From Malaciobacter mytili LMG 24559 (GTDB taxonomy: Bacteria; Campylobacterota; Campylobacteria; Campylobacterales; Arcobacteraceae), in contig NZ_CP031219.1 of NCBI RefSeq assembly GCF_003346775.1, positions 186,001-250,000 of the forward strand: a DNA stretch of 64,000 nucleotides. Direction: 5' to 3'. The translations under genes were made by a program, and so were the position numbers. Below are positions 1 to 64,000 of the stretch, in pieces. The notes under the pieces were generated by a model, which ran no database searches, was not told the origin of the DNA, and saw only the letters and a list, made by a program, of their open reading frames with translations. Position 1 is the stretch's first letter, and every line of letters starts with the position of its first letter.

Positions 1-44
1 TTCATAAGATATTTTAGTATTTTTTTTTAAAAAAGTGCATAAAA

Positions 45-70
45 AAAGGAAGCAAAATTTTGCTTCCTTT
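45..70 (-). terminator. Rho-independent terminator after rpsI
   Basis: Perfect 26-nt palindrome (13-nt arms beginning AAAGGAAGC). On the minus strand it is followed by a T run, complementary to the A run at 41-47. It lies about 30 nt past the rpsI stop and would end the rplM-rpsI transcript. Confidence 0.85.
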
Positions 71-98
71 GTAAAAAAATAGTATTGATAAAAAAATA

Positions 99-488
99 TT
101 ATCTTTTTGAGAACTGCGTAGATTTTCTCGCTTTTTTCTTTCCGTATTTTTTTCTTTCAACAGATCTTGCATCTCTTGTTAATAATCCATAAGGTTTTAA
201 GATTGTTCTAAATTGCTCATCATAAGCAACTAATGCTCTTGAAATACCATGTCTTACAGCATCAGCTTGTGCAGAGTATCCTCCACCTAAAGTTTTAACA
301 ATTACATTTACAGAAGTTTCTTGTTTTGCTACTTCTAATGGTTGCATAACTCTTTTTTTGATTGATTCTAATCCACCTAACCATGCATCTAAAGATTGAC
401 CATTAATTGTAAGTTGACCATTACCATTTTCTAGCCATACTTTTGCGATAGCTGTTTTTCTTCTACCTGTTGCGTAAACTTTTGCCAT
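99..488 (-). CDS. rpsI: 30S ribosomal protein S9
   Basis: Small-subunit protein S9, which binds the 16S rRNA head near the P site. The 129-aa product has the normal family length, starts with the conserved [10 protein letters not shown] stretch and ends in the basic tail [11 protein letters not shown] whose terminal SKR reaches the P-site tRNA. It lies 5 nt downstream of rplM, in the usual bacterial L13-S9 operon, and ends before a strong terminator. The ATG start is supported by this spacing. Confidence 0.98.
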
Positions 489-493
489 TAGTC

Positions 494-913
494 TTATCCT
501 TTAATTTGCGCAGTATGAGGATGCTCAGAACCTGCATATACTTTTAATTTTTTTAACATTGTTTTACCAAGAGTAGTTTTAGGTAACATACCTCTTGTTG
601 CTAATTTATATAATTTTTCTGGATTTTTTTCAAACATTTCAGACATTTTGTGAGTTTTAGTACTTCCAAAATAACCTGAGTGTGTAAAGTAGTTTTTAGT
701 CTCTAATTTAGTTCCAGAAAATTTAGCTTTAGATGCATTGATAATTACAACATAATCTCCACAATCTACGTGAGGAGTATAAGAAGGTTTATGTTTACCT
801 CTTAAGATAGTAGCAACTTCAGTAATAATTCTACCAAATACTTTATCAGTTGCATCTACTACTACCCAATCTCTCTCGATTTCGTTAGCTTTTGCCATTT
901 GAGTAAATTTCAT
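494..913 (-). CDS. rplM: 50S ribosomal protein L13
   Basis: Large-subunit protein L13, an early assembly protein on 23S rRNA. The 139-aa product has standard length. It carries the family motifs [13 protein letters not shown] near the N-terminus, GDYVVIINA in the middle and the RGMLPK motif near residue 108. The ATG start is preceded by a good GGAGA ribosome binding site. It is the first gene of the two-gene rplM-rpsI operon. Confidence 0.98.
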
Positions 914-988
914 TTATTTCTCCGATTTGATTAATGAGGTGGAATAATATACTAATAAAACTTAATAAATACTTAATTTAAGTATATT

Positions 989-2365
989 TTAATATTTTAT
1001 TATAAATTCAGAGCCTTTATGAATTTCACTTTTAATTTCAAGCTTAAAATTATGTAGTGATAAAATAGAATGAACAATAAAAAGTCCTAATCCTAAAGAG
1101 TTATTCCAACCGTTTTTTGATACTCTATAAAACTTTTTATTAATCTTATTTAACTCTTTTTCTTCTATTCCAATACCTTTATCAATTATACTTATTGACT
1201 CTTGTGTTAAAATAACTTTAACATTATCTTCTGAATACTTTAAGGCATTTTCTATTAGATTTCCTATTGCTATTTCCATTAAGGTTTCATCTGCTTTTAT
1301 TTTTATATCATTACCTTCAATAGTTACTTCATGATCTTTATATTTATCTTTTAAATCAGAAACTACTCTTTCACAAATTTTTTTTATTGAACAAGTTGTA
1401 AATAAAGTTTGTTGTTTTCCCTCTTCAAGTTTTAATGATAGTCTTAATTTATCAATAATTTGAGACATTTTTTCACCATTTGAACGAATTTTATTTAAAA
1501 ACTTCTCTCTCATACTATTTGGCAAATCTGTATCATTTAATAAAGTCTCACTATATCCTGAAATAATAGCAATAGGATTTTTAAATTCATGGGAGATAGC
1601 TGAAATAATCTCATCTTTTTGTCTATTTGCTAGTTTTAATTTTGCAGTTTGTTTTGCTTTTTGTTTCTCTTTTTTTGCTAATTTTAAAGCAACCTTATTT
1701 AAGAATCTAGTTATTTTATTAAACTCTAAAGTATAATTTGAAGTGATTTCATAGCTTGGTTTTTTATCACTTAATTCAATTAAAAATTTTAAAATATTAT
1801 CTGTTTCAGATTTAATTTTTATACTAATAAAATAAGTTATCATAAATGCAATAATTAAAAATATAGTAATAATTCCTATAATATGAAAAGATAACCTAAT
1901 AAAATTTTCTTGAATTTTATCAGTATAATCAGCAAGTCTTATATAATAAGTCTCTTCATTTATTTTAATTTTTTTAGCAACATATAAAAGTTCTTTATTT
2001 AATGAACGAGAATATCTAATAATTTTACCAAATCCATCATATTTTGCATGAATAATTTCATATCTATTTTTATGATTTTCCATTGAGTCTTTATCTTTAT
2101 CACTCTCTACTATAACTTTACCATTTTCATCTATTATTGTGATTCTTAGACTTGTTTTCTCTTTAAATTGCTGAACTGTATTTTCAATATCTTTAATATT
2201 ATGTAAAACTAAAGCAATAGAGTCAATATTTTGAGATAGATTTTTCTCAATTTGGTTCATATAGATATTTTTAGACCAAAAATATGTAGTAAAACTAATA
2301 CTTAAAAATATAAGAAAAAATATAATTACAAAGGTTCTAAGGAAGAGTTGATGTATTTTTAGCAA
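989..2365 (-). CDS. Membrane sensor histidine kinase (PhoR-like)
   Basis: Likely phosphate-starvation sensor kinase, 458 aa. It has a membrane segment at about 10-30, a roughly 125-residue extracytoplasmic sensor region, a second membrane segment at about 158-182, the H-box SHEFKNP with phosphoacceptor His259, and the N box (GNLIENALKYS), G1 (DKGIGI) and G2 (GLGLF) ATP-binding motifs. It is the last gene of the pst operon and overlaps the response regulator by 7 nt, so the two are very probably partners. The PhoR role is inferred from context; the sensor domain itself is not one I recognise. Confidence 0.9.
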   Translation of the reverse strand: MLKIHQLFLRTFVIIFFLIFLSISFTTYFWSKNIYMNQIEKNLSQNIDSIALVLHNIKDIENTVQQFKEKTSLRITIIDENGKVIVESDKDKDSMENHKNRYEIIHAKYDGFGKIIRYSRSLNKELLYVAKKIKINEETYYIRLADYTDKIQENFIRLSFHIIGIITIFLIIAFMITYFISIKIKSETDNILKFLIELSDKKPSYEITSNYTLEFNKITRFLNKVALKLAKKEKQKAKQTAKLKLANRQKDEIISAISHEFKNPIAIISGYSETLLNDTDLPNSMREKFLNKIRSNGEKMSQIIDKLRLSLKLEEGKQQTLFTTCSIKKICERVVSDLKDKYKDHEVTIEGNDIKIKADETLMEIAIGNLIENALKYSEDNVKVILTQESISIIDKGIGIEEKELNKINKKFYRVSKNGWNNSLGLGLFIVHSILSLHNFKLEIKSEIHKGSEFIIKY

Positions 2366-3033
2366 AAGATATACCCTTCCCCTCTAATAGATTTTATATA
2401 CTCTTTCTTACCTTTTGGGTCAATTTTTGTTTTTAATCTTTTTATAGCCACATTTACTGTTTTTAGTTTTTTATCAAAAGAGTCTTCCCATACAGTATTT
2501 AATAGATGTTCTCTACTTAATAAAATATCTTTATTTTTTACAAACTCTAAAAGTAAATCATGCTCTAAATGAGTTAATTCTATGGCTTTGTCATCTATAT
2601 AGAATTTTTTATTATTTGCTTTATATACTATATCTTTAACTTTTAAAATTTCTACTTCTTTTGCTGTTCTTTTAATAACTGCTTTTACTCTTGCTGATAG
2701 TTCTTTTAGATTAAAAGGTTTTGTAATATAATCATCAGCATAGTTTTCAAATCCTTCTAATATATCCTCATCTCTATCTTTTGCAGTTACATAAATAACA
2801 GGAGCATTAATTCCTTTTTTTCTAATTGTATTTATAAAAGTTGTACCATCAATTCCAGGAAGATTTCTATCCATTAAAATAAGGTCTATCTCTTCTTCTT
2901 CAATAATTTTATTTAAAACAGAGTTTACATTTAAACAACCAATAGTTTCATATCCTTCTTTTTGTAGGGTATATTCTAATAGTTCTAAAATATCCTCTTC
3001 ATCTTCTACAATTAAAATAAGTTTTTTTTTCAT
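2359..3033 (-). CDS. OmpR/PhoB-family response regulator
   Basis: Two-component response regulator, 224 aa. The receiver domain (about 1-120) has the acidic pair in VEDEED, phosphoacceptor Asp55 in LMDRNLPG, the TAKD switch and KPF lysine motif. A C-terminal winged helix (about 130-224) ends in RGEGYIF, as in OmpR/PhoB proteins. It overlaps both the psiE-like gene (4 nt) and the kinase gene (7 nt). By position it should be the PhoB/PhosR-type activator of the pst genes, probably acting on the GTAACC repeats upstream of pstS and pstC. Confidence 0.92.
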   Translation of the reverse strand: MKKKLILIVEDEEDILELLEYTLQKEGYETIGCLNVNSVLNKIIEEEEIDLILMDRNLPGIDGTTFINTIRKKGINAPVIYVTAKDRDEDILEGFENYADDYITKPFNLKELSARVKAVIKRTAKEVEILKVKDIVYKANNKKFYIDDKAIELTHLEHDLLLEFVKNKDILLSREHLLNTVWEDSFDKKLKTVNVAIKRLKTKIDPKGKKEYIKSIRGEGYIFC

Positions 3034-3401
3034 ATCTCTTCTTTTAGTAAATCTTTTTTTCCTGGTGAATATTTTATTGCAAGTATTCTAAATATAAAGA
3101 AAACTAAGATTACAAATAATAAAAAAAGAATAGTAAAGTAATCTTTATTTGTATGTGAAGTATAAATTACAACATCTCTAATAAGAAAGATTATAAAAAT
3201 ATCAATAACAAATCTTAGTCTTAATTTTGCTTTTTTTATAAAATCAGAGATCATTTTAACAACTTCCATAACTACAATGAACTCTAACATTAAAACAATA
3301 GTTTTTTGAAACTCTAAATGAGCAGCTAAAATGATAATAAAAATTATCAAAGCTGCCAAAAATTCATAATTATTTTTTACTTTTGTAATTGCACTTTTCA
3401 T
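3030..3401 (-). CDS. PsiE-like phosphate-starvation membrane protein
   Basis: Small integral membrane protein of 123 aa with four predicted hydrophobic segments (about 14-33, 34-50, 65-80, 85-108) and short charged loops. Size, topology and location between phoU and the response regulator match the PsiE (phosphate-starvation-inducible) family, whose molecular function is unknown. It lies 3 nt from phoU and overlaps the regulator by 4 nt, so it is cotranscribed with the pst genes. Confidence 0.75.
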   Translation of the reverse strand: MKSAITKVKNNYEFLAALIIFIIILAAHLEFQKTIVLMLEFIVVMEVVKMISDFIKKAKLRLRFVIDIFIIFLIRDVVIYTSHTNKDYFTILFLLFVILVFFIFRILAIKYSPGKKDLLKEEI

Positions 3402-3404
3402 TGA

Positions 3405-4070
3405 TTAGTGTAATAACTCTCCACCAATTCTAGCAAAAAGCATTAAGTTTGCTATGCTTGTAGCTCTATCTGCACATTTTTCTAGTTTTCTTAAGCTACT
3501 TAATAAGTTAAAATAGTCTCTTGATAATTCATGCTTTTTATTAATTATTTTAAGAACATTTTTTTCAACCATTGCATATAAATCATCAGTTTTACTCTCT
3601 TCAACTAAAACTTTATTATATTTTTCTTCAATAATTTTTTCATTATGTTCTTCAATCATACTTAATGAAATTTCTAAAGCATTTACAGCTGCTTTTTGTA
3701 AAGGAATAGCATATTCTAAAATTGTTTGTTCATCTAAATCCTCTGAAAAAGATTTTTTAAATGTTTTTATAAAAGTTTTTGAATTTGCTGCTGCTCTTAC
3801 TAGCTCATTTGTAATTTTTAAATATGAAACCATCTCTCTTAAATCTTTAGCTTCTGGTGAATATAAAGCTAAAGTTGTAACTATTAAATTATCAATCTCA
3901 TTTGATTTAGAAACTACTTTTCTTAATGATAGTTCTATATCTTTTAATTGATTAAAATCCTTATCTTTTAAAGCTTTTAATGAAGTTTGATTAGCTTTTA
4001 AAACTATCTCCCCTATAGTATTAATCTCATGCTTTATAAGATTTACCTTTTCTTCATAAGTTTTTAACAT
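3405..4070 (-). CDS. phoU: PhoU-like phosphate signalling protein
   Basis: Cytoplasmic helical protein of 221 aa that in other bacteria links the Pst transporter to PhoR and keeps the Pho regulon off in high phosphate. It is all-helical with two repeated PhoU-type halves (about 10-100 and 115-210), including the DDLYAMVEKNVLKII and RKLEKCADRATSIANL stretches typical of the family. It follows pstB with a 1-nt overlap, the classical pst operon position. Confidence 0.92.
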   Translation of the reverse strand: MLKTYEEKVNLIKHEINTIGEIVLKANQTSLKALKDKDFNQLKDIELSLRKVVSKSNEIDNLIVTTLALYSPEAKDLREMVSYLKITNELVRAAANSKTFIKTFKKSFSEDLDEQTILEYAIPLQKAAVNALEISLSMIEEHNEKIIEEKYNKVLVEESKTDDLYAMVEKNVLKIINKKHELSRDYFNLLSSLRKLEKCADRATSIANLMLFARIGGELLH

Positions 4071-4849
4071 TATCCAAACCTTCCTGTAATATAATCTTCT
4101 GTTTTTTTATTGCTAGGATTAACAAAAATTGTTTCTGTTTCATCATATTCAATTAGTTTTCCTAAGTGAAAAAATGCAGTATAATCAGCAACTCTTGCTG
4201 CTTGTTGCATATTATGTGTAACTGTAATAATTGTATAATCTTGTTTAAGCTCTAACATTAGTGCCTCAATTTTCTCTGTTGAAATTGGATCAAGTGCTGA
4301 GGTAGGCTCATCCATTAAAATAACCTCAGGTCTTACTGCAATTGTTCTTGCAATACAAAGTCTTTGTTGTTGTCCTCCTGAAAGAGAAGTCCCAGGTTCT
4401 CCTAATTTATCTTTAACTTCATCCCAAAGTCCTGACTTTTTTAAAGAGATTTCAACTAACTCATCACATTCTCTACCTTTTTTTACAAGACCATGTTTAA
4501 GTGGTGCATATGCTACATTGTCATAAATAGATTTTGGAAAAGGATTTGGTTGTTGAAAAACCATTCCTATTCTTTTTCTAACACTTACTTCATCAACATC
4601 TTTATCATAGATATTTTTATTATCAATAACAATTTGACCATCAATTTTCACAACTGAGATTAAATCATTCATTCTATTTAAACATCTTAAGAATGTAGAT
4701 TTTCCACATCCTGATGGACCAATTAAAGCTGTAATTTTATTTTTATAAATATCAACATCAATATTATGTAGGGCATGGTTATCTCCATACCATAGATTTA
4801 AAGAGTTTACATTTATTTTTACTTCATTATTTTTAATATCTTTACTCAT
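4070..4849 (-). CDS. pstB: Phosphate ABC transporter ATP-binding protein
   Basis: ATPase of the high-affinity phosphate importer. It has Walker [11 protein letters not shown]-loop [13 protein letters not shown] (PstB-specific), signature LSGGQQQRL, Walker [13 protein letters not shown] and switch His in VTHNMQQA. I chose the ATG at 4849 (259 aa, MSKDIK) over one 15 nt upstream because AGGA lies 7 nt before it and it leaves a short gap after the pstA stop. Membrane-associated at the cytoplasmic face with PstA and PstC. Confidence 0.96.
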
Positions 4850-4857
4850 AATTTTTC

Positions 4858-6048
4858 CTACCATTTAACTTCGAATTTTTTTCTTAAATATATTGCTAAG
4901 GTATTTAATGAAATTAATACACTTAATAAAACTATAATTCCAGCTGCTGTTTTTTCAATATACATTCTTTCTGGCATACCTGCCCAAGTAAAAATTTGTG
5001 CTGGCATAACTGTTGCAGCTTCCGTAACCATTGTTGGTGCATCAGGAATAAAGGCTATCATACCTACAATTATAAGTGGTGCAGTCTCTCCCATAGCTTG
5101 AGCTAATCCAATAATTGAACCTGTCATAATTCCAGGAAAAGCCAATGGTAAAACATGGTCCTTAGTTACTTGAATTTTTGTAAGACCTAGCCCATATCCT
5201 GCTTGTCTAATTGAATCAGGTACACTTCTTAATGCAGCTCTTGAACTTACAATAATAATTGGTAGTGTCATAAGTGCAAGAGTTAATCCCCCAACTAAAG
5301 GGGAACTTCTTGGTAATCCAAAAAGATTAATAAAAATTGCAAGACCTAAAAGACCAAATAAAATTGAAGGTATTGCTGCAAGGTTATTAATATTTACTTC
5401 AATTATCTGTGTAAATTTATTATCTTCTGCAAACTCTTCTAAATAAATCGCTGTCATAACACCAATAGGAAATGCTACAAGCATAGTAATAATTAAAGTT
5501 AAAATTGAACCGACAATTGCTGATTTTAATCCAGCATATTCTGGAATTTTTGAATCTCCATTTGTAAAGAAGATTTTATTAAATTTAAGCTCGGCTTGAC
5601 CATAAGCTTTTAAATCATCAACTAAAGCTCTATCTTTTCTATTTAACTTATAATAATGATTTTTTAAATATTGATCCACTTGATCATCTGCTAATACCCA
5701 CATCGTCATAGTTTTATTCATAAGTGTTGGATTTTCTTCAACTAATCTTGGAACATTTCTAAGCCATGCTCTTGAAACAATTTTTCTATATTTTTTATCA
5801 ATTGCTTGTCTTGAATCTTTTATTGAAGCTTCATTAAAAGTTACATCAATATGTAAATAAGCTTGTTTAAAAGCAGGAAGTCCTTTTGTAACAATATCTG
5901 TTAAAAAGAAAGCTAAAAATACAATTGAAAAAACTAATGAACCTAATGCAAAAGCTTTAAATCTTCGTGAACTTCTATGTCTTTTATTTAATGTTGGATC
6001 ATAGAATGGATTTTCTTCTTTATTTTTATTTTTTCTTCTAATTATCAT
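4858..6048 (-). CDS. pstA: Phosphate ABC transporter permease PstA
   Basis: Inner-membrane permease subunit, 396 aa, about 100 residues longer than E. coli PstA. The extra length is a soluble stretch (about residues 55-170) between the first membrane helix (about 33-53) and the permease core, resembling the DUF3333 N-terminal domain found in some PstA proteins. The core carries the ABC coupling motif region [15 protein letters not shown]. Its ATG overlaps the pstC stop (ATGA), so the two are translationally coupled. Confidence 0.95.
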
Positions 6049-6974
6049 AATGTATTCACTTTATATTTTTCTTTGAATTTTTTAATCATTGTTAAAGACA
6101 CAATATTTAATACTAACGTTACAACAAATAGTATAAGTCCTAAAGCAAAAGCTGAAAGTGTTGCAGGTGAATCAAAGGCTTGATCTCCCACAAGGGCATC
6201 AACAATTCTAACTGTAACAGTTGTCATATCTTCTAAAGGATTTATAGATAAATTTGGTCTAAGTCCTGCTGCCATAACAACAATCATTGTTTCACCTAAG
6301 GCTTTAGATAATCCAAGTAGTGTTGCAGAGATAATTCCTGGCATAGCAGAGGGTAATACTATATTTCTAATAGTTTCACCATGAGTTAATCCTAGTCCTA
6401 AAGAGGCTTTTCTTTGAGAATCAGGAACAGCTCTAATTACATCATCACTTAATGAAGCAATTACTGGAATAATCATAATCCCCATTACAACTCCAGAAGC
6501 AAGGGCAGAGTTAAATGAAGCTTCAAGTCCAAAATAAGCTGCAACTTTTACTATTAATGGTGCAATTGTAATTGCTGCAAAGAAACCATAAACAACAGTT
6601 GGAATACCTGCAAGTATTTCTAATAATGGTTTTAAAGCATTTCTTACTTTTCCTGAAGCATATTCACTCATATAAATAGCACTTCCAAGTCCAATAGGAA
6701 TTGAAACCGCCATTGCTATAAAAGTAATAATAAAAGTACCTGCAAAAATTGGAACAGCCCCAAATTTACTATTTACAATTCCTGGAGACCATTCAGTTCC
6801 TGAAATAAAGTACCAAAAACTTCTTAATTGGAAAAATTCTATTGCTTCAAAAAGAATTGAAAATAAAATTCCAAATGTAGTTAAAATAGAAATAACTGAT
6901 GCTGTAATAAGTAAAAATTTAATCAGTTTCTCTTTTAACTCTCTTGATTTATTTCTTGTTTCAAAGGGTGTCAA
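6045..6974 (-). CDS. pstC: Phosphate ABC transporter permease PstC
   Basis: Inner-membrane permease subunit, 309 aa, six main hydrophobic segments, with the coupling motif around DSQRKASLGLGLTHGE and the PstC-typical GIPTVVYGFFA stretch. The start is TTG at 6974, behind an AAGGTAAGAG ribosome binding site. It is the first gene of the pstCAB-phoU-psiE-regulator-kinase operon. Its own PHO-box-like repeat lies 47 nt upstream, overlapping the end of the preceding EAL/GGDEF gene. Confidence 0.96.
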   Translation of the reverse strand: MTPFETRNKSRELKEKLIKFLLITASVISILTTFGILFSILFEAIEFFQLRSFWYFISGTEWSPGIVNSKFGAVPIFAGTFIITFIAMAVSIPIGLGSAIYMSEYASGKVRNALKPLLEILAGIPTVVYGFFAAITIAPLIVKVAAYFGLEASFNSALASGVVMGIMIIPVIASLSDDVIRAVPDSQRKASLGLGLTHGETIRNIVLPSAMPGIISATLLGLSKALGETMIVVMAAGLRPNLSINPLEDMTTVTVRIVDALVGDQAFDSPATLSAFALGLILFVVTLVLNIVSLTMIKKFKEKYKVNTL

Positions 6975-7002
6975 TACTCTTACCTTTATTTATAAAATTT
7001 AA

Positions 7003-7037
7003 GAAATTCTATAAAACAATGGTTACAGTATGGTTAC
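7003..7037 (-). promoter_or_regulatory. Candidate PHO box and -10 upstream of pstC
   Basis: On the minus strand GTAACC-ATACT-GTAACC forms an 11-nt-period direct repeat at 7037-7021. A -10-like TAGAAT follows 9 nt later. The same repeat, with 9 nt to a TATAAT, occurs upstream of pstS. The spacing resembles the 11-bp period of PhoB-type boxes that replace the -35 element. The repeat overlaps the TAA stop (7034-7036) of the upstream gene. Regulator identity is inferred. Confidence 0.7.
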
Positions 7038-8785
7038 ATAAGTATGCAACTTCCCATAGGTACGGGGATTTCCTTTGAATCTTTTTTTATTTTTCCAATA
7101 ATTTTATCAAAGTTTTCTTGCTTTGATTTATTGGAAATTTCAATAATAGCACTACTTACAGATAGTAAAGAAAATTTTCTTTGTACTCCAAATCTATCTT
7201 TTGTTAAAATGTAACCATTTTGCAGCTCTTTTTCATTATATAAACTGCTTACATTATTTTTAAAAGCCTCTTGAATTTGGGCAATAAGTTTATATACAAA
7301 TTCAAACTCTTTATTTTTAAAGCCAATAAAAAAATCATCTCCCCCAATATGAGCAATAAAAGTATCTTTTTCTAGGTGTTTTTGTAAAAGTTCAGAAAAG
7401 ATTAAAATGGCTCTATCCCCTTGTCTAAATCCATAATAATCATTGAAAGGTTTAAAGTCATTAAAATCAAAATATACTATATGTGTAATTTGTTCATTTT
7501 TAAAGCTTTCATTTAAAAAATTATTTATTTGATTGTTTCCTGGAAGTTTTGTTAGAGGGTTTTGATTTTGTGCAATTTCTAGATTTCTTTTATATGAAAG
7601 GGATAAAAGATTATTTACATTAATAAATCCTGCATATTTTCCATTTTTAGTAACAAAAATACCTTTTGATTGATTTCCTTTTAGATTAAACATTTCTAAG
7701 GTTTTATCAATACCCCAAGAGATTTCTATAGATAGAGTTTGTTTTAAATATGAACTTAGTTTTGATTTAAAAGAGACATTTTGTGCTAAAGCTAAACCAT
7801 ATTGAGAATAAGAGATTTTTTTAATATCAACTTCATGGATTACTCCTATTAAAGTTTTATATTCATTGATAATTGGAACAAAGTTATTATTTGGATATTC
7901 TTTAAAATATAAAAATAAATCATGTAATGAAGAGTTGATATTTAAAGGTTCTATATATTCTATATAGTCTTTATCTATTAAATTATTTGATTTGTTTCTT
8001 CTATCATTTTCAAATAAATTGGGAATATTATCGTAACTACTTTTAATATGCTCAATATTTATGGTTGGTTTTGAAATTAAAAAGCCTTGAATATAATCTA
8101 TATTAATATCTTTACAAGTATAATATTCAGCAATTTCTTCAATTCCCTCCGCAATTACTTTTATTCCCATAATATGAGCCATATCTACTATTGAAGAACA
8201 AAAAAGTTTTTTTCTTGAATCTTTATTGATATTTCTTATAAAAAATCTATCAAGTTTAATATAGTGAGCTTCACTTAAATATAAAAGTTCTAATCCTGAA
8301 ATTCCTGTTCCAAAATCATCAATAGCAATATTATAACCTTCACTTTTATAGTTATTTAGTATTTTATTAACCATTATCTTATTTTGCATAGTGCCATTTT
8401 CTGTTATTTCAAAACAAATACTATCTTGTTTTAAATTTAACTCTTGTAAGATTTTAGTTGTATTACCTTTTTCAAAATCTGGCATAAATAAAAGTCTATT
8501 ATCAAGGTTATAAAAAAGTTTGATATTCTCTATTTTTATATATTTAAATTTTTCAATAGCTTTTCTTCTTAATAATAAATCTACTTTATATAAAATTTTT
8601 TTTTCAAAAAAATTATCAAATAAATCAGGGATAGATTGAAATCCTAAATTTTGATAACCTCTAATTAAGGCTTCAACTGCAAAGGTTTTCCCATTGTATG
8701 TATTAACAATTGGTTGAAAGGCATAATCTAATTTATCAAGTAATAAAGATAAGTTTTCATCAGTAAAAAGTTTTGAGGATGACAT
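7034..8785 (-). CDS. EAL-CBS-GGDEF cyclic-di-GMP protein
   Basis: 583-aa cytoplasmic signalling protein with no membrane segment. Order: EAL domain (about 15-245) with E38-A39-L40-IRG, FEITENG, DDFGTG, KLDRFFI, EGIEE and QGFLISKP, i.e. the residues expected of an active c-di-GMP phosphodiesterase; CBS-like pair (about 275-395); GGDEF domain (about 405-575) whose active-site loop is GGDDF at 481-485 instead of GGDEF/GGEEF, so cyclase activity is doubtful. It sits between pstS and pstC, suggesting a link between phosphate status and c-di-GMP. No PHO-box repeat is visible before it. Confidence 0.9.
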   Translation of the reverse strand: MSSSKLFTDENLSLLLDKLDYAFQPIVNTYNGKTFAVEALIRGYQNLGFQSIPDLFDNFFEKKILYKVDLLLRRKAIEKFKYIKIENIKLFYNLDNRLLFMPDFEKGNTTKILQELNLKQDSICFEITENGTMQNKIMVNKILNNYKSEGYNIAIDDFGTGISGLELLYLSEAHYIKLDRFFIRNINKDSRKKLFCSSIVDMAHIMGIKVIAEGIEEIAEYYTCKDINIDYIQGFLISKPTINIEHIKSSYDNIPNLFENDRRNKSNNLIDKDYIEYIEPLNINSSLHDLFLYFKEYPNNNFVPIINEYKTLIGVIHEVDIKKISYSQYGLALAQNVSFKSKLSSYLKQTLSIEISWGIDKTLEMFNLKGNQSKGIFVTKNGKYAGFINVNNLLSLSYKRNLEIAQNQNPLTKLPGNNQINNFLNESFKNEQITHIVYFDFNDFKPFNDYYGFRQGDRAILIFSELLQKHLEKDTFIAHIGGDDFFIGFKNKEFEFVYKLIAQIQEAFKNNVSSLYNEKELQNGYILTKDRFGVQRKFSLLSVSSAIIEISNKSKQENFDKIIGKIKKDSKEIPVPMGSCILM

Positions 8786-8865
8786 TAAAGGCCTTTATGT
8801 AGTTATATATATAGATCTTTTTTTACTTGTTCGCAAAATAATAAAGACCTATATTTATAGCTAAG

Positions 8866-8890
8866 AAAGAGGGGGAGAGAGTCCCTCTTT
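8866..8890 (-). terminator. Hairpin after pstS
   Basis: Inverted repeat AAAGAGGG / CCCTCTTT with a 9-nt loop, 4 nt past the pstS stop. The minus-strand T tract is short and broken, so termination may be partial. Partial read-through into the EAL/GGDEF gene is possible. Confidence 0.55.
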
Positions 8891-8893
8891 TTA

Positions 8894-9952
8894 TTAATGG
8901 CTAGCTTTTAAAGCTTCTAAAGTAACTTTTTCTCTTTTTGCTACAGATTCTCTAATAGCTTTTCTAGTTTCATCTGGAAGTGGGATTAATCCGATTTCAG
9001 TTAAAATTCCACCTTTTCCAATCATCATCTCATCCATAAATAATTTTACATAATCTTTTATTGCTGGAACTTCTTTTTCGTGTGCATTTTTAATATAGAA
9101 GAATAAAGATCTTGCAATTGGATATTTATGTGATGCAATAGCTTCAGGAGTTGGCATAACACCATCAACTTTAGCACCAATTAATTTATCTTCATTTTCA
9201 ACTAAGAATGAGTATCCAAAAATACCAAATGCATCTTTGTTTTTATTTAATTTTTGAACTATAATATTGTCATTTTCACCAGATGGTACATATACTCCAT
9301 CTTGTCTAACTTTACTATATTTTTTATACCCTTTATTAGCCTCTTTATCTTTTTCATATAAAGAAGTATATTCTTTCATCTTTTTAAAAGTTGCTTGCAT
9401 TACCATCTCTTCAAATGCATCTCTTGTTCCAGAAGATTTTGGTGGTCCATAAATAATAATTTCTCTATTTGGTAAAGAAGCATCAATATCAGACCATTTT
9501 TTATATGGGTTTGCAATTAAGTTTCCATTTTTATCTGGAACTTCAGCTGCAACTGCAAGAGCTAATTGTTTTTTAGTAATAGAAAAAGGATTATTTGATT
9601 TTGATTGAGCAAAAGCAATACCGTCAAATCCAATTACAGCTTCAGTAATATCAGTAACACCATTTTTTTCACATAATTGGAACTCTTTTGGTTTCATTCT
9701 TCTTGAAGCATTTGTAATATCAGGAGTATTTAAATCAACACCTGCACAAAATAGTTTCATTCCTCCACCTGAACCAGTAGATTCTACTACTGGAGTTGGA
9801 TATTTAGTTGTTGCTCCTAACTCTTCAGCAACAGCAGATGCAAAAGGATATACAGTTGATGAACCAACCATTTTTATTTGATCTCTAGCACTTAAGCTAA
9901 CAGTTAACGCCGCACTTGCTATAATAGCCAATGTCGTTTTTTTCATTGTCAT
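8894..9952 (-). CDS. pstS: Periplasmic phosphate-binding protein PstS
   Basis: Substrate-binding protein of the phosphate ABC importer, 352 aa. It has a Sec signal peptide (about 1-22, ending near SLSAR), then the phosphate-binding GSSTVYPFA and STGSGGGMKLFC segments and the SSGTRDAFEEM loop typical of PstS. Start ATG at 9952 has GGAG 8 nt upstream; a second ATG two codons later is possible. It is separated from pstCAB by one unrelated gene and has its own PHO-box-like promoter. Confidence 0.95.
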   Translation of the reverse strand: MTMKKTTLAIIASAALTVSLSARDQIKMVGSSTVYPFASAVAEELGATTKYPTPVVESTGSGGGMKLFCAGVDLNTPDITNASRRMKPKEFQLCEKNGVTDITEAVIGFDGIAFAQSKSNNPFSITKKQLALAVAAEVPDKNGNLIANPYKKWSDIDASLPNREIIIYGPPKSSGTRDAFEEMVMQATFKKMKEYTSLYEKDKEANKGYKKYSKVRQDGVYVPSGENDNIIVQKLNKNKDAFGIFGYSFLVENEDKLIGAKVDGVMPTPEAIASHKYPIARSLFFYIKNAHEKEVPAIKDYVKLFMDEMMIGKGGILTEIGLIPLPDETRKAIRESVAKREKVTLEALKASH

Positions 9953-9982
9953 TTCTTGTTCTCCATTAAATGTTTGATAAAG

Positions 9983-10016
9983 AAATTATAAAACTTATTG
10001 GTTACATTTTGGTTAC
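9983..10016 (-). promoter_or_regulatory. Candidate PHO box and -10 upstream of pstS
   Basis: Minus-strand direct repeat GTAACC-AAAAT-GTAACC (10016-10000), then 9 nt and a perfect TATAAT -10 box. The repeat ends 48 nt before the pstS start; the twin copy is 47 nt before pstC. The matched sequence, period and spacing argue for one shared activator site, most simply the PhoB-like regulator encoded at 2359-3033. Confidence 0.75.
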
Positions 10017-10087
10017 TGATTTTAAAATTAGGGGAGTGTAAAGATTATTTAAAAAATAAGTTAAGAATTTAAAGAAAAATGAGGAAG

Positions 10088-11155
10088 TTAAACTTCACTC
10101 ATTTCCATAAGTTTTGCTTGATGGTCAGCAATTAGTGGATCAATGATTTCATCAAATAATCCATCATTCATGATGTATTCAAGTCTATAAAGTGTAAGGT
10201 TAATTCTGTGGTCAGTTATTCTATTTTGTGGATAATTATATGTTCTAATTCTTCCACTTCTATCTCCTGTACCAACTTGGGCTTTTCTATCTGCACCTTC
10301 TTGAGCCATTTGTTCTTGCATTTGTAAGTCAAAAAGTCTAGCTTTAAGAACTTTCATGGCTTTTTCTTTATTTTTATGCTGTGACTTTTGGTCTTGATTT
10401 GTTACTACTATACCTGTTGGTAAGTGAGTAATTCTAACAGCACTATCTGTTGTATTTACAGATTGTCCACCACAACCACTTGATCTCATAACATCAATTT
10501 TTAAATCATTTGGATTAATATCTATTTCAATATCATCAACTTCAGGCATAACTGCAACAGTGATTGCAGAAGTATGAACTCTTCCTTGTGACTCTGTTGC
10601 TGGTACCCTTTGAACTCTATGAGTACCACCTTCAAATTTAAGTTTACTGTAAACATGGTCACCTTTAAAAAGAGCAACAATCTCTTTATAACCACCAGCT
10701 TCACTCTCACTTGAGTTCATTATTTCAACTTTCCAGCCATTGTTTTCTGCATATCTTAAGTAACCTTTAAAAAGGTCACTTACGAAAATTGCAGCTTCAT
10801 CACCACCAGTTCCTGCCCTTAATTCCAAATAGATGTTTTTGTTATCATTTGGATCTTTAGGAATCATAAGAATTTTTATCTCATTTTCTAATTGAGGTTT
10901 TTTTTGTTCTAATTCTTTTAATTCCTCTTTTGCAAGCTCACCTAACTCTTCATCTTCTAAAAGCAATTTATTATCTTCAATATCATTAACTACTTGAATA
11001 TACTCTTTTGCTTTTTTAACAATAGGTTGGATTGATGATTGCTCTTTAGATAGATCTGTCATTTTCTTGATGTCATTAATAACATCAGGTGAAATTAACA
11101 TTTTGTTAATTTCTTCATATCTATCTATAAAAGGCTGTAGTTTATTTTTTAACAT
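10088..11155 (-). CDS. prfA: Peptide chain release factor 1
   Basis: RF1 recognises UAA/UAG stop codons and triggers peptide release. The 355-aa product has the stop-codon-reading PAT tripeptide at 185-187 (RF1-type, not the SPF of RF2) and the catalytic GGQ at 229-231 within [11 protein letters not shown]. Full length. It follows rpsT by 25 nt on the same strand, so the two probably form one operon. Confidence 0.97.
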
Positions 11156-11180
11156 TTATATTTTACTTAATAATAATATA

Positions 11181-11441
11181 TTATATAGCGTTTACTTTAA
11201 CTTGTAATCTACTTACTTTTCTTGCTGCGTTACCTCTTTTTAGGATTCCTTTGCTTACGCAGTGGTGAAAGTATTTATTCGCAGTTTTAACTGCAGCAGT
11301 TGCTTTTTCTTTATCATTTGCTTCAATAGCAGATAATACATCTTTAGTAATGTTTTTAATTCTAGTTTTGTAGAATCTGTTTCTTTCAGTTCTAACTTTA
11401 GTTTGTCTAGCTCTTTTTTCAGCAGATTTATGGTTTGCCAT
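11181..11441 (-). CDS. rpsT: 30S ribosomal protein S20
   Basis: Primary 16S rRNA-binding protein, 86 aa, very basic and helical. It starts [13 protein letters not shown] and carries the conserved [21 protein letters not shown] region near the C-terminus. Upstream of prfA, which is also a common arrangement in Campylobacterota. The opposite-strand glmM gene starts 85 nt upstream, so promoters for both lie in 11442-11525. Confidence 0.97.
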
Positions 11442-11525
11442 TTTATTTAACCTCTTTATAAAAATTTTAAGGGTAGAATACTACCTAAAGTAACTTTAAA
11501 TTAAGTTTAAATTTAGGAAGATTTA

Positions 11526-12860
11526 ATGAAACTATTTGGAACTGATGGTGTTAGAGGAAAAGCAGGTGATTTTTTAGATGCAATCACTACAATAAAGTTA
11601 GCTATGGCTGCTGGGATATATTTTAGAAAACACTCTACAACAAATAAAATATTGGTTGGAAAAGATACAAGAAGAAGTGGATATATGATTGAGAATGCAC
11701 TTGTTTCTGGGCTTACTGCTGTTGGATATGATGTGATACAAATAGGTCCTATGCCAACTCCAGCTATTGCTTATTTAACTGAGAGTATGAGATGTGATGC
11801 AGGGATTATGATAAGTGCTTCACATAATCCTTATGATGACAATGGAATTAAATTTTTTGATAATCATGGAAATAAATTAAGTTCTAATTGTGAAAAAGAA
11901 ATAGAAAAAATCTTTTTTGATGAAGAATATTTAAATTCTCAACAAAAAACAGGCAAAGAAATAGGTTCTTCAAAAAGAATAGATGATGTAATTGGACGAT
12001 ATATTGTTTCAATTAAAAGCTCTTTTCCAAAAGATTTAACACTTCATGGATTAAGAATAGTTTTAGATTGTGCAAATGGTGCAGCATATAAAGTTGGTCC
12101 TACAATTTTAGAAGAATTAGGAGCAGAAGTAATTACAATTAATAATAAACCAAATGGATTTAATATTAATGATGACTGTGGAGCTTTACACCCTAAAAAT
12201 GTAGGTAAATATGTTTTAGAAACAAGGGCAGATATTGGTATTGCACTTGATGGTGATGCAGATAGACTTGTAGTAATTGATGAAAAAGGTGAAGTTGTAC
12301 CAGGGGATAAACTAATAGGTGCTTTATGTACTTATTTATCTAATCAAGAGTTACTAGAAACAAATGCTTGTGTAGCAACAGTTATGAGTAATCAAGCCTT
12401 AGAAGATTATTTAAAAGATCATAAAATTGAGTTAAAAAGAAGTGATGTTGGGGATAAATATGTTCTTGAGTGTATGAAAGACTCTTGCATTAATTTTGGT
12501 GGAGAACAAAGTGGACATATAATCTTCTCTGATGTGGCAAAAACTGGTGATGGGCTAGCTTCTGCACTTCAAGTATTAGCTATGATTTTAAAAAGCAAAA
12601 AGAAAGCTAGCGAAGCTTTAAACCCTTTTGAACTATATCCACAAGTTTTAAAAAATTTAGTTGTTAGTGAAAAGAAACCTTTAGATGAATTAGAAGGGCT
12701 AAAAGAACTTCAAGAAGAAATAAAATCTATGGGTATAAGAGATTTAATAAGATACTCAGGAACAGAAAAAAAACTAAGAATTTTACTTGAAGGAAAAGAT
12801 AAAAAGCTTGTTGATGAATATATGGAAAAATTAGTAAGTTTTTTTAAAGATAGGTTATGA
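11526..12860 (+). CDS. glmM: Phosphoglucosamine mutase
   Basis: Converts glucosamine-6-phosphate to glucosamine-1-phosphate for UDP-GlcNAc, peptidoglycan and LPS synthesis. 444 aa, normal length. It has the catalytic phosphoserine Ser99 in SASHNP, the metal-binding DGDADR loop ([10 protein letters not shown]), the sugar-binding GGEQSGH motif and the C-terminal phosphate-binding RYSGTE. The stop overlaps the lspA start (ATGA), so the two are coupled. Confidence 0.97.
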
Positions 12861-13306
12861 AAATAATTACTTCAATAAGTATTTTTATTGTAGTTTTTAT
12901 CCTTGACCAGTTTATAAAATATGCTTTTGTATATTTTGGTTGGGGATATGAAGGAAGTTGCTTATCTTTTCAGCTTGCATATAATTATGGGGTAGCTTTT
13001 TCAATGTTCTCTTTTCTAAAAGAGTATTTAAAATATATTCAGCTTTTTTTAGTAGTGGGTGGACTAATTTATTTATATTTTAATAAAGAGGTGCTAAAAG
13101 AGTATGCTTTACCAATTTCACTACTTTTTGCAGGTGGTTTATCAAATATTTTAGATAGATTTACTTATGGAGCTGTAGTTGATTATATCTATTGGCATTG
13201 TGGTTTTGAATTTGCAATTTTTAACTTAGCAGATATGATTATAAACCTTGCGGTGGCAATAATTATTTATAAGCAGATATTTACTAAAAAAGATCAAAAA
13301 AACTAA
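12857..13306 (+). CDS. lspA: Lipoprotein signal peptidase
   Basis: Inner-membrane aspartyl protease that removes signal peptides from diacylated prolipoproteins. 149 aa with four membrane segments. The two catalytic aspartates lie in the family motifs [14 protein letters not shown] and FNLADM, and the N-terminal LDQFIKY and NYGVAFS boxes are present. It overlaps glmM by 4 nt. It would process the several lipoproteins in this window. Confidence 0.96.
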
Positions 13307-13335
13307 TCCTTTTAAAAGGTTAAATTTTTTTTAGC

Positions 13336-13341
13336 TATAAT
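13336..13341 (+). promoter_or_regulatory. Probable -10 element before leuC
   Basis: TATAAT preceded by a T-rich stretch and AGC, 34 nt before the ATG. Upstream T-rich DNA with a good -10 and no clear -35 is the usual sigma-70 promoter style in Campylobacterota. A short CCTTTTAAAAGG palindrome plus eight T at 13308-13332 may terminate the glmM-lspA transcript just before it. Confidence 0.5.
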
Positions 13342-13374
13342 CTTGCGACAAATTATATATTAAGTAGGTAATAA

Positions 13375-14643
13375 ATGGGACAAACAATAACTGAGAAAAT
13401 ATTTAGTGAGCATGTAGGAAGAGAAGTATATGCAGGAGAAATCATTAGATGTAATATAGATATGGTAATTGGAAATGATATTACTACACCTATTTCTATT
13501 AAAGCATTTGAAGAGAGTGGGAGAGAAAAACTTGCTAATCCAGAAGGTTTTGCTATTGTACTAGATCATTTTATTCCAGCAAAAGATATTGCAAGTGCAA
13601 ACCAAGCAAAAATCTCAAGAGATTTTGCAATGAAGCATAACTTAAAATATTTCTTTGATGAAAAAGATATGGGAATTGAACATGCACTTTTACCTGAAAA
13701 AGGATTAGTATTACCAGGAGATGTTATTATTGGTGCAGATTCACATACATGTACACATGGTGCTTTAGGAGCATTTAGTACAGGGATGGGAAGTACTGAT
13801 ATTTCTTTTGGGATGATTACCGGAGGAAATTGGTTTAAAGTTCCTGAGTCTATTAAAGTAGTATTTAATGGAAAACCAAAAGAGTATGTTACTGGAAAAG
13901 ATTTAATTTTAGAGGTTATTAGAATTTTAGGTGTTGATGGAGCACTATATAAAACTTTAGAATTTACAGGAACTACAATTGCTTATTTAACAATGGATGA
14001 TAGATTCTCTTTATGTAATATGGCCATTGAAGCAGGGGCTAAAAATGGTATTGTTGCTTATGATGAAATTACAAAAGAGTTTTTAGATACAAGGGAATCT
14101 TTAAGAGCTGAACCAAAAATTCATTATAGTGATGAAGATGCAACTTATTGTCAAGTTATTGAAATTGATGTTGAAAATTTAGAACCAGTTATTGCATATC
14201 CTTTCTTACCATCAAATGGACATCCTGTTTCTCAAGCAGTGGCAGATGAAATTAGAGTTGATCAAGTATTTATTGGTTCATGTACAAATGGAAGATTAAG
14301 TGATTTTAAAGTTGCTGCGGAGATTTTAAAAGATAAAAAAGTAGCAAGACATGTTAGACTTATCTTAACTCCAGGAACTCAAAAAATTCTAAGAGATGCT
14401 ACAAAATTAGGTTATATTGATACTTTAGTTGATGCAGGAGCAGTTGTATCAAATCCAACTTGTGGAGCATGTTTAGGTGGATATATGGGTATTTTAGGAG
14501 ATAATGAAGTATGTATCTCTACAACAAATAGAAACTTTGTTGGAAGAATGGGAAGTAGAAGTTCAAAAATCTATTTAGCAAATAGTGCAGTTGCAGCTGC
14601 TAGTGCAATTTCTGGATATATTACTGATCCAAATAGTCTATAA
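13375..14643 (+). CDS. leuC: 3-isopropylmalate dehydratase large subunit
   Basis: Aconitase-family [4Fe-4S] subunit that isomerises 2-isopropylmalate in leucine synthesis. 422 aa, the length of the LeuC/HacA type. It carries the cluster cysteines in GSCTNGR and in PTCGACLGG, plus GADSHTCTHGA. No small subunit (leuD) is adjacent; mobA follows 2 nt later instead. A homoaconitase-like role cannot be excluded from sequence alone, but leucine synthesis is the likely one. Confidence 0.93.
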   Translation: MGQTITEKIFSEHVGREVYAGEIIRCNIDMVIGNDITTPISIKAFEESGREKLANPEGFAIVLDHFIPAKDIASANQAKISRDFAMKHNLKYFFDEKDMGIEHALLPEKGLVLPGDVIIGADSHTCTHGALGAFSTGMGSTDISFGMITGGNWFKVPESIKVVFNGKPKEYVTGKDLILEVIRILGVDGALYKTLEFTGTTIAYLTMDDRFSLCNMAIEAGAKNGIVAYDEITKEFLDTRESLRAEPKIHYSDEDATYCQVIEIDVENLEPVIAYPFLPSNGHPVSQAVADEIRVDQVFIGSCTNGRLSDFKVAAEILKDKKVARHVRLILTPGTQKILRDATKLGYIDTLVDAGAVVSNPTCGACLGGYMGILGDNEVCISTTNRNFVGRMGSRSSKIYLANSAVAAASAISGYITDPNSL

Positions 14644-14645
14644 TT

Positions 14646-15218
14646 ATGATTCCACAATTTAAAATACCTTGTGTAATTTTATGTGGTGGCAAAAGTTCAA
14701 GAATGGGAGAAGATAAATCTCTTCTTCCTTTTTTTGATAAATCTTCACTAACTCAATATCAATATGATAGATTAAAACCTTATTTTACAAAAATATTTCT
14801 TTCTTCAAAAACTAATAAATTTAATTTTGAAGCTAAGTTAATTTTAGAGGAAAATGAAATATATTCTCCTATTGTTGCAATAGATAGTATTATAAAAAAA
14901 CTTTATAATTATGATAAATTTTTTCTAATAACTGTTGATACTCCATTAGTTAAAATTGAATCAATAAATCAATTGATATTAGAAAGTATTGATAGTGATA
15001 TTTGTGTTGCCCAAACTGAAAAAATACATAATTTATGTGGAGTTTTTTCTACAAATATAAAACCTATTGTAGCTGAGATGCTAAAGAAAGATATTCATAA
15101 AGTAGGCTATCTTCTAGACCAAGTTAAAAGTAAAAAAATAATATTTAAAGATGAAGAAGAATTTTTAAATTTAAATAATAAAGAAGAGTATCTTAAAGCT
15201 CTTAAAATTATAAGTTAA
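14646..15218 (+). CDS. mobA: Molybdenum cofactor guanylyltransferase
   Basis: Attaches GMP to molybdopterin to form the bis-MGD cofactor of periplasmic reductases and formate dehydrogenases. 190 aa, with the nucleotide-binding N-terminus CVILCGGKSSRMGEDKSLLPF type motif (GGxSxRMGxDK) and the metal-site VDTPL. It begins 2 nt after leuC stops, so it is cotranscribed although functionally unrelated. Confidence 0.9.
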   Translation: MIPQFKIPCVILCGGKSSRMGEDKSLLPFFDKSSLTQYQYDRLKPYFTKIFLSSKTNKFNFEAKLILEENEIYSPIVAIDSIIKKLYNYDKFFLITVDTPLVKIESINQLILESIDSDICVAQTEKIHNLCGVFSTNIKPIVAEMLKKDIHKVGYLLDQVKSKKIIFKDEEEFLNLNNKEEYLKALKIIS

Positions 15219-15319
15219 ACAAATATTTATTATTATAAGTTTAAGTTATGTTTAAGTATAATATTATCTAACTTCTGCTATGCTAACTTTTATAAGATAA
15301 AATTATAAAAGGAAGCAAA

Positions 15320-16783
15320 ATGGCAAACAATGAGCTTGAAAAAGCACTAGATATATTAGATTCTGAACTTAAAAAGCAAGGTTTATCAAGAAGGGAAGCT
15401 TTAAAAGTTGCAGGTTTAGGATCAGCAGCATTTTTGATGGGATCAACGGAAGTTGAAGCTGCTACTCTTAATGCTAGTGATGTTAAAGCAAAAATTGTAA
15501 TTGTTGGAGGGGGACTATCAGGAGTTGCTACTGCTGCTAGGCTTACTAATTCTTTATCTAATCCAGATATTACAATAATCGAACCAAATCCAAAATCAGT
15601 ATCATATCAACCTGGTAATACTTTAATTGCCTCTGGTATATATACAAAAGCAGATATTGAATTTGAAAGTAAGGATTTCACTCCTAAAGGAACAAAAGTA
15701 ATTCAAGATAAAGTAGTTGAATTTGATCCTGAAAATAATATAGTTGTAACTTCTTCTGGAGAAAAAGTAAGTTATGATTTTCTAATTATTGCAGCAGGAT
15801 TAACTTTAGATTTTGGAAGAATTAAAGGATTAGAAGCAATTGGAGAACTTACTACTTTAGGTGATGCAAGTTCTTTATTAAATACTTTTAAAGATAGTGG
15901 AGTATGCTCTATTTATAGTGTAGATGGTGCTGTAAAAACTTGGGAAGAGATGCAAAAATTTATTGCTAAAGCAAAAGCTGGACAAAAAGTAAAAGGTGTA
16001 TTTACTCATCCAAATACTGCAATTAAGTGTGGAGGAGCACCTAAAAAAATTATGTATCTAACTAATGCAAGATTAGTTGAAGCAGGTGCAAGAGATAATG
16101 CAGAACTAACTTTTTATCCAAATGGTGGAACTATGTTTGGAGTTCCAGAGTACCATGATGCAATTGTAAAACAATTTGAAGCAAGAGATATGAAATGGCA
16201 ATATAATCATAATTTGGTTGCTGTTGATTTAGAAAATAAAATTGCTACTTTTAATCATCACTGGAAAGAAAAAGGAGAGTGGGATAAGGATTTAGAAGAG
16301 TATGCAATGATAAATAAAAATGAAGATGTAAATGTAGAGTTTGATTTTCTTCATATAACTCCTCCTATGAAAGCTCCAGATGAGATTGGAAACTCTGCTG
16401 TTGGTTCAGCAAAAGGGTTTGTTCCTGTAAATAAAGAGACTTTACAACATGTAAAATATAAAAATATTTTTTCAATAGGTGATATTGCTGCTGTTCCTAT
16501 GGGAAAAACAGGTGGAAGTGTAAGAAAACAATATAAAGTATTAGTTGATAACTTAATTTCTACAATGGAAGGTAAACCTTTAACTTCTAAGTATGAAGGA
16601 TATACAGTTTGTCCTTTAATTACAGATATAGGGAAAGTTATGTTAGCAGAATTTGATTGGTCAAAAAAACCAACTCCTTCTTTTCCACTTGATCCAATAC
16701 AAGAAAGATATATTTGGTGGTTATTAAAGGTTTATGCACTTAAACCTATGACTATGTATGGAATGTTATCAGGTAGAGCATAA
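15320..16783 (+). CDS. Tat-exported sulfide:quinone oxidoreductase, copy 1
   Basis: FAD enzyme expected to oxidise sulfide in the periplasm and pass electrons to quinone. 487 aa. A twin-arginine signal (SRREALK, Arg24-Arg25) precedes the hydrophobic stretch; the FAD-binding GGGLSG lies at 63-68. Two cysteines in type II SQR-like contexts are Cys237 (AIKCGGAPKK) and Cys431 (YTVCPLIT), expected to form the redox pair; Cys196 is extra. The C-terminal LAEFDW segment also matches this group. It is paired with a close paralogue at 17285 and a rhodanese lipoprotein. A flavocytochrome-c-type sulfide dehydrogenase flavoprotein is the main alternative. Confidence 0.85.
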   Translation: MANNELEKALDILDSELKKQGLSRREALKVAGLGSAAFLMGSTEVEAATLNASDVKAKIVIVGGGLSGVATAARLTNSLSNPDITIIEPNPKSVSYQPGNTLIASGIYTKADIEFESKDFTPKGTKVIQDKVVEFDPENNIVVTSSGEKVSYDFLIIAAGLTLDFGRIKGLEAIGELTTLGDASSLLNTFKDSGVCSIYSVDGAVKTWEEMQKFIAKAKAGQKVKGVFTHPNTAIKCGGAPKKIMYLTNARLVEAGARDNAELTFYPNGGTMFGVPEYHDAIVKQFEARDMKWQYNHNLVAVDLENKIATFNHHWKEKGEWDKDLEEYAMINKNEDVNVEFDFLHITPPMKAPDEIGNSAVGSAKGFVPVNKETLQHVKYKNIFSIGDIAAVPMGKTGGSVRKQYKVLVDNLISTMEGKPLTSKYEGYTVCPLITDIGKVMLAEFDWSKKPTPSFPLDPIQERYIWWLLKVYALKPMTMYGMLSGRA

Positions 16784-16784
16784 T

Positions 16785-16814
16785 AAAAACAAAGAGAGAA
16801 CTCTCTTTGTTTTT
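16785..16814 (+). terminator. Terminator after SQR copy 1
   Basis: Perfect 14-nt inverted repeat (AAAAACAAAGAGAG / CTCTCTTTGTTTTT) separated by 2 nt, starting just after the SQR stop. It lies before the ribosome binding site of the next small gene, so it probably reduces rather than abolishes downstream expression. Confidence 0.8.
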
Positions 16815-16826
16815 AGAGGAAAGAAC

Positions 16827-17060
16827 TTGAAAAAAGAAATCTTAATATATCTAACAATTTTAATTTTCGCTTCATCTTTGATGCACTTTGAGGAGTTTAC
16901 TTCTCACTTTTTTCAACATATAATTAATTTAAAAACTGCTGGGGCATATGGACTTACATATTTTCATCCTTTTGTTTTTACTTTTATTATTTATATAATT
17001 ATATTACTTCCAAGAATAGTAATCAAAAAAATCTTTACTTATAAAATAAATAAAAAATAA
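16827..17060 (+). CDS. Small two-helix membrane protein
   Basis: 77-aa protein of unknown function with two hydrophobic segments (about 5-22 and 45-66) and a basic C-terminus. I chose the TTG at 16827 because AGAGGAAAG lies just before it and because the earlier in-frame ATG lies inside the SQR gene and upstream of a terminator hairpin. It sits between the two SQR genes and might assist or anchor them, but nothing in its sequence proves this. Confidence 0.6.
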   Translation: MKKEILIYLTILIFASSLMHFEEFTSHFFQHIINLKTAGAYGLTYFHPFVFTFIIYIIILLPRIVIKKIFTYKINKK

Positions 17061-17284
17061 TTTTATATTAAGTTATTTTACAATCTTATAATTCTAATAA
17101 GATTTGTTAATACACCATAAAAAGGACTATTCTAACTCCTCTTTTTATAATTGAAAAATTATAATTCTATAAAATAATTTAATAAAAAAGTGAGTTTTTT
17201 TATTAATTTTAAACCAATTATAAATACAATTGTGTATATAATATTATTAAGTGATTTTTAATAGTCAAATGGAAGGAGACTATA
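17061..17284. other. AT-rich intergenic region before SQR copy 2
   Basis: 224 nt without a gene. It contains an A/T-only hairpin at 17179-17206 (TTAATAAAAAA / TTTTTTTATTAA), possibly a weak terminator, and then TATAATATTATT near 17237-17248, a plausible -10 for the second SQR gene. GGAAGGAGA just before 17285 is a strong ribosome binding site. Confidence 0.5.
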
Positions 17285-18739
17285 ATGAATGACAAATTAG
17301 AAAAAATTTTAGATGAAAATTTAAAAAAAGAAGGTCTATCAAGAAGAGAGGCTATAAAGTTATTAGGTGCATCAAGTGCTTTATTTATGATTAATGAAGA
17401 AGCACAAGCTTCAGCAAAAAAGCTAGATGGGAAAAATGTAAAAATACTAATTATTGGTGGAGGTTTAGCTGGAATTTCAACAGCTGCTAGATTAAATAAT
17501 GGTTTAGATAATGCAAAAATTACAATAATTGAGCCAAACTTAAAATCAGTATCATATCAACCTGGAAATACTTTTATTGGGGCAGGCTTATATAAAAAAG
17601 AGGATGTATTATTTAATACAAAAGATTTTTTACCAAAAGAAGTAGAATTTATAAATGATAAAGCAGTTGCCTTTGAGCCTGATAATAATATAGTAGAAAC
17701 AATAAATAGTGGAAAATTTACATATGATTATTTGATAATTGCAACAGGTGTTGTTTTAGATTTTGCTAAAATCAAAGGTTTAGAAGAGTTATCAAATTAC
17801 TATACTATACAAGATTCACAAAGTATAATAAAGCTTTTTAAAAATAGTGGTGCAAGTACAGTATATAATGTTCAAGCAGCTGAAATTACATGGGAAAATA
17901 TGCAAAAGTGCATAGAAAATGCTTCAAAGGGCATAAAACAAAATGCTGTATTTACACACCCAGATACGGCTATTAAATGTGGTGGTGCTCCTAAAAAAAT
18001 GATGTATTTAATGAATGCAAGATTAAATGAAGTTTCAAAAGAAGCAAGAGCTAATGTTAATATGACTTTTTACCCTAATGGAAATAAAATGTTTAGCGTA
18101 AAAGAGTATGAAGATGCTATTATTGAACAGTATAAACAAAGAAATATGTATTGGAAATATGGGCATAATTTAATTGAAGTTGATTTAAAAAATAAAGTTG
18201 CAACTTTTAATCATCATTGGCAAGAAAAAGGTGCTTGGGATAAAGATTTAGAAGAGTATGAAGTTATTAAAAAAAGTGAAAATGTAAGTGTTCCTTATGA
18301 TTTTTTACATATAGCTCCACCTATGAAAGCTCCAGATGAGATAGGAAACTCTGCTTTAGGTTCTGCAAAAGGTTGGGTTCCTGTAAATAAAGAGACTTTA
18401 CAACATGTAAAATATAAAAATGTTTTCTCTTTAGGAGATGTTGCAGCAGTTCCTTTGGGAAAAACAGGAGGAAGTGTAAGAAAACAATATAAAGTGGTTG
18501 CTGACAATATTATGGCTCTTATAAATAATAAACCATTAGAGGCAAAATATGATGGATATACTGTATGTCCTATAATAACAGATATTGGAAAAGTTATGTT
18601 AGCTGAGTTTGATTGGAGTATGAAACCAACACCATCTTTTCCCCTTGACCCAACACAAGAGAGGTATATTTGGTGGTTATTAAAAGCCTATGTATTAAAA
18701 CCTATGACAATGTATGGAATGTTGTCAGGTAGAGCATAA
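17285..18739 (+). CDS. Tat-exported sulfide:quinone oxidoreductase, copy 2
   Basis: Paralogue of the enzyme at 15320, 484 aa, aligning end to end and ending in the same MTMYGMLSGRA. It keeps the twin-arginine signal (SRREAIK, Arg20-Arg21), the FAD GGGLAG motif and both presumed redox cysteines (IKCGGAPKK and YTVCPIIT). It differs by lacking the extra cysteine of copy 1 (GAS in place of GVC). It has its own promoter region and is followed 20 nt later by the rhodanese lipoprotein, so these two probably form one transcript. Confidence 0.85.
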   Translation: MNDKLEKILDENLKKEGLSRREAIKLLGASSALFMINEEAQASAKKLDGKNVKILIIGGGLAGISTAARLNNGLDNAKITIIEPNLKSVSYQPGNTFIGAGLYKKEDVLFNTKDFLPKEVEFINDKAVAFEPDNNIVETINSGKFTYDYLIIATGVVLDFAKIKGLEELSNYYTIQDSQSIIKLFKNSGASTVYNVQAAEITWENMQKCIENASKGIKQNAVFTHPDTAIKCGGAPKKMMYLMNARLNEVSKEARANVNMTFYPNGNKMFSVKEYEDAIIEQYKQRNMYWKYGHNLIEVDLKNKVATFNHHWQEKGAWDKDLEEYEVIKKSENVSVPYDFLHIAPPMKAPDEIGNSALGSAKGWVPVNKETLQHVKYKNVFSLGDVAAVPLGKTGGSVRKQYKVVADNIMALINNKPLEAKYDGYTVCPIITDIGKVMLAEFDWSMKPTPSFPLDPTQERYIWWLLKAYVLKPMTMYGMLSGRA

Positions 18740-18759
18740 TTTAAAATAAAGGGAAGAAA

Positions 18760-19950
18760 ATGAAAAACTTATTATTAGTAAAAAGTGTTTTAGTTGCAGG
18801 ATTGATTTTTTCAGGGTGTACAAGTACTTCTAATGTATCTATAAAACAACCAAATGAAAAAGTTAAACACTTAATTGAGCAATATAAATTACAAAGTGTA
18901 GATTATAATTATGTAAAAAAAGCAATAGGAAATGGTACAAGTGCAACAGCAAGTGCTATTTTAGTTGATGCTAGACCAAATGCAAAATACTTAAAAAGTA
19001 CAATTCCTACAAGTGTAAATATCCCAGATACTAAGTTTGAAGAGTATTATAAAATAGTTGAAAATATATCAAAAGATAAAGAAATTATAGTATATTGTGG
19101 TGGATATAGTTGTGAAAAAAGTCCTATTGTTGCAAATTTATTAATAAAAAAAGGTTTTAAAAATGTAAAAGTTTATCCAGGAGGAGAACCTGAATGGATA
19201 AAAAACAATTATGCAGAGGTTGATACAGTAGTAGTTAAAGCAACTATGAATAATAACTCAGCAGTTTTAATAGATGCAAGACCTTATAAACTTTATTTAA
19301 AAGAAACAATTGTAGGAGCAATATCTATTCCTGATACACAATTAGAAGAATTAGTAGGAAGATTTCCATCTAACAAAAATGAAAAAATTATAGTATTTTG
19401 TGGTGGATTTAAATGTGAAAAATCGCATATTGTTGCTGATAAGTTAGTATCTTTAGGATATAAAAATGTTTTTGTTTATGCAGGTGGAGTTCCACAATGG
19501 AAAAAAGAAAAACTTCCAACAACAGCAGGTGCAAAAGTAGCAGAAGTTGCTAAAGTAAGTGCTAAAAAACAGTTTAGTTCAAAAGGATTAAAGCTTGGAA
19601 GTGATGAGGGAACTGTTGATGGTGATTGGTTAAAGGTTCAAATTTTAGCTAATAATGTACCTTCATTTATTCAAATTGTAGATGTTAGATCAAAAGCTGA
19701 GTTTGCTGAGGGACATTTTAAAAATGCTATAAATATTGAAGCTGGAAAATTAACTGCAAAAGAGTTATATGAAAAATTACCTAAAGATAAAACAATTGTA
19801 TTTAATTGTAGTGCAGGTGGAAGATCACTTGAAGCTTGGGCAAAATTAAATGATGAAAAATATGATGTATCTGAAATTTACTATTTTGATGCAAATGTAA
19901 GTTGCAAAGGTAATAATTGTACTATTGAAGTAAATGAACCTTTAGAGTAA
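18760..19950 (+). CDS. Three-domain rhodanese lipoprotein
   Basis: 396-aa exported sulfurtransferase-like protein. The lipobox LIFSGC places the lipidated cysteine at residue 20. Three rhodanese-like domains follow: about 45-150, active loop CGGYSC (Cys113, Cys118); about 155-250, CGGFKC (Cys214, Cys219); about 285-390, CSAGGRS (Cys350). The first two are close repeats and carry an unusual second cysteine in the loop. Directly downstream of SQR copy 2, so it probably accepts sulfane sulfur or polysulfide produced by SQR at the membrane. Confidence 0.88.
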   Translation: MKNLLLVKSVLVAGLIFSGCTSTSNVSIKQPNEKVKHLIEQYKLQSVDYNYVKKAIGNGTSATASAILVDARPNAKYLKSTIPTSVNIPDTKFEEYYKIVENISKDKEIIVYCGGYSCEKSPIVANLLIKKGFKNVKVYPGGEPEWIKNNYAEVDTVVVKATMNNNSAVLIDARPYKLYLKETIVGAISIPDTQLEELVGRFPSNKNEKIIVFCGGFKCEKSHIVADKLVSLGYKNVFVYAGGVPQWKKEKLPTTAGAKVAEVAKVSAKKQFSSKGLKLGSDEGTVDGDWLKVQILANNVPSFIQIVDVRSKAEFAEGHFKNAINIEAGKLTAKELYEKLPKDKTIVFNCSAGGRSLEAWAKLNDEKYDVSEIYYFDANVSCKGNNCTIEVNEPLE

Positions 19951-19955
19951 AAGTT

Positions 19956-19982
19956 CTGTATCAATCTTTTAGATTGATACAG
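19956..19982 (+). terminator. Hairpin after rhodanese lipoprotein
   Basis: Perfect 12-bp stem (CTGTATCAATCT / AGATTGATACAG) with a 3-nt loop, 5 nt past the stop. There is no good T run on either side, so it may act as an mRNA 3' end stabiliser or a weak terminator. Confidence 0.6.
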
Positions 19983-20047
19983 ATAAAATATATATAATTT
20001 ATAAAAGTAAAAATATGAGGTAACGGTATTTTTAACATAATTACTCC

Positions 20048-20332
20048 TTATTTTAAATAGGTATAAAATAAGTTAATAGCAATTAAAATTACTATTAACA
20101 TAGGAAATTTGAATGATGTAGAAATCTTTTTTATTTTATATGTTAAATATATTAAATAAAATAGATATAGATATAGTATTAACAAATATATCAAAGTTAG
20201 TTGTTTCCCAAGTGTAGAAAAATGAATAAAAAATCCAATTGCAACTATTATTGCTTCATATATTTTTAATTGTTTTATATAAAAAAAAAGATAACACTCA
20301 AGAAATTTTATTAATCCATAAATAAATATCAT
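20048..20332 (-). CDS. Small membrane protein, candidate immunity protein
   Basis: 94-aa protein with three to four hydrophobic segments spread over the whole length and a lysine-rich loop near residue 65. Its ATG at 20332 overlaps the TAA of the upstream peptide gene (TAATG), the sign of translational coupling. I see no family match. Small multi-helix membrane proteins coupled to a bacteriocin-like gene are often immunity proteins, so that is the working hypothesis, not a firm call. Confidence 0.5.
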   Translation of the reverse strand: MIFIYGLIKFLECYLFFYIKQLKIYEAIIVAIGFFIHFSTLGKQLTLIYLLILYLYLFYLIYLTYKIKKISTSFKFPMLIVILIAINLFYTYLK

Positions 20333-20518
20333 TAACAAACTTTATTAGAATGGCAACTTCCACAATTATTTCCTACAGTAGGAGCATTTGCTGTAGTAAG
20401 TCCCCAACCAAAAGCTAACGGCACAATAATTTGTATAAATTTCCCTTCAGTGTCTTTCATTTCTTTTTTATTTAATATTGAAAAATTAGCAAAGTCATTA
20501 AATACCAAATTTTTCCAT
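20332..20518 (-). CDS. Bacteriocin-like precursor peptide with offset start
   Basis: The frame ending at 20332 encodes NFSILNKKEMKDTEGKF, resembling the LNxKEMxxxxGG leader of class II bacteriocins but with GK for GG. A hydrophobic core and a cysteine-rich tail (NNCGSCHSNKVC) follow. The only good start, ATG at 20518 six nt after AAGGAG, is one base out of frame and hits a stop after six codons; losing one A from the A5 run at 20510-20514 would give one continuous 61-aa peptide. It may be a true frameshift, a sequencing error, or use of a weak TTG start. No processing transporter is visible here. Confidence 0.45.
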
Positions 20519-20556
20519 ATTAAACTCCTTAGTATAATATTAATAATTAAAATCAT

Positions 20557-20692
20557 TATAAAAAATATAAACTTAAGATAATATTAATTATTACTTTTTG
20601 GTTTAAAAAAATTTAATCTTATAGATTTTTTGTTTATATTTTTTAATTAAATAGATTTATTATAAGTTAAGATATAGGAATAAAGGTATAAA
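20557..20692. other. AT-rich spacer between peptide gene and rplT terminator
   Basis: About 136 nt of extremely AT-rich sequence that must hold the promoter of the minus-strand peptide/membrane-protein pair. I see no open reading frame, repeat or RNA gene in it. Confidence 0.4.
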
Positions 20693-20724
20693 AAAAAGGT
20701 AAGAAGATAACTTCTTACCTTTTT
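20693..20724 (-). terminator. Terminator after rplT
   Basis: Perfect 14-bp stem AAAAAGGTAAGAAG / CTTCTTACCTTTTT with ATAA loop, 19 nt past the rplT stop, with T runs on both strands, so it can work in both directions. It ends the thrS-infC-rpmI-rplT transcript. Confidence 0.88.
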
Positions 20725-20742
20725 ATTTGCAAATTTAAAAAA

Positions 20743-21102
20743 TTATGCTGCTAATGCTTCTTTAGCTTTAACTACTAATGCTGCAAATGCTGCTGCATCA
20801 TGCATAGCTAAATCAGCTAAGATTTTTCTATCTAATTCAATATTAGCTAATTTTAATCCATTCATAAATCTTGAATAGTTAATATCATTTAATCTACAAG
20901 CAGCGTTGATTCTGATGATCCAAAGCTTTCTAATATCTCTTTTCTTTTGTCTTCTATCTCTATAAGCGTAAACTAAACTTCTTTCTAATTGTTCTTTCGC
21001 TTTTCTAAAGTGTTTTCTTCTACCGCTAAAAAATCCTCTAGCAGCTTTTAAAACTTTTTTATGTCTTCTTCTTCTAACTACACCAGTTTTAACTCTTGGC
21101 AT
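20743..21102 (-). CDS. rplT: 50S ribosomal protein L20
   Basis: Early 23S rRNA assembly protein, 119 aa, with the very basic N-terminal helix ([16 protein letters not shown]) and the conserved [21 protein letters not shown] region. In many bacteria L20 also represses its own operon by binding the leader of rpmI. The rpmI-rplT gap here contains three hairpins. Last gene of the thrS-infC-rpmI-rplT operon. Confidence 0.97.
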
Positions 21103-21138
21103 ATTTTTCCTTTCTTTACCGTATATTTTAATAGGTGT

Positions 21139-21200
21139 CGATTTTATAAATCGAACTTGTCCACTTTATGTGGAGGGACTTGTAATTTTATAAAAATTAC
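21139..21200 (-). promoter_or_regulatory. Three consecutive hairpins between rpmI and rplT
   Basis: Back-to-back inverted repeats: CGATTT/AAATCG (21139-21153), TCCAC/GTGGA (21160-21174) and GTAATTTT/AAAATTAC (21182-21200), each with a 3-5 nt loop. They fill nearly the whole gap upstream of rplT. They could control translation or mRNA processing of rplT, possibly through L20 binding. That role is inferred. Confidence 0.5.
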
Positions 21201-21204
21201 CTTA

Positions 21205-21399
21205 TTAACAATTTAACATTTTTTTAACTCTTGCAGTATCAACAGCTGCAACAGTTTGTGGACCTCTTAGGTTTCTTTTTCTTTTTGGGCTCTTTTTAGT
21301 TAAGATATGGCTTCTAAAAGCTGAACCTCTTTTAATAGAACCATTTTTTTTCACTTTAAATCTCTTTAAAGCTCCACTATTAGATTTCATCTTTGGCAT
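21205..21399 (-). CDS. rpmI: 50S ribosomal protein L35
   Basis: Small basic large-subunit protein, 64 aa, starting [17 protein letters not shown], the family consensus, with [16 protein letters not shown] in the middle. I chose the ATG at 21399 because the family begins at this MPK; an in-frame ATG 33 nt upstream would add an unrelated extension. A ribosome binding site (AGGAT) precedes it. Confidence 0.96.
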
Positions 21400-21495
21400 T
21401 GTGGAATCCTTTCTTAAAATTTGCATTTTCATATAATTGAAAAAGTTCGTGATTTTACTTAAAATAAGCTTTGAATAAGTTTAAGTATATAGAAC

Positions 21496-21522
21496 AATAG
21501 TAGTAGAGTTTCTACTACTATT
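21496..21522 (-). terminator. Hairpin between infC and rpmI
   Basis: Perfect 12-bp stem AATAGTAGTAGA / TCTACTACTATT with a 3-nt loop, 6 nt past the infC stop. The minus-strand tail has only scattered T residues. It may attenuate transcription into rpmI-rplT or mark an RNA processing site. Confidence 0.55.
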
Positions 21523-21527
21523 TAAGA

Positions 21528-22061
21528 TTATTTATTTTTTTCCTTTGGAAGAACTAGCATATTTACATATCTTCCTTCAAGTTTTGGTTCTTTGTCCATT
21601 ACTCCAAATTCTTCAAGCATTGGCCAAATTCTATTTAGAACTTCAATTCCTGATTCAGGGTGAGCCATCTCTCTACCTTTTAGGAATACTCTAAATCTTA
21701 CATGCTTTCCTTCTTCTAAAAATTCAATAGCATGTTTAACTTTATAGTTAATATCATTGTCAGCAATTTTTACAGATAATTTAATCTCTTTAATTTCAAT
21801 GATTTTTTGTTTTTTCTTAGCTTCTTTTTTCTTTTTCTCTTGTTGGTATCTAAATTTACCATAATCCATAATTTTAGCAACAGGAGGTTTTGCTTCTGGC
21901 GCAATAAGTACTAAGTCTAGCCCTAATTCTTCTGCAGTTGCAAGAGCATCTTTTGTTGAGATGATTCCATAATTTGTACCATCATCACTCATACATCTTA
22001 CTTCTTTTACTGTAATTTCCTCATTCATTATTACATCGTCTTTTTTATTGTTTCGACTCAA
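21528..22061 (-). CDS. infC: Translation initiation factor IF-3
   Basis: Keeps 30S subunits free and checks start-codon pairing. The 177-aa product has the N-domain ([27 protein letters not shown]) and the C-domain ([31 protein letters not shown]). I kept the TTG start at 22061, overlapping the thrS stop by 4 nt; an ATG 33 nt downstream (MNEEI) is the alternative. A non-ATG start is common for infC because the factor represses its own translation. Confidence 0.96.
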
Positions 22062-23866
22062 ATTTCACATCCTTTTTTAATTTCAACTAACATATTTATA
22101 AACTCCTCTTTCGTCATATTTGACTGCTCTCTCTTTCTTCTGTCTCTTAATGCTATAGAGTTGTTTTCAACTTCTTCATCACCAATAACAACAATCATTG
22201 GAACTCTTTGTTTTTCCGCCATTCTAATTCTTTTATTTAAACTTTCGTTCATATCAAAAATTTTAGAATCTATCTCTTTATATAACAGTTCTTTTTGTAG
22301 TTGTTTTGCATATTCAACATGTGTATTTGCAATTGGTACAAAGATAACTTCTGTTGGAGCGATAATAAAAGGGAACTCTCCAGCACAGTGTTCTGTTAGA
22401 ATACCAATAAATCTTTCAAAAGAACCTAAAATTGCCCTATGAATCATTACAGGTTGTTCTTTTTCCCCTTTATCGTTTATATACTCTACATTAAATCTAC
22501 TTGGTAAGTTCATATCAACTTGAACTGTACCACATTGCCATTTTCTTCCAATAGCATCTAAGATTTTAATATCAATTTTAGGACCATAAAAAGCTCCTCC
22601 ACCTTCATCAATTCCATATGGTAGATTGTGCTCATCTAGTGCATCCATGATTCCTTTTGTAGTTTTTTCCCAAAATTCATCATCTCCAATGGCTTTTTCA
22701 GGTTTAGTTGAAACTTCCATTTCATATTTAAAATCAAATATACTCATAAGTTTATCAACAAACTCTAAAACTTCAATAATTACATCTTTTACTTGTGCTT
22801 GTGTACAAAAAATATGAGCATCATCTTGAGTAAATTCTCTTACTCTAAATAGTCCGTGCATAGCTCCACTCATTTCGTGTCTATGTACTACTCCATATTC
22901 AAAAAGTTTTTTTGGTAAATCTTTATATGAAACTAAACTATTTTTAAAAATTTGAATATGTCCTACACAGTTCATAGGTTTAATACCATATTCCTGCTCA
23001 TCAATTGTAGTAAAATACATATTTTCTTTATAGTTTGCATAGTGACCAGAGATTTTCCACATATCTGATTTTAAAATTTCTGGACCACGTACTGGTTCAT
23101 ATCCTCTTACTCTATGAGCTTTGTATAGGATTTTTTCTAATTTACTTCTAAGCCTAGCACCATTTGGTAGCCACATAGGAAGACCAGCTCCCACATCATC
23201 ATTAAAAGTAAATAGATCTAATTCAGTACCTAATTTTCTATGGTCTCTTTTTTTTGCTTCTTCTAACATTTTAATATAGTCATTTAATTCTTGTTTATCG
23301 AAAAATGCTATACCATAGATTCTTGTAATCATTTCATTTTTTTCATCACCACCAAGATAAGCACCTGCTATTCTTGTAAGTTTAAAATTTCTAATCATTC
23401 TAGTATTAGGTACATGAGGACCTCTACATAAGTCTTCAAAATCACCTTGCTTATAAATAGTTAGAGTTGAATCTGTGATGTTTTTAAGTACCGCTTGTTT
23501 AAGCTCATCATTTGCGAATTTTTTTAAGATTTCTTCTTTGGTTGTCTCATATCTTTGAATTGGTAGCTTTTCATTTGCAAGCTCTTTCATTTTCTTTTCA
23601 ATTTTTGTAAGATCCTCTTCTGATATTTTAGAATCTACTTTGAAATCATAATAAAATCCCTCTTTAACAACAGGACCAACAAAGAATTTAGCTTCAGGAT
23701 ATAACGCTTTAATAGCTTGAGCCATTAGGTGAGCACATGAATGTCTTAAAATCTCTAAAGATTCAGGAGAACTGTCACTTTTTATCTCTTCACCAGTTAT
23801 ATTTAAAGCTTCCGCAGTTTGAAGATCATATATTTGACCTTCACTTAATACACCAATTGGTTCCAA
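22058..23866 (-). CDS. thrS: Threonine--tRNA ligase
   Basis: Class II synthetase charging tRNA-Thr, 602 aa. It has the editing domain with [11 protein letters not shown] (zinc/editing HxxxH region), the catalytic core with motif 2 [22 protein letters not shown], the zinc-site cysteine in MNCVGH, motif 3 [13 protein letters not shown], and an anticodon-binding C-terminus. It lacks the N-terminal TGS domain, as its 602-aa length shows. TTG start at 23866 behind an AAGGAAA ribosome binding site. First gene of the thrS-infC-rpmI-rplT operon. Confidence 0.96.
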
Positions 23867-23975
23867 TAATTTCCTTTTTTTTAGTTTTCTTATAGAATTT
23901 GGTACATTTTATCGCAATTGCACTTAAATTTAATCTTAATAATAGTTTATTAATAAATTTTGGGTAAAATATGGA

Positions 23976-24488
23976 ATGATTTTAAACCTATCAAAGATAA
24001 AAACAGAAGCTTTATTATTGTTCTGTAAAGATTTAATTCTTTCTTATAAAGATAAAGATGAAAAATTATTTAATATAGAAGAAGAGTTAGATAATTATAT
24101 TAATAGTGTAAGTGAAGATATTTTAAAACAGATAAATAATGTAACTTTTGATACAGAACACTATTTAAAAAATAGAAAACATTATAGAATTAAAGCTGTA
24201 TTAATTGCTTATAATTTTATAAATGATCAAATCTCTAAATATCTAGCACAAGGAAGTGCTTTTAATCCTGCTATGTTATTTCTTGCTTTACTTGCAGTTT
24301 GGTTTAAAGAACTAGATAAAGAAAGAACTTCAAAAGAGTTTATTTATTTTACACTTTTTCCTTATGGAAATGTATATGATAAACTACTAATAAATGTAAA
24401 AGATAATGATTTTAAAAAAATAAATATTGAGATGATGGATATTGCGGAAAAAACTATTTTTAATTTAGATAAAGTCTCTTTTAAATAA
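23976..24488 (+). CDS. Hypothetical helical protein
   Basis: 170-aa protein of unknown function. It is mostly charged and helical, with a moderately hydrophobic stretch around 95-110 (NPAMLFLALLAVWF). I do not recognise a family. It starts with ATG at 23976; an ATG 5 nt earlier leads straight to a stop. It stands alone, divergent from thrS and convergent with the porin gene, and ends inside a shared terminator. Confidence 0.7.
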   Translation: MILNLSKIKTEALLLFCKDLILSYKDKDEKLFNIEEELDNYINSVSEDILKQINNVTFDTEHYLKNRKHYRIKAVLIAYNFINDQISKYLAQGSAFNPAMLFLALLAVWFKELDKERTSKEFIYFTLFPYGNVYDKLLINVKDNDFKKINIEMMDIAEKTIFNLDKVSFK

Positions 24489-24496
24489 GAGACTTT
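24471..24496. terminator. Bidirectional terminator between convergent genes
   Basis: Perfect 10-bp stem AAAGTCTCTT / AAGAGACTTT with 6-nt loop, then ATTTTTA on the plus strand. It overlaps the stop codon of the upstream 170-aa gene and lies 4 nt from the porin stop. Confidence 0.8.
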
Positions 24497-24500
24497 ATTT

Positions 24501-26015
24501 TTAGAATCTATATCTAATATTTGCTGAAAAGTTTTTAGCCTCTTCAACAGCATTAGGAGAATCACTAATTTTTACAGGTGTTCCAAAGTCTCCAAAGAAA
24601 CCATTACTTCCTGTATAATCATATTTTATTTGTGTATATCTTAAAGTAAAACTAAGAGCATCAGTTAATTTTTGGTGTCTATATACTTCCCAAGCAGTAC
24701 CACGTGCAGCAATTTTACTTCCTGCCATAGTATCTTCACCATAAGTCATAGATCTCCAGTATTTACTACCTTTGTTCCATTCTATTCCTACTCTTGCTTT
24801 TTCAGATAATGGACATGGCATATTTGCACCAATCCAAAAAGAGTGACCAGTTTCAGAATCAGCTGAACCTAACATTGCTTTGTTTCCATCAGGATCAGTT
24901 TTACTCATAGCATATGAAGCAAATACTGTTGTATCATCTAAGAAATCAGAAATACCATTTCCAATTCCATAAGCTTTAAACATAATTGTAGCTAATTCTA
25001 TATCTCCAAAATTATAGAATTTACCATTACTATCAGGTTGTCCATCAGCATTTGCATCTTGATTTCCTATTAAATTCCAAGCTTTTGCATAGTTCATATG
25101 TACTGAGTATTGTCCATTATCATAAGGAACAAAAATAAATCCGGCCATATCAACATTTTCACTTGTATCATTATCATCTATATAATCAAGCCCATCTGAA
25201 GAAAATCTAAGTTTTGCATTAGTTAATCCTCTACCTACGCAAAACTTAAGCCACATTCCATTTATACCTGTTAGTTTATCAAGGTTAAATCTAGCACTAG
25301 CTCCATCAAATTCCACATTTACTGTATGTGAAAGAGCAGATTTTCTTTCTTGGTCAGCTCTTAAACTAATTCCCAAACCATCTGTTGAAGGACGCCTTCC
25401 AATACTAGCTGTCCAAGAAACATCATTGTTTCCAAAGAAAGAATCATTTGTATATAGCCAATATGCCTCTTTTACTTTTAAGCTATTATCATTTGTAGCA
25501 GCTTCATTTGTTACCCAATCAAAGCTTGCATTATTTCTTGTTTGTCCATCAATTTGAGCTCTATTATCCCCAAATAATTTATTATAAGAAAGTGTTCCAT
25601 AAAAAGTTGAGTTTTCATCAGCTTGGAATTTCATTCCTAACCAAAGTCTATTAGAGTATATAGAGTTATTTGTTAGTTTTTTACCATTTGATAGTTTATA
25701 TTGAACATTATCATATTGTGTTCTAAAATCAACATCCCACTTTATATTATCTCCTGCATCATGTGCTTTTACTTCTTGAATTTTTTCAGAGTTTTTCTTT
25801 ACATTTTTTTCAAGTTTTGTAAATCTTTTATCTGTAAAAGTCTTTTCAAGTGTAGTTACTTTGTCTTGATTTGAATTTAATTTCTTTTCAAGCATTTCAA
25901 TTTGTTTTTTCAATAACTCGATTTGTTTCATCATCTCATTATTTGATATTTCTGATGAAAAAGCACAAGTTGTTAATGCTGCAACAGTTGATAAAGCAAT
26001 TATCCCCTTTTTCAT
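24501..26015 (-). CDS. Outer-membrane porin, DUF3373-like
   Basis: 504-aa beta-barrel protein. A signal peptide (about 1-20, ending near AFSSE) is followed by a coiled coil (about 25-80, leucine-rich heptads) and then a long barrel with alternating aromatic strands ending in the C-terminal ANIRYRF, whose final Phe is the outer-membrane insertion signal. Size and layout match DUF3373-type proteins common in Campylobacterota. The N-terminal coiled coil may contact peptidoglycan. Substrate is unknown. Confidence 0.85.
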   Translation of the reverse strand: MKKGIIALSTVAALTTCAFSSEISNNEMMKQIELLKKQIEMLEKKLNSNQDKVTTLEKTFTDKRFTKLEKNVKKNSEKIQEVKAHDAGDNIKWDVDFRTQYDNVQYKLSNGKKLTNNSIYSNRLWLGMKFQADENSTFYGTLSYNKLFGDNRAQIDGQTRNNASFDWVTNEAATNDNSLKVKEAYWLYTNDSFFGNNDVSWTASIGRRPSTDGLGISLRADQERKSALSHTVNVEFDGASARFNLDKLTGINGMWLKFCVGRGLTNAKLRFSSDGLDYIDDNDTSENVDMAGFIFVPYDNGQYSVHMNYAKAWNLIGNQDANADGQPDSNGKFYNFGDIELATIMFKAYGIGNGISDFLDDTTVFASYAMSKTDPDGNKAMLGSADSETGHSFWIGANMPCPLSEKARVGIEWNKGSKYWRSMTYGEDTMAGSKIAARGTAWEVYRHQKLTDALSFTLRYTQIKYDYTGSNGFFGDFGTPVKISDSPNAVEEAKNFSANIRYRF

Positions 26016-26141
26016 TAAGTGCTCCTTGGTGTATAATAACTAAAACTTATACTCATTGTATTAAGTATATTAAATATTATATAACTATAACTTTTAATTA
26101 ATACTTAACATAATATTATTTTTACTTATAATAAAAATAAT

Positions 26142-26174
26142 AAAAAAGGGGAAGAGATTACCTCTTCCCCTTTT
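26142..26174 (-). terminator. Terminator after cytochrome-like gene
   Basis: Strong hairpin AAAAGGGGAAGAG / CTCTTCCCCTTTT with a 5-nt loop and flanking AT tracts, 6 nt past the stop of the minus-strand gene. T run follows on the minus strand. Confidence 0.88.
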
Positions 26175-26179
26175 ATTTA

Positions 26180-26503
26180 TTAACAAGAAGGAACATTCCC
26201 TGAGTCATTTGCATATTCATAAGAAAAATCATAAATATGTTCCATCCAAGATTCTTGAACATAACCTTTTTTTACTTTTGGACAAATTTTGATTATTTCA
26301 TCTTCAAATTTACCAGCATTTTTGATCTCTTCCCATTGATCTTGAGAATGCTGTGCAGCAAATTTTGCTCCAGTCATACCACAAGGATTTTTTAACTTTT
26401 TAGAAAAAAGTTTTTGTCCTTTTACTGCATCTGCTGATGCTGTTGTTGTTAAAACACCTAATGTTAATGATGCTGCTAATGCAATCTTTGCCAATTTTGT
26501 CAT
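26180..26503 (-). CDS. Periplasmic cytochrome c-like protein lacking CxxCH
   Basis: 107-aa exported protein with a signal peptide (about 1-25, cleaved near ASADA). The following KGQKLFSKKLKNPCG segment looks like a monoheme cytochrome c N-terminus, but the heme motif CxxCH is absent; only the single Cys of NPCGMTGAKFA occurs there. Two further cysteines (KICPK and the terminal Cys) could form a disulfide. It is probably a cytochrome-fold protein that does not bind heme covalently. Function unknown. Confidence 0.7.
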   Translation of the reverse strand: MTKLAKIALAASLTLGVLTTTASADAVKGQKLFSKKLKNPCGMTGAKFAAQHSQDQWEEIKNAGKFEDEIIKICPKVKKGYVQESWMEHIYDFSYEYANDSGNVPSC

Positions 26504-26595
26504 TATAACTCTCCTAATTAAAATTTGGGTATAATTATATTTTATAAATATAAAAAACCTGACAACAAACTATTATAACATAAAGTGAATTAATT

Positions 26596-27924
26596 GTGAA
26601 GTATTTTTTAATAAAACAAATAGTTGAATATCTTAAAGAAAAAGCCCAAAATATAAAGTTTATCAAGAGAATTGACAATAATATAATTATAATTGAATTT
26701 AATAATAAAGAGATCTTATATTTTGATATGACAAAAGGTAAAAGTCAAATTTATAAAAAAAATAATCAAGATACAATAAAAAAAGACTTTAATGCTCCTT
26801 TTGATATTCTTCTACAAAAAAGATTTGTAAATTCTAAAATTGAAGAGATTAGTATATATAATGAAGATAAGGTAATTAATATAAAAGTATCTTCAAGTTC
26901 TTCATATAAAAAACTAACAACTATTTTACAATTGGAGTTTACAGGTAAACATACAAATATAATAATCTTAGATGAAAATAGAATTATATTAGAGGCTTTA
27001 AGACATATAGATGAATTCTCATCAAGTAGAGTTGTAAAAGTTGGGATAAAATTAGAAGAGATACCAAAACAAAACTTTATTTTTAAAGAAGATTTTATTG
27101 AGAATATTGAAAAGTATCTATATGAAATTTATGAAATTAAAGAAAAACAGAGTTTAGAAAATCTAAAAAAACAAAAAATTTCTTTAATAAGTAAAAAGAT
27201 AAATAAATTAGAAAATCTTATAAATCATTTGCCTTTAAAACAGCAATTAGAAAAAGAATCAAATCTTACTTATTTATATGCAAATATAATTTTAAGTAAT
27301 ATTCATAATATTAAACCTTATCAAGATATTTTAGAAGCTTATGATTATGAAGGTAATAGTATAAAAATACCTTTAGATAAAAGTATTAGTGCATCAAAGT
27401 ATGCAAATGAACTTTTTAAAAAAGCAAAAAAATTAAAACAAAAATTACAAAATATTGATATAGAAAAACAAAGTTTAGAAGAAAAATTAGAGTTTTCTAA
27501 AAAGATGATTGAAAATCTACAAGAGGCAAATTCTATTGATGAAATAGAGTTTTTATTTCCTAAAAAGCAAAAGAATCAAACAAAAACAGCAAAACAGCAA
27601 AATTATGAGACATTTTTTTATAATGGATATAAAATTCTTTTAGGAAGAAGTGAAAGAGAAAATATCTATTTATTACAAAATTCAAAAGCAAGTGATTTTT
27701 GGTTTCATTTAAAAGATAGAACTTCGTGTCATGTAATAGTACAAAATAGTAAAAAAACAATCCCTGAATCAGTGATAATTAAAGCTGCTAAATTATGTGC
27801 AAAGTTTTCAGTTGAGTTTGGTGGAAAGTATCTTATTGATTATACTCAAAGAAGAAATATTAAAATTCAATCAGGTGCAAATGTTTTATATAACCCTTAT
27901 ACTACAATTGAAATTAACATATAA
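26596..27924 (+). CDS. NFACT / RqcH-like ribosome quality-control protein
   Basis: 442-aa protein with an NFACT-N region (about 1-190, including LEALRHIDEF), a central coiled coil (about 270-320) and an NFACT-R domain (about 335-442) carrying SDFWFHLKDRTSCHVIV. In other bacteria RqcH binds stalled 50S-peptidyl-tRNA and adds alanine tails. It is shorter than the roughly 570-aa Bacillus protein. GTG start at 26596. No neighbouring gene adds functional information. Confidence 0.85.
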   Translation: MKYFLIKQIVEYLKEKAQNIKFIKRIDNNIIIIEFNNKEILYFDMTKGKSQIYKKNNQDTIKKDFNAPFDILLQKRFVNSKIEEISIYNEDKVINIKVSSSSSYKKLTTILQLEFTGKHTNIIILDENRIILEALRHIDEFSSSRVVKVGIKLEEIPKQNFIFKEDFIENIEKYLYEIYEIKEKQSLENLKKQKISLISKKINKLENLINHLPLKQQLEKESNLTYLYANIILSNIHNIKPYQDILEAYDYEGNSIKIPLDKSISASKYANELFKKAKKLKQKLQNIDIEKQSLEEKLEFSKKMIENLQEANSIDEIEFLFPKKQKNQTKTAKQQNYETFFYNGYKILLGRSERENIYLLQNSKASDFWFHLKDRTSCHVIVQNSKKTIPESVIIKAAKLCAKFSVEFGGKYLIDYTQRRNIKIQSGANVLYNPYTTIEINI

Positions 27925-28001
27925 AAATATATCTTAAAATTAATAAGTATATAACTAAAGAACTGTTAAAATTTAGTTTATTAATAATTTAGGAGAGATT
28001 A

Positions 28002-28406
28002 ATGAAAAAGCTGATTGGATTAGTAGGAACACTGTTTTTTGTAATGTTAATTGCAACAGGATGCGGAAGAGGTACAATGGTACATAATGTAGATAATAGT
28101 AGTTATATTGAATCAAAAAATATAACTATGGCACAAGTTGAACAAGCAATTACAAAAGGTGCTATAAGAAAAGGTTGGACAACTAAAAAAATCAAAACTG
28201 GTTTATTAGAATCTAAAGTAAATGTTAGAGGAAAACATTTTGTAATGGTAAATATTGCTTATAATACAAAAGGTTATAAAATTACATATAAAGATAGCCA
28301 AAATATGAATTATAATGCAGAAAACAACACTATTCACAAAAACTATAATAAATGGATAGGAAATTTAGAAAGAAATATTAATTATGAACTTTCTTTACTT
28401 AAATAG
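28002..28406 (+). CDS. Small lipoprotein, tandem copy 1
   Basis: 134-aa lipoprotein with lipobox ATGC (Cys21). The mature part is a single compact domain of unknown function (MAQVEQAITKGAIRKGW, YNTKGYKI, NKWIGNLERNINYEL). It is nearly identical over about 110 residues to the N-terminal half of the next gene, including long stretches of identical DNA, so it is one half of a recent tandem duplication. A good AGGAGA ribosome binding site precedes the ATG. Confidence 0.85.
   Translation: MKKLIGLVGTLFFVMLIATGCGRGTMVHNVDNSSYIESKNITMAQVEQAITKGAIRKGWTTKKIKTGLLESKVNVRGKHFVMVNIAYNTKGYKITYKDSQNMNYNAENNTIHKNYNKWIGNLERNINYELSLLK
28111..28300 (+). repeat. Duplicated coding block, copy A
   Basis: About 190 nt that recur at 28531-28720 (offset 420 nt) with only a few silent or conservative changes. 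The flanking parts of the same genes are more diverged, which suggests gene conversion or a very recent duplication limited by selection on this domain. Confidence 0.8.
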
Positions 28407-28421
28407 TTTTAGGAGAGTGTA

Positions 28422-29381
28422 GTGAAAAAAATATTAAGTCTATTAGGAAGTTTATTTTTTGTATTATTTATTATTACAGGGTGTGGAAAAGGTTCAATAG
28501 TTCAAAATATTGATAATAGCAATTATATTGATGCTAAAAATATAACTATGGCAAAAGTTGAAAAAGCAATTACAAAAGGTGCTATAAGAAAAGGCTGGAC
28601 AACTAAAAAAATCAAAACTGGTTTATTGGAATCTAAAGTAAATGTTAGAGGAAAACATTTTGTAATGGTAAATATTGCTTATAATACAAAAGGTTATAAG
28701 ATAATATATAAAGATAGTCAAAATATGAATTATAATCCACAAGATAATACAATTCATCCAAATTACAATAAATGGATAGGAAACTTAGAAAGAAATATAA
28801 ATTATGAGTTATCATTAATTGGAGTATCTGGAAATAGCAATTCAAGAAATGTAACATCAATTGAAAGTAGTTCTGATACTACAACTATTAATAAATCACA
28901 GTATAAAAGTTCTGGTGAAATTAATACAAATAAAAATGTTATTTACATAAAAGCTATAACTCCTTATGCAAAAAATAATAGAATTGCACAAAATATTAAA
29001 TCTGAGTGTACAATAAATCAACAATTAGCTGAGTTTATTCAAAAATATGCTACAGAACAAGGATTAACTGTTAAGTTTAAAAACAATATAGGTCCAAATG
29101 ATTTATATTTAAATTTACAAATTGATGATGCTATAAGTCAAGGTGGAGCTTTTAGAGGACATGCTAAATTCACAACAATTTCAGGGATTTTAGTAAAAGG
29201 TAAAAAAAGCTATGGTTCATTTAAAGCTGCTAGAGTATCTGGTGGTGGTTTTTGGGGAGCTTACAAGGGTTCTTGTGCTGTTTTAGGAAGAACTGTTGAA
29301 GCTTTAGGAAAAGATGTTGCAACTTGGTTATATAGCCCAATTGATGGTGCTCAATTGGGAGATGTAGGATACCTTAGATAG
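28422..29381 (+). CDS. Two-domain lipoprotein, tandem copy 2
   Basis: 319-aa lipoprotein, GTG start at 28422, lipobox ITGC (Cys21). Residues about 25-130 repeat the domain of the upstream gene. A serine-rich linker (about 133-165) leads to a C-terminal domain (about 170-319) with a GGAFRGHAKF segment and a glycine-rich SGGGFWGAYKGSC region that I do not recognise. The gene follows its short paralogue by 15 nt and shares its promoter. Lipidation site suggests an envelope location. Confidence 0.82.
   Translation: MKKILSLLGSLFFVLFIITGCGKGSIVQNIDNSNYIDAKNITMAKVEKAITKGAIRKGWTTKKIKTGLLESKVNVRGKHFVMVNIAYNTKGYKIIYKDSQNMNYNPQDNTIHPNYNKWIGNLERNINYELSLIGVSGNSNSRNVTSIESSSDTTTINKSQYKSSGEINTNKNVIYIKAITPYAKNNRIAQNIKSECTINQQLAEFIQKYATEQGLTVKFKNNIGPNDLYLNLQIDDAISQGGAFRGHAKFTTISGILVKGKKSYGSFKAARVSGGGFWGAYKGSCAVLGRTVEALGKDVATWLYSPIDGAQLGDVGYLR
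28531..28720 (+). repeat. Duplicated coding block, copy B
   Basis: Second copy of the 190-nt block at 28111-28300, in the same frame inside the longer lipoprotein gene. Confidence 0.8.
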
Positions 29382-29405
29382 CAAAGAGTTTAATTATTTA
29401 TTTGG

Positions 29406-29411
29406 TATAAT
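29406..29411 (+). promoter_or_regulatory. Probable -10 element of the darA operon
   Basis: TATAAT (within GGTATAATATAATATT) 30 nt before the darA TTG start. No clear -35, as usual in this group. It would drive the left, plus-strand arm of the pigment cluster. Confidence 0.5.
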
Positions 29412-29441
29412 ATAATATTTTTTAATATAAAGAGAGAAAAT

Positions 29442-30395
29442 TTGAAGAAAAAAGTATTAGTTATATCATATTCTCAAACTGGACAACTAACAAAGTTAAT
29501 ACAAAGTGTAATAAATCCTTTAATGGGGGATGAGAATATTGAGGTTTTTATAAAAGAGATAAAACCTTTAAAAGCATATCCTTTCCCTTGGGATTTTATT
29601 ACTTTTATGGACTGTTTCCCTGAGTCAGTTTATTTAGATCCTCCTAAAATTGAAAATATTGAAGATGATAATGAATATGATTTAATTATTTTGCCATATC
29701 AAGTATGGTTTTTATCTCCATCTTTACCAATTACTGCATTTTTAAAAAGTGATTATGCAAAAAGAAAGTTAAAAGGTAAACCTGTTATAACTCTTATTGG
29801 TTGTAGAAATATGTGGGTTATGGCACAAGAAAAAGTTAAGTTGCTACTAAATGAAATTGGTGCTAAATTAATAGATAATATTGTATTAATTGACCAAGGT
29901 AACTCTTTAGCAACTTTTGTAACTACTCCTAGATGGATGCTAACTGGAAAGACAGATAGTTTATGGGGACTTTTCCCAAAAGCAGGGATAAGTCAAAGGG
30001 AAATTGAAGATGCAAAAAGATTTGGTAAAGCTATAAAAAAAGCTCTTTATGCAAATAAAGAAAAAGAGTTTTCTTCAATGTGTCATGGATTAAAAGCTGT
30101 AAATGTTGATGTAAAACTAATAAAAAGTGAACAAATTGCAACAAAAAGCTTTAAAATTTGGGGAAAACTTATAAGAAAAATAGGTCCACAAGGAAGCCCT
30201 AAACGAAGACCTATTGTAATGTTATATGTGGTATTTTTACTTTTAATTATATTAACAATTGTACCTATAAATATGATAATACAAACAATAATAAGAAAAA
30301 TAAATAAACAAAAAGTTTTAAAACAAAAAGAGTTTTATGAACTTCCATCTGGAAATGGTGATTATAGAATGAAGGATTTTTTTAGGAATGAATAA
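29442..30395 (+). CDS. darA: DarA-like dialkylresorcinol condensing enzyme
   Basis: 317-aa protein with an N-terminal flavodoxin-like fold (ISYSQTGQLTKL near residue 8) and a hydrophobic segment near 260-283. DarA joins two chains and aromatises them with DarB to give dialkylresorcinol or cyclohexanedione precursors. The pairing with an overlapping KAS III gene is the hallmark of dar loci. TTG start at 29442 behind AGAGAG. The stop lies within the darB start region (8-nt overlap). Confidence 0.85.
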   Translation: MKKKVLVISYSQTGQLTKLIQSVINPLMGDENIEVFIKEIKPLKAYPFPWDFITFMDCFPESVYLDPPKIENIEDDNEYDLIILPYQVWFLSPSLPITAFLKSDYAKRKLKGKPVITLIGCRNMWVMAQEKVKLLLNEIGAKLIDNIVLIDQGNSLATFVTTPRWMLTGKTDSLWGLFPKAGISQREIEDAKRFGKAIKKALYANKEKEFSSMCHGLKAVNVDVKLIKSEQIATKSFKIWGKLIRKIGPQGSPKRRPIVMLYVVFLLLIILTIVPINMIIQTIIRKINKQKVLKQKEFYELPSGNGDYRMKDFFRNE

Positions 30396-31527
30396 AGTTT
30401 ATATAAATAATATACAAAAATTTATGCCAAATGAACCAGTTTCAAATAATGAAATGGAAGAGTATTTGGGATTTATTGGTGGAAAAAAATCAAAAGCAAA
30501 AAGTATTGTTTTGCGAAGTAATGGAATAAAAAGAAGATTTTATGTTCTTGAAAAAAATACTTTAAAACCACTTTTTACAAATGCACAAATAACTGCAAAT
30601 GCAGTTAAGAAACTTGAAAACGATAATTTTAAGCTTGAAAAATTAGAAGCTTTATCATGTGGGACAACTTCTCCTGATCAATTAATGCCTGGACATACTT
30701 TAATGGTTCAAGGGGAATTAGGAATTAATAAAATTGAAACAATTAGTGCTTCTGGTATTTGTCTTAGTGGTATAAATGCATTAAAATACATCTATTATGG
30801 GATTAAAGCAGGAGAGCTAAATAATGGTGTTTCTACAGGTTCAGAAACTTCATCAATGGTTTTAAATTCAAGAAATTTTAAAGAAGAATCTGATTATAGA
30901 GAACTTGAAAATAATCCTGGAATTGAGTTTGAAAAAGATTTTCTAAGATGGATGCTTTCTGATGGTGCTGGAGCAATGCTTTTAGAAAATAAACCAAATA
31001 AAGATAAATTATCATTGGAAATAAAATGGATTGATATTTTATCTTATGCAGGGGAAATGCCTATATGTATGTATAGTGGCTGCGAAGTTGATGAAAATAA
31101 TACTACTACTTCGTGGAGAGCTTTTGAGCAACAAGAAGTAATGAATAAATCACTTTTATCAATAAGACAAAATGTTAAGCTATTAAATGAAAATATTATT
31201 GAATACACAGTTACAAAACCCATAAAAGAGATTTTAGAAAAAAGAGATATAAAAGAAGAAGAGATAACATATTTTGTTCCCCATTATTCTTCAACATTTT
31301 TTAGACAAAAAGTATATGAAGGAATGAAAGAGGGTGGATTGGAAATACCTTTTGAAAAATGGTTTACTAATCTTACAGAGTTTGGAAATACAGGAAGTGC
31401 TTCTATTTATATTATGCTTGAAGAGTTATTTAATACAAATAGATTGAAAAAAGGTGATAAATTACTTTGTTATATTCCTGAAAGTGGAAGATTTTCTACA
31501 GCATTTATGTTTTTAGAAGTTGTTTAA
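30388..31527 (+). CDS. darB: DarB-like ketosynthase (KAS III type)
   Basis: 379-aa FabH-like ketosynthase forming the second C-C bond in dialkylresorcinol assembly. The catalytic triad is complete: Cys125 in SGICLSG, His299 in VPHYSS and Asn334 in FGNTGSAS. Overlaps darA by 8 nt and the next gene by 1 nt (TAATG). In the hybrid pathway one of its substrates should be the aryl polyene chain made by the rest of the cluster and the other a 3-oxoacyl thioester; which is inferred. Confidence 0.88.
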   Translation: MNKVYINNIQKFMPNEPVSNNEMEEYLGFIGGKKSKAKSIVLRSNGIKRRFYVLEKNTLKPLFTNAQITANAVKKLENDNFKLEKLEALSCGTTSPDQLMPGHTLMVQGELGINKIETISASGICLSGINALKYIYYGIKAGELNNGVSTGSETSSMVLNSRNFKEESDYRELENNPGIEFEKDFLRWMLSDGAGAMLLENKPNKDKLSLEIKWIDILSYAGEMPICMYSGCEVDENNTTTSWRAFEQQEVMNKSLLSIRQNVKLLNENIIEYTVTKPIKEILEKRDIKEEEITYFVPHYSSTFFRQKVYEGMKEGGLEIPFEKWFTNLTEFGNTGSASIYIMLEELFNTNRLKKGDKLLCYIPESGRFSTAFMFLEVV

Positions 31528-31922
31528 TGGAAAAAATAGATATACCTCAAGAAGAAAATAAAATCTTAGAAGGTCATAGAAAAGTAATGTATGTTTCAGA
31601 TGAAAAAGGAGAGTTTCATACTGAAAATTATGGAAGTAGTGTAGAAGAATTTGCTACAAAAACTGCAGTTGAAGAGTTTGATTTATTGGCTAAAGAGAGC
31701 TTAAAAAAAATACAATTAAATGAAGCTTCTCCTATTGAATATTATATGTATAAAAATAGAATGGATTTTCCAACACTAGTAAGTGTAGTAGGAATGTTTT
31801 CTTTTAGAGTAAAAAGACATTTAAAAATGAAAAATTTCAAAAAATTAAGTGATAAAATTTTAAATAGATATTGTGAAGCTTTTAATATCTCTTTAGAAGA
31901 ATTAAAAGGTTTTAAAGTATGA
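31527..31922 (+). CDS. Conserved small protein of dar clusters
   Basis: 131-aa soluble protein with no membrane segment and no domain I can name. It begins IDIPQEENKILEGHRKVMYV and has a helical, basic C-terminal half. It is translationally coupled to darB (TAATG) and to the BtrH_N-like gene (ATGA), so it must act with them. Small proteins of similar N-terminal style sit next to darB in Bacteroidota pigment clusters, from memory. Function unknown. Confidence 0.75.
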   Translation: MEKIDIPQEENKILEGHRKVMYVSDEKGEFHTENYGSSVEEFATKTAVEEFDLLAKESLKKIQLNEASPIEYYMYKNRMDFPTLVSVVGMFSFRVKRHLKMKNFKKLSDKILNRYCEAFNISLEELKGFKV

Positions 31923-32908
31923 ATAAAGAGTTTGAACATTCACAGTTTGCCCATTGTGAGAGTGGTACAATTTCAACTCTTTTAACAAGTTATGGTTTAA
32001 AAATTAGTGAGCCTATGGCTTTTGGAATTACAAGTTGTCTTTCTTTTGTATATCTTCCTTTTATAAAAATTAGTAATATGCCTCTTATTGCATATAGACA
32101 AATGCCAAAAAATATTATAAATAGAATATCAAAAGTTTTAAATATTAAAATGGAAAAGAGAAAATATAAAGACCCAATAAAAGCAAATGAAGAGTTATCA
32201 AAGCTAATAAATCAAAATCATTTAGTAGGTCTTCAAACTTCTGTTTTTTATCTTCCTTATTTTCCAAAGGATATGAGATTTCATTTTAATGCACATAATT
32301 TAATGGTATATAAAAAAGAAGGAAATGAATATTTTATTTCAGATCCTGTATTTGAAGATATTGTAAAGTGTGATGAAAAAGAATTAACAAAAGCTAGATT
32401 TGCCAAAGGAATTTTTGCACCAAAAGGGTTTTTATATTATCCAAAACAGATACCTACAAATATAGATTTTGAAAAGATAATAAAAAAAGCTATTAAGAAA
32501 AATGCAAATTCATTACTTACACCTTTTCCTTATGCTGGAGTTAAAGGAATGAGAAAGTTAGCAAAAAGTATTGCTTTATTAAAACTTGATAATAATGAAA
32601 GATATATAAAAAACTTTTTAACACATATTGTTAGAATGCAAGAAGAAATAGGTACTGGTGGCGGAGGTTTTAGATTTTTGTATGCAGCTTTTTTACAAGA
32701 ATCAAAAAAATATAATTTAGATGAAAACCTTTTAGAAGAAGCTTCAACTTTATTTGTTAAATCTGGAAATACCTTAAGAGAGTTTGCTTTATTATGTGTT
32801 GAATCAAGTAGAAATTTAGATAAATTTAATCCTGAAAAAATCTCAGAGAAATTAATTGAAGCTTCAAAATATGAAGAAGAAGCTTCAAAACTTTTAAAAA
32901 GAGTCTAA
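31919..32908 (+). CDS. BtrH N-terminal domain-like protein
   Basis: 329-aa protein whose first part (about 5-150) has HCESGTISTLL and a later FHFNAHNLMVY / ISDPVF pattern, the Cys-His-Asp arrangement of papain-like BtrH_N/DUF4872 acyltransferases that move acyl groups off carrier proteins. The rest is helical. Last gene of the dar arm, overlapping its neighbour by 4 nt. It could release or transfer the finished acyl chain; this is inference. Ends at a shared terminator. Confidence 0.72.
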   Translation: MNKEFEHSQFAHCESGTISTLLTSYGLKISEPMAFGITSCLSFVYLPFIKISNMPLIAYRQMPKNIINRISKVLNIKMEKRKYKDPIKANEELSKLINQNHLVGLQTSVFYLPYFPKDMRFHFNAHNLMVYKKEGNEYFISDPVFEDIVKCDEKELTKARFAKGIFAPKGFLYYPKQIPTNIDFEKIIKKAIKKNANSLLTPFPYAGVKGMRKLAKSIALLKLDNNERYIKNFLTHIVRMQEEIGTGGGGFRFLYAAFLQESKKYNLDENLLEEASTLFVKSGNTLREFALLCVESSRNLDKFNPEKISEKLIEASKYEEEASKLLKRV

Positions 32909-32921
32909 GAGGACTCTTTTT
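32896..32921. terminator. Bidirectional terminator ending the dar arm
   Basis: 10-bp stem AAAAAGAGTC / GACTCTTTTT with a 6-nt loop containing the stop codon region of the upstream gene. It separates the convergent BtrH_N-like and lipoprotein genes. Confidence 0.82.
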
Positions 32922-33534
32922 ATTCTTCAATTAGTTTTAAATTATTGTTTTCAAAAACAAATTTTTCAGAGTTATGTTTTGTTTTCCAATAATACCAAGA
33001 ATTTGATGATAGTGTTCTTGTTTTGTGTTCTGGTGGAAAGCCCCTTGCAAATATAACTTCTTCTTTACTCATCCCTAGTTTAAATATAGCATTTTTTATA
33101 GCTTCTTTATTTTCAAGATTTTCTAAATCTACTTTACTTAAAGCAAAAGTTCTTTTAAAAAGCTGTTCTAAAGTTCTATGTTTACTATGTTTTGTTCTTA
33201 CATAAGCATATAGTTTGTCATTATGTTCAAAAAAGATTTTATTTGTATCTAGTTTTACGATTTTTATTTGTGAGTTTATTGGTAGAAGCTTACCATAATT
33301 ATAGTTAGTAGATGCAATAGTATAATCAGAAGCAAAAGGAATATTCCCTTCATTGAAAGATCTATTATTTGATACACTATCATAAGTGGGTTTTTCTTCA
33401 AACCACATATTAACTTGTGTATAATATGTTTTCTTTAAAGCATCATTTTCAAGGGATACTTTAGAGTTTTTGCTACAAGCAGAAAATAGTAATAAACTTA
33501 AAAGTACTAAAATACTAAGAGATAAATTTTTCAT
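32920..33534 (-). CDS. Lipoprotein with SmpA/BamE-like C-terminus
   Basis: 204-aa lipoprotein, lipobox LFSAC (Cys20). The C-terminal part (about 145-204) with KLGMSKEEVIFARGFPPEHKTR and SWYYWK resembles the SmpA/OmlA (BamE-like) fold. It is a single minus-strand gene lying between the two arms of the pigment cluster and may be unrelated to it or may help outer-membrane placement. The upstream gene of the minus operon ends 51 nt before its start. Confidence 0.7.
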   Translation of the reverse strand: MKNLSLSILVLLSLLLFSACSKNSKVSLENDALKKTYYTQVNMWFEEKPTYDSVSNNRSFNEGNIPFASDYTIASTNYNYGKLLPINSQIKIVKLDTNKIFFEHNDKLYAYVRTKHSKHRTLEQLFKRTFALSKVDLENLENKEAIKNAIFKLGMSKEEVIFARGFPPEHKTRTLSSNSWYYWKTKHNSEKFVFENNNLKLIEE

Positions 33535-33584
33535 AAATAGACCTTTTTATTTTCATTATATAATAAAAATCTATTAAATTGTAA

Positions 33585-34415
33585 TTAAATAGTAATATAA
33601 ATAACAATAAATTTATTATTTATATCTTTTGCAATATGAGCAAGTTTGCCTTTATGCTTTAAAAGTTCAAAAAAACTTAAAGCTCCATCACAACCAAAAA
33701 AATCATCTGAAGACAGTAGTTTATTATCTTTTAAAAAATTTTTTAGTTCTTCATCAAATAAAGCATGAAAATTAAGTGAAATTATTGAGTTTTTTAAATT
33801 GAAACTATTTTTAAATTCTAAAAAATTTGAATATTCACAAATATCATCTATTTTGGCTAAGGCATTTACAGGATTATTATTGGCATAAAGCCACAAACTG
33901 CCATCTTTTGGGTTTTTATTAAAAAATTCAGGAAGATAAGTTTTATACTCTTTTATATTTTCTAAAGATTCATCCACTGCCCCAACTAATACATTTGTAA
34001 CTTCATTTATCTCTAAATCAAATTTTGAAAGTTGTAAGGCTTTTTCAAAAGAGAAATTTTTACTTGTAATAACCATATTTTTGCCATTTGCATTAATAGC
34101 TTTTGAAACATAAAAACTAACATTATTAGTATTTATATTTAAAAAATCAAAAGGCATAATCATATTATTGGGTTCATTAACTATACTTAAAACCTTATCC
34201 ACATCACTAATTGGACCAGATTCTGTTGCTACATATATTCCTATATTATCTTCTAAAGAGATGTCTTTTGTGCATAATAAAGCTCCATAAACAGCTAAAA
34301 TATTAAACTTACTAGATCTTCTTAGGTTTATAGAAGATAGCTTTTTTAATTCATCTCTATACTCTTTTATTTGTTTATTGCTATTTAAGATATTTGATAT
34401 TGAGTGAATATACAT
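33585..34415 (-). CDS. Degenerate ketosynthase-like protein
   Basis: 276-aa protein with thiolase-fold features (ESGPISDVDKVLSI, then LVGAVDES) but without the active-site TACSS cysteine and without the second-half histidine motifs; the equivalent region reads VITSKNFSFEKAL. It is therefore a catalytically silent KS partner, like a chain-length factor. It directly follows the complete ketosynthase (1 nt gap) and would form a heterodimer with it. Last gene of the 14-gene minus operon. Confidence 0.7.
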   Translation of the reverse strand: MYIHSISNILNSNKQIKEYRDELKKLSSINLRRSSKFNILAVYGALLCTKDISLEDNIGIYVATESGPISDVDKVLSIVNEPNNMIMPFDFLNINTNNVSFYVSKAINANGKNMVITSKNFSFEKALQLSKFDLEINEVTNVLVGAVDESLENIKEYKTYLPEFFNKNPKDGSLWLYANNNPVNALAKIDDICEYSNFLEFKNSFNLKNSIISLNFHALFDEELKNFLKDNKLLSSDDFFGCDGALSFFELLKHKGKLAHIAKDINNKFIVIYITI

Positions 34416-34416
34416 C

Positions 34417-35568
34417 CTAATCCTTATTACTTAAAATAATAGAAGTATTATTTCCACCAAAAGCCACAAAATTAAATAAAAAAGTTGCATTTTTTAAATA
34501 AGGAAGATTTTGTTCTAAAGGAGTAAAAACTACATCTTCTGCTGGTGTTTCAAATCCAAAAGTAGCAGGTAAAAATCCACTTTTTAATGAATATATCATT
34601 AAAACTATTTCATTTGTACCACAAGCACCTAAAGTATGACCAATTGTAGGTTTTAAGGCAGTAACCTTTGTAGTTTGATTATATTTTTCAAATAAAAGCT
34701 TAATTGCTTTAGCTTCTGAAAGGTTATTATTTTCACTTCCTGTTGCATGGGCTTTAATACAATCAATATCTTTTAATTGTAAATTTGAAGCTTTTAAAGC
34801 TTGATTCATTGTATTAAAAATAGGTATTCCTGATGGGTTACTTGTAGTTTCAGAATAGTTATCACAAATATTTGAAGAACTTAAATATTTAAAATCAAAG
34901 TCAGTTTTCTTTTTTGAATCTAAAATAACAGCAGAACAGGCTTCTCCTAAAATTATTCCATCACTATTTTTATCAAAAGGTCTATAAACTTTATTTTTTG
35001 ATAAAAGCATTAATGATGAAAAACCACCATATGTTGAACTATTATATAATTCAATTCCAATTACAATGGCTCTTTTTATCTTTTTTGTTTGTATTAATTT
35101 TGAGGCATAACAAAGGGCATTAGCACTAGAAGTACAAGCTGTTGTAAAAAGAATTGATTTATATTTTGAATCAATAAGTTCTTCAATATATTCACCAATT
35201 GAACCATTCCCAATATCTTTAAAGGCTAAGGAGCTTTTATTATTTAAAAATGAGTTTCTATACTCTTCATTTGAAGACATTTCCATAGAAGTTGAACCTA
35301 TAAAGATATGTAACTCTTTTTGTTCTTCTTTTGATAGCTTTGCATCTTTTATTGCATCAAAAATTACTTTTTTTAATATAGTTTTATATTTCTCTTCGGC
35401 ACTTATAAAATCGAAATTACTTATTGCATAAAAAAGGTTATCTTTAAAAATATTTTCTAAATTTTTAATATAACTTTCTTGTGTTAAATTTTTTAAATTT
35501 GTAGAGATTTCTTTAAAATTATCTCCCATATTACAAATAAGTGAAGTTCCAATTATATATGAATTCAA
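34417..35568 (-). CDS. Beta-ketoacyl-ACP synthase (FabF type), minus arm
   Basis: 383-aa KAS II-type ketosynthase with the full Cys-His-His triad: Cys145 (TTACTSSANAL), His274 (KAHATG) and His311 (TIGHTLGACG). It would extend the aryl polyene chain by malonyl condensation, or prime it. TTG start at 35568, 2 nt after the ACP stop. It is paired with the degenerate partner downstream and the ACP upstream. A second such set lies on the opposite strand at 47720-49711. Confidence 0.9.
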   Translation of the reverse strand: MNSYIIGTSLICNMGDNFKEISTNLKNLTQESYIKNLENIFKDNLFYAISNFDFISAEEKYKTILKKVIFDAIKDAKLSKEEQKELHIFIGSTSMEMSSNEEYRNSFLNNKSSLAFKDIGNGSIGEYIEELIDSKYKSILFTTACTSSANALCYASKLIQTKKIKRAIVIGIELYNSSTYGGFSSLMLLSKNKVYRPFDKNSDGIILGEACSAVILDSKKKTDFDFKYLSSSNICDNYSETTSNPSGIPIFNTMNQALKASNLQLKDIDCIKAHATGSENNNLSEAKAIKLLFEKYNQTTKVTALKPTIGHTLGACGTNEIVLMIYSLKSGFLPATFGFETPAEDVVFTPLEQNLPYLKNATFLFNFVAFGGNNTSIILSNKD

Positions 35569-35570
35569 AT

Positions 35571-35837
35571 CTACTCCGGTTGTATATGATCTGCTAAAGT
35601 ATTAATTGATGCCATAATTTTTCTTAGTTTTTTACTATCATTTGCATCAATACCATATTTTTTATGAAGTGCCATAGAGATTTGTAAAGCATCCATTGAA
35701 TCCAATTCTAACTTTGTATCACTACCAAATAAAATTTCATCATCAGATATTTCTTGGGGTTCTATATCCTTATCACACTCTTCAATAATTAGTTGTTTTA
35801 ATTCTAGTTTTAATGCTTCATCTTGTGAACCTATCAA
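35571..35837 (-). CDS. Acyl carrier protein, minus arm
   Basis: 88-aa acidic carrier protein. The phosphopantetheine attachment Ser47 lies in LDSMDALQI. The N-terminal helix and SDDEILFGSDTKLELDS loop are typical of aryl-polyene ACPs. TTG start at 35837, immediately after the permease stop. It likely serves the adjacent ketosynthase pair. Confidence 0.88.
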   Translation of the reverse strand: MIGSQDEALKLELKQLIIEECDKDIEPQEISDDEILFGSDTKLELDSMDALQISMALHKKYGIDANDSKKLRKIMASINTLADHIQPE

Positions 35838-35838
35838 T

Positions 35839-37002
35839 CTAACTCCTCTTTTTTAATAATATATAAGCTATAACTAAACAAATTATAGCGAAAAATAACA
35901 TTCTATATACATAACTTGAAATATCAGAAAAGTCTCCACCTCTTACAAAAACCTCTAAAAAACTCTCTAAAGCCCAAGACATTGGTGAGAAATTAGTTGC
36001 TTCTTGCATAAACTGTGGCATTACAAATTTAGGGACCATAATCCCCCCAAGTGCAGCTAAAATAATATTTGAAACTCCCCCATAAGTTGTTGCTTCTTCT
36101 GTAGTTTTACTAATATTTGCAATTAGTAAAGCAAAAGAAATAGAAGAGATACTTACAATACTCGAAACTAAAAATATCATAGAATAATTTCCTAAAATCT
36201 CAAGCTTATCTCCTCCTAGCAAAGGAACTATATATATACCAACTAAAATCATAAAAATAACTTGTATTTGATTTATTAGGTAATAAGGAAAAATTTTACT
36301 TATTAAGATGGGTAAAAGTGATACGTTTATACTTCTTATTCTATTAATTGTTCCAAAGTTTTTTTCATTTATAAAAGTATTTGAAATAGGAATTAAGATA
36401 AAAAACATAGAAAATACTAACCAAGCTGGAACACTTTGTTGTACAGAAGTTGGTTTTAATACTATATTTTCATTTTTATAAATAATATTTGTGTCTATAA
36501 CTTCATTTAAATTTGTAAGTGTTTTTGAATCTATATTTTGCATAGATAAAAACTCTTTTAAGATTGTTGTTTTTGAAGAATTTACAATCAAACTTTTTAA
36601 AAGTTCAATTTTTTGTTGTTGGGAGTCTGGTTTTGTAAATATTTCTATTTTAAACTCTTTATCATTATTTTTAATTTTATCTAAATATAAAGAGTCAATT
36701 GAAATAATAAAATCATAATTTTTATCATATAAAAGCTCTTTTGTGTCTTCTTTTATAAGTTGATATTTTGTTTCAAAAAAGCTACTATTATTAATGTCAC
36801 TAATTAATGTTTGTATTTTTTCATTATTTTCTTTAGTAATAATTGCTACTTTTAATTTCACATCAATAGTATTTGAATAGCTATTTTTAAGTGCCAAAGA
36901 CATAATTAAAATAAAAAGAGTAGGCATTATAAAAAGCACTAATAGAGCATGAATATCTCTAAAGATTAAGGTAAATTCTTTTTTTAGTAAATATTTAAAC
37001 AT
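35839..37002 (-). CDS. ABC-2 type transporter permease
   Basis: 387-aa membrane protein: one N-terminal helix (about 20-40), a large soluble loop (about 45-185) and five to six C-terminal helices (about 190-385), the DrrB/YhfI-like ABC-2 layout. It overlaps the ATPase gene by 1 nt (TAATG). Together they form an export system presumably for the pigment, its precursor or a lipid needed to anchor it. Cargo is not shown by sequence. Confidence 0.88.
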   Translation of the reverse strand: MFKYLLKKEFTLIFRDIHALLVLFIMPTLFILIMSLALKNSYSNTIDVKLKVAIITKENNEKIQTLISDINNSSFFETKYQLIKEDTKELLYDKNYDFIISIDSLYLDKIKNNDKEFKIEIFTKPDSQQQKIELLKSLIVNSSKTTILKEFLSMQNIDSKTLTNLNEVIDTNIIYKNENIVLKPTSVQQSVPAWLVFSMFFILIPISNTFINEKNFGTINRIRSINVSLLPILISKIFPYYLINQIQVIFMILVGIYIVPLLGGDKLEILGNYSMIFLVSSIVSISSISFALLIANISKTTEEATTYGGVSNIILAALGGIMVPKFVMPQFMQEATNFSPMSWALESFLEVFVRGGDFSDISSYVYRMLFFAIICLVIAYILLKKRS

Positions 37003-37865
37003 TAGTCTCTTAAATCCTGTTTTGTTAAGTTTAAAAACATATCTTCTAAACTTTTGTGTCCAAAATCTATATGTTTAATTTTTAAATTTTCTTGTTTTAT
37101 TTTATAAAATAAACATACCAACTGTTCATAATCCTCTTTTATACTTATCTCTTGTGTTGTATTATTTTCAAATATTATCTTAATTAGCGAATTTTTATAA
37201 ATTAGCTCATCTTTTTTTTCTTGTAAGATGATTTTTGAATTATCCAAAATAGCTATTTCATCACATAAATACTCAACTTCTTCCATATAATGTGAAGTAT
37301 AAATAATCGTAGTATTTTTTTCTTTATTAATATTTTTTATTACATTTAAAATATATTTTCTTGATTGGGGATCAATTCCTACTGTTGGTTCATCTAAATA
37401 TAAAATTTTTGGATTATTTAAAAGACCAATTGCTATATTTAACCTTCTTTTTAATCCACCTGAATAAGTGTGTGCTTGCCTATTTATATATTTTTCTAAA
37501 GAAGTAGCTTCAATACAATATTCTATTCTTTTTTTTAGCTCATTTGCTTTTAATCCATATAATGCACCAAAAAATTCCAAGTTTTCATATGTGGTAAGTT
37601 TTGGATAAAAAGCATAAGTTTGTGGAACATAACTACTTATAGATTTTATCTCATTTGCATGTTTATCTAAATCAAATCCAAAAACCTTTACAATTCCATT
37701 ATCTTTTGGAATTAAAAAGTTTAAAATAGAAACAAGAGTGGTTTTGCCTGCACCATTTGGTCCTAACAGTCCAAATACTGACCCCTCTTTTATACTTAAG
37801 TTTAGATTTTCTAAGATTTTATGTTTTTTGTATGCTTTATTTAAATTTGAAATTTCTATAGACAT
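37002..37865 (-). CDS. ABC transporter ATP-binding protein
   Basis: 287-aa ATPase with Walker A GPNGAGKTT, signature YSGGLKRRL, Walker B ILYLDEPTVGIDP and switch His (YTSHYMEEVEYL), in the DrrA-like export class. It forms the exporter with the ABC-2 permease whose gene it overlaps by 1 nt. ATG start at 37865, 34 nt after the AMP-ligase gene. Confidence 0.92.
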   Translation of the reverse strand: MSIEISNLNKAYKKHKILENLNLSIKEGSVFGLLGPNGAGKTTLVSILNFLIPKDNGIVKVFGFDLDKHANEIKSISSYVPQTYAFYPKLTTYENLEFFGALYGLKANELKKRIEYCIEATSLEKYINRQAHTYSGGLKRRLNIAIGLLNNPKILYLDEPTVGIDPQSRKYILNVIKNINKEKNTTIIYTSHYMEEVEYLCDEIAILDNSKIILQEKKDELIYKNSLIKIIFENNTTQEISIKEDYEQLVCLFYKIKQENLKIKHIDFGHKSLEDMFLNLTKQDLRD

Positions 37866-37899
37866 TTGGTTTCTTTAATTTTTGAAAGTATAACAAAAG

Positions 37900-39114
37900 T
37901 TATATTATTTTCAATTTTTTACCCACACTTGAAGTTGGTATTTTATCAACAACTTTTAATTTTATAGAGAATTTTAAATTTGATAAATTATGTTTTAAAT
38001 ACTCTTTAATCTCTTTTGTTGAAAACTCTTTTTTACTCTCTATTGTTATATCTAAACTTTCATCTTTTAAAGAGCTATCTTTATTGCATACAAAAACTAG
38101 TGCTTTTGAAATATCTTTATGCTCTTCTAAAAGTTGTTCTATTTGAATAGTAGAGTATCTTTTCCCTGCAATTTTAAGTATTTGGGAACTTCTTCCTATT
38201 AGTTTAAATTTATTATCAATAAGTTCAATATAATCAAAAGTTTGAAGTTGTGAATTAATATCTTTAAACTCTTTTTCAAATATAGTTTTTGAAACAAAAG
38301 AAGATTGTATTTTTAATTCATTATCTTTATTTGTAGAAATTTCTACACTTTCAAAAGGAGTCCATAACTCTTCATCATTATATTTATATGCAATTCCTCC
38401 TGTTTCTGTTGAACCAAAAATTTGAATTACATTTGTATTGAATTTTTGTGAGAATTCTTTTGCATTTTGTGCATCTAAAGGACCTGTTGAGCTAATAAAA
38501 ACAGAAGTTCTTAAATCCTTTTGTGAACTAATTTTATTTAAAGCTTTTATATATAAAGGTGTAGTTATTATTAAAGAATTCTCTTCTATTAAATTTAGTA
38601 AATCATTTGGTAAAAAATGCTGTTTTAAAACTATATCAATATTATTATATAAAGGATAAATAATCCCCATTAATGTTCCATAAATATGTATAAAAGGAAC
38701 AGTAACTATTACTCTTTTAATTTTATATTTTTCCAATAATTTTGAAGAGATTTTAATTTCATTTTCCAAGTGTTCTTTAGTTTTTAAAGCTCCCACTGGC
38801 TCCCCTGTACTTCCACTTGTAAAAAATATCATAGAAAAATCTTTTTTATCAAAAATAGTCTTTTCATTAAAACTGGTTTTGTATTCAGGGATATTTAAAG
38901 CTTTTAATTTATTTTCTATTATTTTATTTGTATGATCAAATAAAATAACCTTTGAGTTTGAATAATAAGCTTCTATTATTTTTAGAGCATTTAAGGCTTT
39001 TTTATCAGAACTAATATACCCTAGATGATTTTCTAACTCTTTATTATAAAAATTGTTTTTTTCTAAAGAATAGGTATTTATTGTTAAATCATCATTATGC
39101 ACAATTAGTTTCAT
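37900..39114 (-). CDS. AMP-dependent ligase for the aryl starter acid
   Basis: 404-aa adenylate-forming enzyme, shorter than the usual 500-550 aa, as in aryl polyene loci. It has the P-loop FFTSGSTGEPVGALKT, the adenylation motif FGSTETGG and a C-terminal lysine in PTSSVGKKLK. Expected to activate 4-coumarate or a related aryl acid, made by the ammonia-lyase, and load it on an ACP. It overlaps the MMPL gene by 20 nt. Confidence 0.85.
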   Translation of the reverse strand: MKLIVHNDDLTINTYSLEKNNFYNKELENHLGYISSDKKALNALKIIEAYYSNSKVILFDHTNKIIENKLKALNIPEYKTSFNEKTIFDKKDFSMIFFTSGSTGEPVGALKTKEHLENEIKISSKLLEKYKIKRVIVTVPFIHIYGTLMGIIYPLYNNIDIVLKQHFLPNDLLNLIEENSLIITTPLYIKALNKISSQKDLRTSVFISSTGPLDAQNAKEFSQKFNTNVIQIFGSTETGGIAYKYNDEELWTPFESVEISTNKDNELKIQSSFVSKTIFEKEFKDINSQLQTFDYIELIDNKFKLIGRSSQILKIAGKRYSTIQIEQLLEEHKDISKALVFVCNKDSSLKDESLDITIESKKEFSTKEIKEYLKHNLSNLKFSIKLKVVDKIPTSSVGKKLKII

Positions 39115-41224
39115 TATTTGACCTTTTTGAAAATATTAATAGTAAAGCAATAGCAATAATTCCTATAGTTGCAATTACTCCAATTGCCTTTAAAGAGTTT
39201 ATTTTACTAAAAATTAAAACTCCAAATCCAGCAAAAGTGCTAAGTAAAGAGTATATTATTGCTTCTTTTGTTTTTTTATCCAATCGTTTTGAAGTATATA
39301 TTCCATAATCAATAGAAAAAGATAAAAGTATAAAAATCATAAAAATATGTAAAATATTAAATTCTATAAAATATGATGAAATAAAAATTAAACATAAAGG
39401 GAAAACTATATAATTAAAAGAGTTTAAAAACTCTTTTTTTGTAATTATAAATAATAAACTAAAGATTATAATAAGTGCAATTGCACCAAAAAAAAGTAGT
39501 TCATTTTTAACTTTAAGTAGAGATTTTTCAAATAGCAAAGTCATACTTAAAGGATATACAAAGTCAAATTTTTCTATATTCTTTAGCTCATCTTTTTTTA
39601 TAGTTACATAAGATAAAAGTGAGTTATTATGTTTGATAATATCTATGTTTAATTGTTTTAGTTCTTCTATCGTATCGTAAGTTATGGTTTTTTCTTGTAT
39701 CTTATATGCATCAGTAAAAAAATCTTTTCTAAATCCAAGCTTTGAAGCTTCAATACCTATTGTATTTTTTAATTGTAAAAATTCTTTGCTTTGTAAAAGA
39801 GTATTTCTTTGTTTTAAAATCTCTTCATTTACTAAATAAGCTAAAGGAGATTTTATATATTTTACTTCTTGTTTAATTTTTTCAATATTTAAAATTAACT
39901 CATCAATATTTTTTGCTGTTATTAAAATCTTTATAATATTATCTTCTTTTAAATTTTTATTGAAAAACTCTTCTTTTTCTTTTAAAACTTTATTATCATA
40001 ATCTAAATTTTTTAAATTTAAATCAAATGTAATAAATTGAGAAAAAACAATTAAAACTATTAAGGAAAATACAAAAATGATCTTTGGAGAAATTAGTTCT
40101 AGTTTTAAACTAAAAGTTTTATTTTGTTTTGGTAAAAATCCAATTTTAGGGAAAAGAAAAGAGAATTGTAAATATGAAATTGTTAAAGAAATAACTGCAA
40201 AAATACAAATATGAGTAATTAAATCAAAAGAGACAAAACTAATTGTAAAGAAAACTAAAAGAGTTGTTAAAAAGCCATAAAAAACCTCTTTATTAAACTT
40301 TTTATTATTTGAATAATATCCGTGAATATAGTTATGAAACATATAATCAATGGCAACAGTACTAATTGAAATCCCAAAAACTATTACAAAAATAGAAATT
40401 TCATTAAATAAAGAAGTTACTATTACTATTGATAAAATAGTAGAAGTTGCTAATGCAGTTAAAGTATTTAAAAGTAAAGAGAAGTTTCTTAAAATAACTA
40501 AATACAATAAAAGAAGAATAATAGTTGCTATTAAAATAATCTTATTTACATCATCTTTAATTGCTTTTTCATTTTCTACATAATAAAAAATTGGAGAGAA
40601 AACTATAATCTCTTGGTAATTCTTTGTAATACTATTTACACTATTATAAAGCTTTTTATACTCTTGCAAAGAGTTTAGTTTTTCATCTATCATAAAAAAT
40701 GAAATATAACCAAAATCACCAATAGTAATATGAGAGTTTTTTAAATTAAATACTAAGTGTAAACTCTCATCTTTAAAAAGTTTAAAAGGGTCTTGTTTAT
40801 CTATAAGAATAGGGAAAAAAGAGTTATTTAAATTCTCATATAAAGTAGTAAGTTCTTGTTTTATATTAATATTTTCAAATCTTTGTTTATCAAACTCTTT
40901 ATAATATAGTTTAAACTCTTGTTTATAAGTTTCCAATTGATTATTATAAAAAACTTTTTTTAAAGTTAAACCCTCTATTTTTGAAAGTTCTTCTTCTAAT
41001 TTTATAGTTTTGTTATAAGATTCTTTTTCAAGTCCTTTAACACTTAAAAGTAAAAGCTTTGAACTTTTAAATTTATCATACTCTTGTAAAAATGATTTTT
41101 CTTCACTTTTAGGAAGTAAAGTTAAAATACTATTTGAGATTTTACTAAAGCTATTTGTATTTATTAATACTATTATAGAAAAAAGAAAAAGTATAAAAAC
41201 TAGATATTTAATTAGTTTGTTCAA
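39095..41224 (-). CDS. MMPL/RND-like exporter
   Basis: 709-aa membrane protein with two RND halves: a helix (about 5-25), a large periplasmic loop, a bundle of five helices (about 225-350), a helix near 375-395, a second loop and a last bundle (about 575-700). The CGISTVAIDYMFH and FSIDYGIYTSKR segments carry the acidic residue used for proton coupling in this superfamily. It matches the exporter of aryl polyene clusters that carries the acylated pigment across the envelope. TTG start at 41224. Confidence 0.82.
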   Translation of the reverse strand: MNKLIKYLVFILFLFSIIVLINTNSFSKISNSILTLLPKSEEKSFLQEYDKFKSSKLLLLSVKGLEKESYNKTIKLEEELSKIEGLTLKKVFYNNQLETYKQEFKLYYKEFDKQRFENINIKQELTTLYENLNNSFFPILIDKQDPFKLFKDESLHLVFNLKNSHITIGDFGYISFFMIDEKLNSLQEYKKLYNSVNSITKNYQEIIVFSPIFYYVENEKAIKDDVNKIILIATIILLLLYLVILRNFSLLLNTLTALATSTILSIVIVTSLFNEISIFVIVFGISISTVAIDYMFHNYIHGYYSNNKKFNKEVFYGFLTTLLVFFTISFVSFDLITHICIFAVISLTISYLQFSFLFPKIGFLPKQNKTFSLKLELISPKIIFVFSLIVLIVFSQFITFDLNLKNLDYDNKVLKEKEEFFNKNLKEDNIIKILITAKNIDELILNIEKIKQEVKYIKSPLAYLVNEEILKQRNTLLQSKEFLQLKNTIGIEASKLGFRKDFFTDAYKIQEKTITYDTIEELKQLNIDIIKHNNSLLSYVTIKKDELKNIEKFDFVYPLSMTLLFEKSLLKVKNELLFFGAIALIIIFSLLFIITKKEFLNSFNYIVFPLCLIFISSYFIEFNILHIFMIFILLSFSIDYGIYTSKRLDKKTKEAIIYSLLSTFAGFGVLIFSKINSLKAIGVIATIGIIAIALLLIFSKRSNNETNCA

Positions 41225-41678
41225 TTATAATCCTATCATTATTGTGTAAATAAATTTTTAGAAAAATTAGTTTTTCTTTCTTTTTTTTATATTCAACTTT
41301 TTGCATATATTTTGAAATAATCTCTTTGGGAGCTAAAAGTATTAAATCATTTTGTTTTTCTTGAATAAAGAATTTATTAATTACATTTGAATTATTATGA
41401 AAAATTCCTTCTAAAATTAGAAAGTATATCTTTGCTGCAATATTATTAAGCTCTATTTGTTCCTTATCTTTAATTTTATAAAGTTTGTCATTTTTAAAAT
41501 ATAAAGTCTCTTTACTATTTTTATACCAAGTTTTTATACTATTTTCTTTAAATTCTATAAAACCTTTTTTATAAATAGAATTATCCAAAGCATAAAGGTA
41601 TCTTTCTTCTTTAAACTCAATAACCAAAGCAAAAGAAAAATTAAAAAAGATTAATAAAAAAAATAGAAATTTATGCAT
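41208..41678 (-). CDS. LolA-like periplasmic carrier
   Basis: 156-aa exported protein with a signal peptide (about 1-17, FFNFSFA) and a LolA-like antiparallel beta structure of alternating hydrophobic residues. Such proteins in aryl polyene loci sit next to the MMPL exporter and probably ferry the lipid-linked pigment through the periplasm to the outer membrane. It overlaps the MMPL gene by 17 nt and the upstream membrane-protein gene by 8 nt, consistent with coupled function. Confidence 0.68.
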   Translation of the reverse strand: MHKFLFFLLIFFNFSFALVIEFKEERYLYALDNSIYKKGFIEFKENSIKTWYKNSKETLYFKNDKLYKIKDKEQIELNNIAAKIYFLILEGIFHNNSNVINKFFIQEKQNDLILLAPKEIISKYMQKVEYKKKKEKLIFLKIYLHNNDRIIIEQTN

Positions 41679-42213
41679 CTTTTAAACTCTTATTAAAAAT
41701 AAATTTTTTATGCAAAAATTGTAAAATTCCTGCAAATATAAAAATAAAATACCAGCCAAATGAACTGTAATATAACCAAAAACTTATATTTTCACTAATA
41801 AAAATATAAAAGTGAATTAAACAATTTACTAAAGCTGTAAAAAACCAAAAAAGAGTACTTTTATAAATATACTCTTCTTCTTTTTTATCAATATTTTTTT
41901 TGCTAAATTTCTTTGCAAAAAAAAGAATAATAGAAGTTTTATTTATATAACTTATTAAAATTAAAGCAGTAAAAAATATAGCTATTAATAAAGGTAAAAC
42001 TTTTAAAATATAAAAAGATTCAATAAAATATGTAATAACTGCAATAAAAATATAAACTAAAGGATATAAAGCCTGCTTATAGTCTTTTTTAATTGTTATA
42101 AAAAACCAAAGAAGGCTTATAATAAATATGTTTATACAAACAATTTTTATATCAAAATATCTTAGCGAAAAAAACACAAAAGGTGCATATAACAAAGATA
42201 TTAAGATATTCAT
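41671..42213 (-). CDS. Polytopic membrane protein of aryl polyene loci
   Basis: 180-aa protein with about five to six hydrophobic segments spread along its length and lysine-rich loops. It resembles COG4648-type membrane proteins found in aryl polyene clusters, by size, topology and position; family assignment is tentative. Function unknown. It lies 2 nt from the ketoreductase gene and overlaps the LolA-like gene by 8 nt. Confidence 0.62.
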   Translation of the reverse strand: MNILISLLYAPFVFFSLRYFDIKIVCINIFIISLLWFFITIKKDYKQALYPLVYIFIAVITYFIESFYILKVLPLLIAIFFTALILISYINKTSIILFFAKKFSKKNIDKKEEEYIYKSTLFWFFTALVNCLIHFYIFISENISFWLYYSSFGWYFIFIFAGILQFLHKKFIFNKSLKDA

Positions 42214-42215
42214 AT

Positions 42216-42914
42216 TTACCTAACCATTGCTCCACTTATATTTAAAACTTCTCCACTTACATAAGTTGCTTCTACTCCCATAAAATATGCACATTTAGCA
42301 ACTTCTTTAGCCTCTCCTAATCTTCCAAGAGGAATACTTTTTTTTAGCTCTTTTATATTTGGAATATTTTCAATCATTTCTGATTTGATAATTCCTGGGG
42401 CTAAAGCATTTACTCTAATATTATATCTTCCAAGTTCAATAGCTAACGTTTTTGTAAAAGCAATAACTCCACCTTTACTTGCACTATAATTAGCCTGCCC
42501 AGCATTTCCTCCAATCCCAGAGATAGAAGCTATATTAACAATACTTCCTTTTTTATTCATCATCATTTTTTTAGAAATTACTTTTGTAACAAAAAATGCC
42601 CCATTTAAATTTGTATTTATAACATCTTCCCACTCTTCATCACTCATAAAGAAAAATAAGTTATCTTTTATAATTCCAGCATTATTTATTAGTACATCAA
42701 CTTCAAGGTCCTCTAAAGTAGTTTTAATTGATTCTTTATCTTTCATATTAAAAGTGATTAATTCTCCTTGATTATTAATCTCTTCTAAGATTTCAGTTGC
42801 TTTTTGTTTATTACTATTGTAATGAATATATACATAAAATCCATTTTTTGCATACTCTTTTACAATAGCTTCCCCAATACTTCCTGTTGCTCCTGTTACT
42901 AATACTTTTTGCAT
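42216..42914 (-). CDS. 3-oxoacyl-ACP reductase (FabG type)
   Basis: 232-aa short-chain dehydrogenase with the NADPH-binding GATGSIGEA (about 7-15), structural NNAG and catalytic S-Y-K residues (NIASIS, then YSASKGG). It reduces the 3-oxoacyl-ACP intermediates made by the ketosynthases, so the dehydratases can form the polyene. Only one ketoreductase is seen in the cluster. ATG at 42914, 10 nt from the lyase gene. Confidence 0.92.
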   Translation of the reverse strand: MQKVLVTGATGSIGEAIVKEYAKNGFYVYIHYNSNKQKATEILEEINNQGELITFNMKDKESIKTTLEDLEVDVLINNAGIIKDNLFFFMSDEEWEDVINTNLNGAFFVTKVISKKMMMNKKGSIVNIASISGIGGNAGQANYSASKGGVIAFTKTLAIELGRYNIRVNALAPGIIKSEMIENIPNIKELKKSIPLGRLGEAKEVAKCAYFMGVEATYVSGEVLNISGAMVR

Positions 42915-42924
42915 CTTTTCTTCT

Positions 42925-44445
42925 TTAAATAAATTTTTTATTTTGAATTAGAGTATTAATTGCTTCAATATCAAAATCCATTCTTCTATCTTCATAAAGA
43001 GGTTTAATAATAGTTCTTGTAATATCATAGATATTTTTTAGATGAGGTGAAACTTCTTTTGAGCCTCTAATATCAACAGCTTGTGCCATACCTATAAAGG
43101 CAATTGATAGCATATTATATAAATCTGGAATCATTTTTGCAAAATCGTTTGCTGCAGTAGTTCCCATAGAAACTTTATCTTGGTTTAAAGATTCTGTTGG
43201 TCTTGAGTGAATTGAAGCTGCTGTTGTATTTTTTATAACATCAGCACTTAATGAGCTAAGACTTATTTGCATAGCTTTAAAACCATGATAATATGGCTCT
43301 TTTGAAAGTTTTAAATTTTCTCCTAAACCTCTATTGAATTTATGATCAACTAGTAGTGCAAACTCTTTATCTAATAAATCAGCTAAATTAGCTGCGCATA
43401 TTTTTAAAGTATCCATAGCATGTGCCACATATCCACCATAGAAGTTCCCAGATGTATAGATTTTTTGATTTTCACCATCAATTAAAGGGTTGTCATTTAC
43501 TGAGTTTATTTCTGTTTCTACCCATTTTTTTGAAATATCTAGATTATCTCTTATTACTCCTAATACTTGAGGAGCACATCTCATTGAATAAGTATCTTGA
43601 ATATTTAAATCATTATCTGCAAAAAACTTATCATATCTATCATCTCTTCCATGAGTTAATTTTGAACCAGCAATTTTTCTTTTAATATTTTTTGCACTTG
43701 CAATTTGACCATCAAAAGGTTTTGAATCATGTACAAAATCTTCAACAGGAGTATCATCTCCTAATAAAACTTCAAACATTCCAGCTACATATGATTCCAT
43801 TGAGTCTAAGATTGTTTCAAACTCTTCAATTGCTGCAAGGGCAATAGCACTCATAACTGTTGTACCATTCATAATAGCTAAAGCCTCTTTTGGTTTAAAT
43901 TCATAAGGTTGAATATTTAACTGTTCATATACTTCTTGAACAGGTTTAATTTCCCCTTTATAATATACTTCTCTTTCCCCTGCAATAACGGCAGCTATAT
44001 ATGATAAAGGAGTTAAATCTCCACTAGCTCCCACTGAACCTTGAGATGGAATTACAGGAATAATATCTTCTTTTATTAAAAATTCAAGTCTTTTTAGTAA
44101 TTCTACACTAACTCCAGATCTAGCTTTACTTAAAGAAATAGTTCTCATAATAACAGCATATCTACAAACTTTATAAGATAGTTTTGTTCCTATTCCACAA
44201 CCATGAAATCTAAAAAGGTTTTTTTGTAAAGTTTTACTATCTTCATAACTTACATAATTTTTACCACTTGCTCCATATCCTGTAGTAATTCCATAAATTG
44301 GCTTACCTTCTTTTATTTGATTCATTAAAAAATCATGAGTATGGTTAATATAGTTTAAAAAGTTTTCATCTTTTGAAATCTCAATATTGCAAGATTGTAT
44401 AATCTCTTTTAGTGTTATATATCTTTTATCAATTAATAAATTCAT
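42925..44445 (-). CDS. Aromatic amino acid ammonia-lyase (HAL/TAL family)
   Basis: 506-aa MIO-dependent lyase. The Ala-Ser-Gly triad that cyclises to the MIO cofactor is at 140-142 (SVGASGDLTPL), and the catalytic Tyr at 57 (TTGYG). The residue pair that selects the substrate ring appears to be Phe80-His81 (LFRFHGCG), neither the His-Leu of Rhodobacter TAL nor the usual Ser-His of histidases. By context it should make 4-coumarate from tyrosine as starter acid. ATG at 44445 overlaps the acyltransferase stop (ATGA); an upstream TTG is less likely. Confidence 0.88.
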   Translation of the reverse strand: MNLLIDKRYITLKEIIQSCNIEISKDENFLNYINHTHDFLMNQIKEGKPIYGITTGYGASGKNYVSYEDSKTLQKNLFRFHGCGIGTKLSYKVCRYAVIMRTISLSKARSGVSVELLKRLEFLIKEDIIPVIPSQGSVGASGDLTPLSYIAAVIAGEREVYYKGEIKPVQEVYEQLNIQPYEFKPKEALAIMNGTTVMSAIALAAIEEFETILDSMESYVAGMFEVLLGDDTPVEDFVHDSKPFDGQIASAKNIKRKIAGSKLTHGRDDRYDKFFADNDLNIQDTYSMRCAPQVLGVIRDNLDISKKWVETEINSVNDNPLIDGENQKIYTSGNFYGGYVAHAMDTLKICAANLADLLDKEFALLVDHKFNRGLGENLKLSKEPYYHGFKAMQISLSSLSADVIKNTTAASIHSRPTESLNQDKVSMGTTAANDFAKMIPDLYNMLSIAFIGMAQAVDIRGSKEVSPHLKNIYDITRTIIKPLYEDRRMDFDIEAINTLIQNKKFI

Positions 44446-45308
44446 TTTTTCTCCCAAAAATCATAAAAATTAAACCATTGTAATGGATATTCTTTTAGTA
44501 TATTAGTTAAAGCTTTTACATATTGCTTCATAGCAATATCAATAGCAACATCCTCTTTTTTTGTTTTATCTAATTGTATTCTTTTATATAAAAGTTCATA
44601 TTCTCTTGTATTCTTTAGTATTACAAATAAAACAATAATTGGTTTGTTTGTCTTATATGCAATTAAAAAAGGATTTTTATTAAAATATGCTTTTTCATTA
44701 AAAAAATCTAAACAGTATTCATATTTTTCATTTAAGGCTCTATCTCCCATAAAAGCTACAGATTCATTTTCCAATAAGGCATTGCCAATGGCAATTGAAG
44801 TTGCAAGTGAACCTTTTGAAATATCTATTATTTTTACACAATCTTGGTTTTTTTTATTTAGTAATTCTTCAAACTCTTTAGCATTTTTTATCATGGCTTC
44901 ATTCATTACTACATTGATTTTTACATTTTCAACATTAAAATAATTACTTGCAGTTGCCCAGCCACCAAAATGGTTTGATACTATAAGTGCCCCATTTTTT
45001 ACATCTTCTAGTAAAACTTTTCTATCTTTATATAAAAAAGTATAATCTTCAGGATTAGCTTTTGAAATAAATCTATCTGAAGTTGTAAGTGCATAGTTAA
45101 ATAGGTGTTTAAAAAAGATTTTATTTGTAAATTTTATTCCAAGTTTTAAATAATATTTTTTTAAGGCTTTTCTTACATTTGATGCAAATAAAAAGTAGTA
45201 TAGCACTACAAAATATAAAGAATAATATACACTTTTATATCCAAAAATTTTATAAAAAGTATATAGTGTTTTTACTATTGGACCACCAACTCTTTGTTTA
45301 GCTGACAT
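44442..45308 (-). CDS. LpxL/HtrB-like acyltransferase
   Basis: 288-aa lipid A biosynthesis-type acyltransferase with a membrane helix near 20-42 and the catalytic region VSNHFGGWATASNYF (His-x4 box), followed by MGDRALNEKYEY. In aryl polyene clusters such enzymes attach the pigment or an acyl chain to a lipid anchor. ATG starts directly after the glycosyltransferase stop; its own TGA overlaps the ammonia-lyase start. Confidence 0.85.
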   Translation of the reverse strand: MSAKQRVGGPIVKTLYTFYKIFGYKSVYYSLYFVVLYYFLFASNVRKALKKYYLKLGIKFTNKIFFKHLFNYALTTSDRFISKANPEDYTFLYKDRKVLLEDVKNGALIVSNHFGGWATASNYFNVENVKINVVMNEAMIKNAKEFEELLNKKNQDCVKIIDISKGSLATSIAIGNALLENESVAFMGDRALNEKYEYCLDFFNEKAYFNKNPFLIAYKTNKPIIVLFVILKNTREYELLYKRIQLDKTKKEDVAIDIAMKQYVKALTNILKEYPLQWFNFYDFWEKK

Positions 45309-46025
45309 TTACAAAATACCTTTTAATAAAAATATTTTTTGTAAAAAAAGTTTTAAGTGTAAAAGAGTAATAGAGATGGTATCTTTATAGTTATTAAAAT
45401 GACTAACCCTCTCTTCAGGAGTTGGATAATAACACTCAATAGTAGTATCTGATATTTTTTTATATTTCCAATAATGTTTTACTAAAACTTCTGCTTCAAA
45501 ATTAAATCTTTTACTTTTTATACCTAAATCAAGTATAGAAACAGGATATAACCTAAAGCCTGTTAAAGAATCAGTTATATCATAGCCACTATTTAGTTTA
45601 ATCCAAAAATTATGAAAGGCTCTTCCTATTTTGGATTTTTTAGGTACATTTTCTATTTCAAAGTTTCTTGAACCTATAACTATTTGATTATCTGTTGTAA
45701 TACAATTTTGTAATTTATATATTTCACTTGCAAGATGTTGCCCATCCCCATCCATACTTACAAAATAGTTATATCCTAATTCTTTTGCTTTTTTAGCACC
45801 TGTTAAAATTGCTTCACCCTTCCCAAGATTAGTTTCATGTCTTAAAATTATAATATTAGGATGACTTGGGATTAAATCGCTAACTTTAATTTGTGAACCA
45901 TCATCAATAACTATTAATTTATAATTATTCTTTAATACATCATCAGTTACATTTTTTATTGTTTTAGGGTTATTATATGTGGGAATTATGACTATTATAT
46001 TATTCTGTGACAAAAGTAAACTCAC
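45309..46025 (-). CDS. Family 2 glycosyltransferase
   Basis: 238-aa GT-A glycosyltransferase: VIIPTYNNPKTI, the nucleotide site DDGS and the metal-binding DGDGQH. It resembles dolichyl-phosphate-mannose synthase-like enzymes and is fully soluble, without a membrane tail. In aryl polyene pathways a glycosyltransferase helps build the lipid-linked anchor. GTG start at 46025 overlaps the dehydratase gene by 26 nt. Confidence 0.85.
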   Translation of the reverse strand: MSLLLSQNNIIVIIPTYNNPKTIKNVTDDVLKNNYKLIVIDDGSQIKVSDLIPSHPNIIILRHETNLGKGEAILTGAKKAKELGYNYFVSMDGDGQHLASEIYKLQNCITTDNQIVIGSRNFEIENVPKKSKIGRAFHNFWIKLNSGYDITDSLTGFRLYPVSILDLGIKSKRFNFEAEVLVKHYWKYKKISDTTIECYYPTPEERVSHFNNYKDTISITLLHLKLFLQKIFLLKGIL

Positions 46026-46320
46026 TACATTTTTGATTATCTTTTTTTGTTATAACTAAAAAAGAATTATTTTTATTGTTTATCTCAAATTTTATTTTAT
46101 CATTTGGTAAAATTGGATTTATAAATTTTGCTTTTTTTATAAGTATAACTTTTTTTTCTAATAAATTACTTGCTATATCTATTTGTAAAAAAGCAGGCAA
46201 AAGACTATTCTCTGGGAAATGAGCTTGAAATATCGGATGATTTTTATCTGAAAAAAGAATTTCATAATTAAAGAAATTTTCATTAATTTCACTATTTAAA
46301 ATCCTATATAAATTGTGCAA
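46000..46320 (-). CDS. 3-hydroxyacyl-ACP dehydratase-like hotdog protein
   Basis: 106-aa single hotdog domain. The HPIFQAHFPENSLLPAFLQID segment matches the FabZ/FabA HFPxxxxxPG region with the catalytic histidine retained, and the rest gives the long beta strands of the fold. It is expected to dehydrate 3-hydroxyacyl-ACP to enoyl-ACP during polyene growth. TTG start at 46320 behind GGGAGA. First gene of the minus operon; the halogenase-like gene diverges from it. Confidence 0.75.
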   Translation of the reverse strand: MHNLYRILNSEINENFFNYEILFSDKNHPIFQAHFPENSLLPAFLQIDIASNLLEKKVILIKKAKFINPILPNDKIKFEINNKNNSFLVITKKDNQKCSEFTFVTE

Positions 46321-46412
46321 TAAATTCTCCCAAAATGAATAATAATTAAGTTAGATATTTTATCAAAAGTTAACTAAGTATATAATAATGCAATCATTTT
46401 CAAGGAGTATTT
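46321..46412. promoter_or_regulatory. Divergent promoter region of the pigment cluster
   Basis: 92 nt between the two large operons. On the plus strand TATAAT at 46381-46386 lies 27 nt before the GTG start at 46413 (ribosome binding site AAGGAG at 46402). On the minus strand a T/A-rich stretch with a possible -10 near 46350 precedes GGGAGA. No obvious operator repeat is visible. Confidence 0.55.
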
Positions 46413-47627
46413 GTGCAAAATTGTGACATATTAATTATTGGTGGGGGACCTAGTGGTTCTATTGCTGCTTGCAAGCTTTTAAAAGAGGGCTATAGTGTGG
46501 TTATATTGGAAAAATTAGACTTCCCAAGATTTGTAATTGGAGAATCTTTATTGCCAAGATGTAATCAAATTCTAGAAGAATGTGACTTACTTGAGACTAT
46601 AAATAAACAAAAATATATGGTTAAAGGTGGAGCAATTTTTATAAATGAAGAGAAAAAAGAACAGTATATTGATTTTAGAAAAAATCTAGGACAAAAATGG
46701 GGAACAAGCTTCCAAGTAAAAAGAGAAGAGTTTGATAATGTATTATTACAAAGTGCAAAATCTCTTGGGGCAAAAGTTCTTCATGGGTATGAAGTTATAG
46801 CATACAATAATGAAGAAAATATAATTACTGCAAAAAGTAAAGAAAATATTGAAGAAAAATTTAAAGCTAGGTTTGTTTTAGATGCTTCAGGATATGGAAG
46901 AGTTTTACCAAAACTTCTTAATTTAGATATTCCTTCTGATTTAAAACTAAGAAATGCTATTTTTACTAGAGTAAAAGGTGAACAAAGAAGAGAAGGGGAT
47001 GCTGAGGGATTTATTGATATTGTAATTCACGATGATAATAATGCTTGGATTTGGGTTATACCTTTTAGTGATGGTACAACTTCTATGGGTGTAGTTTGTC
47101 AAGAGGAGTATTTTAAAAATACAAATTTAACTAAAGAAGAGTTTTTAGATAAAGTCATAAGTGAGCATAAATACTTAAAAGAGAAGTTTTCAACTGCTGA
47201 AAAAATTGCACCAGTGGGTATCATAAATGGTTACTCAGCAGCCATTAAAAAAATGTATGGAAAAGGTTTTGCTTTAAGTGGAAATGCAACAGAGTTTTTA
47301 GATCCTGTATTCTCTTCGGGTGTTACTTTAGCCTTAGAGTCTTCATCAAAAGTTGCTTCACTAATAAGTAAAGAGCTAAAAAATGAAAAAGTTGATTGGC
47401 AAAAAGATTATGAAGAATATATGATGATTGGTATAAATGTATTTAGAGAGTTTGTATATGCTTGGTATGAAGGAAAATTAAGAAAGATATTTTATAGTGC
47501 CAATAAATCAGAACTTATTCAAAAATCAATTAGTTCTATCCTTTCAGGTTATGTGTGGGATGAAAAAAACTACTTTGTAAATGACACTAAAAATAAAATT
47601 AATGCACTTGTAAGTATGATACAATAA
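46413..47627 (+). CDS. Flavin-dependent halogenase-like protein
   Basis: 404-aa FAD enzyme. GGGPSG (10-15) is the Rossmann motif; FPRFVIGESLLP (37-48), Lys71 in VKGGAIF and WIWVIP (212-217), a match to the WxWxIP fingerprint of flavin halogenases, follow, with DPVFSSGV near the C-terminus. These point to chlorination or bromination of the aryl head group, known for some flexirubins and xanthomonadins. The alternative is a hydroxylase of the same superfamily. GTG start at 46413 behind AAGGAG. First gene of the plus operon. Confidence 0.78.
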   Translation: MQNCDILIIGGGPSGSIAACKLLKEGYSVVILEKLDFPRFVIGESLLPRCNQILEECDLLETINKQKYMVKGGAIFINEEKKEQYIDFRKNLGQKWGTSFQVKREEFDNVLLQSAKSLGAKVLHGYEVIAYNNEENIITAKSKENIEEKFKARFVLDASGYGRVLPKLLNLDIPSDLKLRNAIFTRVKGEQRREGDAEGFIDIVIHDDNNAWIWVIPFSDGTTSMGVVCQEEYFKNTNLTKEEFLDKVISEHKYLKEKFSTAEKIAPVGIINGYSAAIKKMYGKGFALSGNATEFLDPVFSSGVTLALESSSKVASLISKELKNEKVDWQKDYEEYMMIGINVFREFVYAWYEGKLRKIFYSANKSELIQKSISSILSGYVWDEKNYFVNDTKNKINALVSMIQ

Positions 47628-47719
47628 TTTTACAGTTTAAGACAGATATTTTATAAGAGATATAAAAGTACAAAAGTGGTAGAATTTTAAGTAAAAAACA
47701 CGTAAGGAACATTAAAAAA

Positions 47720-47974
47720 ATGGCTATTTCAAGTAATGAGTTTAAACAAGTTTTAATTGAGGGATTAAACCTTGAAGATATAACACCTGATGATATAAAT
47801 GATAGTGATCCACTTTTTGGTGATGATGGGCTTGGATTAGACTCTGTAGATTCTATAGAACTTGTACTTATTATTGAAAAAGAGTATGGAGTAAAAATAC
47901 AAAATCCTGAACTATACAATGAGATTTTTGCTTCTGTAGAAAATTTATTAAAATATATAAATGAAAATAAGTAA
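47720..47974 (+). CDS. Acyl carrier protein, plus arm
   Basis: 84-aa acidic carrier protein with phosphopantetheine site Ser42 in GLGLDSVDSIELVL and the LFGDDG helix-cap typical of aryl polyene ACPs. It is one of two ACPs in the cluster and overlaps the adjacent ketosynthase by 14 nt. Ribosome binding site AAGGA is 11 nt before the ATG. Confidence 0.9.
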   Translation: MAISSNEFKQVLIEGLNLEDITPDDINDSDPLFGDDGLGLDSVDSIELVLIIEKEYGVKIQNPELYNEIFASVENLLKYINENK

Positions 47975-49076
47975 AGCATATATAAATAACTATTCTTCAG
48001 TGTCATGTGCGGGAGATAGTTCAGAAGAGCTTTTTTTATCAATTTGTCAAAAAAAAAATACAATTAGTTTAGATACAAGCTATGTAAATGAAACTACAGT
48101 TGCAATTGGAAAAATAGCTTCTTCTTTAAAATTTGAAGAATTACTTATAAAACATTGTAAAAAAGTATTAGAAGAATCGAATTTAAATGATTTTTCTAAT
48201 ACTTTACTTATTATTGGTTCTTCTGTTGGTGGGATGAATAAAACAGAAGAGATTTTTTTTAAAGATAACTCATATAAAAATATAAATTATAAAGAACATC
48301 CTATTGATGCAATTGCACACTTACTAAAAAAAGAGTTTACTTTTTATGATGATATTTCTTTTTCCACAGCTTGCACTTCTAGTGCAAATGCATTGGGTTA
48401 TGCAAAAGAAGTAATTAATAAAAATATTTATAAAAATGTTTTAGTTGTAGGTGTAGATGCCCTATCTTATACAACGGTTTGTGGTTTCCATGCATTAAGT
48501 GTCTTATCTAGTAAACCTTGTACTCCTTTTGAACAAAATAGAGAAGGGATGAATGTTGCAGAAGCAATAGCAGTTTTACTTATTCAAGATACAAAAGTAA
48601 ATAATAATTCTATTGAGATATGTGGAGTAGGATATAGTTCTGATGCTCATCATATGACTCAACCACATCCAGAGGGTGCTGGTGCAAAAAAAGCTATGGA
48701 AAATGCAATTAAAGATGCAAATATCTCTAAAAATGAAATAGGATATATAAATGCCCATGGAACTGGAACTATGGCAAATGATACTTCTGAATTAAAAGCT
48801 ATTGCAAGTTTATTTAATGAAAATAAACCTTATGTAAGTTCTACTAAATCTATAACTGGACATACTTTAGGTGCAGCTGGAGCTATTGAAGCTATTATTT
48901 CTTCAATGGCCTTACAACAAGAAATAATTCCCCCTAGTAAAAATATTACTAATTTAGAAAATAATGAGGTTAAAATCTCAAATGAAATTATAAATCAAAA
49001 GTTAAAATATGTAATAAGTAACTCTTTTGCTTTTGGTGGAAATAATACTAGTTTAGTTTTTGGAATAAGTAAATGA
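47961..49076 (+). CDS. Beta-ketoacyl-ACP synthase (FabF type), plus arm
   Basis: 371-aa ketosynthase with full triad Cys138 (FSTACTSSANAL), His266 (NAHGTGT) and His301 (SITGHTLGAAG). It overlaps the ACP by 14 nt and the chain-length-factor-like gene by 4 nt, so it probably forms an obligate heterodimer with the latter and carries out the polyene elongation. It is clearly related to the minus-arm ketosynthase but not a recent duplicate. Confidence 0.92.
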   Translation: MKISKAYINNYSSVSCAGDSSEELFLSICQKKNTISLDTSYVNETTVAIGKIASSLKFEELLIKHCKKVLEESNLNDFSNTLLIIGSSVGGMNKTEEIFFKDNSYKNINYKEHPIDAIAHLLKKEFTFYDDISFSTACTSSANALGYAKEVINKNIYKNVLVVGVDALSYTTVCGFHALSVLSSKPCTPFEQNREGMNVAEAIAVLLIQDTKVNNNSIEICGVGYSSDAHHMTQPHPEGAGAKKAMENAIKDANISKNEIGYINAHGTGTMANDTSELKAIASLFNENKPYVSSTKSITGHTLGAAGAIEAIISSMALQQEIIPPSKNITNLENNEVKISNEIINQKLKYVISNSFAFGGNNTSLVFGISK

Positions 49077-49711
49077 AGATAAATTTAGAAATTTTAGATG
49101 CTGCATATTTAATGGGTGAAGTTGAAATAGATAACCTAAATACAAAAGAATTAGTTCCAAAAATGGTTTTTAGAAGAAGACTTACAAAAGCAGCTAAACT
49201 TGTAATAGAACTTGTTTCAAAAGTAAATTTTACAAATGGAAGAATAATGTATGCAAGTGCTTTTGGAGAGTTAGAAGCAACAGCAAAAATTTTAAATGCA
49301 ATTTTAAATAAAGAGGGTATTTCTCCCACTGATTTTCAAAATTCAGTTTATAATACCCCTGTATCTTATGCTTCAATTTTAGAAAATAATCAAAATGAAA
49401 TAATGACTATTTCTTGTGGGGATAATACTTCAAATAGGCTTTTAAAATTAGGAGCTATTAAAGCTTTGGATAATGATGAGATATTATTAGTGGCTACTGA
49501 AACTTTAAATATTAAAAATATTGAGCAAATTAACAGTTGTATTGATTATTTAGAAGTAGCAGTGGCTTTAAAAGTAAAAGTTACTGAAAAAGAAGCAAAT
49601 ATTAATATAATAGAAGTTGATAAAACTTTACCTAAATCAATAGCATATTTAGTACAAGTAGCTAAAACTTTTGATAAAGAAAAACAAAATATTATAGGAA
49701 TTAGCTTATGA
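49073..49711 (+). CDS. Chain-length-factor-like ketosynthase partner
   Basis: 212-aa protein resembling the short KS-like partner of aryl polyene loci (ApeC type): MYASAFGELEATAKIL, then SPTDFQNSVYNTPVSYASI. There is no active-site cysteine in the TACSS position, so it is expected to act as a non-catalytic heterodimer partner setting chain length. It overlaps its ketosynthase and the following dehydratase, each by an ATGA. Much shorter than a full ketosynthase. Confidence 0.82.
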   Translation: MKINLEILDAAYLMGEVEIDNLNTKELVPKMVFRRRLTKAAKLVIELVSKVNFTNGRIMYASAFGELEATAKILNAILNKEGISPTDFQNSVYNTPVSYASILENNQNEIMTISCGDNTSNRLLKLGAIKALDNDEILLVATETLNIKNIEQINSCIDYLEVAVALKVKVTEKEANINIIEVDKTLPKSIAYLVQVAKTFDKEKQNIIGISL

Positions 49712-50055
49712 ATATTCCTCATTTACCTCCTGTAAAATTTGCACAAGAGATTAAAGAAGTAAAAGAAAATCTTGTAAAAGTTTATTGTGAATTTCCTTTT
49801 GTACCCACATTAGCTATGTTTTTTGAAGCAGCAGCTCAAAGTAGTGCAGCTTTTTCAAAAAGTGATGAGAAAAAAATAGGTTTTGTAATCTCTTTAAAAA
49901 ATATAGAACTTATAAAAGAAGCTACTAATTTAACTTATATAATGCAAGTTAAAAAAGAGTATGAAATGGGGTCAATTTGTGAATTTTCATTTGAAGCTTT
50001 AGATAAAGAAGAAGTATATGCAAAAGGAATTTTTACAATAATGGTGAAAGAATGA
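49708..50055 (+). CDS. Dehydratase-like hotdog protein, plus arm
   Basis: 115-aa hotdog domain with the PTLAMFFEAAAQSSAAF helix that corresponds to the FabA/FabZ central helix. It resembles the second dehydratase of aryl polyene clusters (ApeP type). Unlike the 46000 gene I see no obvious HFPGxP motif, so catalysis may be by the partner subunit. Coupled by ATGA on both sides. Confidence 0.72.
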   Translation: MNIPHLPPVKFAQEIKEVKENLVKVYCEFPFVPTLAMFFEAAAQSSAAFSKSDEKKIGFVISLKNIELIKEATNLTYIMQVKKEYEMGSICEFSFEALDKEEVYAKGIFTIMVKE

Positions 50056-51113
50056 AATTTTTTAAAAACAATGATAATTTAACGGCCTTAGAAGCACAAT
50101 ATGAAGCTCAAAAAATTGCCTTTGCTCCTATAATTTTTCAAGTTGCAAGAGTAATGAGAGATTTAAAAGTTTTAAAAACTCTAAAAGATTTTTCCAAAGA
50201 GGGACTTACTTTAGAAGAGTTAGCAAATAAAACAAAACTTTCAGTTTATTCAATACAAGTACTATTAGAAACTGCCCTTAGTGCAAATATAGTAAAACAA
50301 AAAGATGAGCTTTGGTTTTTAACAAAAATTGGATATTTTATCGATAATGATGAGATGACAAGATTAAATTTAAATTATAATCATTATGTAAATTATTTGG
50401 GTTTATATAATTTAGAAGAGTCTATAAAAGAAAATAAAGCTTGTGGTTTAAAAGTTTTTGGAGAGTGGGAGACTATTTATCCTGCCTTATCAACTTTACC
50501 AAAAGAAGTAAAAAAAAGTTGGTTTGAGTTTGATCATTTTTATTCAGATAGTGGATTTGAACAAGCAATTGAAATTTTAAATAGCCTAAATATTAAAAAA
50601 CTTTTAGATATAGGTGGAAATACAGGAAAATTTGCAACTTTACTTTCAAATAAAAACTCAGATATTGAGATTACTATTATGGATTTACCACAACAAATAA
50701 AACTTGCAAAACAAACAATATATGAAAAAAATCTTACAAATATCTCTACATTTGAAGCAAATATTTTAAATGATGATACAAATATTCCTACTGGGTATGA
50801 TATTATTTGGATGAGCCAATTTTTAGATTGTTTTAAAGAAGAACAAATTATAAAAATATTAACAAAAATCAAAAAATCACTTAATAATAATTCAAAAATT
50901 TGCATTATGGAACCTTTTTGGGATAGACAAAATAATGAAACAGCAGCTTTTTGTGTAATAAATACTTCTCCTTATTTTACTGCTATGGCAAATGGATATA
51001 GTAAGATGTTTAAATATCAAGATTTTGAAAAATATCTGCAAAAAGCAGGTTTAGAAGTGGAAAAGATTATTGATAATATAGGGATTTGTCAAACACTTAT
51101 TCTTTGTAAATAA
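50052..51113 (+). CDS. SAM-dependent O-methyltransferase
   Basis: 353-aa methyltransferase: N-terminal winged-helix dimerisation domain (about 20-100) and Rossmann SAM-binding domain with LDIGGNTG (186-192) and a later IWMSQFLDCF motif near 245. This is the plant-like O-methyltransferase architecture. It probably methylates a ring hydroxyl of the aryl head. Overlaps the dehydratase by 4 nt and precedes the hydrolase by 9 nt. Confidence 0.85.
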   Translation: MKFFKNNDNLTALEAQYEAQKIAFAPIIFQVARVMRDLKVLKTLKDFSKEGLTLEELANKTKLSVYSIQVLLETALSANIVKQKDELWFLTKIGYFIDNDEMTRLNLNYNHYVNYLGLYNLEESIKENKACGLKVFGEWETIYPALSTLPKEVKKSWFEFDHFYSDSGFEQAIEILNSLNIKKLLDIGGNTGKFATLLSNKNSDIEITIMDLPQQIKLAKQTIYEKNLTNISTFEANILNDDTNIPTGYDIIWMSQFLDCFKEEQIIKILTKIKKSLNNNSKICIMEPFWDRQNNETAAFCVINTSPYFTAMANGYSKMFKYQDFEKYLQKAGLEVEKIIDNIGICQTLILCK

Positions 51114-51122
51114 GGAGCGTTT

Positions 51123-52427
51123 TTGCATTTGATTTTAAAAATTTTACTTTTATTTGTTGTTTTTATTCAATCTTATGCAAAACAGGAATATATAAAAGAG
51201 AATACTTTTAATGAAGTCTCTTATGTGAGAACTTTTGGAGATTCAAGTAAAGATGCAATTGTTTTTGTACATGGTTTAGGAGAAGAAGCCTCTTCTATTT
51301 GGATTGAAACTGCAAAAAAACTACAAGATAATTACTATATTTTAATTTTTGATTTACCTGGTTTTGGAAAATCAGATAAATCAAATAAATTATATTCTCC
51401 TACAAATTATGCAAAATTTATTTTTAATATTACAAATCATTTTATAAATAGACCTTTTCATTTAGTAGGTCATTCTATGGGAGCAAGTATTTCACTAAAA
51501 TATGCTTCAATGTATGCAAATGTTAAAAGTTTAGTTTTAGTTGATGCTGCTGGTTTATTAAATAAAGTTGTTTATAGTAAATATTTAATAGAAGAAAAAA
51601 CAAAAAAAATTACACACAATAATAGCATATTAGGTTTTATTTCAGATTTACCTAGAACTTTGGATAATATCTTACCTTTGGAAGTGGATGCTATACTTGA
51701 AAATAAACTTTCAAGAAAAGTGTTTTTAAGTTCAAACCCCAATAGAATTGCAGCTATATCTTTACTTGAAGAGGATTTTTCAAATACTTTTAAAACAATT
51801 GATAATAATACTTTAATAATTTGGGGAGAAAAAGATAAAACAGCTCCTTTAAAAACAGCCTATGTATTAAATAAACTAATTAAAAACTCAAAACTTGTTA
51901 TTTTTAAAAATTCAGCACATGTTCCTATAATAGATGAGCCAGAATTATTCTTTCAAGAGTTGAAAAATCATCTAAATGTAAATAATTATAAAAAAAAGAG
52001 TAATCCTATTTTAAAAAAAGAAGATACTTTTATAATAGAAAATAACAATGATTTAAAAATAAATGGTTACTACTATAAAAAACTAATAGTTAAAAATAGT
52101 AAAAATATTAGAATAGAAAATTCAACAATTGAAGAATTAATAGTAGAAAACTCTTCTTTAGATATATTAAATTCAAGTTTATTATTAAAAAATAGTAGTT
52201 TTTCTAATTTTATAGTAAATTTAACAGCTTCTAGTATAAATTTAAAAGATACAATTTTATTAAATAAAGGAAGTTTAGATATTGCAGGAGTTGATATAAC
52301 TTCAAAAGCAAATATTTTTAAAGTAAAAAAAGATTCTTCTTCTATTACAATAAATTTTTCACTTAGCAGCAAAAATGGGATGAATTTACATAAGACTATT
52401 ACTTTAAAGGCAAAAGAAGTATATTAA
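51123..52427 (+). CDS. Exported alpha/beta hydrolase with C-terminal repeat domain
   Basis: 434-aa protein with a signal peptide (about 1-19) and an alpha/beta-hydrolase domain (about 25-278): oxyanion VHGLG, nucleophile Ser118 in GHSMGAS, Asp in WGEKDKTAP and His in SAHVP. The last 150 residues are unusual, rich in Asn/Ser with alternating short hydrophobic strands, as in a parallel beta-helix. Such a tail is unexpected in this family and may bind a surface polymer. TTG start at 51123. Last gene of the pigment cluster; may release, transfer or modify the pigment outside the cytoplasm. Confidence 0.75.
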   Translation: MHLILKILLLFVVFIQSYAKQEYIKENTFNEVSYVRTFGDSSKDAIVFVHGLGEEASSIWIETAKKLQDNYYILIFDLPGFGKSDKSNKLYSPTNYAKFIFNITNHFINRPFHLVGHSMGASISLKYASMYANVKSLVLVDAAGLLNKVVYSKYLIEEKTKKITHNNSILGFISDLPRTLDNILPLEVDAILENKLSRKVFLSSNPNRIAAISLLEEDFSNTFKTIDNNTLIIWGEKDKTAPLKTAYVLNKLIKNSKLVIFKNSAHVPIIDEPELFFQELKNHLNVNNYKKKSNPILKKEDTFIIENNNDLKINGYYYKKLIVKNSKNIRIENSTIEELIVENSSLDILNSSLLLKNSSFSNFIVNLTASSINLKDTILLNKGSLDIAGVDITSKANIFKVKKDSSSITINFSLSSKNGMNLHKTITLKAKEVY

Positions 52428-52488
52428 ATTATATTACCAAAAGCCTTAAAATGTTAAAATCTAATAATTAAAAATTATAGGGATTTTA

Positions 52489-53247
52489 ATGTCAAATCTA
52501 TTATCTTCAAGTTCTACAAGAATAAAAACAGGTGTAGTTTTAGTGCTTGCCTTACTTTTGATTGGGTATATAAACTCATATTTTATAACATGGTTATTTT
52601 TAGGTTCACTTATGATTATTGCAATTAGTGAATCTATGAAACTTTTTAATGTTAAAAACAATATTATATTTGCTTTTGCCATAGCTTTATGGGCTATTGC
52701 ATATTTTTACCCAAGCCCTGAAGATTTATTTTTTGTTTTGGCTGTTGTTTATGCTTCAATTTTAGCTTATAAAAGAGATATTGGAAAGAAATTATTTTTA
52801 CCTTTATTATATCCTGCAGCTTCATTTTTATTTATCTTAGCTTTATATAATGAATATTCTATGAGTTCATTATTGTGGTTACTTGTTATTGTGGCTTTAA
52901 CTGACACAGCTGCTTATTTTGTTGGTAGAAGTATAGGAAAAAGAAAGTTTTGTGCTACAAGTCCTAATAAAACAATAGAGGGTGTAATTGGTGGTGTTTT
53001 ATTTGGATCATTATTGGGAGCATTTTTTGCAATTGAACAATTATCTTATAGTGATGCTTTTATAATTTCTTTATTTGTTTCTATTGCTTCTGTATTTGGG
53101 GATTTATTTGAAAGTTATTTAAAAAGAGAAGCAAATGTAAAAGATAGTGGAAATCTTTTTCCTGGACATGGGGGAGTTTTAGATAGAACAGATGGTTACT
53201 TATTTGCTTCTGTTTTAATGTTAGTTATCTTAAGAGTTGTAGCTTGA
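52489..53247 (+). CDS. cdsA: Phosphatidate cytidylyltransferase
   Basis: Makes CDP-diacylglycerol, the precursor of all phospholipids. 252-aa inner-membrane protein with seven to eight hydrophobic segments and the CdsA signature DTAAYFVGRSIGKRK and, near the C-terminus, the KDSGNLFPGHGGVLDRTDG block. It overlaps dxr by 4 nt and starts a housekeeping operon that runs to tsaD and the SUI1-like gene. Confidence 0.97.
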   Translation: MSNLLSSSSTRIKTGVVLVLALLLIGYINSYFITWLFLGSLMIIAISESMKLFNVKNNIIFAFAIALWAIAYFYPSPEDLFFVLAVVYASILAYKRDIGKKLFLPLLYPAASFLFILALYNEYSMSSLLWLLVIVALTDTAAYFVGRSIGKRKFCATSPNKTIEGVIGGVLFGSLLGAFFAIEQLSYSDAFIISLFVSIASVFGDLFESYLKREANVKDSGNLFPGHGGVLDRTDGYLFASVLMLVILRVVA

Positions 53248-54311
53248 TAGTATTAGGAAGTACAGGTTCAATTGGAGTTAATACTCTAAATATTGCAAAA
53301 AAATTTAATTTAAGTGTTGAGGTTTTAGTAGCAGGAACAAATATAAAACTTCTAAATGAACAAATAAAAGAGTTCTCTCCTAAAAAAGTAGTAATTGCAA
53401 ATGCTAAAGATATAAAAGAAGTAAATCATAATAATGTCTCTTTTGGAGAAGAAGCAATTTTACAAGCAATTGAAAATTCAAATGCTAAAATGGTTGTAAA
53501 TGCACTTGTGGGATTTTTAGGACTTAAACCAACTTTAAAAGCTATAGAGTGTGGAAAAAAAGTTGCTTTGGCAAATAAGGAGTCTTTAGTTGTTGCAGGT
53601 AAGTTTATTGACCAATCAAATTTAGTTGCAATTGATAGTGAACATTTTGGTTTATGGTATTTACTTCAAGATAAAAAAATAGATTCTATGGTAATTACTG
53701 CAAGTGGAGGTTCTTTTAGAGATTATCCTTTAGAAAAATTAAAAAATGTTTCTGTAAAAGAAGCACTAAATCATCCAAATTGGTCAATGGGAAATAAAAT
53801 AACTATTGATAGTGCCACAATGACAAATAAAATGTTTGAATTACTTGAAGCTAAATGGCTTTTTAATACTACTAAACTAGATGCAATAATTGAAACAAAG
53901 TCTTTAATTCATGCATTAATAAACTTTAAAGATGGAAGTACAACCGCTCATATTGCCAATGCTTCTATGCAACTTCCAATTGCATATGCAATTTTAGGAA
54001 AAGTTGAAGAAGAGATTTTAAAACCTATAAATTTAGTAGAAATTACTTCTTTAGAATTTAGAAAAATTCAAGAAGAAAGGTATCCAATTTGGCAAATAAA
54101 AGATGAAGTTTTACAAAACCCTGATTTAGGAGTTGTATTAAATGCAGCAAATGAAGTTGCTGTTTCAAAATTTTTAAATAATAAAATAGGCTTTTTGGAT
54201 ATTTCAAAAATAACACTTAATGCAATAAATAAATTTAATAAACCAAATATTTCAAATCTTGAAGATATTTTTATTTTAGATAAAGAAGTAAGGAGTTTTT
54301 GTGACTCTTGA
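53244..54311 (+). CDS. dxr: 1-deoxy-D-xylulose 5-phosphate reductoisomerase
   Basis: Second enzyme of the MEP isoprenoid pathway. 355 aa, with NADPH-binding GSTGSIG at the very N-terminus, the LANKESLV and SEHFGLWYL metal/substrate segments, and ITASGGSFRDYPL. The TTG at 53244 is required because it gives the standard MIVLGSTGSIG start. cdsA-dxr overlap is 4 nt. Confidence 0.97.
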   Translation: MIVLGSTGSIGVNTLNIAKKFNLSVEVLVAGTNIKLLNEQIKEFSPKKVVIANAKDIKEVNHNNVSFGEEAILQAIENSNAKMVVNALVGFLGLKPTLKAIECGKKVALANKESLVVAGKFIDQSNLVAIDSEHFGLWYLLQDKKIDSMVITASGGSFRDYPLEKLKNVSVKEALNHPNWSMGNKITIDSATMTNKMFELLEAKWLFNTTKLDAIIETKSLIHALINFKDGSTTAHIANASMQLPIAYAILGKVEEEILKPINLVEITSLEFRKIQEERYPIWQIKDEVLQNPDLGVVLNAANEVAVSKFLNNKIGFLDISKITLNAINKFNKPNISNLEDIFILDKEVRSFCDS

Positions 54312-54576
54312 TTTATTAATCCCTTTTCTTATTTTAATTATTTTGGTAATATACCTAATATATACAAGAAGTAGTTTTGAAAAAAACATACTTACTTCTT
54401 ATGAAGAAAAATTTCAAGAGTGGAAAAAACATAACCCAACAACTGAAAAACTTGAAGAACACAAAGAATTAGTTGGACTTATTTTTAAAAAGGGTTATAA
54501 AGTTGAAGTGGAACTTTTTAACGAAGAGATAACTAGTCATTTACAAAAAGGCAAGTTTAGTATAAAGGGTAGATAA
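54301..54576 (+). CDS. Hypothetical membrane-anchored protein
   Basis: 91-aa protein with one N-terminal membrane helix (about 3-20) and a charged, soluble C-terminal part (about 25-91). GTG start at 54301, overlapping the dxr stop. It is in the same transcript as dxr and the DUF1566 gene. I do not recognise it. Confidence 0.65.
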   Translation: MTLDLLIPFLILIILVIYLIYTRSSFEKNILTSYEEKFQEWKKHNPTTEKLEEHKELVGLIFKKGYKVEVELFNEEITSHLQKGKFSIKGR

Positions 54577-55004
54577 TGAAATTACTATTTTGTCTATTAA
54601 TTACAACTTTTTTATATGCAAATAATTTTCAAAGAGAATCTAATTTAAATGTGGTTATTGATAAAACAAATAAACTTATGTGGCAAGATAGTATAAGTGT
54701 TATAAAGATTAAAAGAACACATAAAGAAGCACCAACATATTGCGAAGAATTATCTCATGCTGGATATGCAGATTGGAGATTACCTACTATTGAAGAGTTT
54801 AAACTAATTGTTGATAAGAAAAATGAAATCAATTCTATAAATAGAAAATTTAGATACAACGTACCAGATGGATATTGGGCAAAAAAAGCCCATTGGAGAA
54901 CTTTTTGGTATTATGCAGATTATATGCATTTTTTAAGTGGAACTGCCTATTTTGATAGTAGACATAAAAGAAAATATATTAGATGTATAAGAGATATGAA
55001 ATAA
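54576..55004 (+). CDS. Exported DUF1566-like protein
   Basis: 142-aa protein with a signal peptide (about 1-16) and the DUF1566 pattern: TNKLMWQDS, YCEELSHAGYADWRLPTIEE, and IRCIRDM at the end. This family is widespread in Campylobacterota and of unknown function. ATG overlaps the previous stop by 1 nt. Confidence 0.82.
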   Translation: MKLLFCLLITTFLYANNFQRESNLNVVIDKTNKLMWQDSISVIKIKRTHKEAPTYCEELSHAGYADWRLPTIEEFKLIVDKKNEINSINRKFRYNVPDGYWAKKAHWRTFWYYADYMHFLSGTAYFDSRHKRKYIRCIRDMK

Positions 55005-55013
55005 GGAAGAAAT

Positions 55014-55571
55014 TTGAGTAAAAAAGTATTAATATTACATGGATTAAATGGAAGTGATTATCCCCATTGGCAAGCTCATTTGGCAGCTGATTTAATAAAA
55101 GAGAATTATACAGTATCTTTTCCTGCTTTTCCAAATAGAGATTTCCCTAAATTAAAACAGTGGAAAGAGTTTTTAAAAAAAGAAATACAACATTTTAAAC
55201 CTCAAATTGTAGTATGTCACTCTTTAGCAAATATTTTATGGTTTCATACATGTGAAGAGTTAGATATAACTTTAGATAAATTAATGCTAGTAGCTCCTGT
55301 TAGAAAAACTTGTGAAGTTGAAGCAATAAAAGAATTTTTTCCCTATCCAATTCCTAAAAATTTAAAATCACGTGAAATTATTATGGCAGCTTCTACAAAT
55401 GACCCTTATATGAGTTTAGAAGAGGCAGTTGAGTTACAACAAGAACTTAATATTGGTATGAAAATAATGGAAAATGCAGGACATATAAATGCACAATCTG
55501 GATTTGGAAAACTTGATTGTGCCCTTGATTGGATAAAAAGAGAAGAAGAGTGTGAAAACTCTCAAAATTAA
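55014..55571 (+). CDS. Alpha/beta hydrolase, RBBP9/YdeN type
   Basis: 185-aa serine hydrolase-like protein with LHGLNGSDYPHWQ near the N-terminus, nucleophile Ser in VVCHSLANILW and a late GHINAQSG with the expected histidine. This matches the small RBBP9/YdeN hydrolase group of unknown substrate. TTG start at 55014 (MSKKVLILHG). Confidence 0.85.
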   Translation: MSKKVLILHGLNGSDYPHWQAHLAADLIKENYTVSFPAFPNRDFPKLKQWKEFLKKEIQHFKPQIVVCHSLANILWFHTCEELDITLDKLMLVAPVRKTCEVEAIKEFFPYPIPKNLKSREIIMAASTNDPYMSLEEAVELQQELNIGMKIMENAGHINAQSGFGKLDCALDWIKREEECENSQN

Positions 55572-55586
55572 TAAAGGAAAAAATCA

Positions 55587-56576
55587 TTGATTTTAAGTAT
55601 AGAATCTAGTTGTGATGATAGCTCAATAGCTGTTACAGATATAAAAACTAAAAAACTAATTTTTCATAAAAAAATTTCTCAAGAGTTACAACATAGCCAA
55701 TATGGAGGAGTAGTTCCAGAGCTAGCTGCAAGATTACATGTTGAAGCTTTACCTAAAATTTTAGAAGAGACAAGTGAATATTTTGATAAATTAAAAGCAA
55801 TTGCAGTTACAAATTCTCCTGGATTATCTGTAACACTTATGGAAGGAGTTACTATGGCAAAAGCTTTAGCTACTTCTTTAGAACTTCCTTTAATTGCAGT
55901 AAATCACTTAAAAGGGCATATATATTCTCTTTTTATTGAAGAAGAGGAGATATTTCCTATTACTATTTTATTGGTTTCTGGTGGACATACTCAAATAATA
56001 GAAGCTAACTCATATGAAGATATGAAAATAGTTGCAACAACAATAGATGATAGTTTTGGAGAAAGTTTTGATAAAGTATCTAAAATGATGAATTTAGGTT
56101 ATCCTGGTGGTCCAATTGTTCAAGAATACTCTTTAAAAGGTGATGAAAATAGATTTGATTTTCCTATTCCTTTAAGACAAAGTCCAAAAATTGAGTTTAG
56201 TTATTCGGGACTTAAAAATGCAGTAAGATTAAAAATAGAAGAGTTAAATGAACTATCAACTCAAGATATTGCAGATATTTGTGCTTCTTTTCAAAAGACA
56301 GCAGTTGCACATATTATGCAAAAATTAAAAAAACTCTTTAAACAAAATCCTCCTAAAAATTTTGCCATAGTTGGGGGAGCTAGTGCAAATATCTATTTAA
56401 GAAAAGAACTTGAAAGTTTATGCAAAAAGTATAATACAAGTTTATATTTAAGCCAATTAAAATACTGTTCTGATAATGCAGCTATGATAGGAAGAGTTGC
56501 TTTAAAACAGTATGAAAAACAAGAGTTTACTTCTATTGAAAATATAGATATTCAAACAAGAATAAAGGCTTTTTAG
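55587..56576 (+). CDS. tsaD: tRNA N6-threonylcarbamoyladenosine transferase
   Basis: Transfers threonylcarbamoyl to A37 of ANN-decoding tRNAs. 329 aa, slightly shorter than typical, with the metal-binding HxxxH (HLKGHIY) and AARLHVE, nucleotide-binding VSGGHTQ and the GGPxVQEYS segment. TTG start at 55587 gives the conserved [12 protein letters not shown]-terminus. Confidence 0.96.
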
Positions 56577-56920
56577 TGAATTTAGCAGATAAATTAGCAC
56601 AAAGTTTTGGTTCAAAATTAGAAGGTGATATTTTTGATACTAAAAAAGAAGATAAAAAAAACAAAGAAAAAAGTTTAGAAATTTTAAGTAAAAATCAACA
56701 TCAATTAGTTTTTACTTTTGAAAAAAGAAAAGGAAAACCAGTAACTTTAGTGGGAAGATTTTATTTAGCTGAAAATGAAAAAAAAGAGATTTTAAAACTA
56801 CTTAAGAAAAAACTTGCCTGCGGTGGAAGTATAAATAATGAATTTATTGAATTACAAGGTGATATAAAAGATAAGATAAAAGCTATTTTAGAAAATGAAG
56901 GTTGGAAGTTTAAAAAATAA
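56576..56920 (+). CDS. SUI1/eIF1-like translation initiation protein
   Basis: 114-aa protein; the C-terminal two thirds (about 40-112) form an SUI1 domain with KRKGKPVTLV, CGGSINNEFIELQGD and the final NEGWKFKK, as in bacterial YciH. Its role may be in start-site fidelity. GTG start at 56576 overlaps the tsaD stop by 1 nt. It ends in a shared terminator. Confidence 0.9.
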   Translation: MNLADKLAQSFGSKLEGDIFDTKKEDKKNKEKSLEILSKNQHQLVFTFEKRKGKPVTLVGRFYLAENEKKEILKLLKKKLACGGSINNEFIELQGDIKDKIKAILENEGWKFKK

Positions 56921-56941
56921 GAGGAGTTCCTCTTATTTTTT
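56912..56941. terminator. Bidirectional terminator
   Basis: 14-bp stem AAAAAATAAGAGGA / TCCTCTTATTTTTT with a 2-nt minimal loop between the convergent SUI1-like and AgcS genes; T runs on both strands. Confidence 0.87.
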
Positions 56942-58348
56942 CCAAATTGAAGTATCAATTTTATCTTTTAATTCTGGGAATTTTTTAGCTTCAAATGTAG
57001 GTTCTAAACCTTTTTCTCTTTGTTCTAAATAATCTTTTGTTAATTTAACAACAGTTCCTGATAATAATACAATAGCAATTAAGTTAATAGTTGCCATTAA
57101 TCCCATTGAAGCATCTGCTGCATCAAATACAGTTTGAACTTTTTCGTATGAACCCCAAATTACCATTGAAATAGTAGCAATTCTTAAAAGATTTATTCCA
57201 AATTTATTTCCTAAACCTAAATATGTTAAAGCATTTTCTGCATAAGCATAGTTTCCAATAATAGAAGTAAAGGCAAAAAATAAAATAGCAATAGCAATAA
57301 AATAAACTCCAGCTTCTCCAATATGAACAGATAAAGCTTGTTGTGTTAATTCAATACCTTTTATTCCAGAACCTGGTTCTAATACACCTGCTAATAAAAT
57401 CATAACAGCAGTTGCAGTACAAATTAAAATAGTATCAATAAATACACCTAAAGCTTGTACAAAACCTTGTGATGAAGGATGGTGAGGAGTTGGTGTTGCA
57501 ACAGCAGCAATATTAGGTGCAGAACCCATACCTGCTTCATTTGAAAATAATCCTCTTTTTACTCCATTTAAAATTGCAGCTAAAATTCCACCTGCAACTC
57601 CACCAGCTGCTTCTTGTAATCCAAAAGCACTTTTTATAATAGTTGCAATAACTGAAGGTACTAATTCATAGTTTGCTATCATAGTATAAACAGCTAGTAA
57701 AAGATAAATAATAGCCATAAATGGAACAACAATCTCAGCAATTTTTGCAATACCTTTTATTCCTGCAAAAATTACAAGTGCTGTTAATGCAGCAATTGCA
57801 TATCCCACATACATTTTATCAATATTAAAAGCTGTACCAACTGCACCTGCAATTGAATTTGCTTGTACTGCATTAAATACTAACCCAAAAGCCAAGATTA
57901 AACTAATACAGAAAATTACTGCTAAAAAAGGAGATTTTAAACCTTTTGCAATATAAAAAGCTGGTCCTCCTCTATATTGGTCATTTTCATCTTTAATTTT
58001 ATAAAGTTGAGCTAATGTACTTTCTGCATATGCAGTTGCCATACCAACTAAAGCAACAATCCACATCCAAAATATTGCTCCTGCTCCTCCTAAATATAAA
58101 GCAACAGCAACTCCAGCAAGATTTCCTGTTCCAACTCTTGATGCAAGAGAAATAGTTAAAGCTTGAAAAGGAGAAATCCCAGATTCATCTGTTTCATCTT
58201 TATCAAAAACAGATTTGAACATCTCTTTAAAATGAATAAATTGAATAAACTTAAGTTTTATTGTAAAAAATAGTCCAACTGCTAATAGACCATAAATAAG
58301 AATATAACCCCAAAAGATATTATTCAAAAAACCAATAATAGTTTCCAT
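56933..58348 (-). CDS. Alanine/glycine:cation symporter (AgcS)
   Basis: 471-aa sodium-coupled amino acid transporter with 10-11 hydrophobic segments. The family motifs include SRVGTGNLAGVAVA near 70 and the NEAGMGSAPNIAA segment near 270. It would import alanine or glycine with sodium or proton. Single minus-strand gene with its own promoter upstream of 58348; substrate not decidable from sequence. Confidence 0.93.
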   Translation of the reverse strand: METIIGFLNNIFWGYILIYGLLAVGLFFTIKLKFIQFIHFKEMFKSVFDKDETDESGISPFQALTISLASRVGTGNLAGVAVALYLGGAGAIFWMWIVALVGMATAYAESTLAQLYKIKDENDQYRGGPAFYIAKGLKSPFLAVIFCISLILAFGLVFNAVQANSIAGAVGTAFNIDKMYVGYAIAALTALVIFAGIKGIAKIAEIVVPFMAIIYLLLAVYTMIANYELVPSVIATIIKSAFGLQEAAGGVAGGILAAILNGVKRGLFSNEAGMGSAPNIAAVATPTPHHPSSQGFVQALGVFIDTILICTATAVMILLAGVLEPGSGIKGIELTQQALSVHIGEAGVYFIAIAILFFAFTSIIGNYAYAENALTYLGLGNKFGINLLRIATISMVIWGSYEKVQTVFDAADASMGLMATINLIAIVLLSGTVVKLTKDYLEQREKGLEPTFEAKKFPELKDKIDTSIWKK

Positions 58349-58531
58349 TATATTTCCTTTTTAATTTTTTGAAGTACTAAGGATATTAAAATATAACTTA
58401 TATGTAATTAATATGAAACAAAAATAACCAAAATATAAGATATATAAGTAATAAAGTTACAAAAAGAGTATAAATTAGTTTTTTTGTATATTTTGTATAT
58501 AATAATTTAACTTTAATAAAAAGATAAAAAG

Positions 58532-59932
58532 ATGCAAAAAGTATTTACACATATTGGATTTTTAGATGAAAAGTGTTATTCAAAATATAATCTAAGTGAA
58601 GATATTTTGATGGAACATGCGGCACTTGCCCTTAAAAACGCAATAAAAAAAGAGTCTAAAGAGTATAACTCTTCAATTTTAATTTGTTGTGGTGTGGGTA
58701 ATAATGCAGCTGATGGTATAACTTTAGCACGTTTATTGCAAAATGAGTATAAAAATATATATTTATATATTCCTTTTGAAGTAAAATCTTCAATGGCAAA
58801 ATTGCAACTACAAAGGGCAAATCTTTTAGGAATAAAACAAATTAATAATATTTCTTCTATAAATAAAGTTGATATAGTTGTAGATTGTTTATTTGGAAGT
58901 GGTTTAAATAAAAGTTTAGATAAAACTACAATAGAAATAATTGAAAAATTAAATAATATAGAAGCTTTTAAAATCTCTTGTGATATTCCAAGTGGAATTG
59001 ATGTAAATGGTAAGATAGAAACTTGTGCTTTTATTGCCCATAAGACAGTAACAATGGGAGCAAATAAACTAGCACTTTTTACAGATATAGTAAAAGATTA
59101 TGTGGGAAAGATAGAAGTAGCAAATTTAGGTTTAGCAAAAGAGATGTATGAAGAAGAAACAGATATTTTCTTACTTGAACAAACAGATATGAAACTTCCT
59201 TTTAGAAAACAAAAAAATTCTCATAAGGGTACATTTGGACATGCTGCTATTGTAATAGGTTGCAAAAAAGGTGCTGGAACAATTGCTTGTGATGCTGCTT
59301 TTAGCTTTGGAAGTGGTTTAGTAACAGCTATTGTTCATGAAGAGTTAGCTTTACCTTGTCATATTATGCAAAGTCATAAACTACCTTTAAATACTACTTC
59401 AATAGCTATTGGAATGGGATTGGGATTATATAATCAAGATGAATTAAAACAGATTTTAGATAATAATATTGCAAAGGTTATTGATGCAGATATGTTTTAT
59501 GAAGAAATAATTTTGCAACATTTAAAAAGTAATGTGGTTTTAACTCCCCATCCAAAAGAGTTTTGTTCTCTTTTAAAATTAACAAAAATTGCAGATATTT
59601 CTATTGAAGAGTTACAAAATAATAGATTTAAATACTTAAAAGAGTTTACTTTAAAATATCCACAAGTTACTATTTTATTAAAAGGTGCAAATACTTTAAT
59701 TGCAAATAATAATAAAATATTTATAAATTATTTCGGAACTTCTGTTTTAAGTAAAGGTGGAAGTGGAGATGTTTTAAGTGGCTTGATAGCTTCTTTACTT
59801 GCACAAGGATATAGTTCTTTAGATGCAGCAATAACAGCTTCTTTAGCTCATACTTTAGTTGCAAAAAAATATAAGAAAAATTCTTATTCTTTATCACCAC
59901 AAGATTTAATTGAAGGAATAAAAATATTATGA
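58532..59932 (+). CDS. Bifunctional NAD(P)HX repair enzyme
   Basis: 466 aa: N-terminal epimerase domain (about 1-205, CCGVGNNAADGITLARLL and FGSGLNK) and C-terminal ADP/ATP-dependent dehydratase domain (about 215-466, GHAAIVIG, LTPHPKEF, LSKGGSGDVLSGLIA). Together they restore hydrated NADH/NADPH. Stop overlaps the cutA start by 4 nt. The AgcS gene diverges from it. Confidence 0.94.
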   Translation: MQKVFTHIGFLDEKCYSKYNLSEDILMEHAALALKNAIKKESKEYNSSILICCGVGNNAADGITLARLLQNEYKNIYLYIPFEVKSSMAKLQLQRANLLGIKQINNISSINKVDIVVDCLFGSGLNKSLDKTTIEIIEKLNNIEAFKISCDIPSGIDVNGKIETCAFIAHKTVTMGANKLALFTDIVKDYVGKIEVANLGLAKEMYEEETDIFLLEQTDMKLPFRKQKNSHKGTFGHAAIVIGCKKGAGTIACDAAFSFGSGLVTAIVHEELALPCHIMQSHKLPLNTTSIAIGMGLGLYNQDELKQILDNNIAKVIDADMFYEEIILQHLKSNVVLTPHPKEFCSLLKLTKIADISIEELQNNRFKYLKEFTLKYPQVTILLKGANTLIANNNKIFINYFGTSVLSKGGSGDVLSGLIASLLAQGYSSLDAAITASLAHTLVAKKYKKNSYSLSPQDLIEGIKIL

Positions 59933-60240
59933 AACCAATAATAATACAAACAACAACAAATAGTAAGGATGAAGCAAGAAATATTGCTAAAGTTCTTTTA
60001 GAAAGTAAGTTAGCAGCTTGTGTTCAAATTTCTAAAATTGATTCATTATATATTTGGGAAAATGAAATGTGTGAAGATGAAGAGTATCTAATTATTATAA
60101 AAACTAAAAAAGAAAAGTTTAAAAAAATCAAAAGCAAAATTAAAGAATTACATAGCTATGATTTGCCCGAAATTATAAGTATAAATATTGATGATTTAAG
60201 TAAAGAGTATAAGAAGTATATAGGAGATAATATAAAATGA
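59929..60240 (+). CDS. cutA: CutA-like divalent cation tolerance protein
   Basis: 103-aa trimeric signal-like protein with [27 protein letters not shown] at the N-terminus and LHSYDLPEI near residue 80, both characteristic of CutA1. Linked to copper/divalent metal tolerance in E. coli, though its exact role is unclear. Overlaps both neighbours by 4 nt. Confidence 0.93.
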
Positions 60241-61016
60241 GTGATATTTTAAATATTGGTAAGTATGAATTTAATAGCAGATTAATTGTTGGTTCTGGTA
60301 AATATGATAGTTTTCAAACAACAAAAGATGCAACACTTGCAAGTGGAAGTGAACTTATCACTGTTGCAATTAGAAGAGTTAATATTACAAATCCAAATGA
60401 AGAAAATTTATTAGATTATTTTAAAGACACAAATGTAAAACTTCTTCCTAATAGTGCAGGGTGTTTTACAGCCCAAGAAGCTATTACAACTTTTCGTCTT
60501 ATGAGAGAAGCAACAGGGATTGACCTAATTAAATTAGAAGTTATAGGTGACGCACAAAAAACTTTATACCCAGATGTAATTGAGACAATTAAAGCTTGTG
60601 AAATTCTAAAAAAAGATGGATTTACAATTATGGCTTATACTAATGATGATCCAATTATTGCAAAAAGATTAGAAGAAGCAGGTGCTGATGCTATTATGCC
60701 TTTAGCTGCACCAATTGGTTCAGGTTTAGGTATTCAAAATAAATATAATGTAGCTTTTATTAAAGATGCAGTAAAAGTTCCAGTGATTGTTGATGCAGGT
60801 GTTGGTTGTGCAAGTGATGCAGCAATTGCAATGGAACTTGGTGCTGAAGCTGTACTTACAAATACAGCAATTGCTTGTGCTTCAAATCCAATTTTAATGG
60901 CAGAAGCTATGAAACATGCTGTAATTGCAGGAAGATTAAGCTATAAAGCAGGAAGAATTCCTAAAAAACCTTATGCAACTGCAAGTTCTCCAATTGATGG
61001 ATTAATTCAATTTTAA
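60237..61016 (+). CDS. thiG: Thiazole synthase ThiG
   Basis: Forms the thiazole phosphate part of thiamine. 259-aa TIM barrel with Schiff-base lysine in IKLEVIGD, phosphate loops around [11 protein letters not shown] and the family N-terminus RLIVGSGKY. No thiS, thiF or thiH is adjacent in this window. ATG at 60237 overlaps the cutA stop. Confidence 0.96.
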
Positions 61017-61043
61017 TGGTTTTCTCTTTAAAAGAGAAGACCA
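61017..61043 (+). terminator. Terminator after thiG
   Basis: 12-bp stem TGGTTTTCTCTT / AAGAGAAGACCA with one G-U pair and a 3-nt loop, followed by TTTCTTT. It also reaches into the end of the convergent azlD gene. Confidence 0.78.
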
Positions 61044-61339
61044 TTTCTTTGTAAAGCTACTATTAATACTCCTATAAACATAGCTAAAAAAGTATTTTTT
61101 GTTTTATACATTATTATAATGATAAATAAACTTGCAATAACTCCTATTAGTCCTTCTTTTATAATAGAAGGAACAATAAGTGCAATTAATAATGTGGGAG
61201 GAATTGATTCTAAAAAAATATCAATATTTTTAATTTCTTTTAATTTATTTGATAGTAATAAACCTGATATTCTTAAAGTATATGTTCCTATTGCCACCAA
61301 AAATATTATTAAAAGTAGATTTAAATTACTCTCTTGCAT
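61028..61339 (-). CDS. AzlD-like branched-chain amino acid exporter subunit
   Basis: 103-aa membrane protein with four hydrophobic segments and the AzlD-style TYTLRISGLLL near the N-terminus. Pairs with AzlC to export branched-chain or other amino acids. I chose the ATG at 61339 (MQESNL) since the earlier in-frame ATG lies deeper inside azlC; overlap with azlC is then 14 nt. Confidence 0.85.
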   Translation of the reverse strand: MQESNLNLLLIIFLVAIGTYTLRISGLLLSNKLKEIKNIDIFLESIPPTLLIALIVPSIIKEGLIGVIASLFIIIIMYKTKNTFLAMFIGVLIVALQRNGLLF

Positions 61340-62003
61340 TTTTTCTCCATACATAAAATAGTGAGCCAAAAATTGCAGATAAAATAATATAAAACATATT
61401 ATTTAAATAGTATTCTAATATTATTGCAATAATAGCTGTTAATAAAAAAGGCAAAAAATCATCTTTTGATTTATACATACTTGTAACAATTGCAGTAAAT
61501 AAAGCAAGAAAAGCAAAATCTAATCCAAAAACTTTTGGATTTGAGATAAACTCTCCAAAGAAATAACCAAGAGTTGTTCCTAAAAACCAAGTAATAAAAA
61601 TACATAATCCTCCACCAAGTAAAAAATATGTAGTTACTTCTTTTTGTTTTTGCCTATTTATTGTTACTGCCCATGATTCATCTGTAACAAAGTGAATTAT
61701 AAAAAATCTATTTTTTAAACTTGTATCTTTAAATAATGTATTCAAAGATGCAGTAATTAAAAAATATCTTAGATTTATAAGTAGAGCCGAACTAACAATA
61801 GCTACAATATTAATAGGTGTTGTTAGCATATCTACTATAACAAATTGAGCAGAACCTGCAAAAATAAAAATATTCATAAATGCAAGTTCTAAAAAACTAA
61901 TAGCTTTTGAGGTACATATTATCCCCAATACTACTCCATATGAAAACACACTTACACTAATTGGTAAATTAGCAATAAAACCATCTTTTATATCATTATT
62001 CAT
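61326..62003 (-). CDS. AzlC-like branched-chain amino acid exporter subunit
   Basis: 225-aa membrane protein with seven to eight hydrophobic segments and the family stretch FAGSAQFVIVDML and THFVTDESWAVT-like HFVTDESWA. It forms the AzlCD permease with the downstream gene. An AraC-type regulator lies upstream on the same strand. Confidence 0.92.
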   Translation of the reverse strand: MNNDIKDGFIANLPISVSVFSYGVVLGIICTSKAISFLELAFMNIFIFAGSAQFVIVDMLTTPINIVAIVSSALLINLRYFLITASLNTLFKDTSLKNRFFIIHFVTDESWAVTINRQKQKEVTTYFLLGGGLCIFITWFLGTTLGYFFGEFISNPKVFGLDFAFLALFTAIVTSMYKSKDDFLPFLLTAIIAIILEYYLNNMFYIILSAIFGSLFYVWRKNARE

Positions 62004-62053
62004 AATGTAACTTTATCAAATATAAAAATATATGTCTTGGATGAGGTTGCTAA

Positions 62054-62875
62054 TTAAAAAAAACTTTTATATTTTCCTGGAGTTAATCCTGTAATTGATT
62101 TAAACCTTCTATTTAAATGGCTTTGATCATTAAAACCACATATATAAGAAGTATCTATAATTGAAAAGCCTTCTCTTAAAAGTTGTTTTGCTTTTTCAAT
62201 TCTTCTTAAAATTAAATATGTATGAGGAGAAACAAAAGTTTGTTCTTTAAAGAGTCTAAGAAAGTGATATTTTGAGATATTAAACTCTTTTGATAAATCA
62301 TCTAATGTTAGGTTTTGATGAAAATTATCATTTATAAACTCTTTTGCTTGTTTTATTAAATAAGAGTTTTTTGCAATAGGTTTTATATTTGATGAAACTT
62401 TTGTATTTAATTTTAAAATATCTTCAAGTAAATTTACAAATTGACATTCCCATACAAGGTCTAAGTCAATTTTTGCTTTATCCAATCTAATAAAATATGC
62501 AAGTTTATTATAAAGCATATTATTATTGAAAAAAACATCTTTAAAAGATAGTAGCTCACTATTAAAATTTTCTTTTAAAATATTTTTCATTACTGAAGGA
62601 TTTATATATAAAGAGTGGTGTTTGTATCCTTCTTTATTTAATATACCACAAGAATGAACTTCATCAGGATTAATAGTAATAATAGAAGATTTATCAAGTT
62701 TATGATTAAAACCATTAAAAAAAGCCTTCATACTACCTTTTTCTATTATACTTATAGTATATTCTTCATGTACATGCTTTTCAAAATTAAAATTATTAAA
62801 GTGTCCCTCATATAAAAAAATCTCTTTTTCTTTACTAGGTTTGATATAGTTTATATTATGTATTAGATTTTCCAT
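62054..62875 (-). CDS. AraC-family transcriptional regulator
   Basis: 273-aa regulator: N-terminal cupin-like ligand domain (about 10-140, HVHEEYTISIIEKG and NPDEVHSCG) and two C-terminal helix-turn-helix motifs (about 175-273; LTLDDLSKEFNISKYHFLRLFK and the FNDQSHLNRRFKSITGLTPGKY block). It lies directly upstream of azlCD and probably controls it in response to an amino acid. Confidence 0.93.
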   Translation of the reverse strand: MENLIHNINYIKPSKEKEIFLYEGHFNNFNFEKHVHEEYTISIIEKGSMKAFFNGFNHKLDKSSIITINPDEVHSCGILNKEGYKHHSLYINPSVMKNILKENFNSELLSFKDVFFNNNMLYNKLAYFIRLDKAKIDLDLVWECQFVNLLEDILKLNTKVSSNIKPIAKNSYLIKQAKEFINDNFHQNLTLDDLSKEFNISKYHFLRLFKEQTFVSPHTYLILRRIEKAKQLLREGFSIIDTSYICGFNDQSHLNRRFKSITGLTPGKYKSFF

Positions 62876-62984
62876 AGTATGTGATTATATCATTAATTTT
62901 TGATATAATATAGGATGAAATTGCTATAAAAAACCTATAAAAATAGAAAATTTCAAAATTTTTATATTTTTTTTAAAAAAGCTC

Positions 62985-63013
62985 TTGACAAAGCTAAAAA
63001 AATATAATATAAT
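62985..63013 (+). promoter_or_regulatory. Consensus sigma-70 promoter of the tRNA operon
   Basis: TTGACA at 62985-62990, a 17-nt spacer and TATAAT at 63008-63013. Both hexamers match consensus exactly. A good -35 is uncommon in Campylobacterota, in which T-rich tracts usually replace it, so this marks a very strong stable-RNA promoter. The first tRNA begins 43 nt downstream. Confidence 0.9.
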
Positions 63014-63055
63014 TCCGTCCACTTTTTGAGAGAAAAGCTTAAAAAGTTTAAGTGT

Positions 63056-63133
63056 CGGGGCGTAGCGCAGTCTGGTTAGCGCACCTGGTTTGGGACCAGG
63101 GGGCCGGAGGTTCGAATCCTCTCGCCCCGACCA
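63056..63133 (+). tRNA. tRNA-Pro(UGG)
   Basis: 78 nt. Full cloverleaf: acceptor CGGGGCG/CGCCCCG, anticodon stem CCTGG/CCAGG with loop TTTGGGA giving UGG, GGTTCGAAT T loop. The CCA end is encoded. First gene of the operon. Confidence 0.96.
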
Positions 63134-63144
63134 TTTTTATTTAT

Positions 63145-63222
63145 GGTGGATATAGCTCAGTTGGTTAGAGCATCGGGTTGTGGTTCCGAGGGTCGTGGGT
63201 TCGAGCCCCATTATCCACCCCA
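63145..63222 (+). tRNA. tRNA-His(GUG)
   Basis: 78 nt including the extra 5' G(-1) opposite C73, the histidine identity element. Acceptor GTGGATA/TATCCAC, anticodon loop TTGTGGT (GUG), CCA encoded. Confidence 0.95.
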
Positions 63223-63242
63223 TTTTTAAAACTTTATTATAT

Positions 63243-63319
63243 GCGTCCGTAGCTCAGCTGGATAGAGCACACGCCTTCTAAGCGTGCGGTCTCAGGTTCG
63301 AATCCTGACGGGCGTGCCA
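63243..63319 (+). tRNA. tRNA-Arg(UCU), copy 1
   Basis: 77 nt, acceptor GCGTCCG with two G-U pairs, anticodon stem CACGC/GCGTG and loop CTTCTAA (UCU), CCA encoded. Identical to the copy at 63566. Confidence 0.95.
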
Positions 63320-63334
63320 CTTTTTTATTTTTTT

Positions 63335-63419
63335 GCGGATGTGGTGAAATTGGTAGACACGCCAGACTTAGGATCTGGTGCCTCACGGTGTGGAGGTTCG
63401 AGTCCTCTCATCCGCACCA
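63335..63419 (+). tRNA. tRNA-Leu(UAG)
   Basis: 85 nt with the long variable arm of class II tRNAs (TGCCTCACGGTGT region), acceptor GCGGATG/CATCCGC and anticodon loop CTTAGGA (UAG). CCA encoded. Confidence 0.95.
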
Positions 63420-63424
63420 CCAAA

Positions 63425-63501
63425 GCGGGAGTAGCTCAGTTGGCTAGAGCTTCTGCCTTCCAAGCAGATTGTCGCGAGTTCGAGTCTCGTCTCCCGCTCC
63501 A
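63425..63501 (+). tRNA. tRNA-Gly(UCC)
   Basis: 77 nt, acceptor GCGGGAG/CTCCCGC, anticodon stem TCTGC/GCAGA and loop CTTCCAA (UCC). CCA encoded. Only 5 nt separate it from tRNA-Leu. Confidence 0.94.
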
Positions 63502-63502
63502 T

Positions 63503-63551
63503 ATAAAAGCCTTAAATAATTAGTTTATAACTTTTTATTTAAGGCTTTTAT
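63503..63551 (+). terminator. Strong hairpin between tRNA-Gly and tRNA-Arg copy 2
   Basis: Perfect 17-bp stem ATAAAAGCCTTAAATAA / TTATTTAAGGCTTTTAT with a 15-nt loop. It may terminate most of the first five tRNAs or mark processing; the last tRNA has no clear promoter of its own, so some read-through is expected. Confidence 0.7.
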
Positions 63552-63565
63552 GCTTTATAGACTAT

Positions 63566-63642
63566 GCGTCCGTAGCTCAGCTGGATAGAGCACACGCCTT
63601 CTAAGCGTGCGGTCTCAGGTTCGAATCCTGACGGGCGTGCCA
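63566..63642 (+). tRNA. tRNA-Arg(UCU), copy 2
   Basis: 77 nt, base-for-base identical to the copy at 63243-63319, separated from it by tRNA-Leu, tRNA-Gly and a hairpin. Most simply a gene duplication within the operon. Confidence 0.95.
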
Positions 63643-63685
63643 CTAATGATAATAATCAGTTTATATTAAATATGAATGCTTTTTT

Positions 63686-63723
63686 AAAGACTTTAACTTT
63701 TGAAGTTAAGGTCTTTTTTTTTA
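63686..63723 (+). terminator. Terminator of the tRNA operon
   Basis: Stem AAAGACTTTAAC / GTTAAGGTCTTT (one G-U pair) with a short TTTTGAA loop, followed by a long T run (63714-63722). Clear Rho-independent terminator. Confidence 0.9.
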
Positions 63724-64000
63724 TCTTGAAAAATAATCCCTCTTTATTTATTTTCAACCTCAAAAATACTCAAATATATATAACCTATAAAAACCCTTAT
63801 CTTAACTTATATAGTATATATAAAAAATATATAAATATAAATATAAAAAAAGTTATTTATTTTTATTTTATCTATTAAATATATATAAGCTATAGATAAA
63901 AAGTAAAAAAAGAAGAAGATAAAAAAGTTATTTAAAAATAAAGAAGAGACCAAAGTGTCTATAAAATATAGAGAAATAGGATAATAAGAAGAAAGCTAAG
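63724..64000. other. AT-rich tail without recognisable gene
   Basis: About 277 nt, more than 80% A/T by eye, with TA-rich stretches (63813-63846). I see no convincing open reading frame with a ribosome binding site, no RNA gene and no repeat array. A gene or rRNA operon may start just beyond the window. Confidence 0.5.

Follow-up and report, generated by a model that had tools for sequence, protein, structure and literature searches.

The nearest described system to the peptide locus analysed here is the nap island of Neisseria, which encodes the NapABC peptides with a GG leader, the C39 peptidase NapP, the FapF homologue NapF and the immunity-like protein NapI (PMC11798529). Its authors link the island to autolysis and saw no competitors killed; they propose that the peptides are cleaved in the periplasm, with NapH perhaps moving them across the inner membrane (PMC11798529). 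In the Fap system of Pseudomonas, FapD and FapF serve amyloid subunits, and the target of FapD was left open (PMC5557850).

The present locus lies in a stretch of 64,000 nucleotides from Malaciobacter mytili LMG 24559 (the window), and all features of its cassette are read from the minus strand. A perfect Shine-Dalgarno sequence AAGGAG (20525-20530) stands 6 bases ahead of an ATG (20518-20516), which reads MEKFGI-stop (20498-20518) and is out of the peptide frame. The peptide frame itself, WKNLVFNDFANFSILNKKEMKDTEGKFIQIIVPLAFGWGLTTANAPTVGNNCGSCHSNKVC (20335-20517), is offset by one base from the ATG at 20518 and has no proper start: its in-frame ATGs are limited to one at 20556, far upstream and with no ribosome site, and one at 20460, which is the M of the EMK motif in the leader. 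Translated along the open frame, which extends to 20332, the peptide reads ...LVFNDFANFSILNKKEMKDTEGKFIQIIVPLAFGWGLTTANAPTVGNNCGSCHSNKVC. It comprises a leader segment LNKKEMKDTEGK (20440-20475) and a core FIQIIVPLAFGWGLTTANAPTVGNNCGSCHSNKVC (20335-20439), the tail of which carries three cysteines, including a CXXCH motif (CGSCH). The stop codon of the peptide overlaps the ATG (20332) of the next gene in the sequence TAATG, and this gene encodes an intact, small polytopic membrane protein of 94 amino acids (20048-20332), probably an immunity protein. The first-pass annotation had described a start signal one base off the peptide frame, a three-cysteine tail and a following gene that begins on the peptide stop, and all three descriptions stand. 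Directly after the membrane-protein gene, a 25-codon ORF with its own AAGGAG (19961-20038) ends inside the terminator of the opposite gene and is possibly a truncated third gene of the cassette. It shows no significant similarity, and its comparison with the start of the ChaN-like gene that accompanies some relatives of the membrane protein gave a result no better than shuffles. No notable target duplication was seen around the cassette, a simple promoter scan did not rise above shuffles and no Rfam element was found. Neither the peptide nor the membrane protein gave a meaningful match in Pfam or NCBIfam.

The very low G+C content of the cassette (about 20% versus about 29% in the surrounding DNA), the lack of a proper start in the peptide frame and the absence of the cassette at this position in the five congeners would all suit open frames that arose by chance in AT-rich intergenic DNA. 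Against this, both ORFs have homologues in the same order in another genus of the Arcobacteraceae (genome G062). There, the peptide is matched with E 6.9e-7 (the one clear match among 104 genomes of the family), and 9 bases after it a membrane protein begins that is about 51% identical to that of the window. Over 33 codons, the window and G062 peptides differ with a dN of 0.25 and a dS of 1.61, and only the peptide frame is open, the other two being broken by stops. Because the G062 match, the partner of the same family and the frame-specific dN/dS concur, the peptide and the membrane protein are, judged by comparative evidence, a real and formerly constrained pair. Given this frame-specific constraint and the membership of the peptide in a profile family, we regard a chance origin as vanishingly improbable and, in our judgement, the conserved pair already refutes it. 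The G062 cassette (L011 1354-2279) is itself enclosed by 161-base direct repeats that are 96% alike. The repeats combine the closing part of a regulator gene with the opening part of the gene after it, which is unusual as a mark of insertion, and here too the peptide frame is shifted by one base from the copied ATG. Weak tblastn matches at L005, L009 and L013-L016 proved on reading to be cytochromes, antisense frames or other proteins, and searches for plasmid and viral-contig matches returned none.

The homologues that we cite for the peptide frame are those of G062 and G049, together with the profile families A1 and A3. When profile A1, made from three sequences, was searched against 399 genomes of the order, about a dozen of them gave convincing matches, and the window peptide matches family profile A3 with E 9.9e-10, a profile of which it is itself one row. 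Full-length members mostly count 80-135 residues and are composed of a Sec-type signal (judged by eye), a stretch resembling SKADSxFLF, the leader and a short core. In intact relatives, 31-95 residues stand ahead of the leader, the Sec-type signal included, and the mature peptide would mostly be 20-46 residues long if cleavage takes place after the leader. Among 47 precursors, the leader has L at position -12 (n = 46), E at -8 (n = 47), M or L at -7 (n = 46), T at -4 (n = 43), G at -2 (n = 46) and E at -1 (n = 39). The search pattern had itself specified E at -8 and the residue classes at -12, -7 and -2, but it left T at -4 and E at -1 free. The resulting plan, L(-12)..E(-8)M(-7)..T(-4).G(-2)E(-1), has the spacing of double-glycine leaders with Glu replacing the last Gly. 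The window leader fits at L-12, E-8, M-7, T-4 and G-2, and the K that it carries at -1 occurs in two of the 47 relatives. By this consensus, the leader-like segment that had been noticed earlier is a true relative of double-glycine-type leaders. The spacing (L-12, E-8, M/L-7, G-2), the short hydrophobic cores and the adjoining small membrane protein are shared with class II microcins and with those class II bacteriocins that have double-glycine leaders. Unlike these, the family has no C39 ABC exporter beside its genes, carries a Sec-type signal ahead of the leader and mostly has Glu at -1.

The window core belongs to a subtype, here called NAP, that consists of a hydrophobic stretch, the residues NAP and a polar tail, and that also occurs at L047, L048, L049, L050, L056, L059, L078, L080 and L082. 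Most peptides of this subtype are directly followed by a small polytopic membrane protein (L049 is an exception), in agreement with the bacteriocin-like family that was originally proposed. The window membrane protein shows only a resemblance to the partners of these more distant NAP peptides. Its own subtype is present in four of the 399 genomes of the order, and a PF03412 search found a free-standing C39 peptidase in none of the four carriers; weak matches in G016, G018, G035 and G051 were set aside as noise. In two genomes, G019 (L167 5526-8690) and G036 (L168 3719-6890), a relative of the membrane protein is flanked on one side by the gene of a TonB receptor and on the other by that of a ChaN-like lipoprotein (so named by resemblance, not by a family match), and no peptide is present in this operon. 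A degraded second copy of the membrane-protein gene lies downstream in G019. Compared between the two genomes, the membrane gene has a dN close to its dS, whereas the genes beside it are under constraint, although the numbers are small. This neighbourhood and the CGSCH in the window tail open the alternative that the membrane protein is part of a metal or haem uptake system, with the peptide as an accessory or, through its CXXCH, as a metal-binding component. We judge this improbable: cysteines are no constant feature of the family (34 of the 47 cores contain none), NAP peptides elsewhere adjoin small membrane proteins where there are no iron genes, and the window copy has no such neighbours. 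It may be conjectured that an immunity gene carried in the receptor operon would make sense if the peptide in question made use of this receptor.

Near the peptide, many loci of intact relatives encode a free-standing C39 peptidase that itself bears a signal sequence and that matches the NCBIfam profile C39_FapD with E 1e-24 (under the curated cut-off) and PF03412 over the cut-off. In the alignment of these free-standing peptidases, the Cys, His and Asp presumed to be catalytic never vary. An outer-membrane protein adjoins the peptidase and carries PF13505 in two of the three proteins scanned; its AlphaFold model is a barrel of about 12 strands (mean pLDDT 86.4), and the structures that it matches best in the PDB are without exception FapF chains (E 3e-12, TM about 0.7). 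About 35 such loci came up in a scan of named genomes, and together they hold 36 leader-bearing peptides; among their carriers are Helicobacter, Sulfurovum, Thiovulum and an Arcobacter MAG. The first-pass annotation had expected export by an ABC transporter with a C39 peptidase domain. The intact relatives point to another route, as they combine a Sec-type signal with a free-standing, presumably periplasmic C39 peptidase and a FapF-like barrel.

A different reading is that this machinery exports not a bacteriocin but a structural, amyloid-like peptide or a signalling one. In its favour, the peptidase and the channel have their nearest counterparts in FapD and FapF, the amyloid-secretion proteins of Pseudomonas (PMC5557850), and the nap peptides act in autolysis (PMC11798529). 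The relatives share with Fap a FapD-related periplasmic C39 peptidase and a barrel whose best structural match is FapF. Their cargo, however, appears to consist of short leader peptides beside small membrane proteins instead of amyloid-repeat subunits, and their barrel model does not have the long N-terminal coiled coil. No FapB or FapC amyloid-repeat subunits were recognised by eye among the ORFs of the loci that were read. The cores are short, very diverse and often several per locus, and a GxxxG motif occurs in 23 of the 47 cores versus about 16 expected from shuffles. We therefore consider an amyloid-like or signalling function unlikely and favour a bacteriocin-like one.

Further components recur among these loci. 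Those of the Helicobacter type hold many peptides followed by an exported, barrel-like protein of about 240-270 residues, in place of a small membrane protein (L055 8027-8782, L061 5924-7705, L078 7109-7816, L082 7474-8220 and L103 369-2485), and this protein carries an N-terminal cysteine pair. Several loci (L072 2211-2696, L071 200-682, L049 7126-7608 and L048 8377-8607) share an exported protein of some 160 residues (KLNxPVVK...IEEYN), which is conserved and has no family match. Precursors of the same plan, with a signal and a leader resembling LSxxEMxxxxGE, were seen at L106, L108, L109, L114, L115 and L133, in loci with FapD-like C39 peptidases from a Neisseriaceae MAG, Betaproteobacteria, an Omnitrophota MAG and others.

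Measured against these intact members, the window copy is incomplete. Nothing is left of its signal-peptide part; the ribosome site and the ATG lie right against the equivalent of the FLF stretch, out of frame. The original suggestion of a one-base shift at the start holds in so far as the ATG is indeed off by one base, and a sequencing or strain-specific error may be present at this point. As an account of the defect, however, a one-base error is too mild: since the Sec signal of intact relatives is absent as well, the defect exceeds a single dropped base. Similarly, the proposed comparison with relatives did bring up intact members with an uninterrupted frame, but the 31-95 residues that these carry ahead of the leader are missing from the window copy. 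A second orphan shows the same pattern, for in G062 everything before EMK is gone and the membrane ORF is kept. In both orphans, the membrane protein is intact and the peptide gene has lost its N-terminus. Neither a free-standing C39 peptidase nor a FapF-like barrel was found in the window genome, and the search for further peptides of this family in it gave none. No credible copy of the peptide was found in the five other genomes of the genus, where the DNA downstream of rplT holds other genes and no cassette; in two of them (G001 and G002), a rhodanese-type gene follows at this site, with a different small gene in between.

It could nevertheless be argued that the locus is a working producer, in which a leader-plus-core frame with no Sec signal is started despite the frame problem (through a sequence error, frameshifting or reinitiation) and exported by an ABC transporter with a C39 domain. 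The leader is intact, the overlapping stops and starts would permit reinitiation, and PF03412 does match three ABC proteins of 709-732 residues in the window genome. The C39-like domains of all three, however, do not have the catalytic Cys-Gly, His and Asp in the alignment, so that the catalytically competent C39 ABC transporter typical of class II microcin systems was not found in this genome. The earlier proposal had named the lack of a processing transporter as grounds for giving up its reading, and for this genome that is the outcome. In addition, the Sec signal and the periplasmic peptidase of the relatives are both missing here, and the other orphan (G062) is truncated too. Programmed frameshifting was considered and rejected, as only an A5 run is present and the Sec signal would still be missing. 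Altogether, a working producer seems very unlikely. From the loss of the Sec signal and start frame and the absence of peptidase and channel, it follows that no export of a mature peptide is to be expected; the window genome probably yields no mature form of it, and the locus is a relic with a probable orphan immunity gene.

We consider the cassette to be, more probably than not, a horizontally acquired and now orphaned, decayed part of a Nap-like bacteriocin system, of which the membrane protein has been kept as an orphan immunity protein. Two points speak against this reading: autolysis and no killing was seen with the nap island, its nearest characterised counterpart (PMC11798529), and the relatives of the membrane protein in G019 and G036 have no peptide beside them, so that its role may be a different one. 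With the Nap-like family, the window shares the leader spacing, homology at the sequence level and an adjoining small membrane protein of the immunity type. It has neither the N-terminal Sec signal nor, elsewhere in the genome, the free-standing C39 peptidase and the FapF-like barrel, and because the Sec signal is missing we regard it as a degenerate remnant and not as a working member. Antibacterial action, immunity, the cleavage site, the secretion path and selection for retention are what we infer from these comparisons. In intact relatives, the precursor would cross the inner membrane via Sec, after which a periplasmic, free-standing FapD-like C39 peptidase would cleave it behind the leader ...EMxxTxGE. 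The mature peptide would then leave the cell through the FapF-like barrel, and the small co-encoded membrane protein would protect the producer. As for the window, what has been retained is most likely the intact gene of the membrane protein, which would confer orphan immunity against the peptides of relatives. One may speculate that its translation could stay coupled by reinitiation through the overlapping stops and starts.

The parallels between this system and the nap island comprise small bacteriocin-like peptides, a double-glycine-type leader, a C39 peptidase that is thought to be periplasmic, an outer-membrane channel of the FapF type, an immunity-like gene and horizontal acquisition. 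The differences are that the Campylobacterota precursors carry a clear Sec-type signal, that their leader mostly ends in GE and not in GG, and that the window keeps only a peptide remnant and the membrane protein. As far as resemblance between sequences can tell, the peptide system is also wider than Campylobacterota. No description of a Campylobacterota version was found in the open-access papers searched, and the export system seems to be undescribed in this phylum. On balance, we lean towards the view that Campylobacterota (many Helicobacter, relatives of Sulfurovum and some Arcobacteraceae) possess an undescribed Nap-type system with Sec export, a FapD-like peptidase, a FapF-like channel and an EMxxTxGE recognition rule, and that the window holds the orphan immunity cassette of a bystander, one that is passed among Arcobacteraceae unaccompanied by the toxin machinery.

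Such a system would bear on two points in the known ones. The 47 precursors, most of which come from loci with the protease, share one leader that mostly ends in GE, which would provide FapD-like C39 peptidases with a target and a recognition rule. The Sec-type signal of the Campylobacterota precursors would likewise be informative about the inner-membrane step of the nap island. If this view is true, Campylobacterota would gain a class of secreted peptides, and orphan genes of the immunity type, such as the one in the window, would be a possible sign of ongoing competition.
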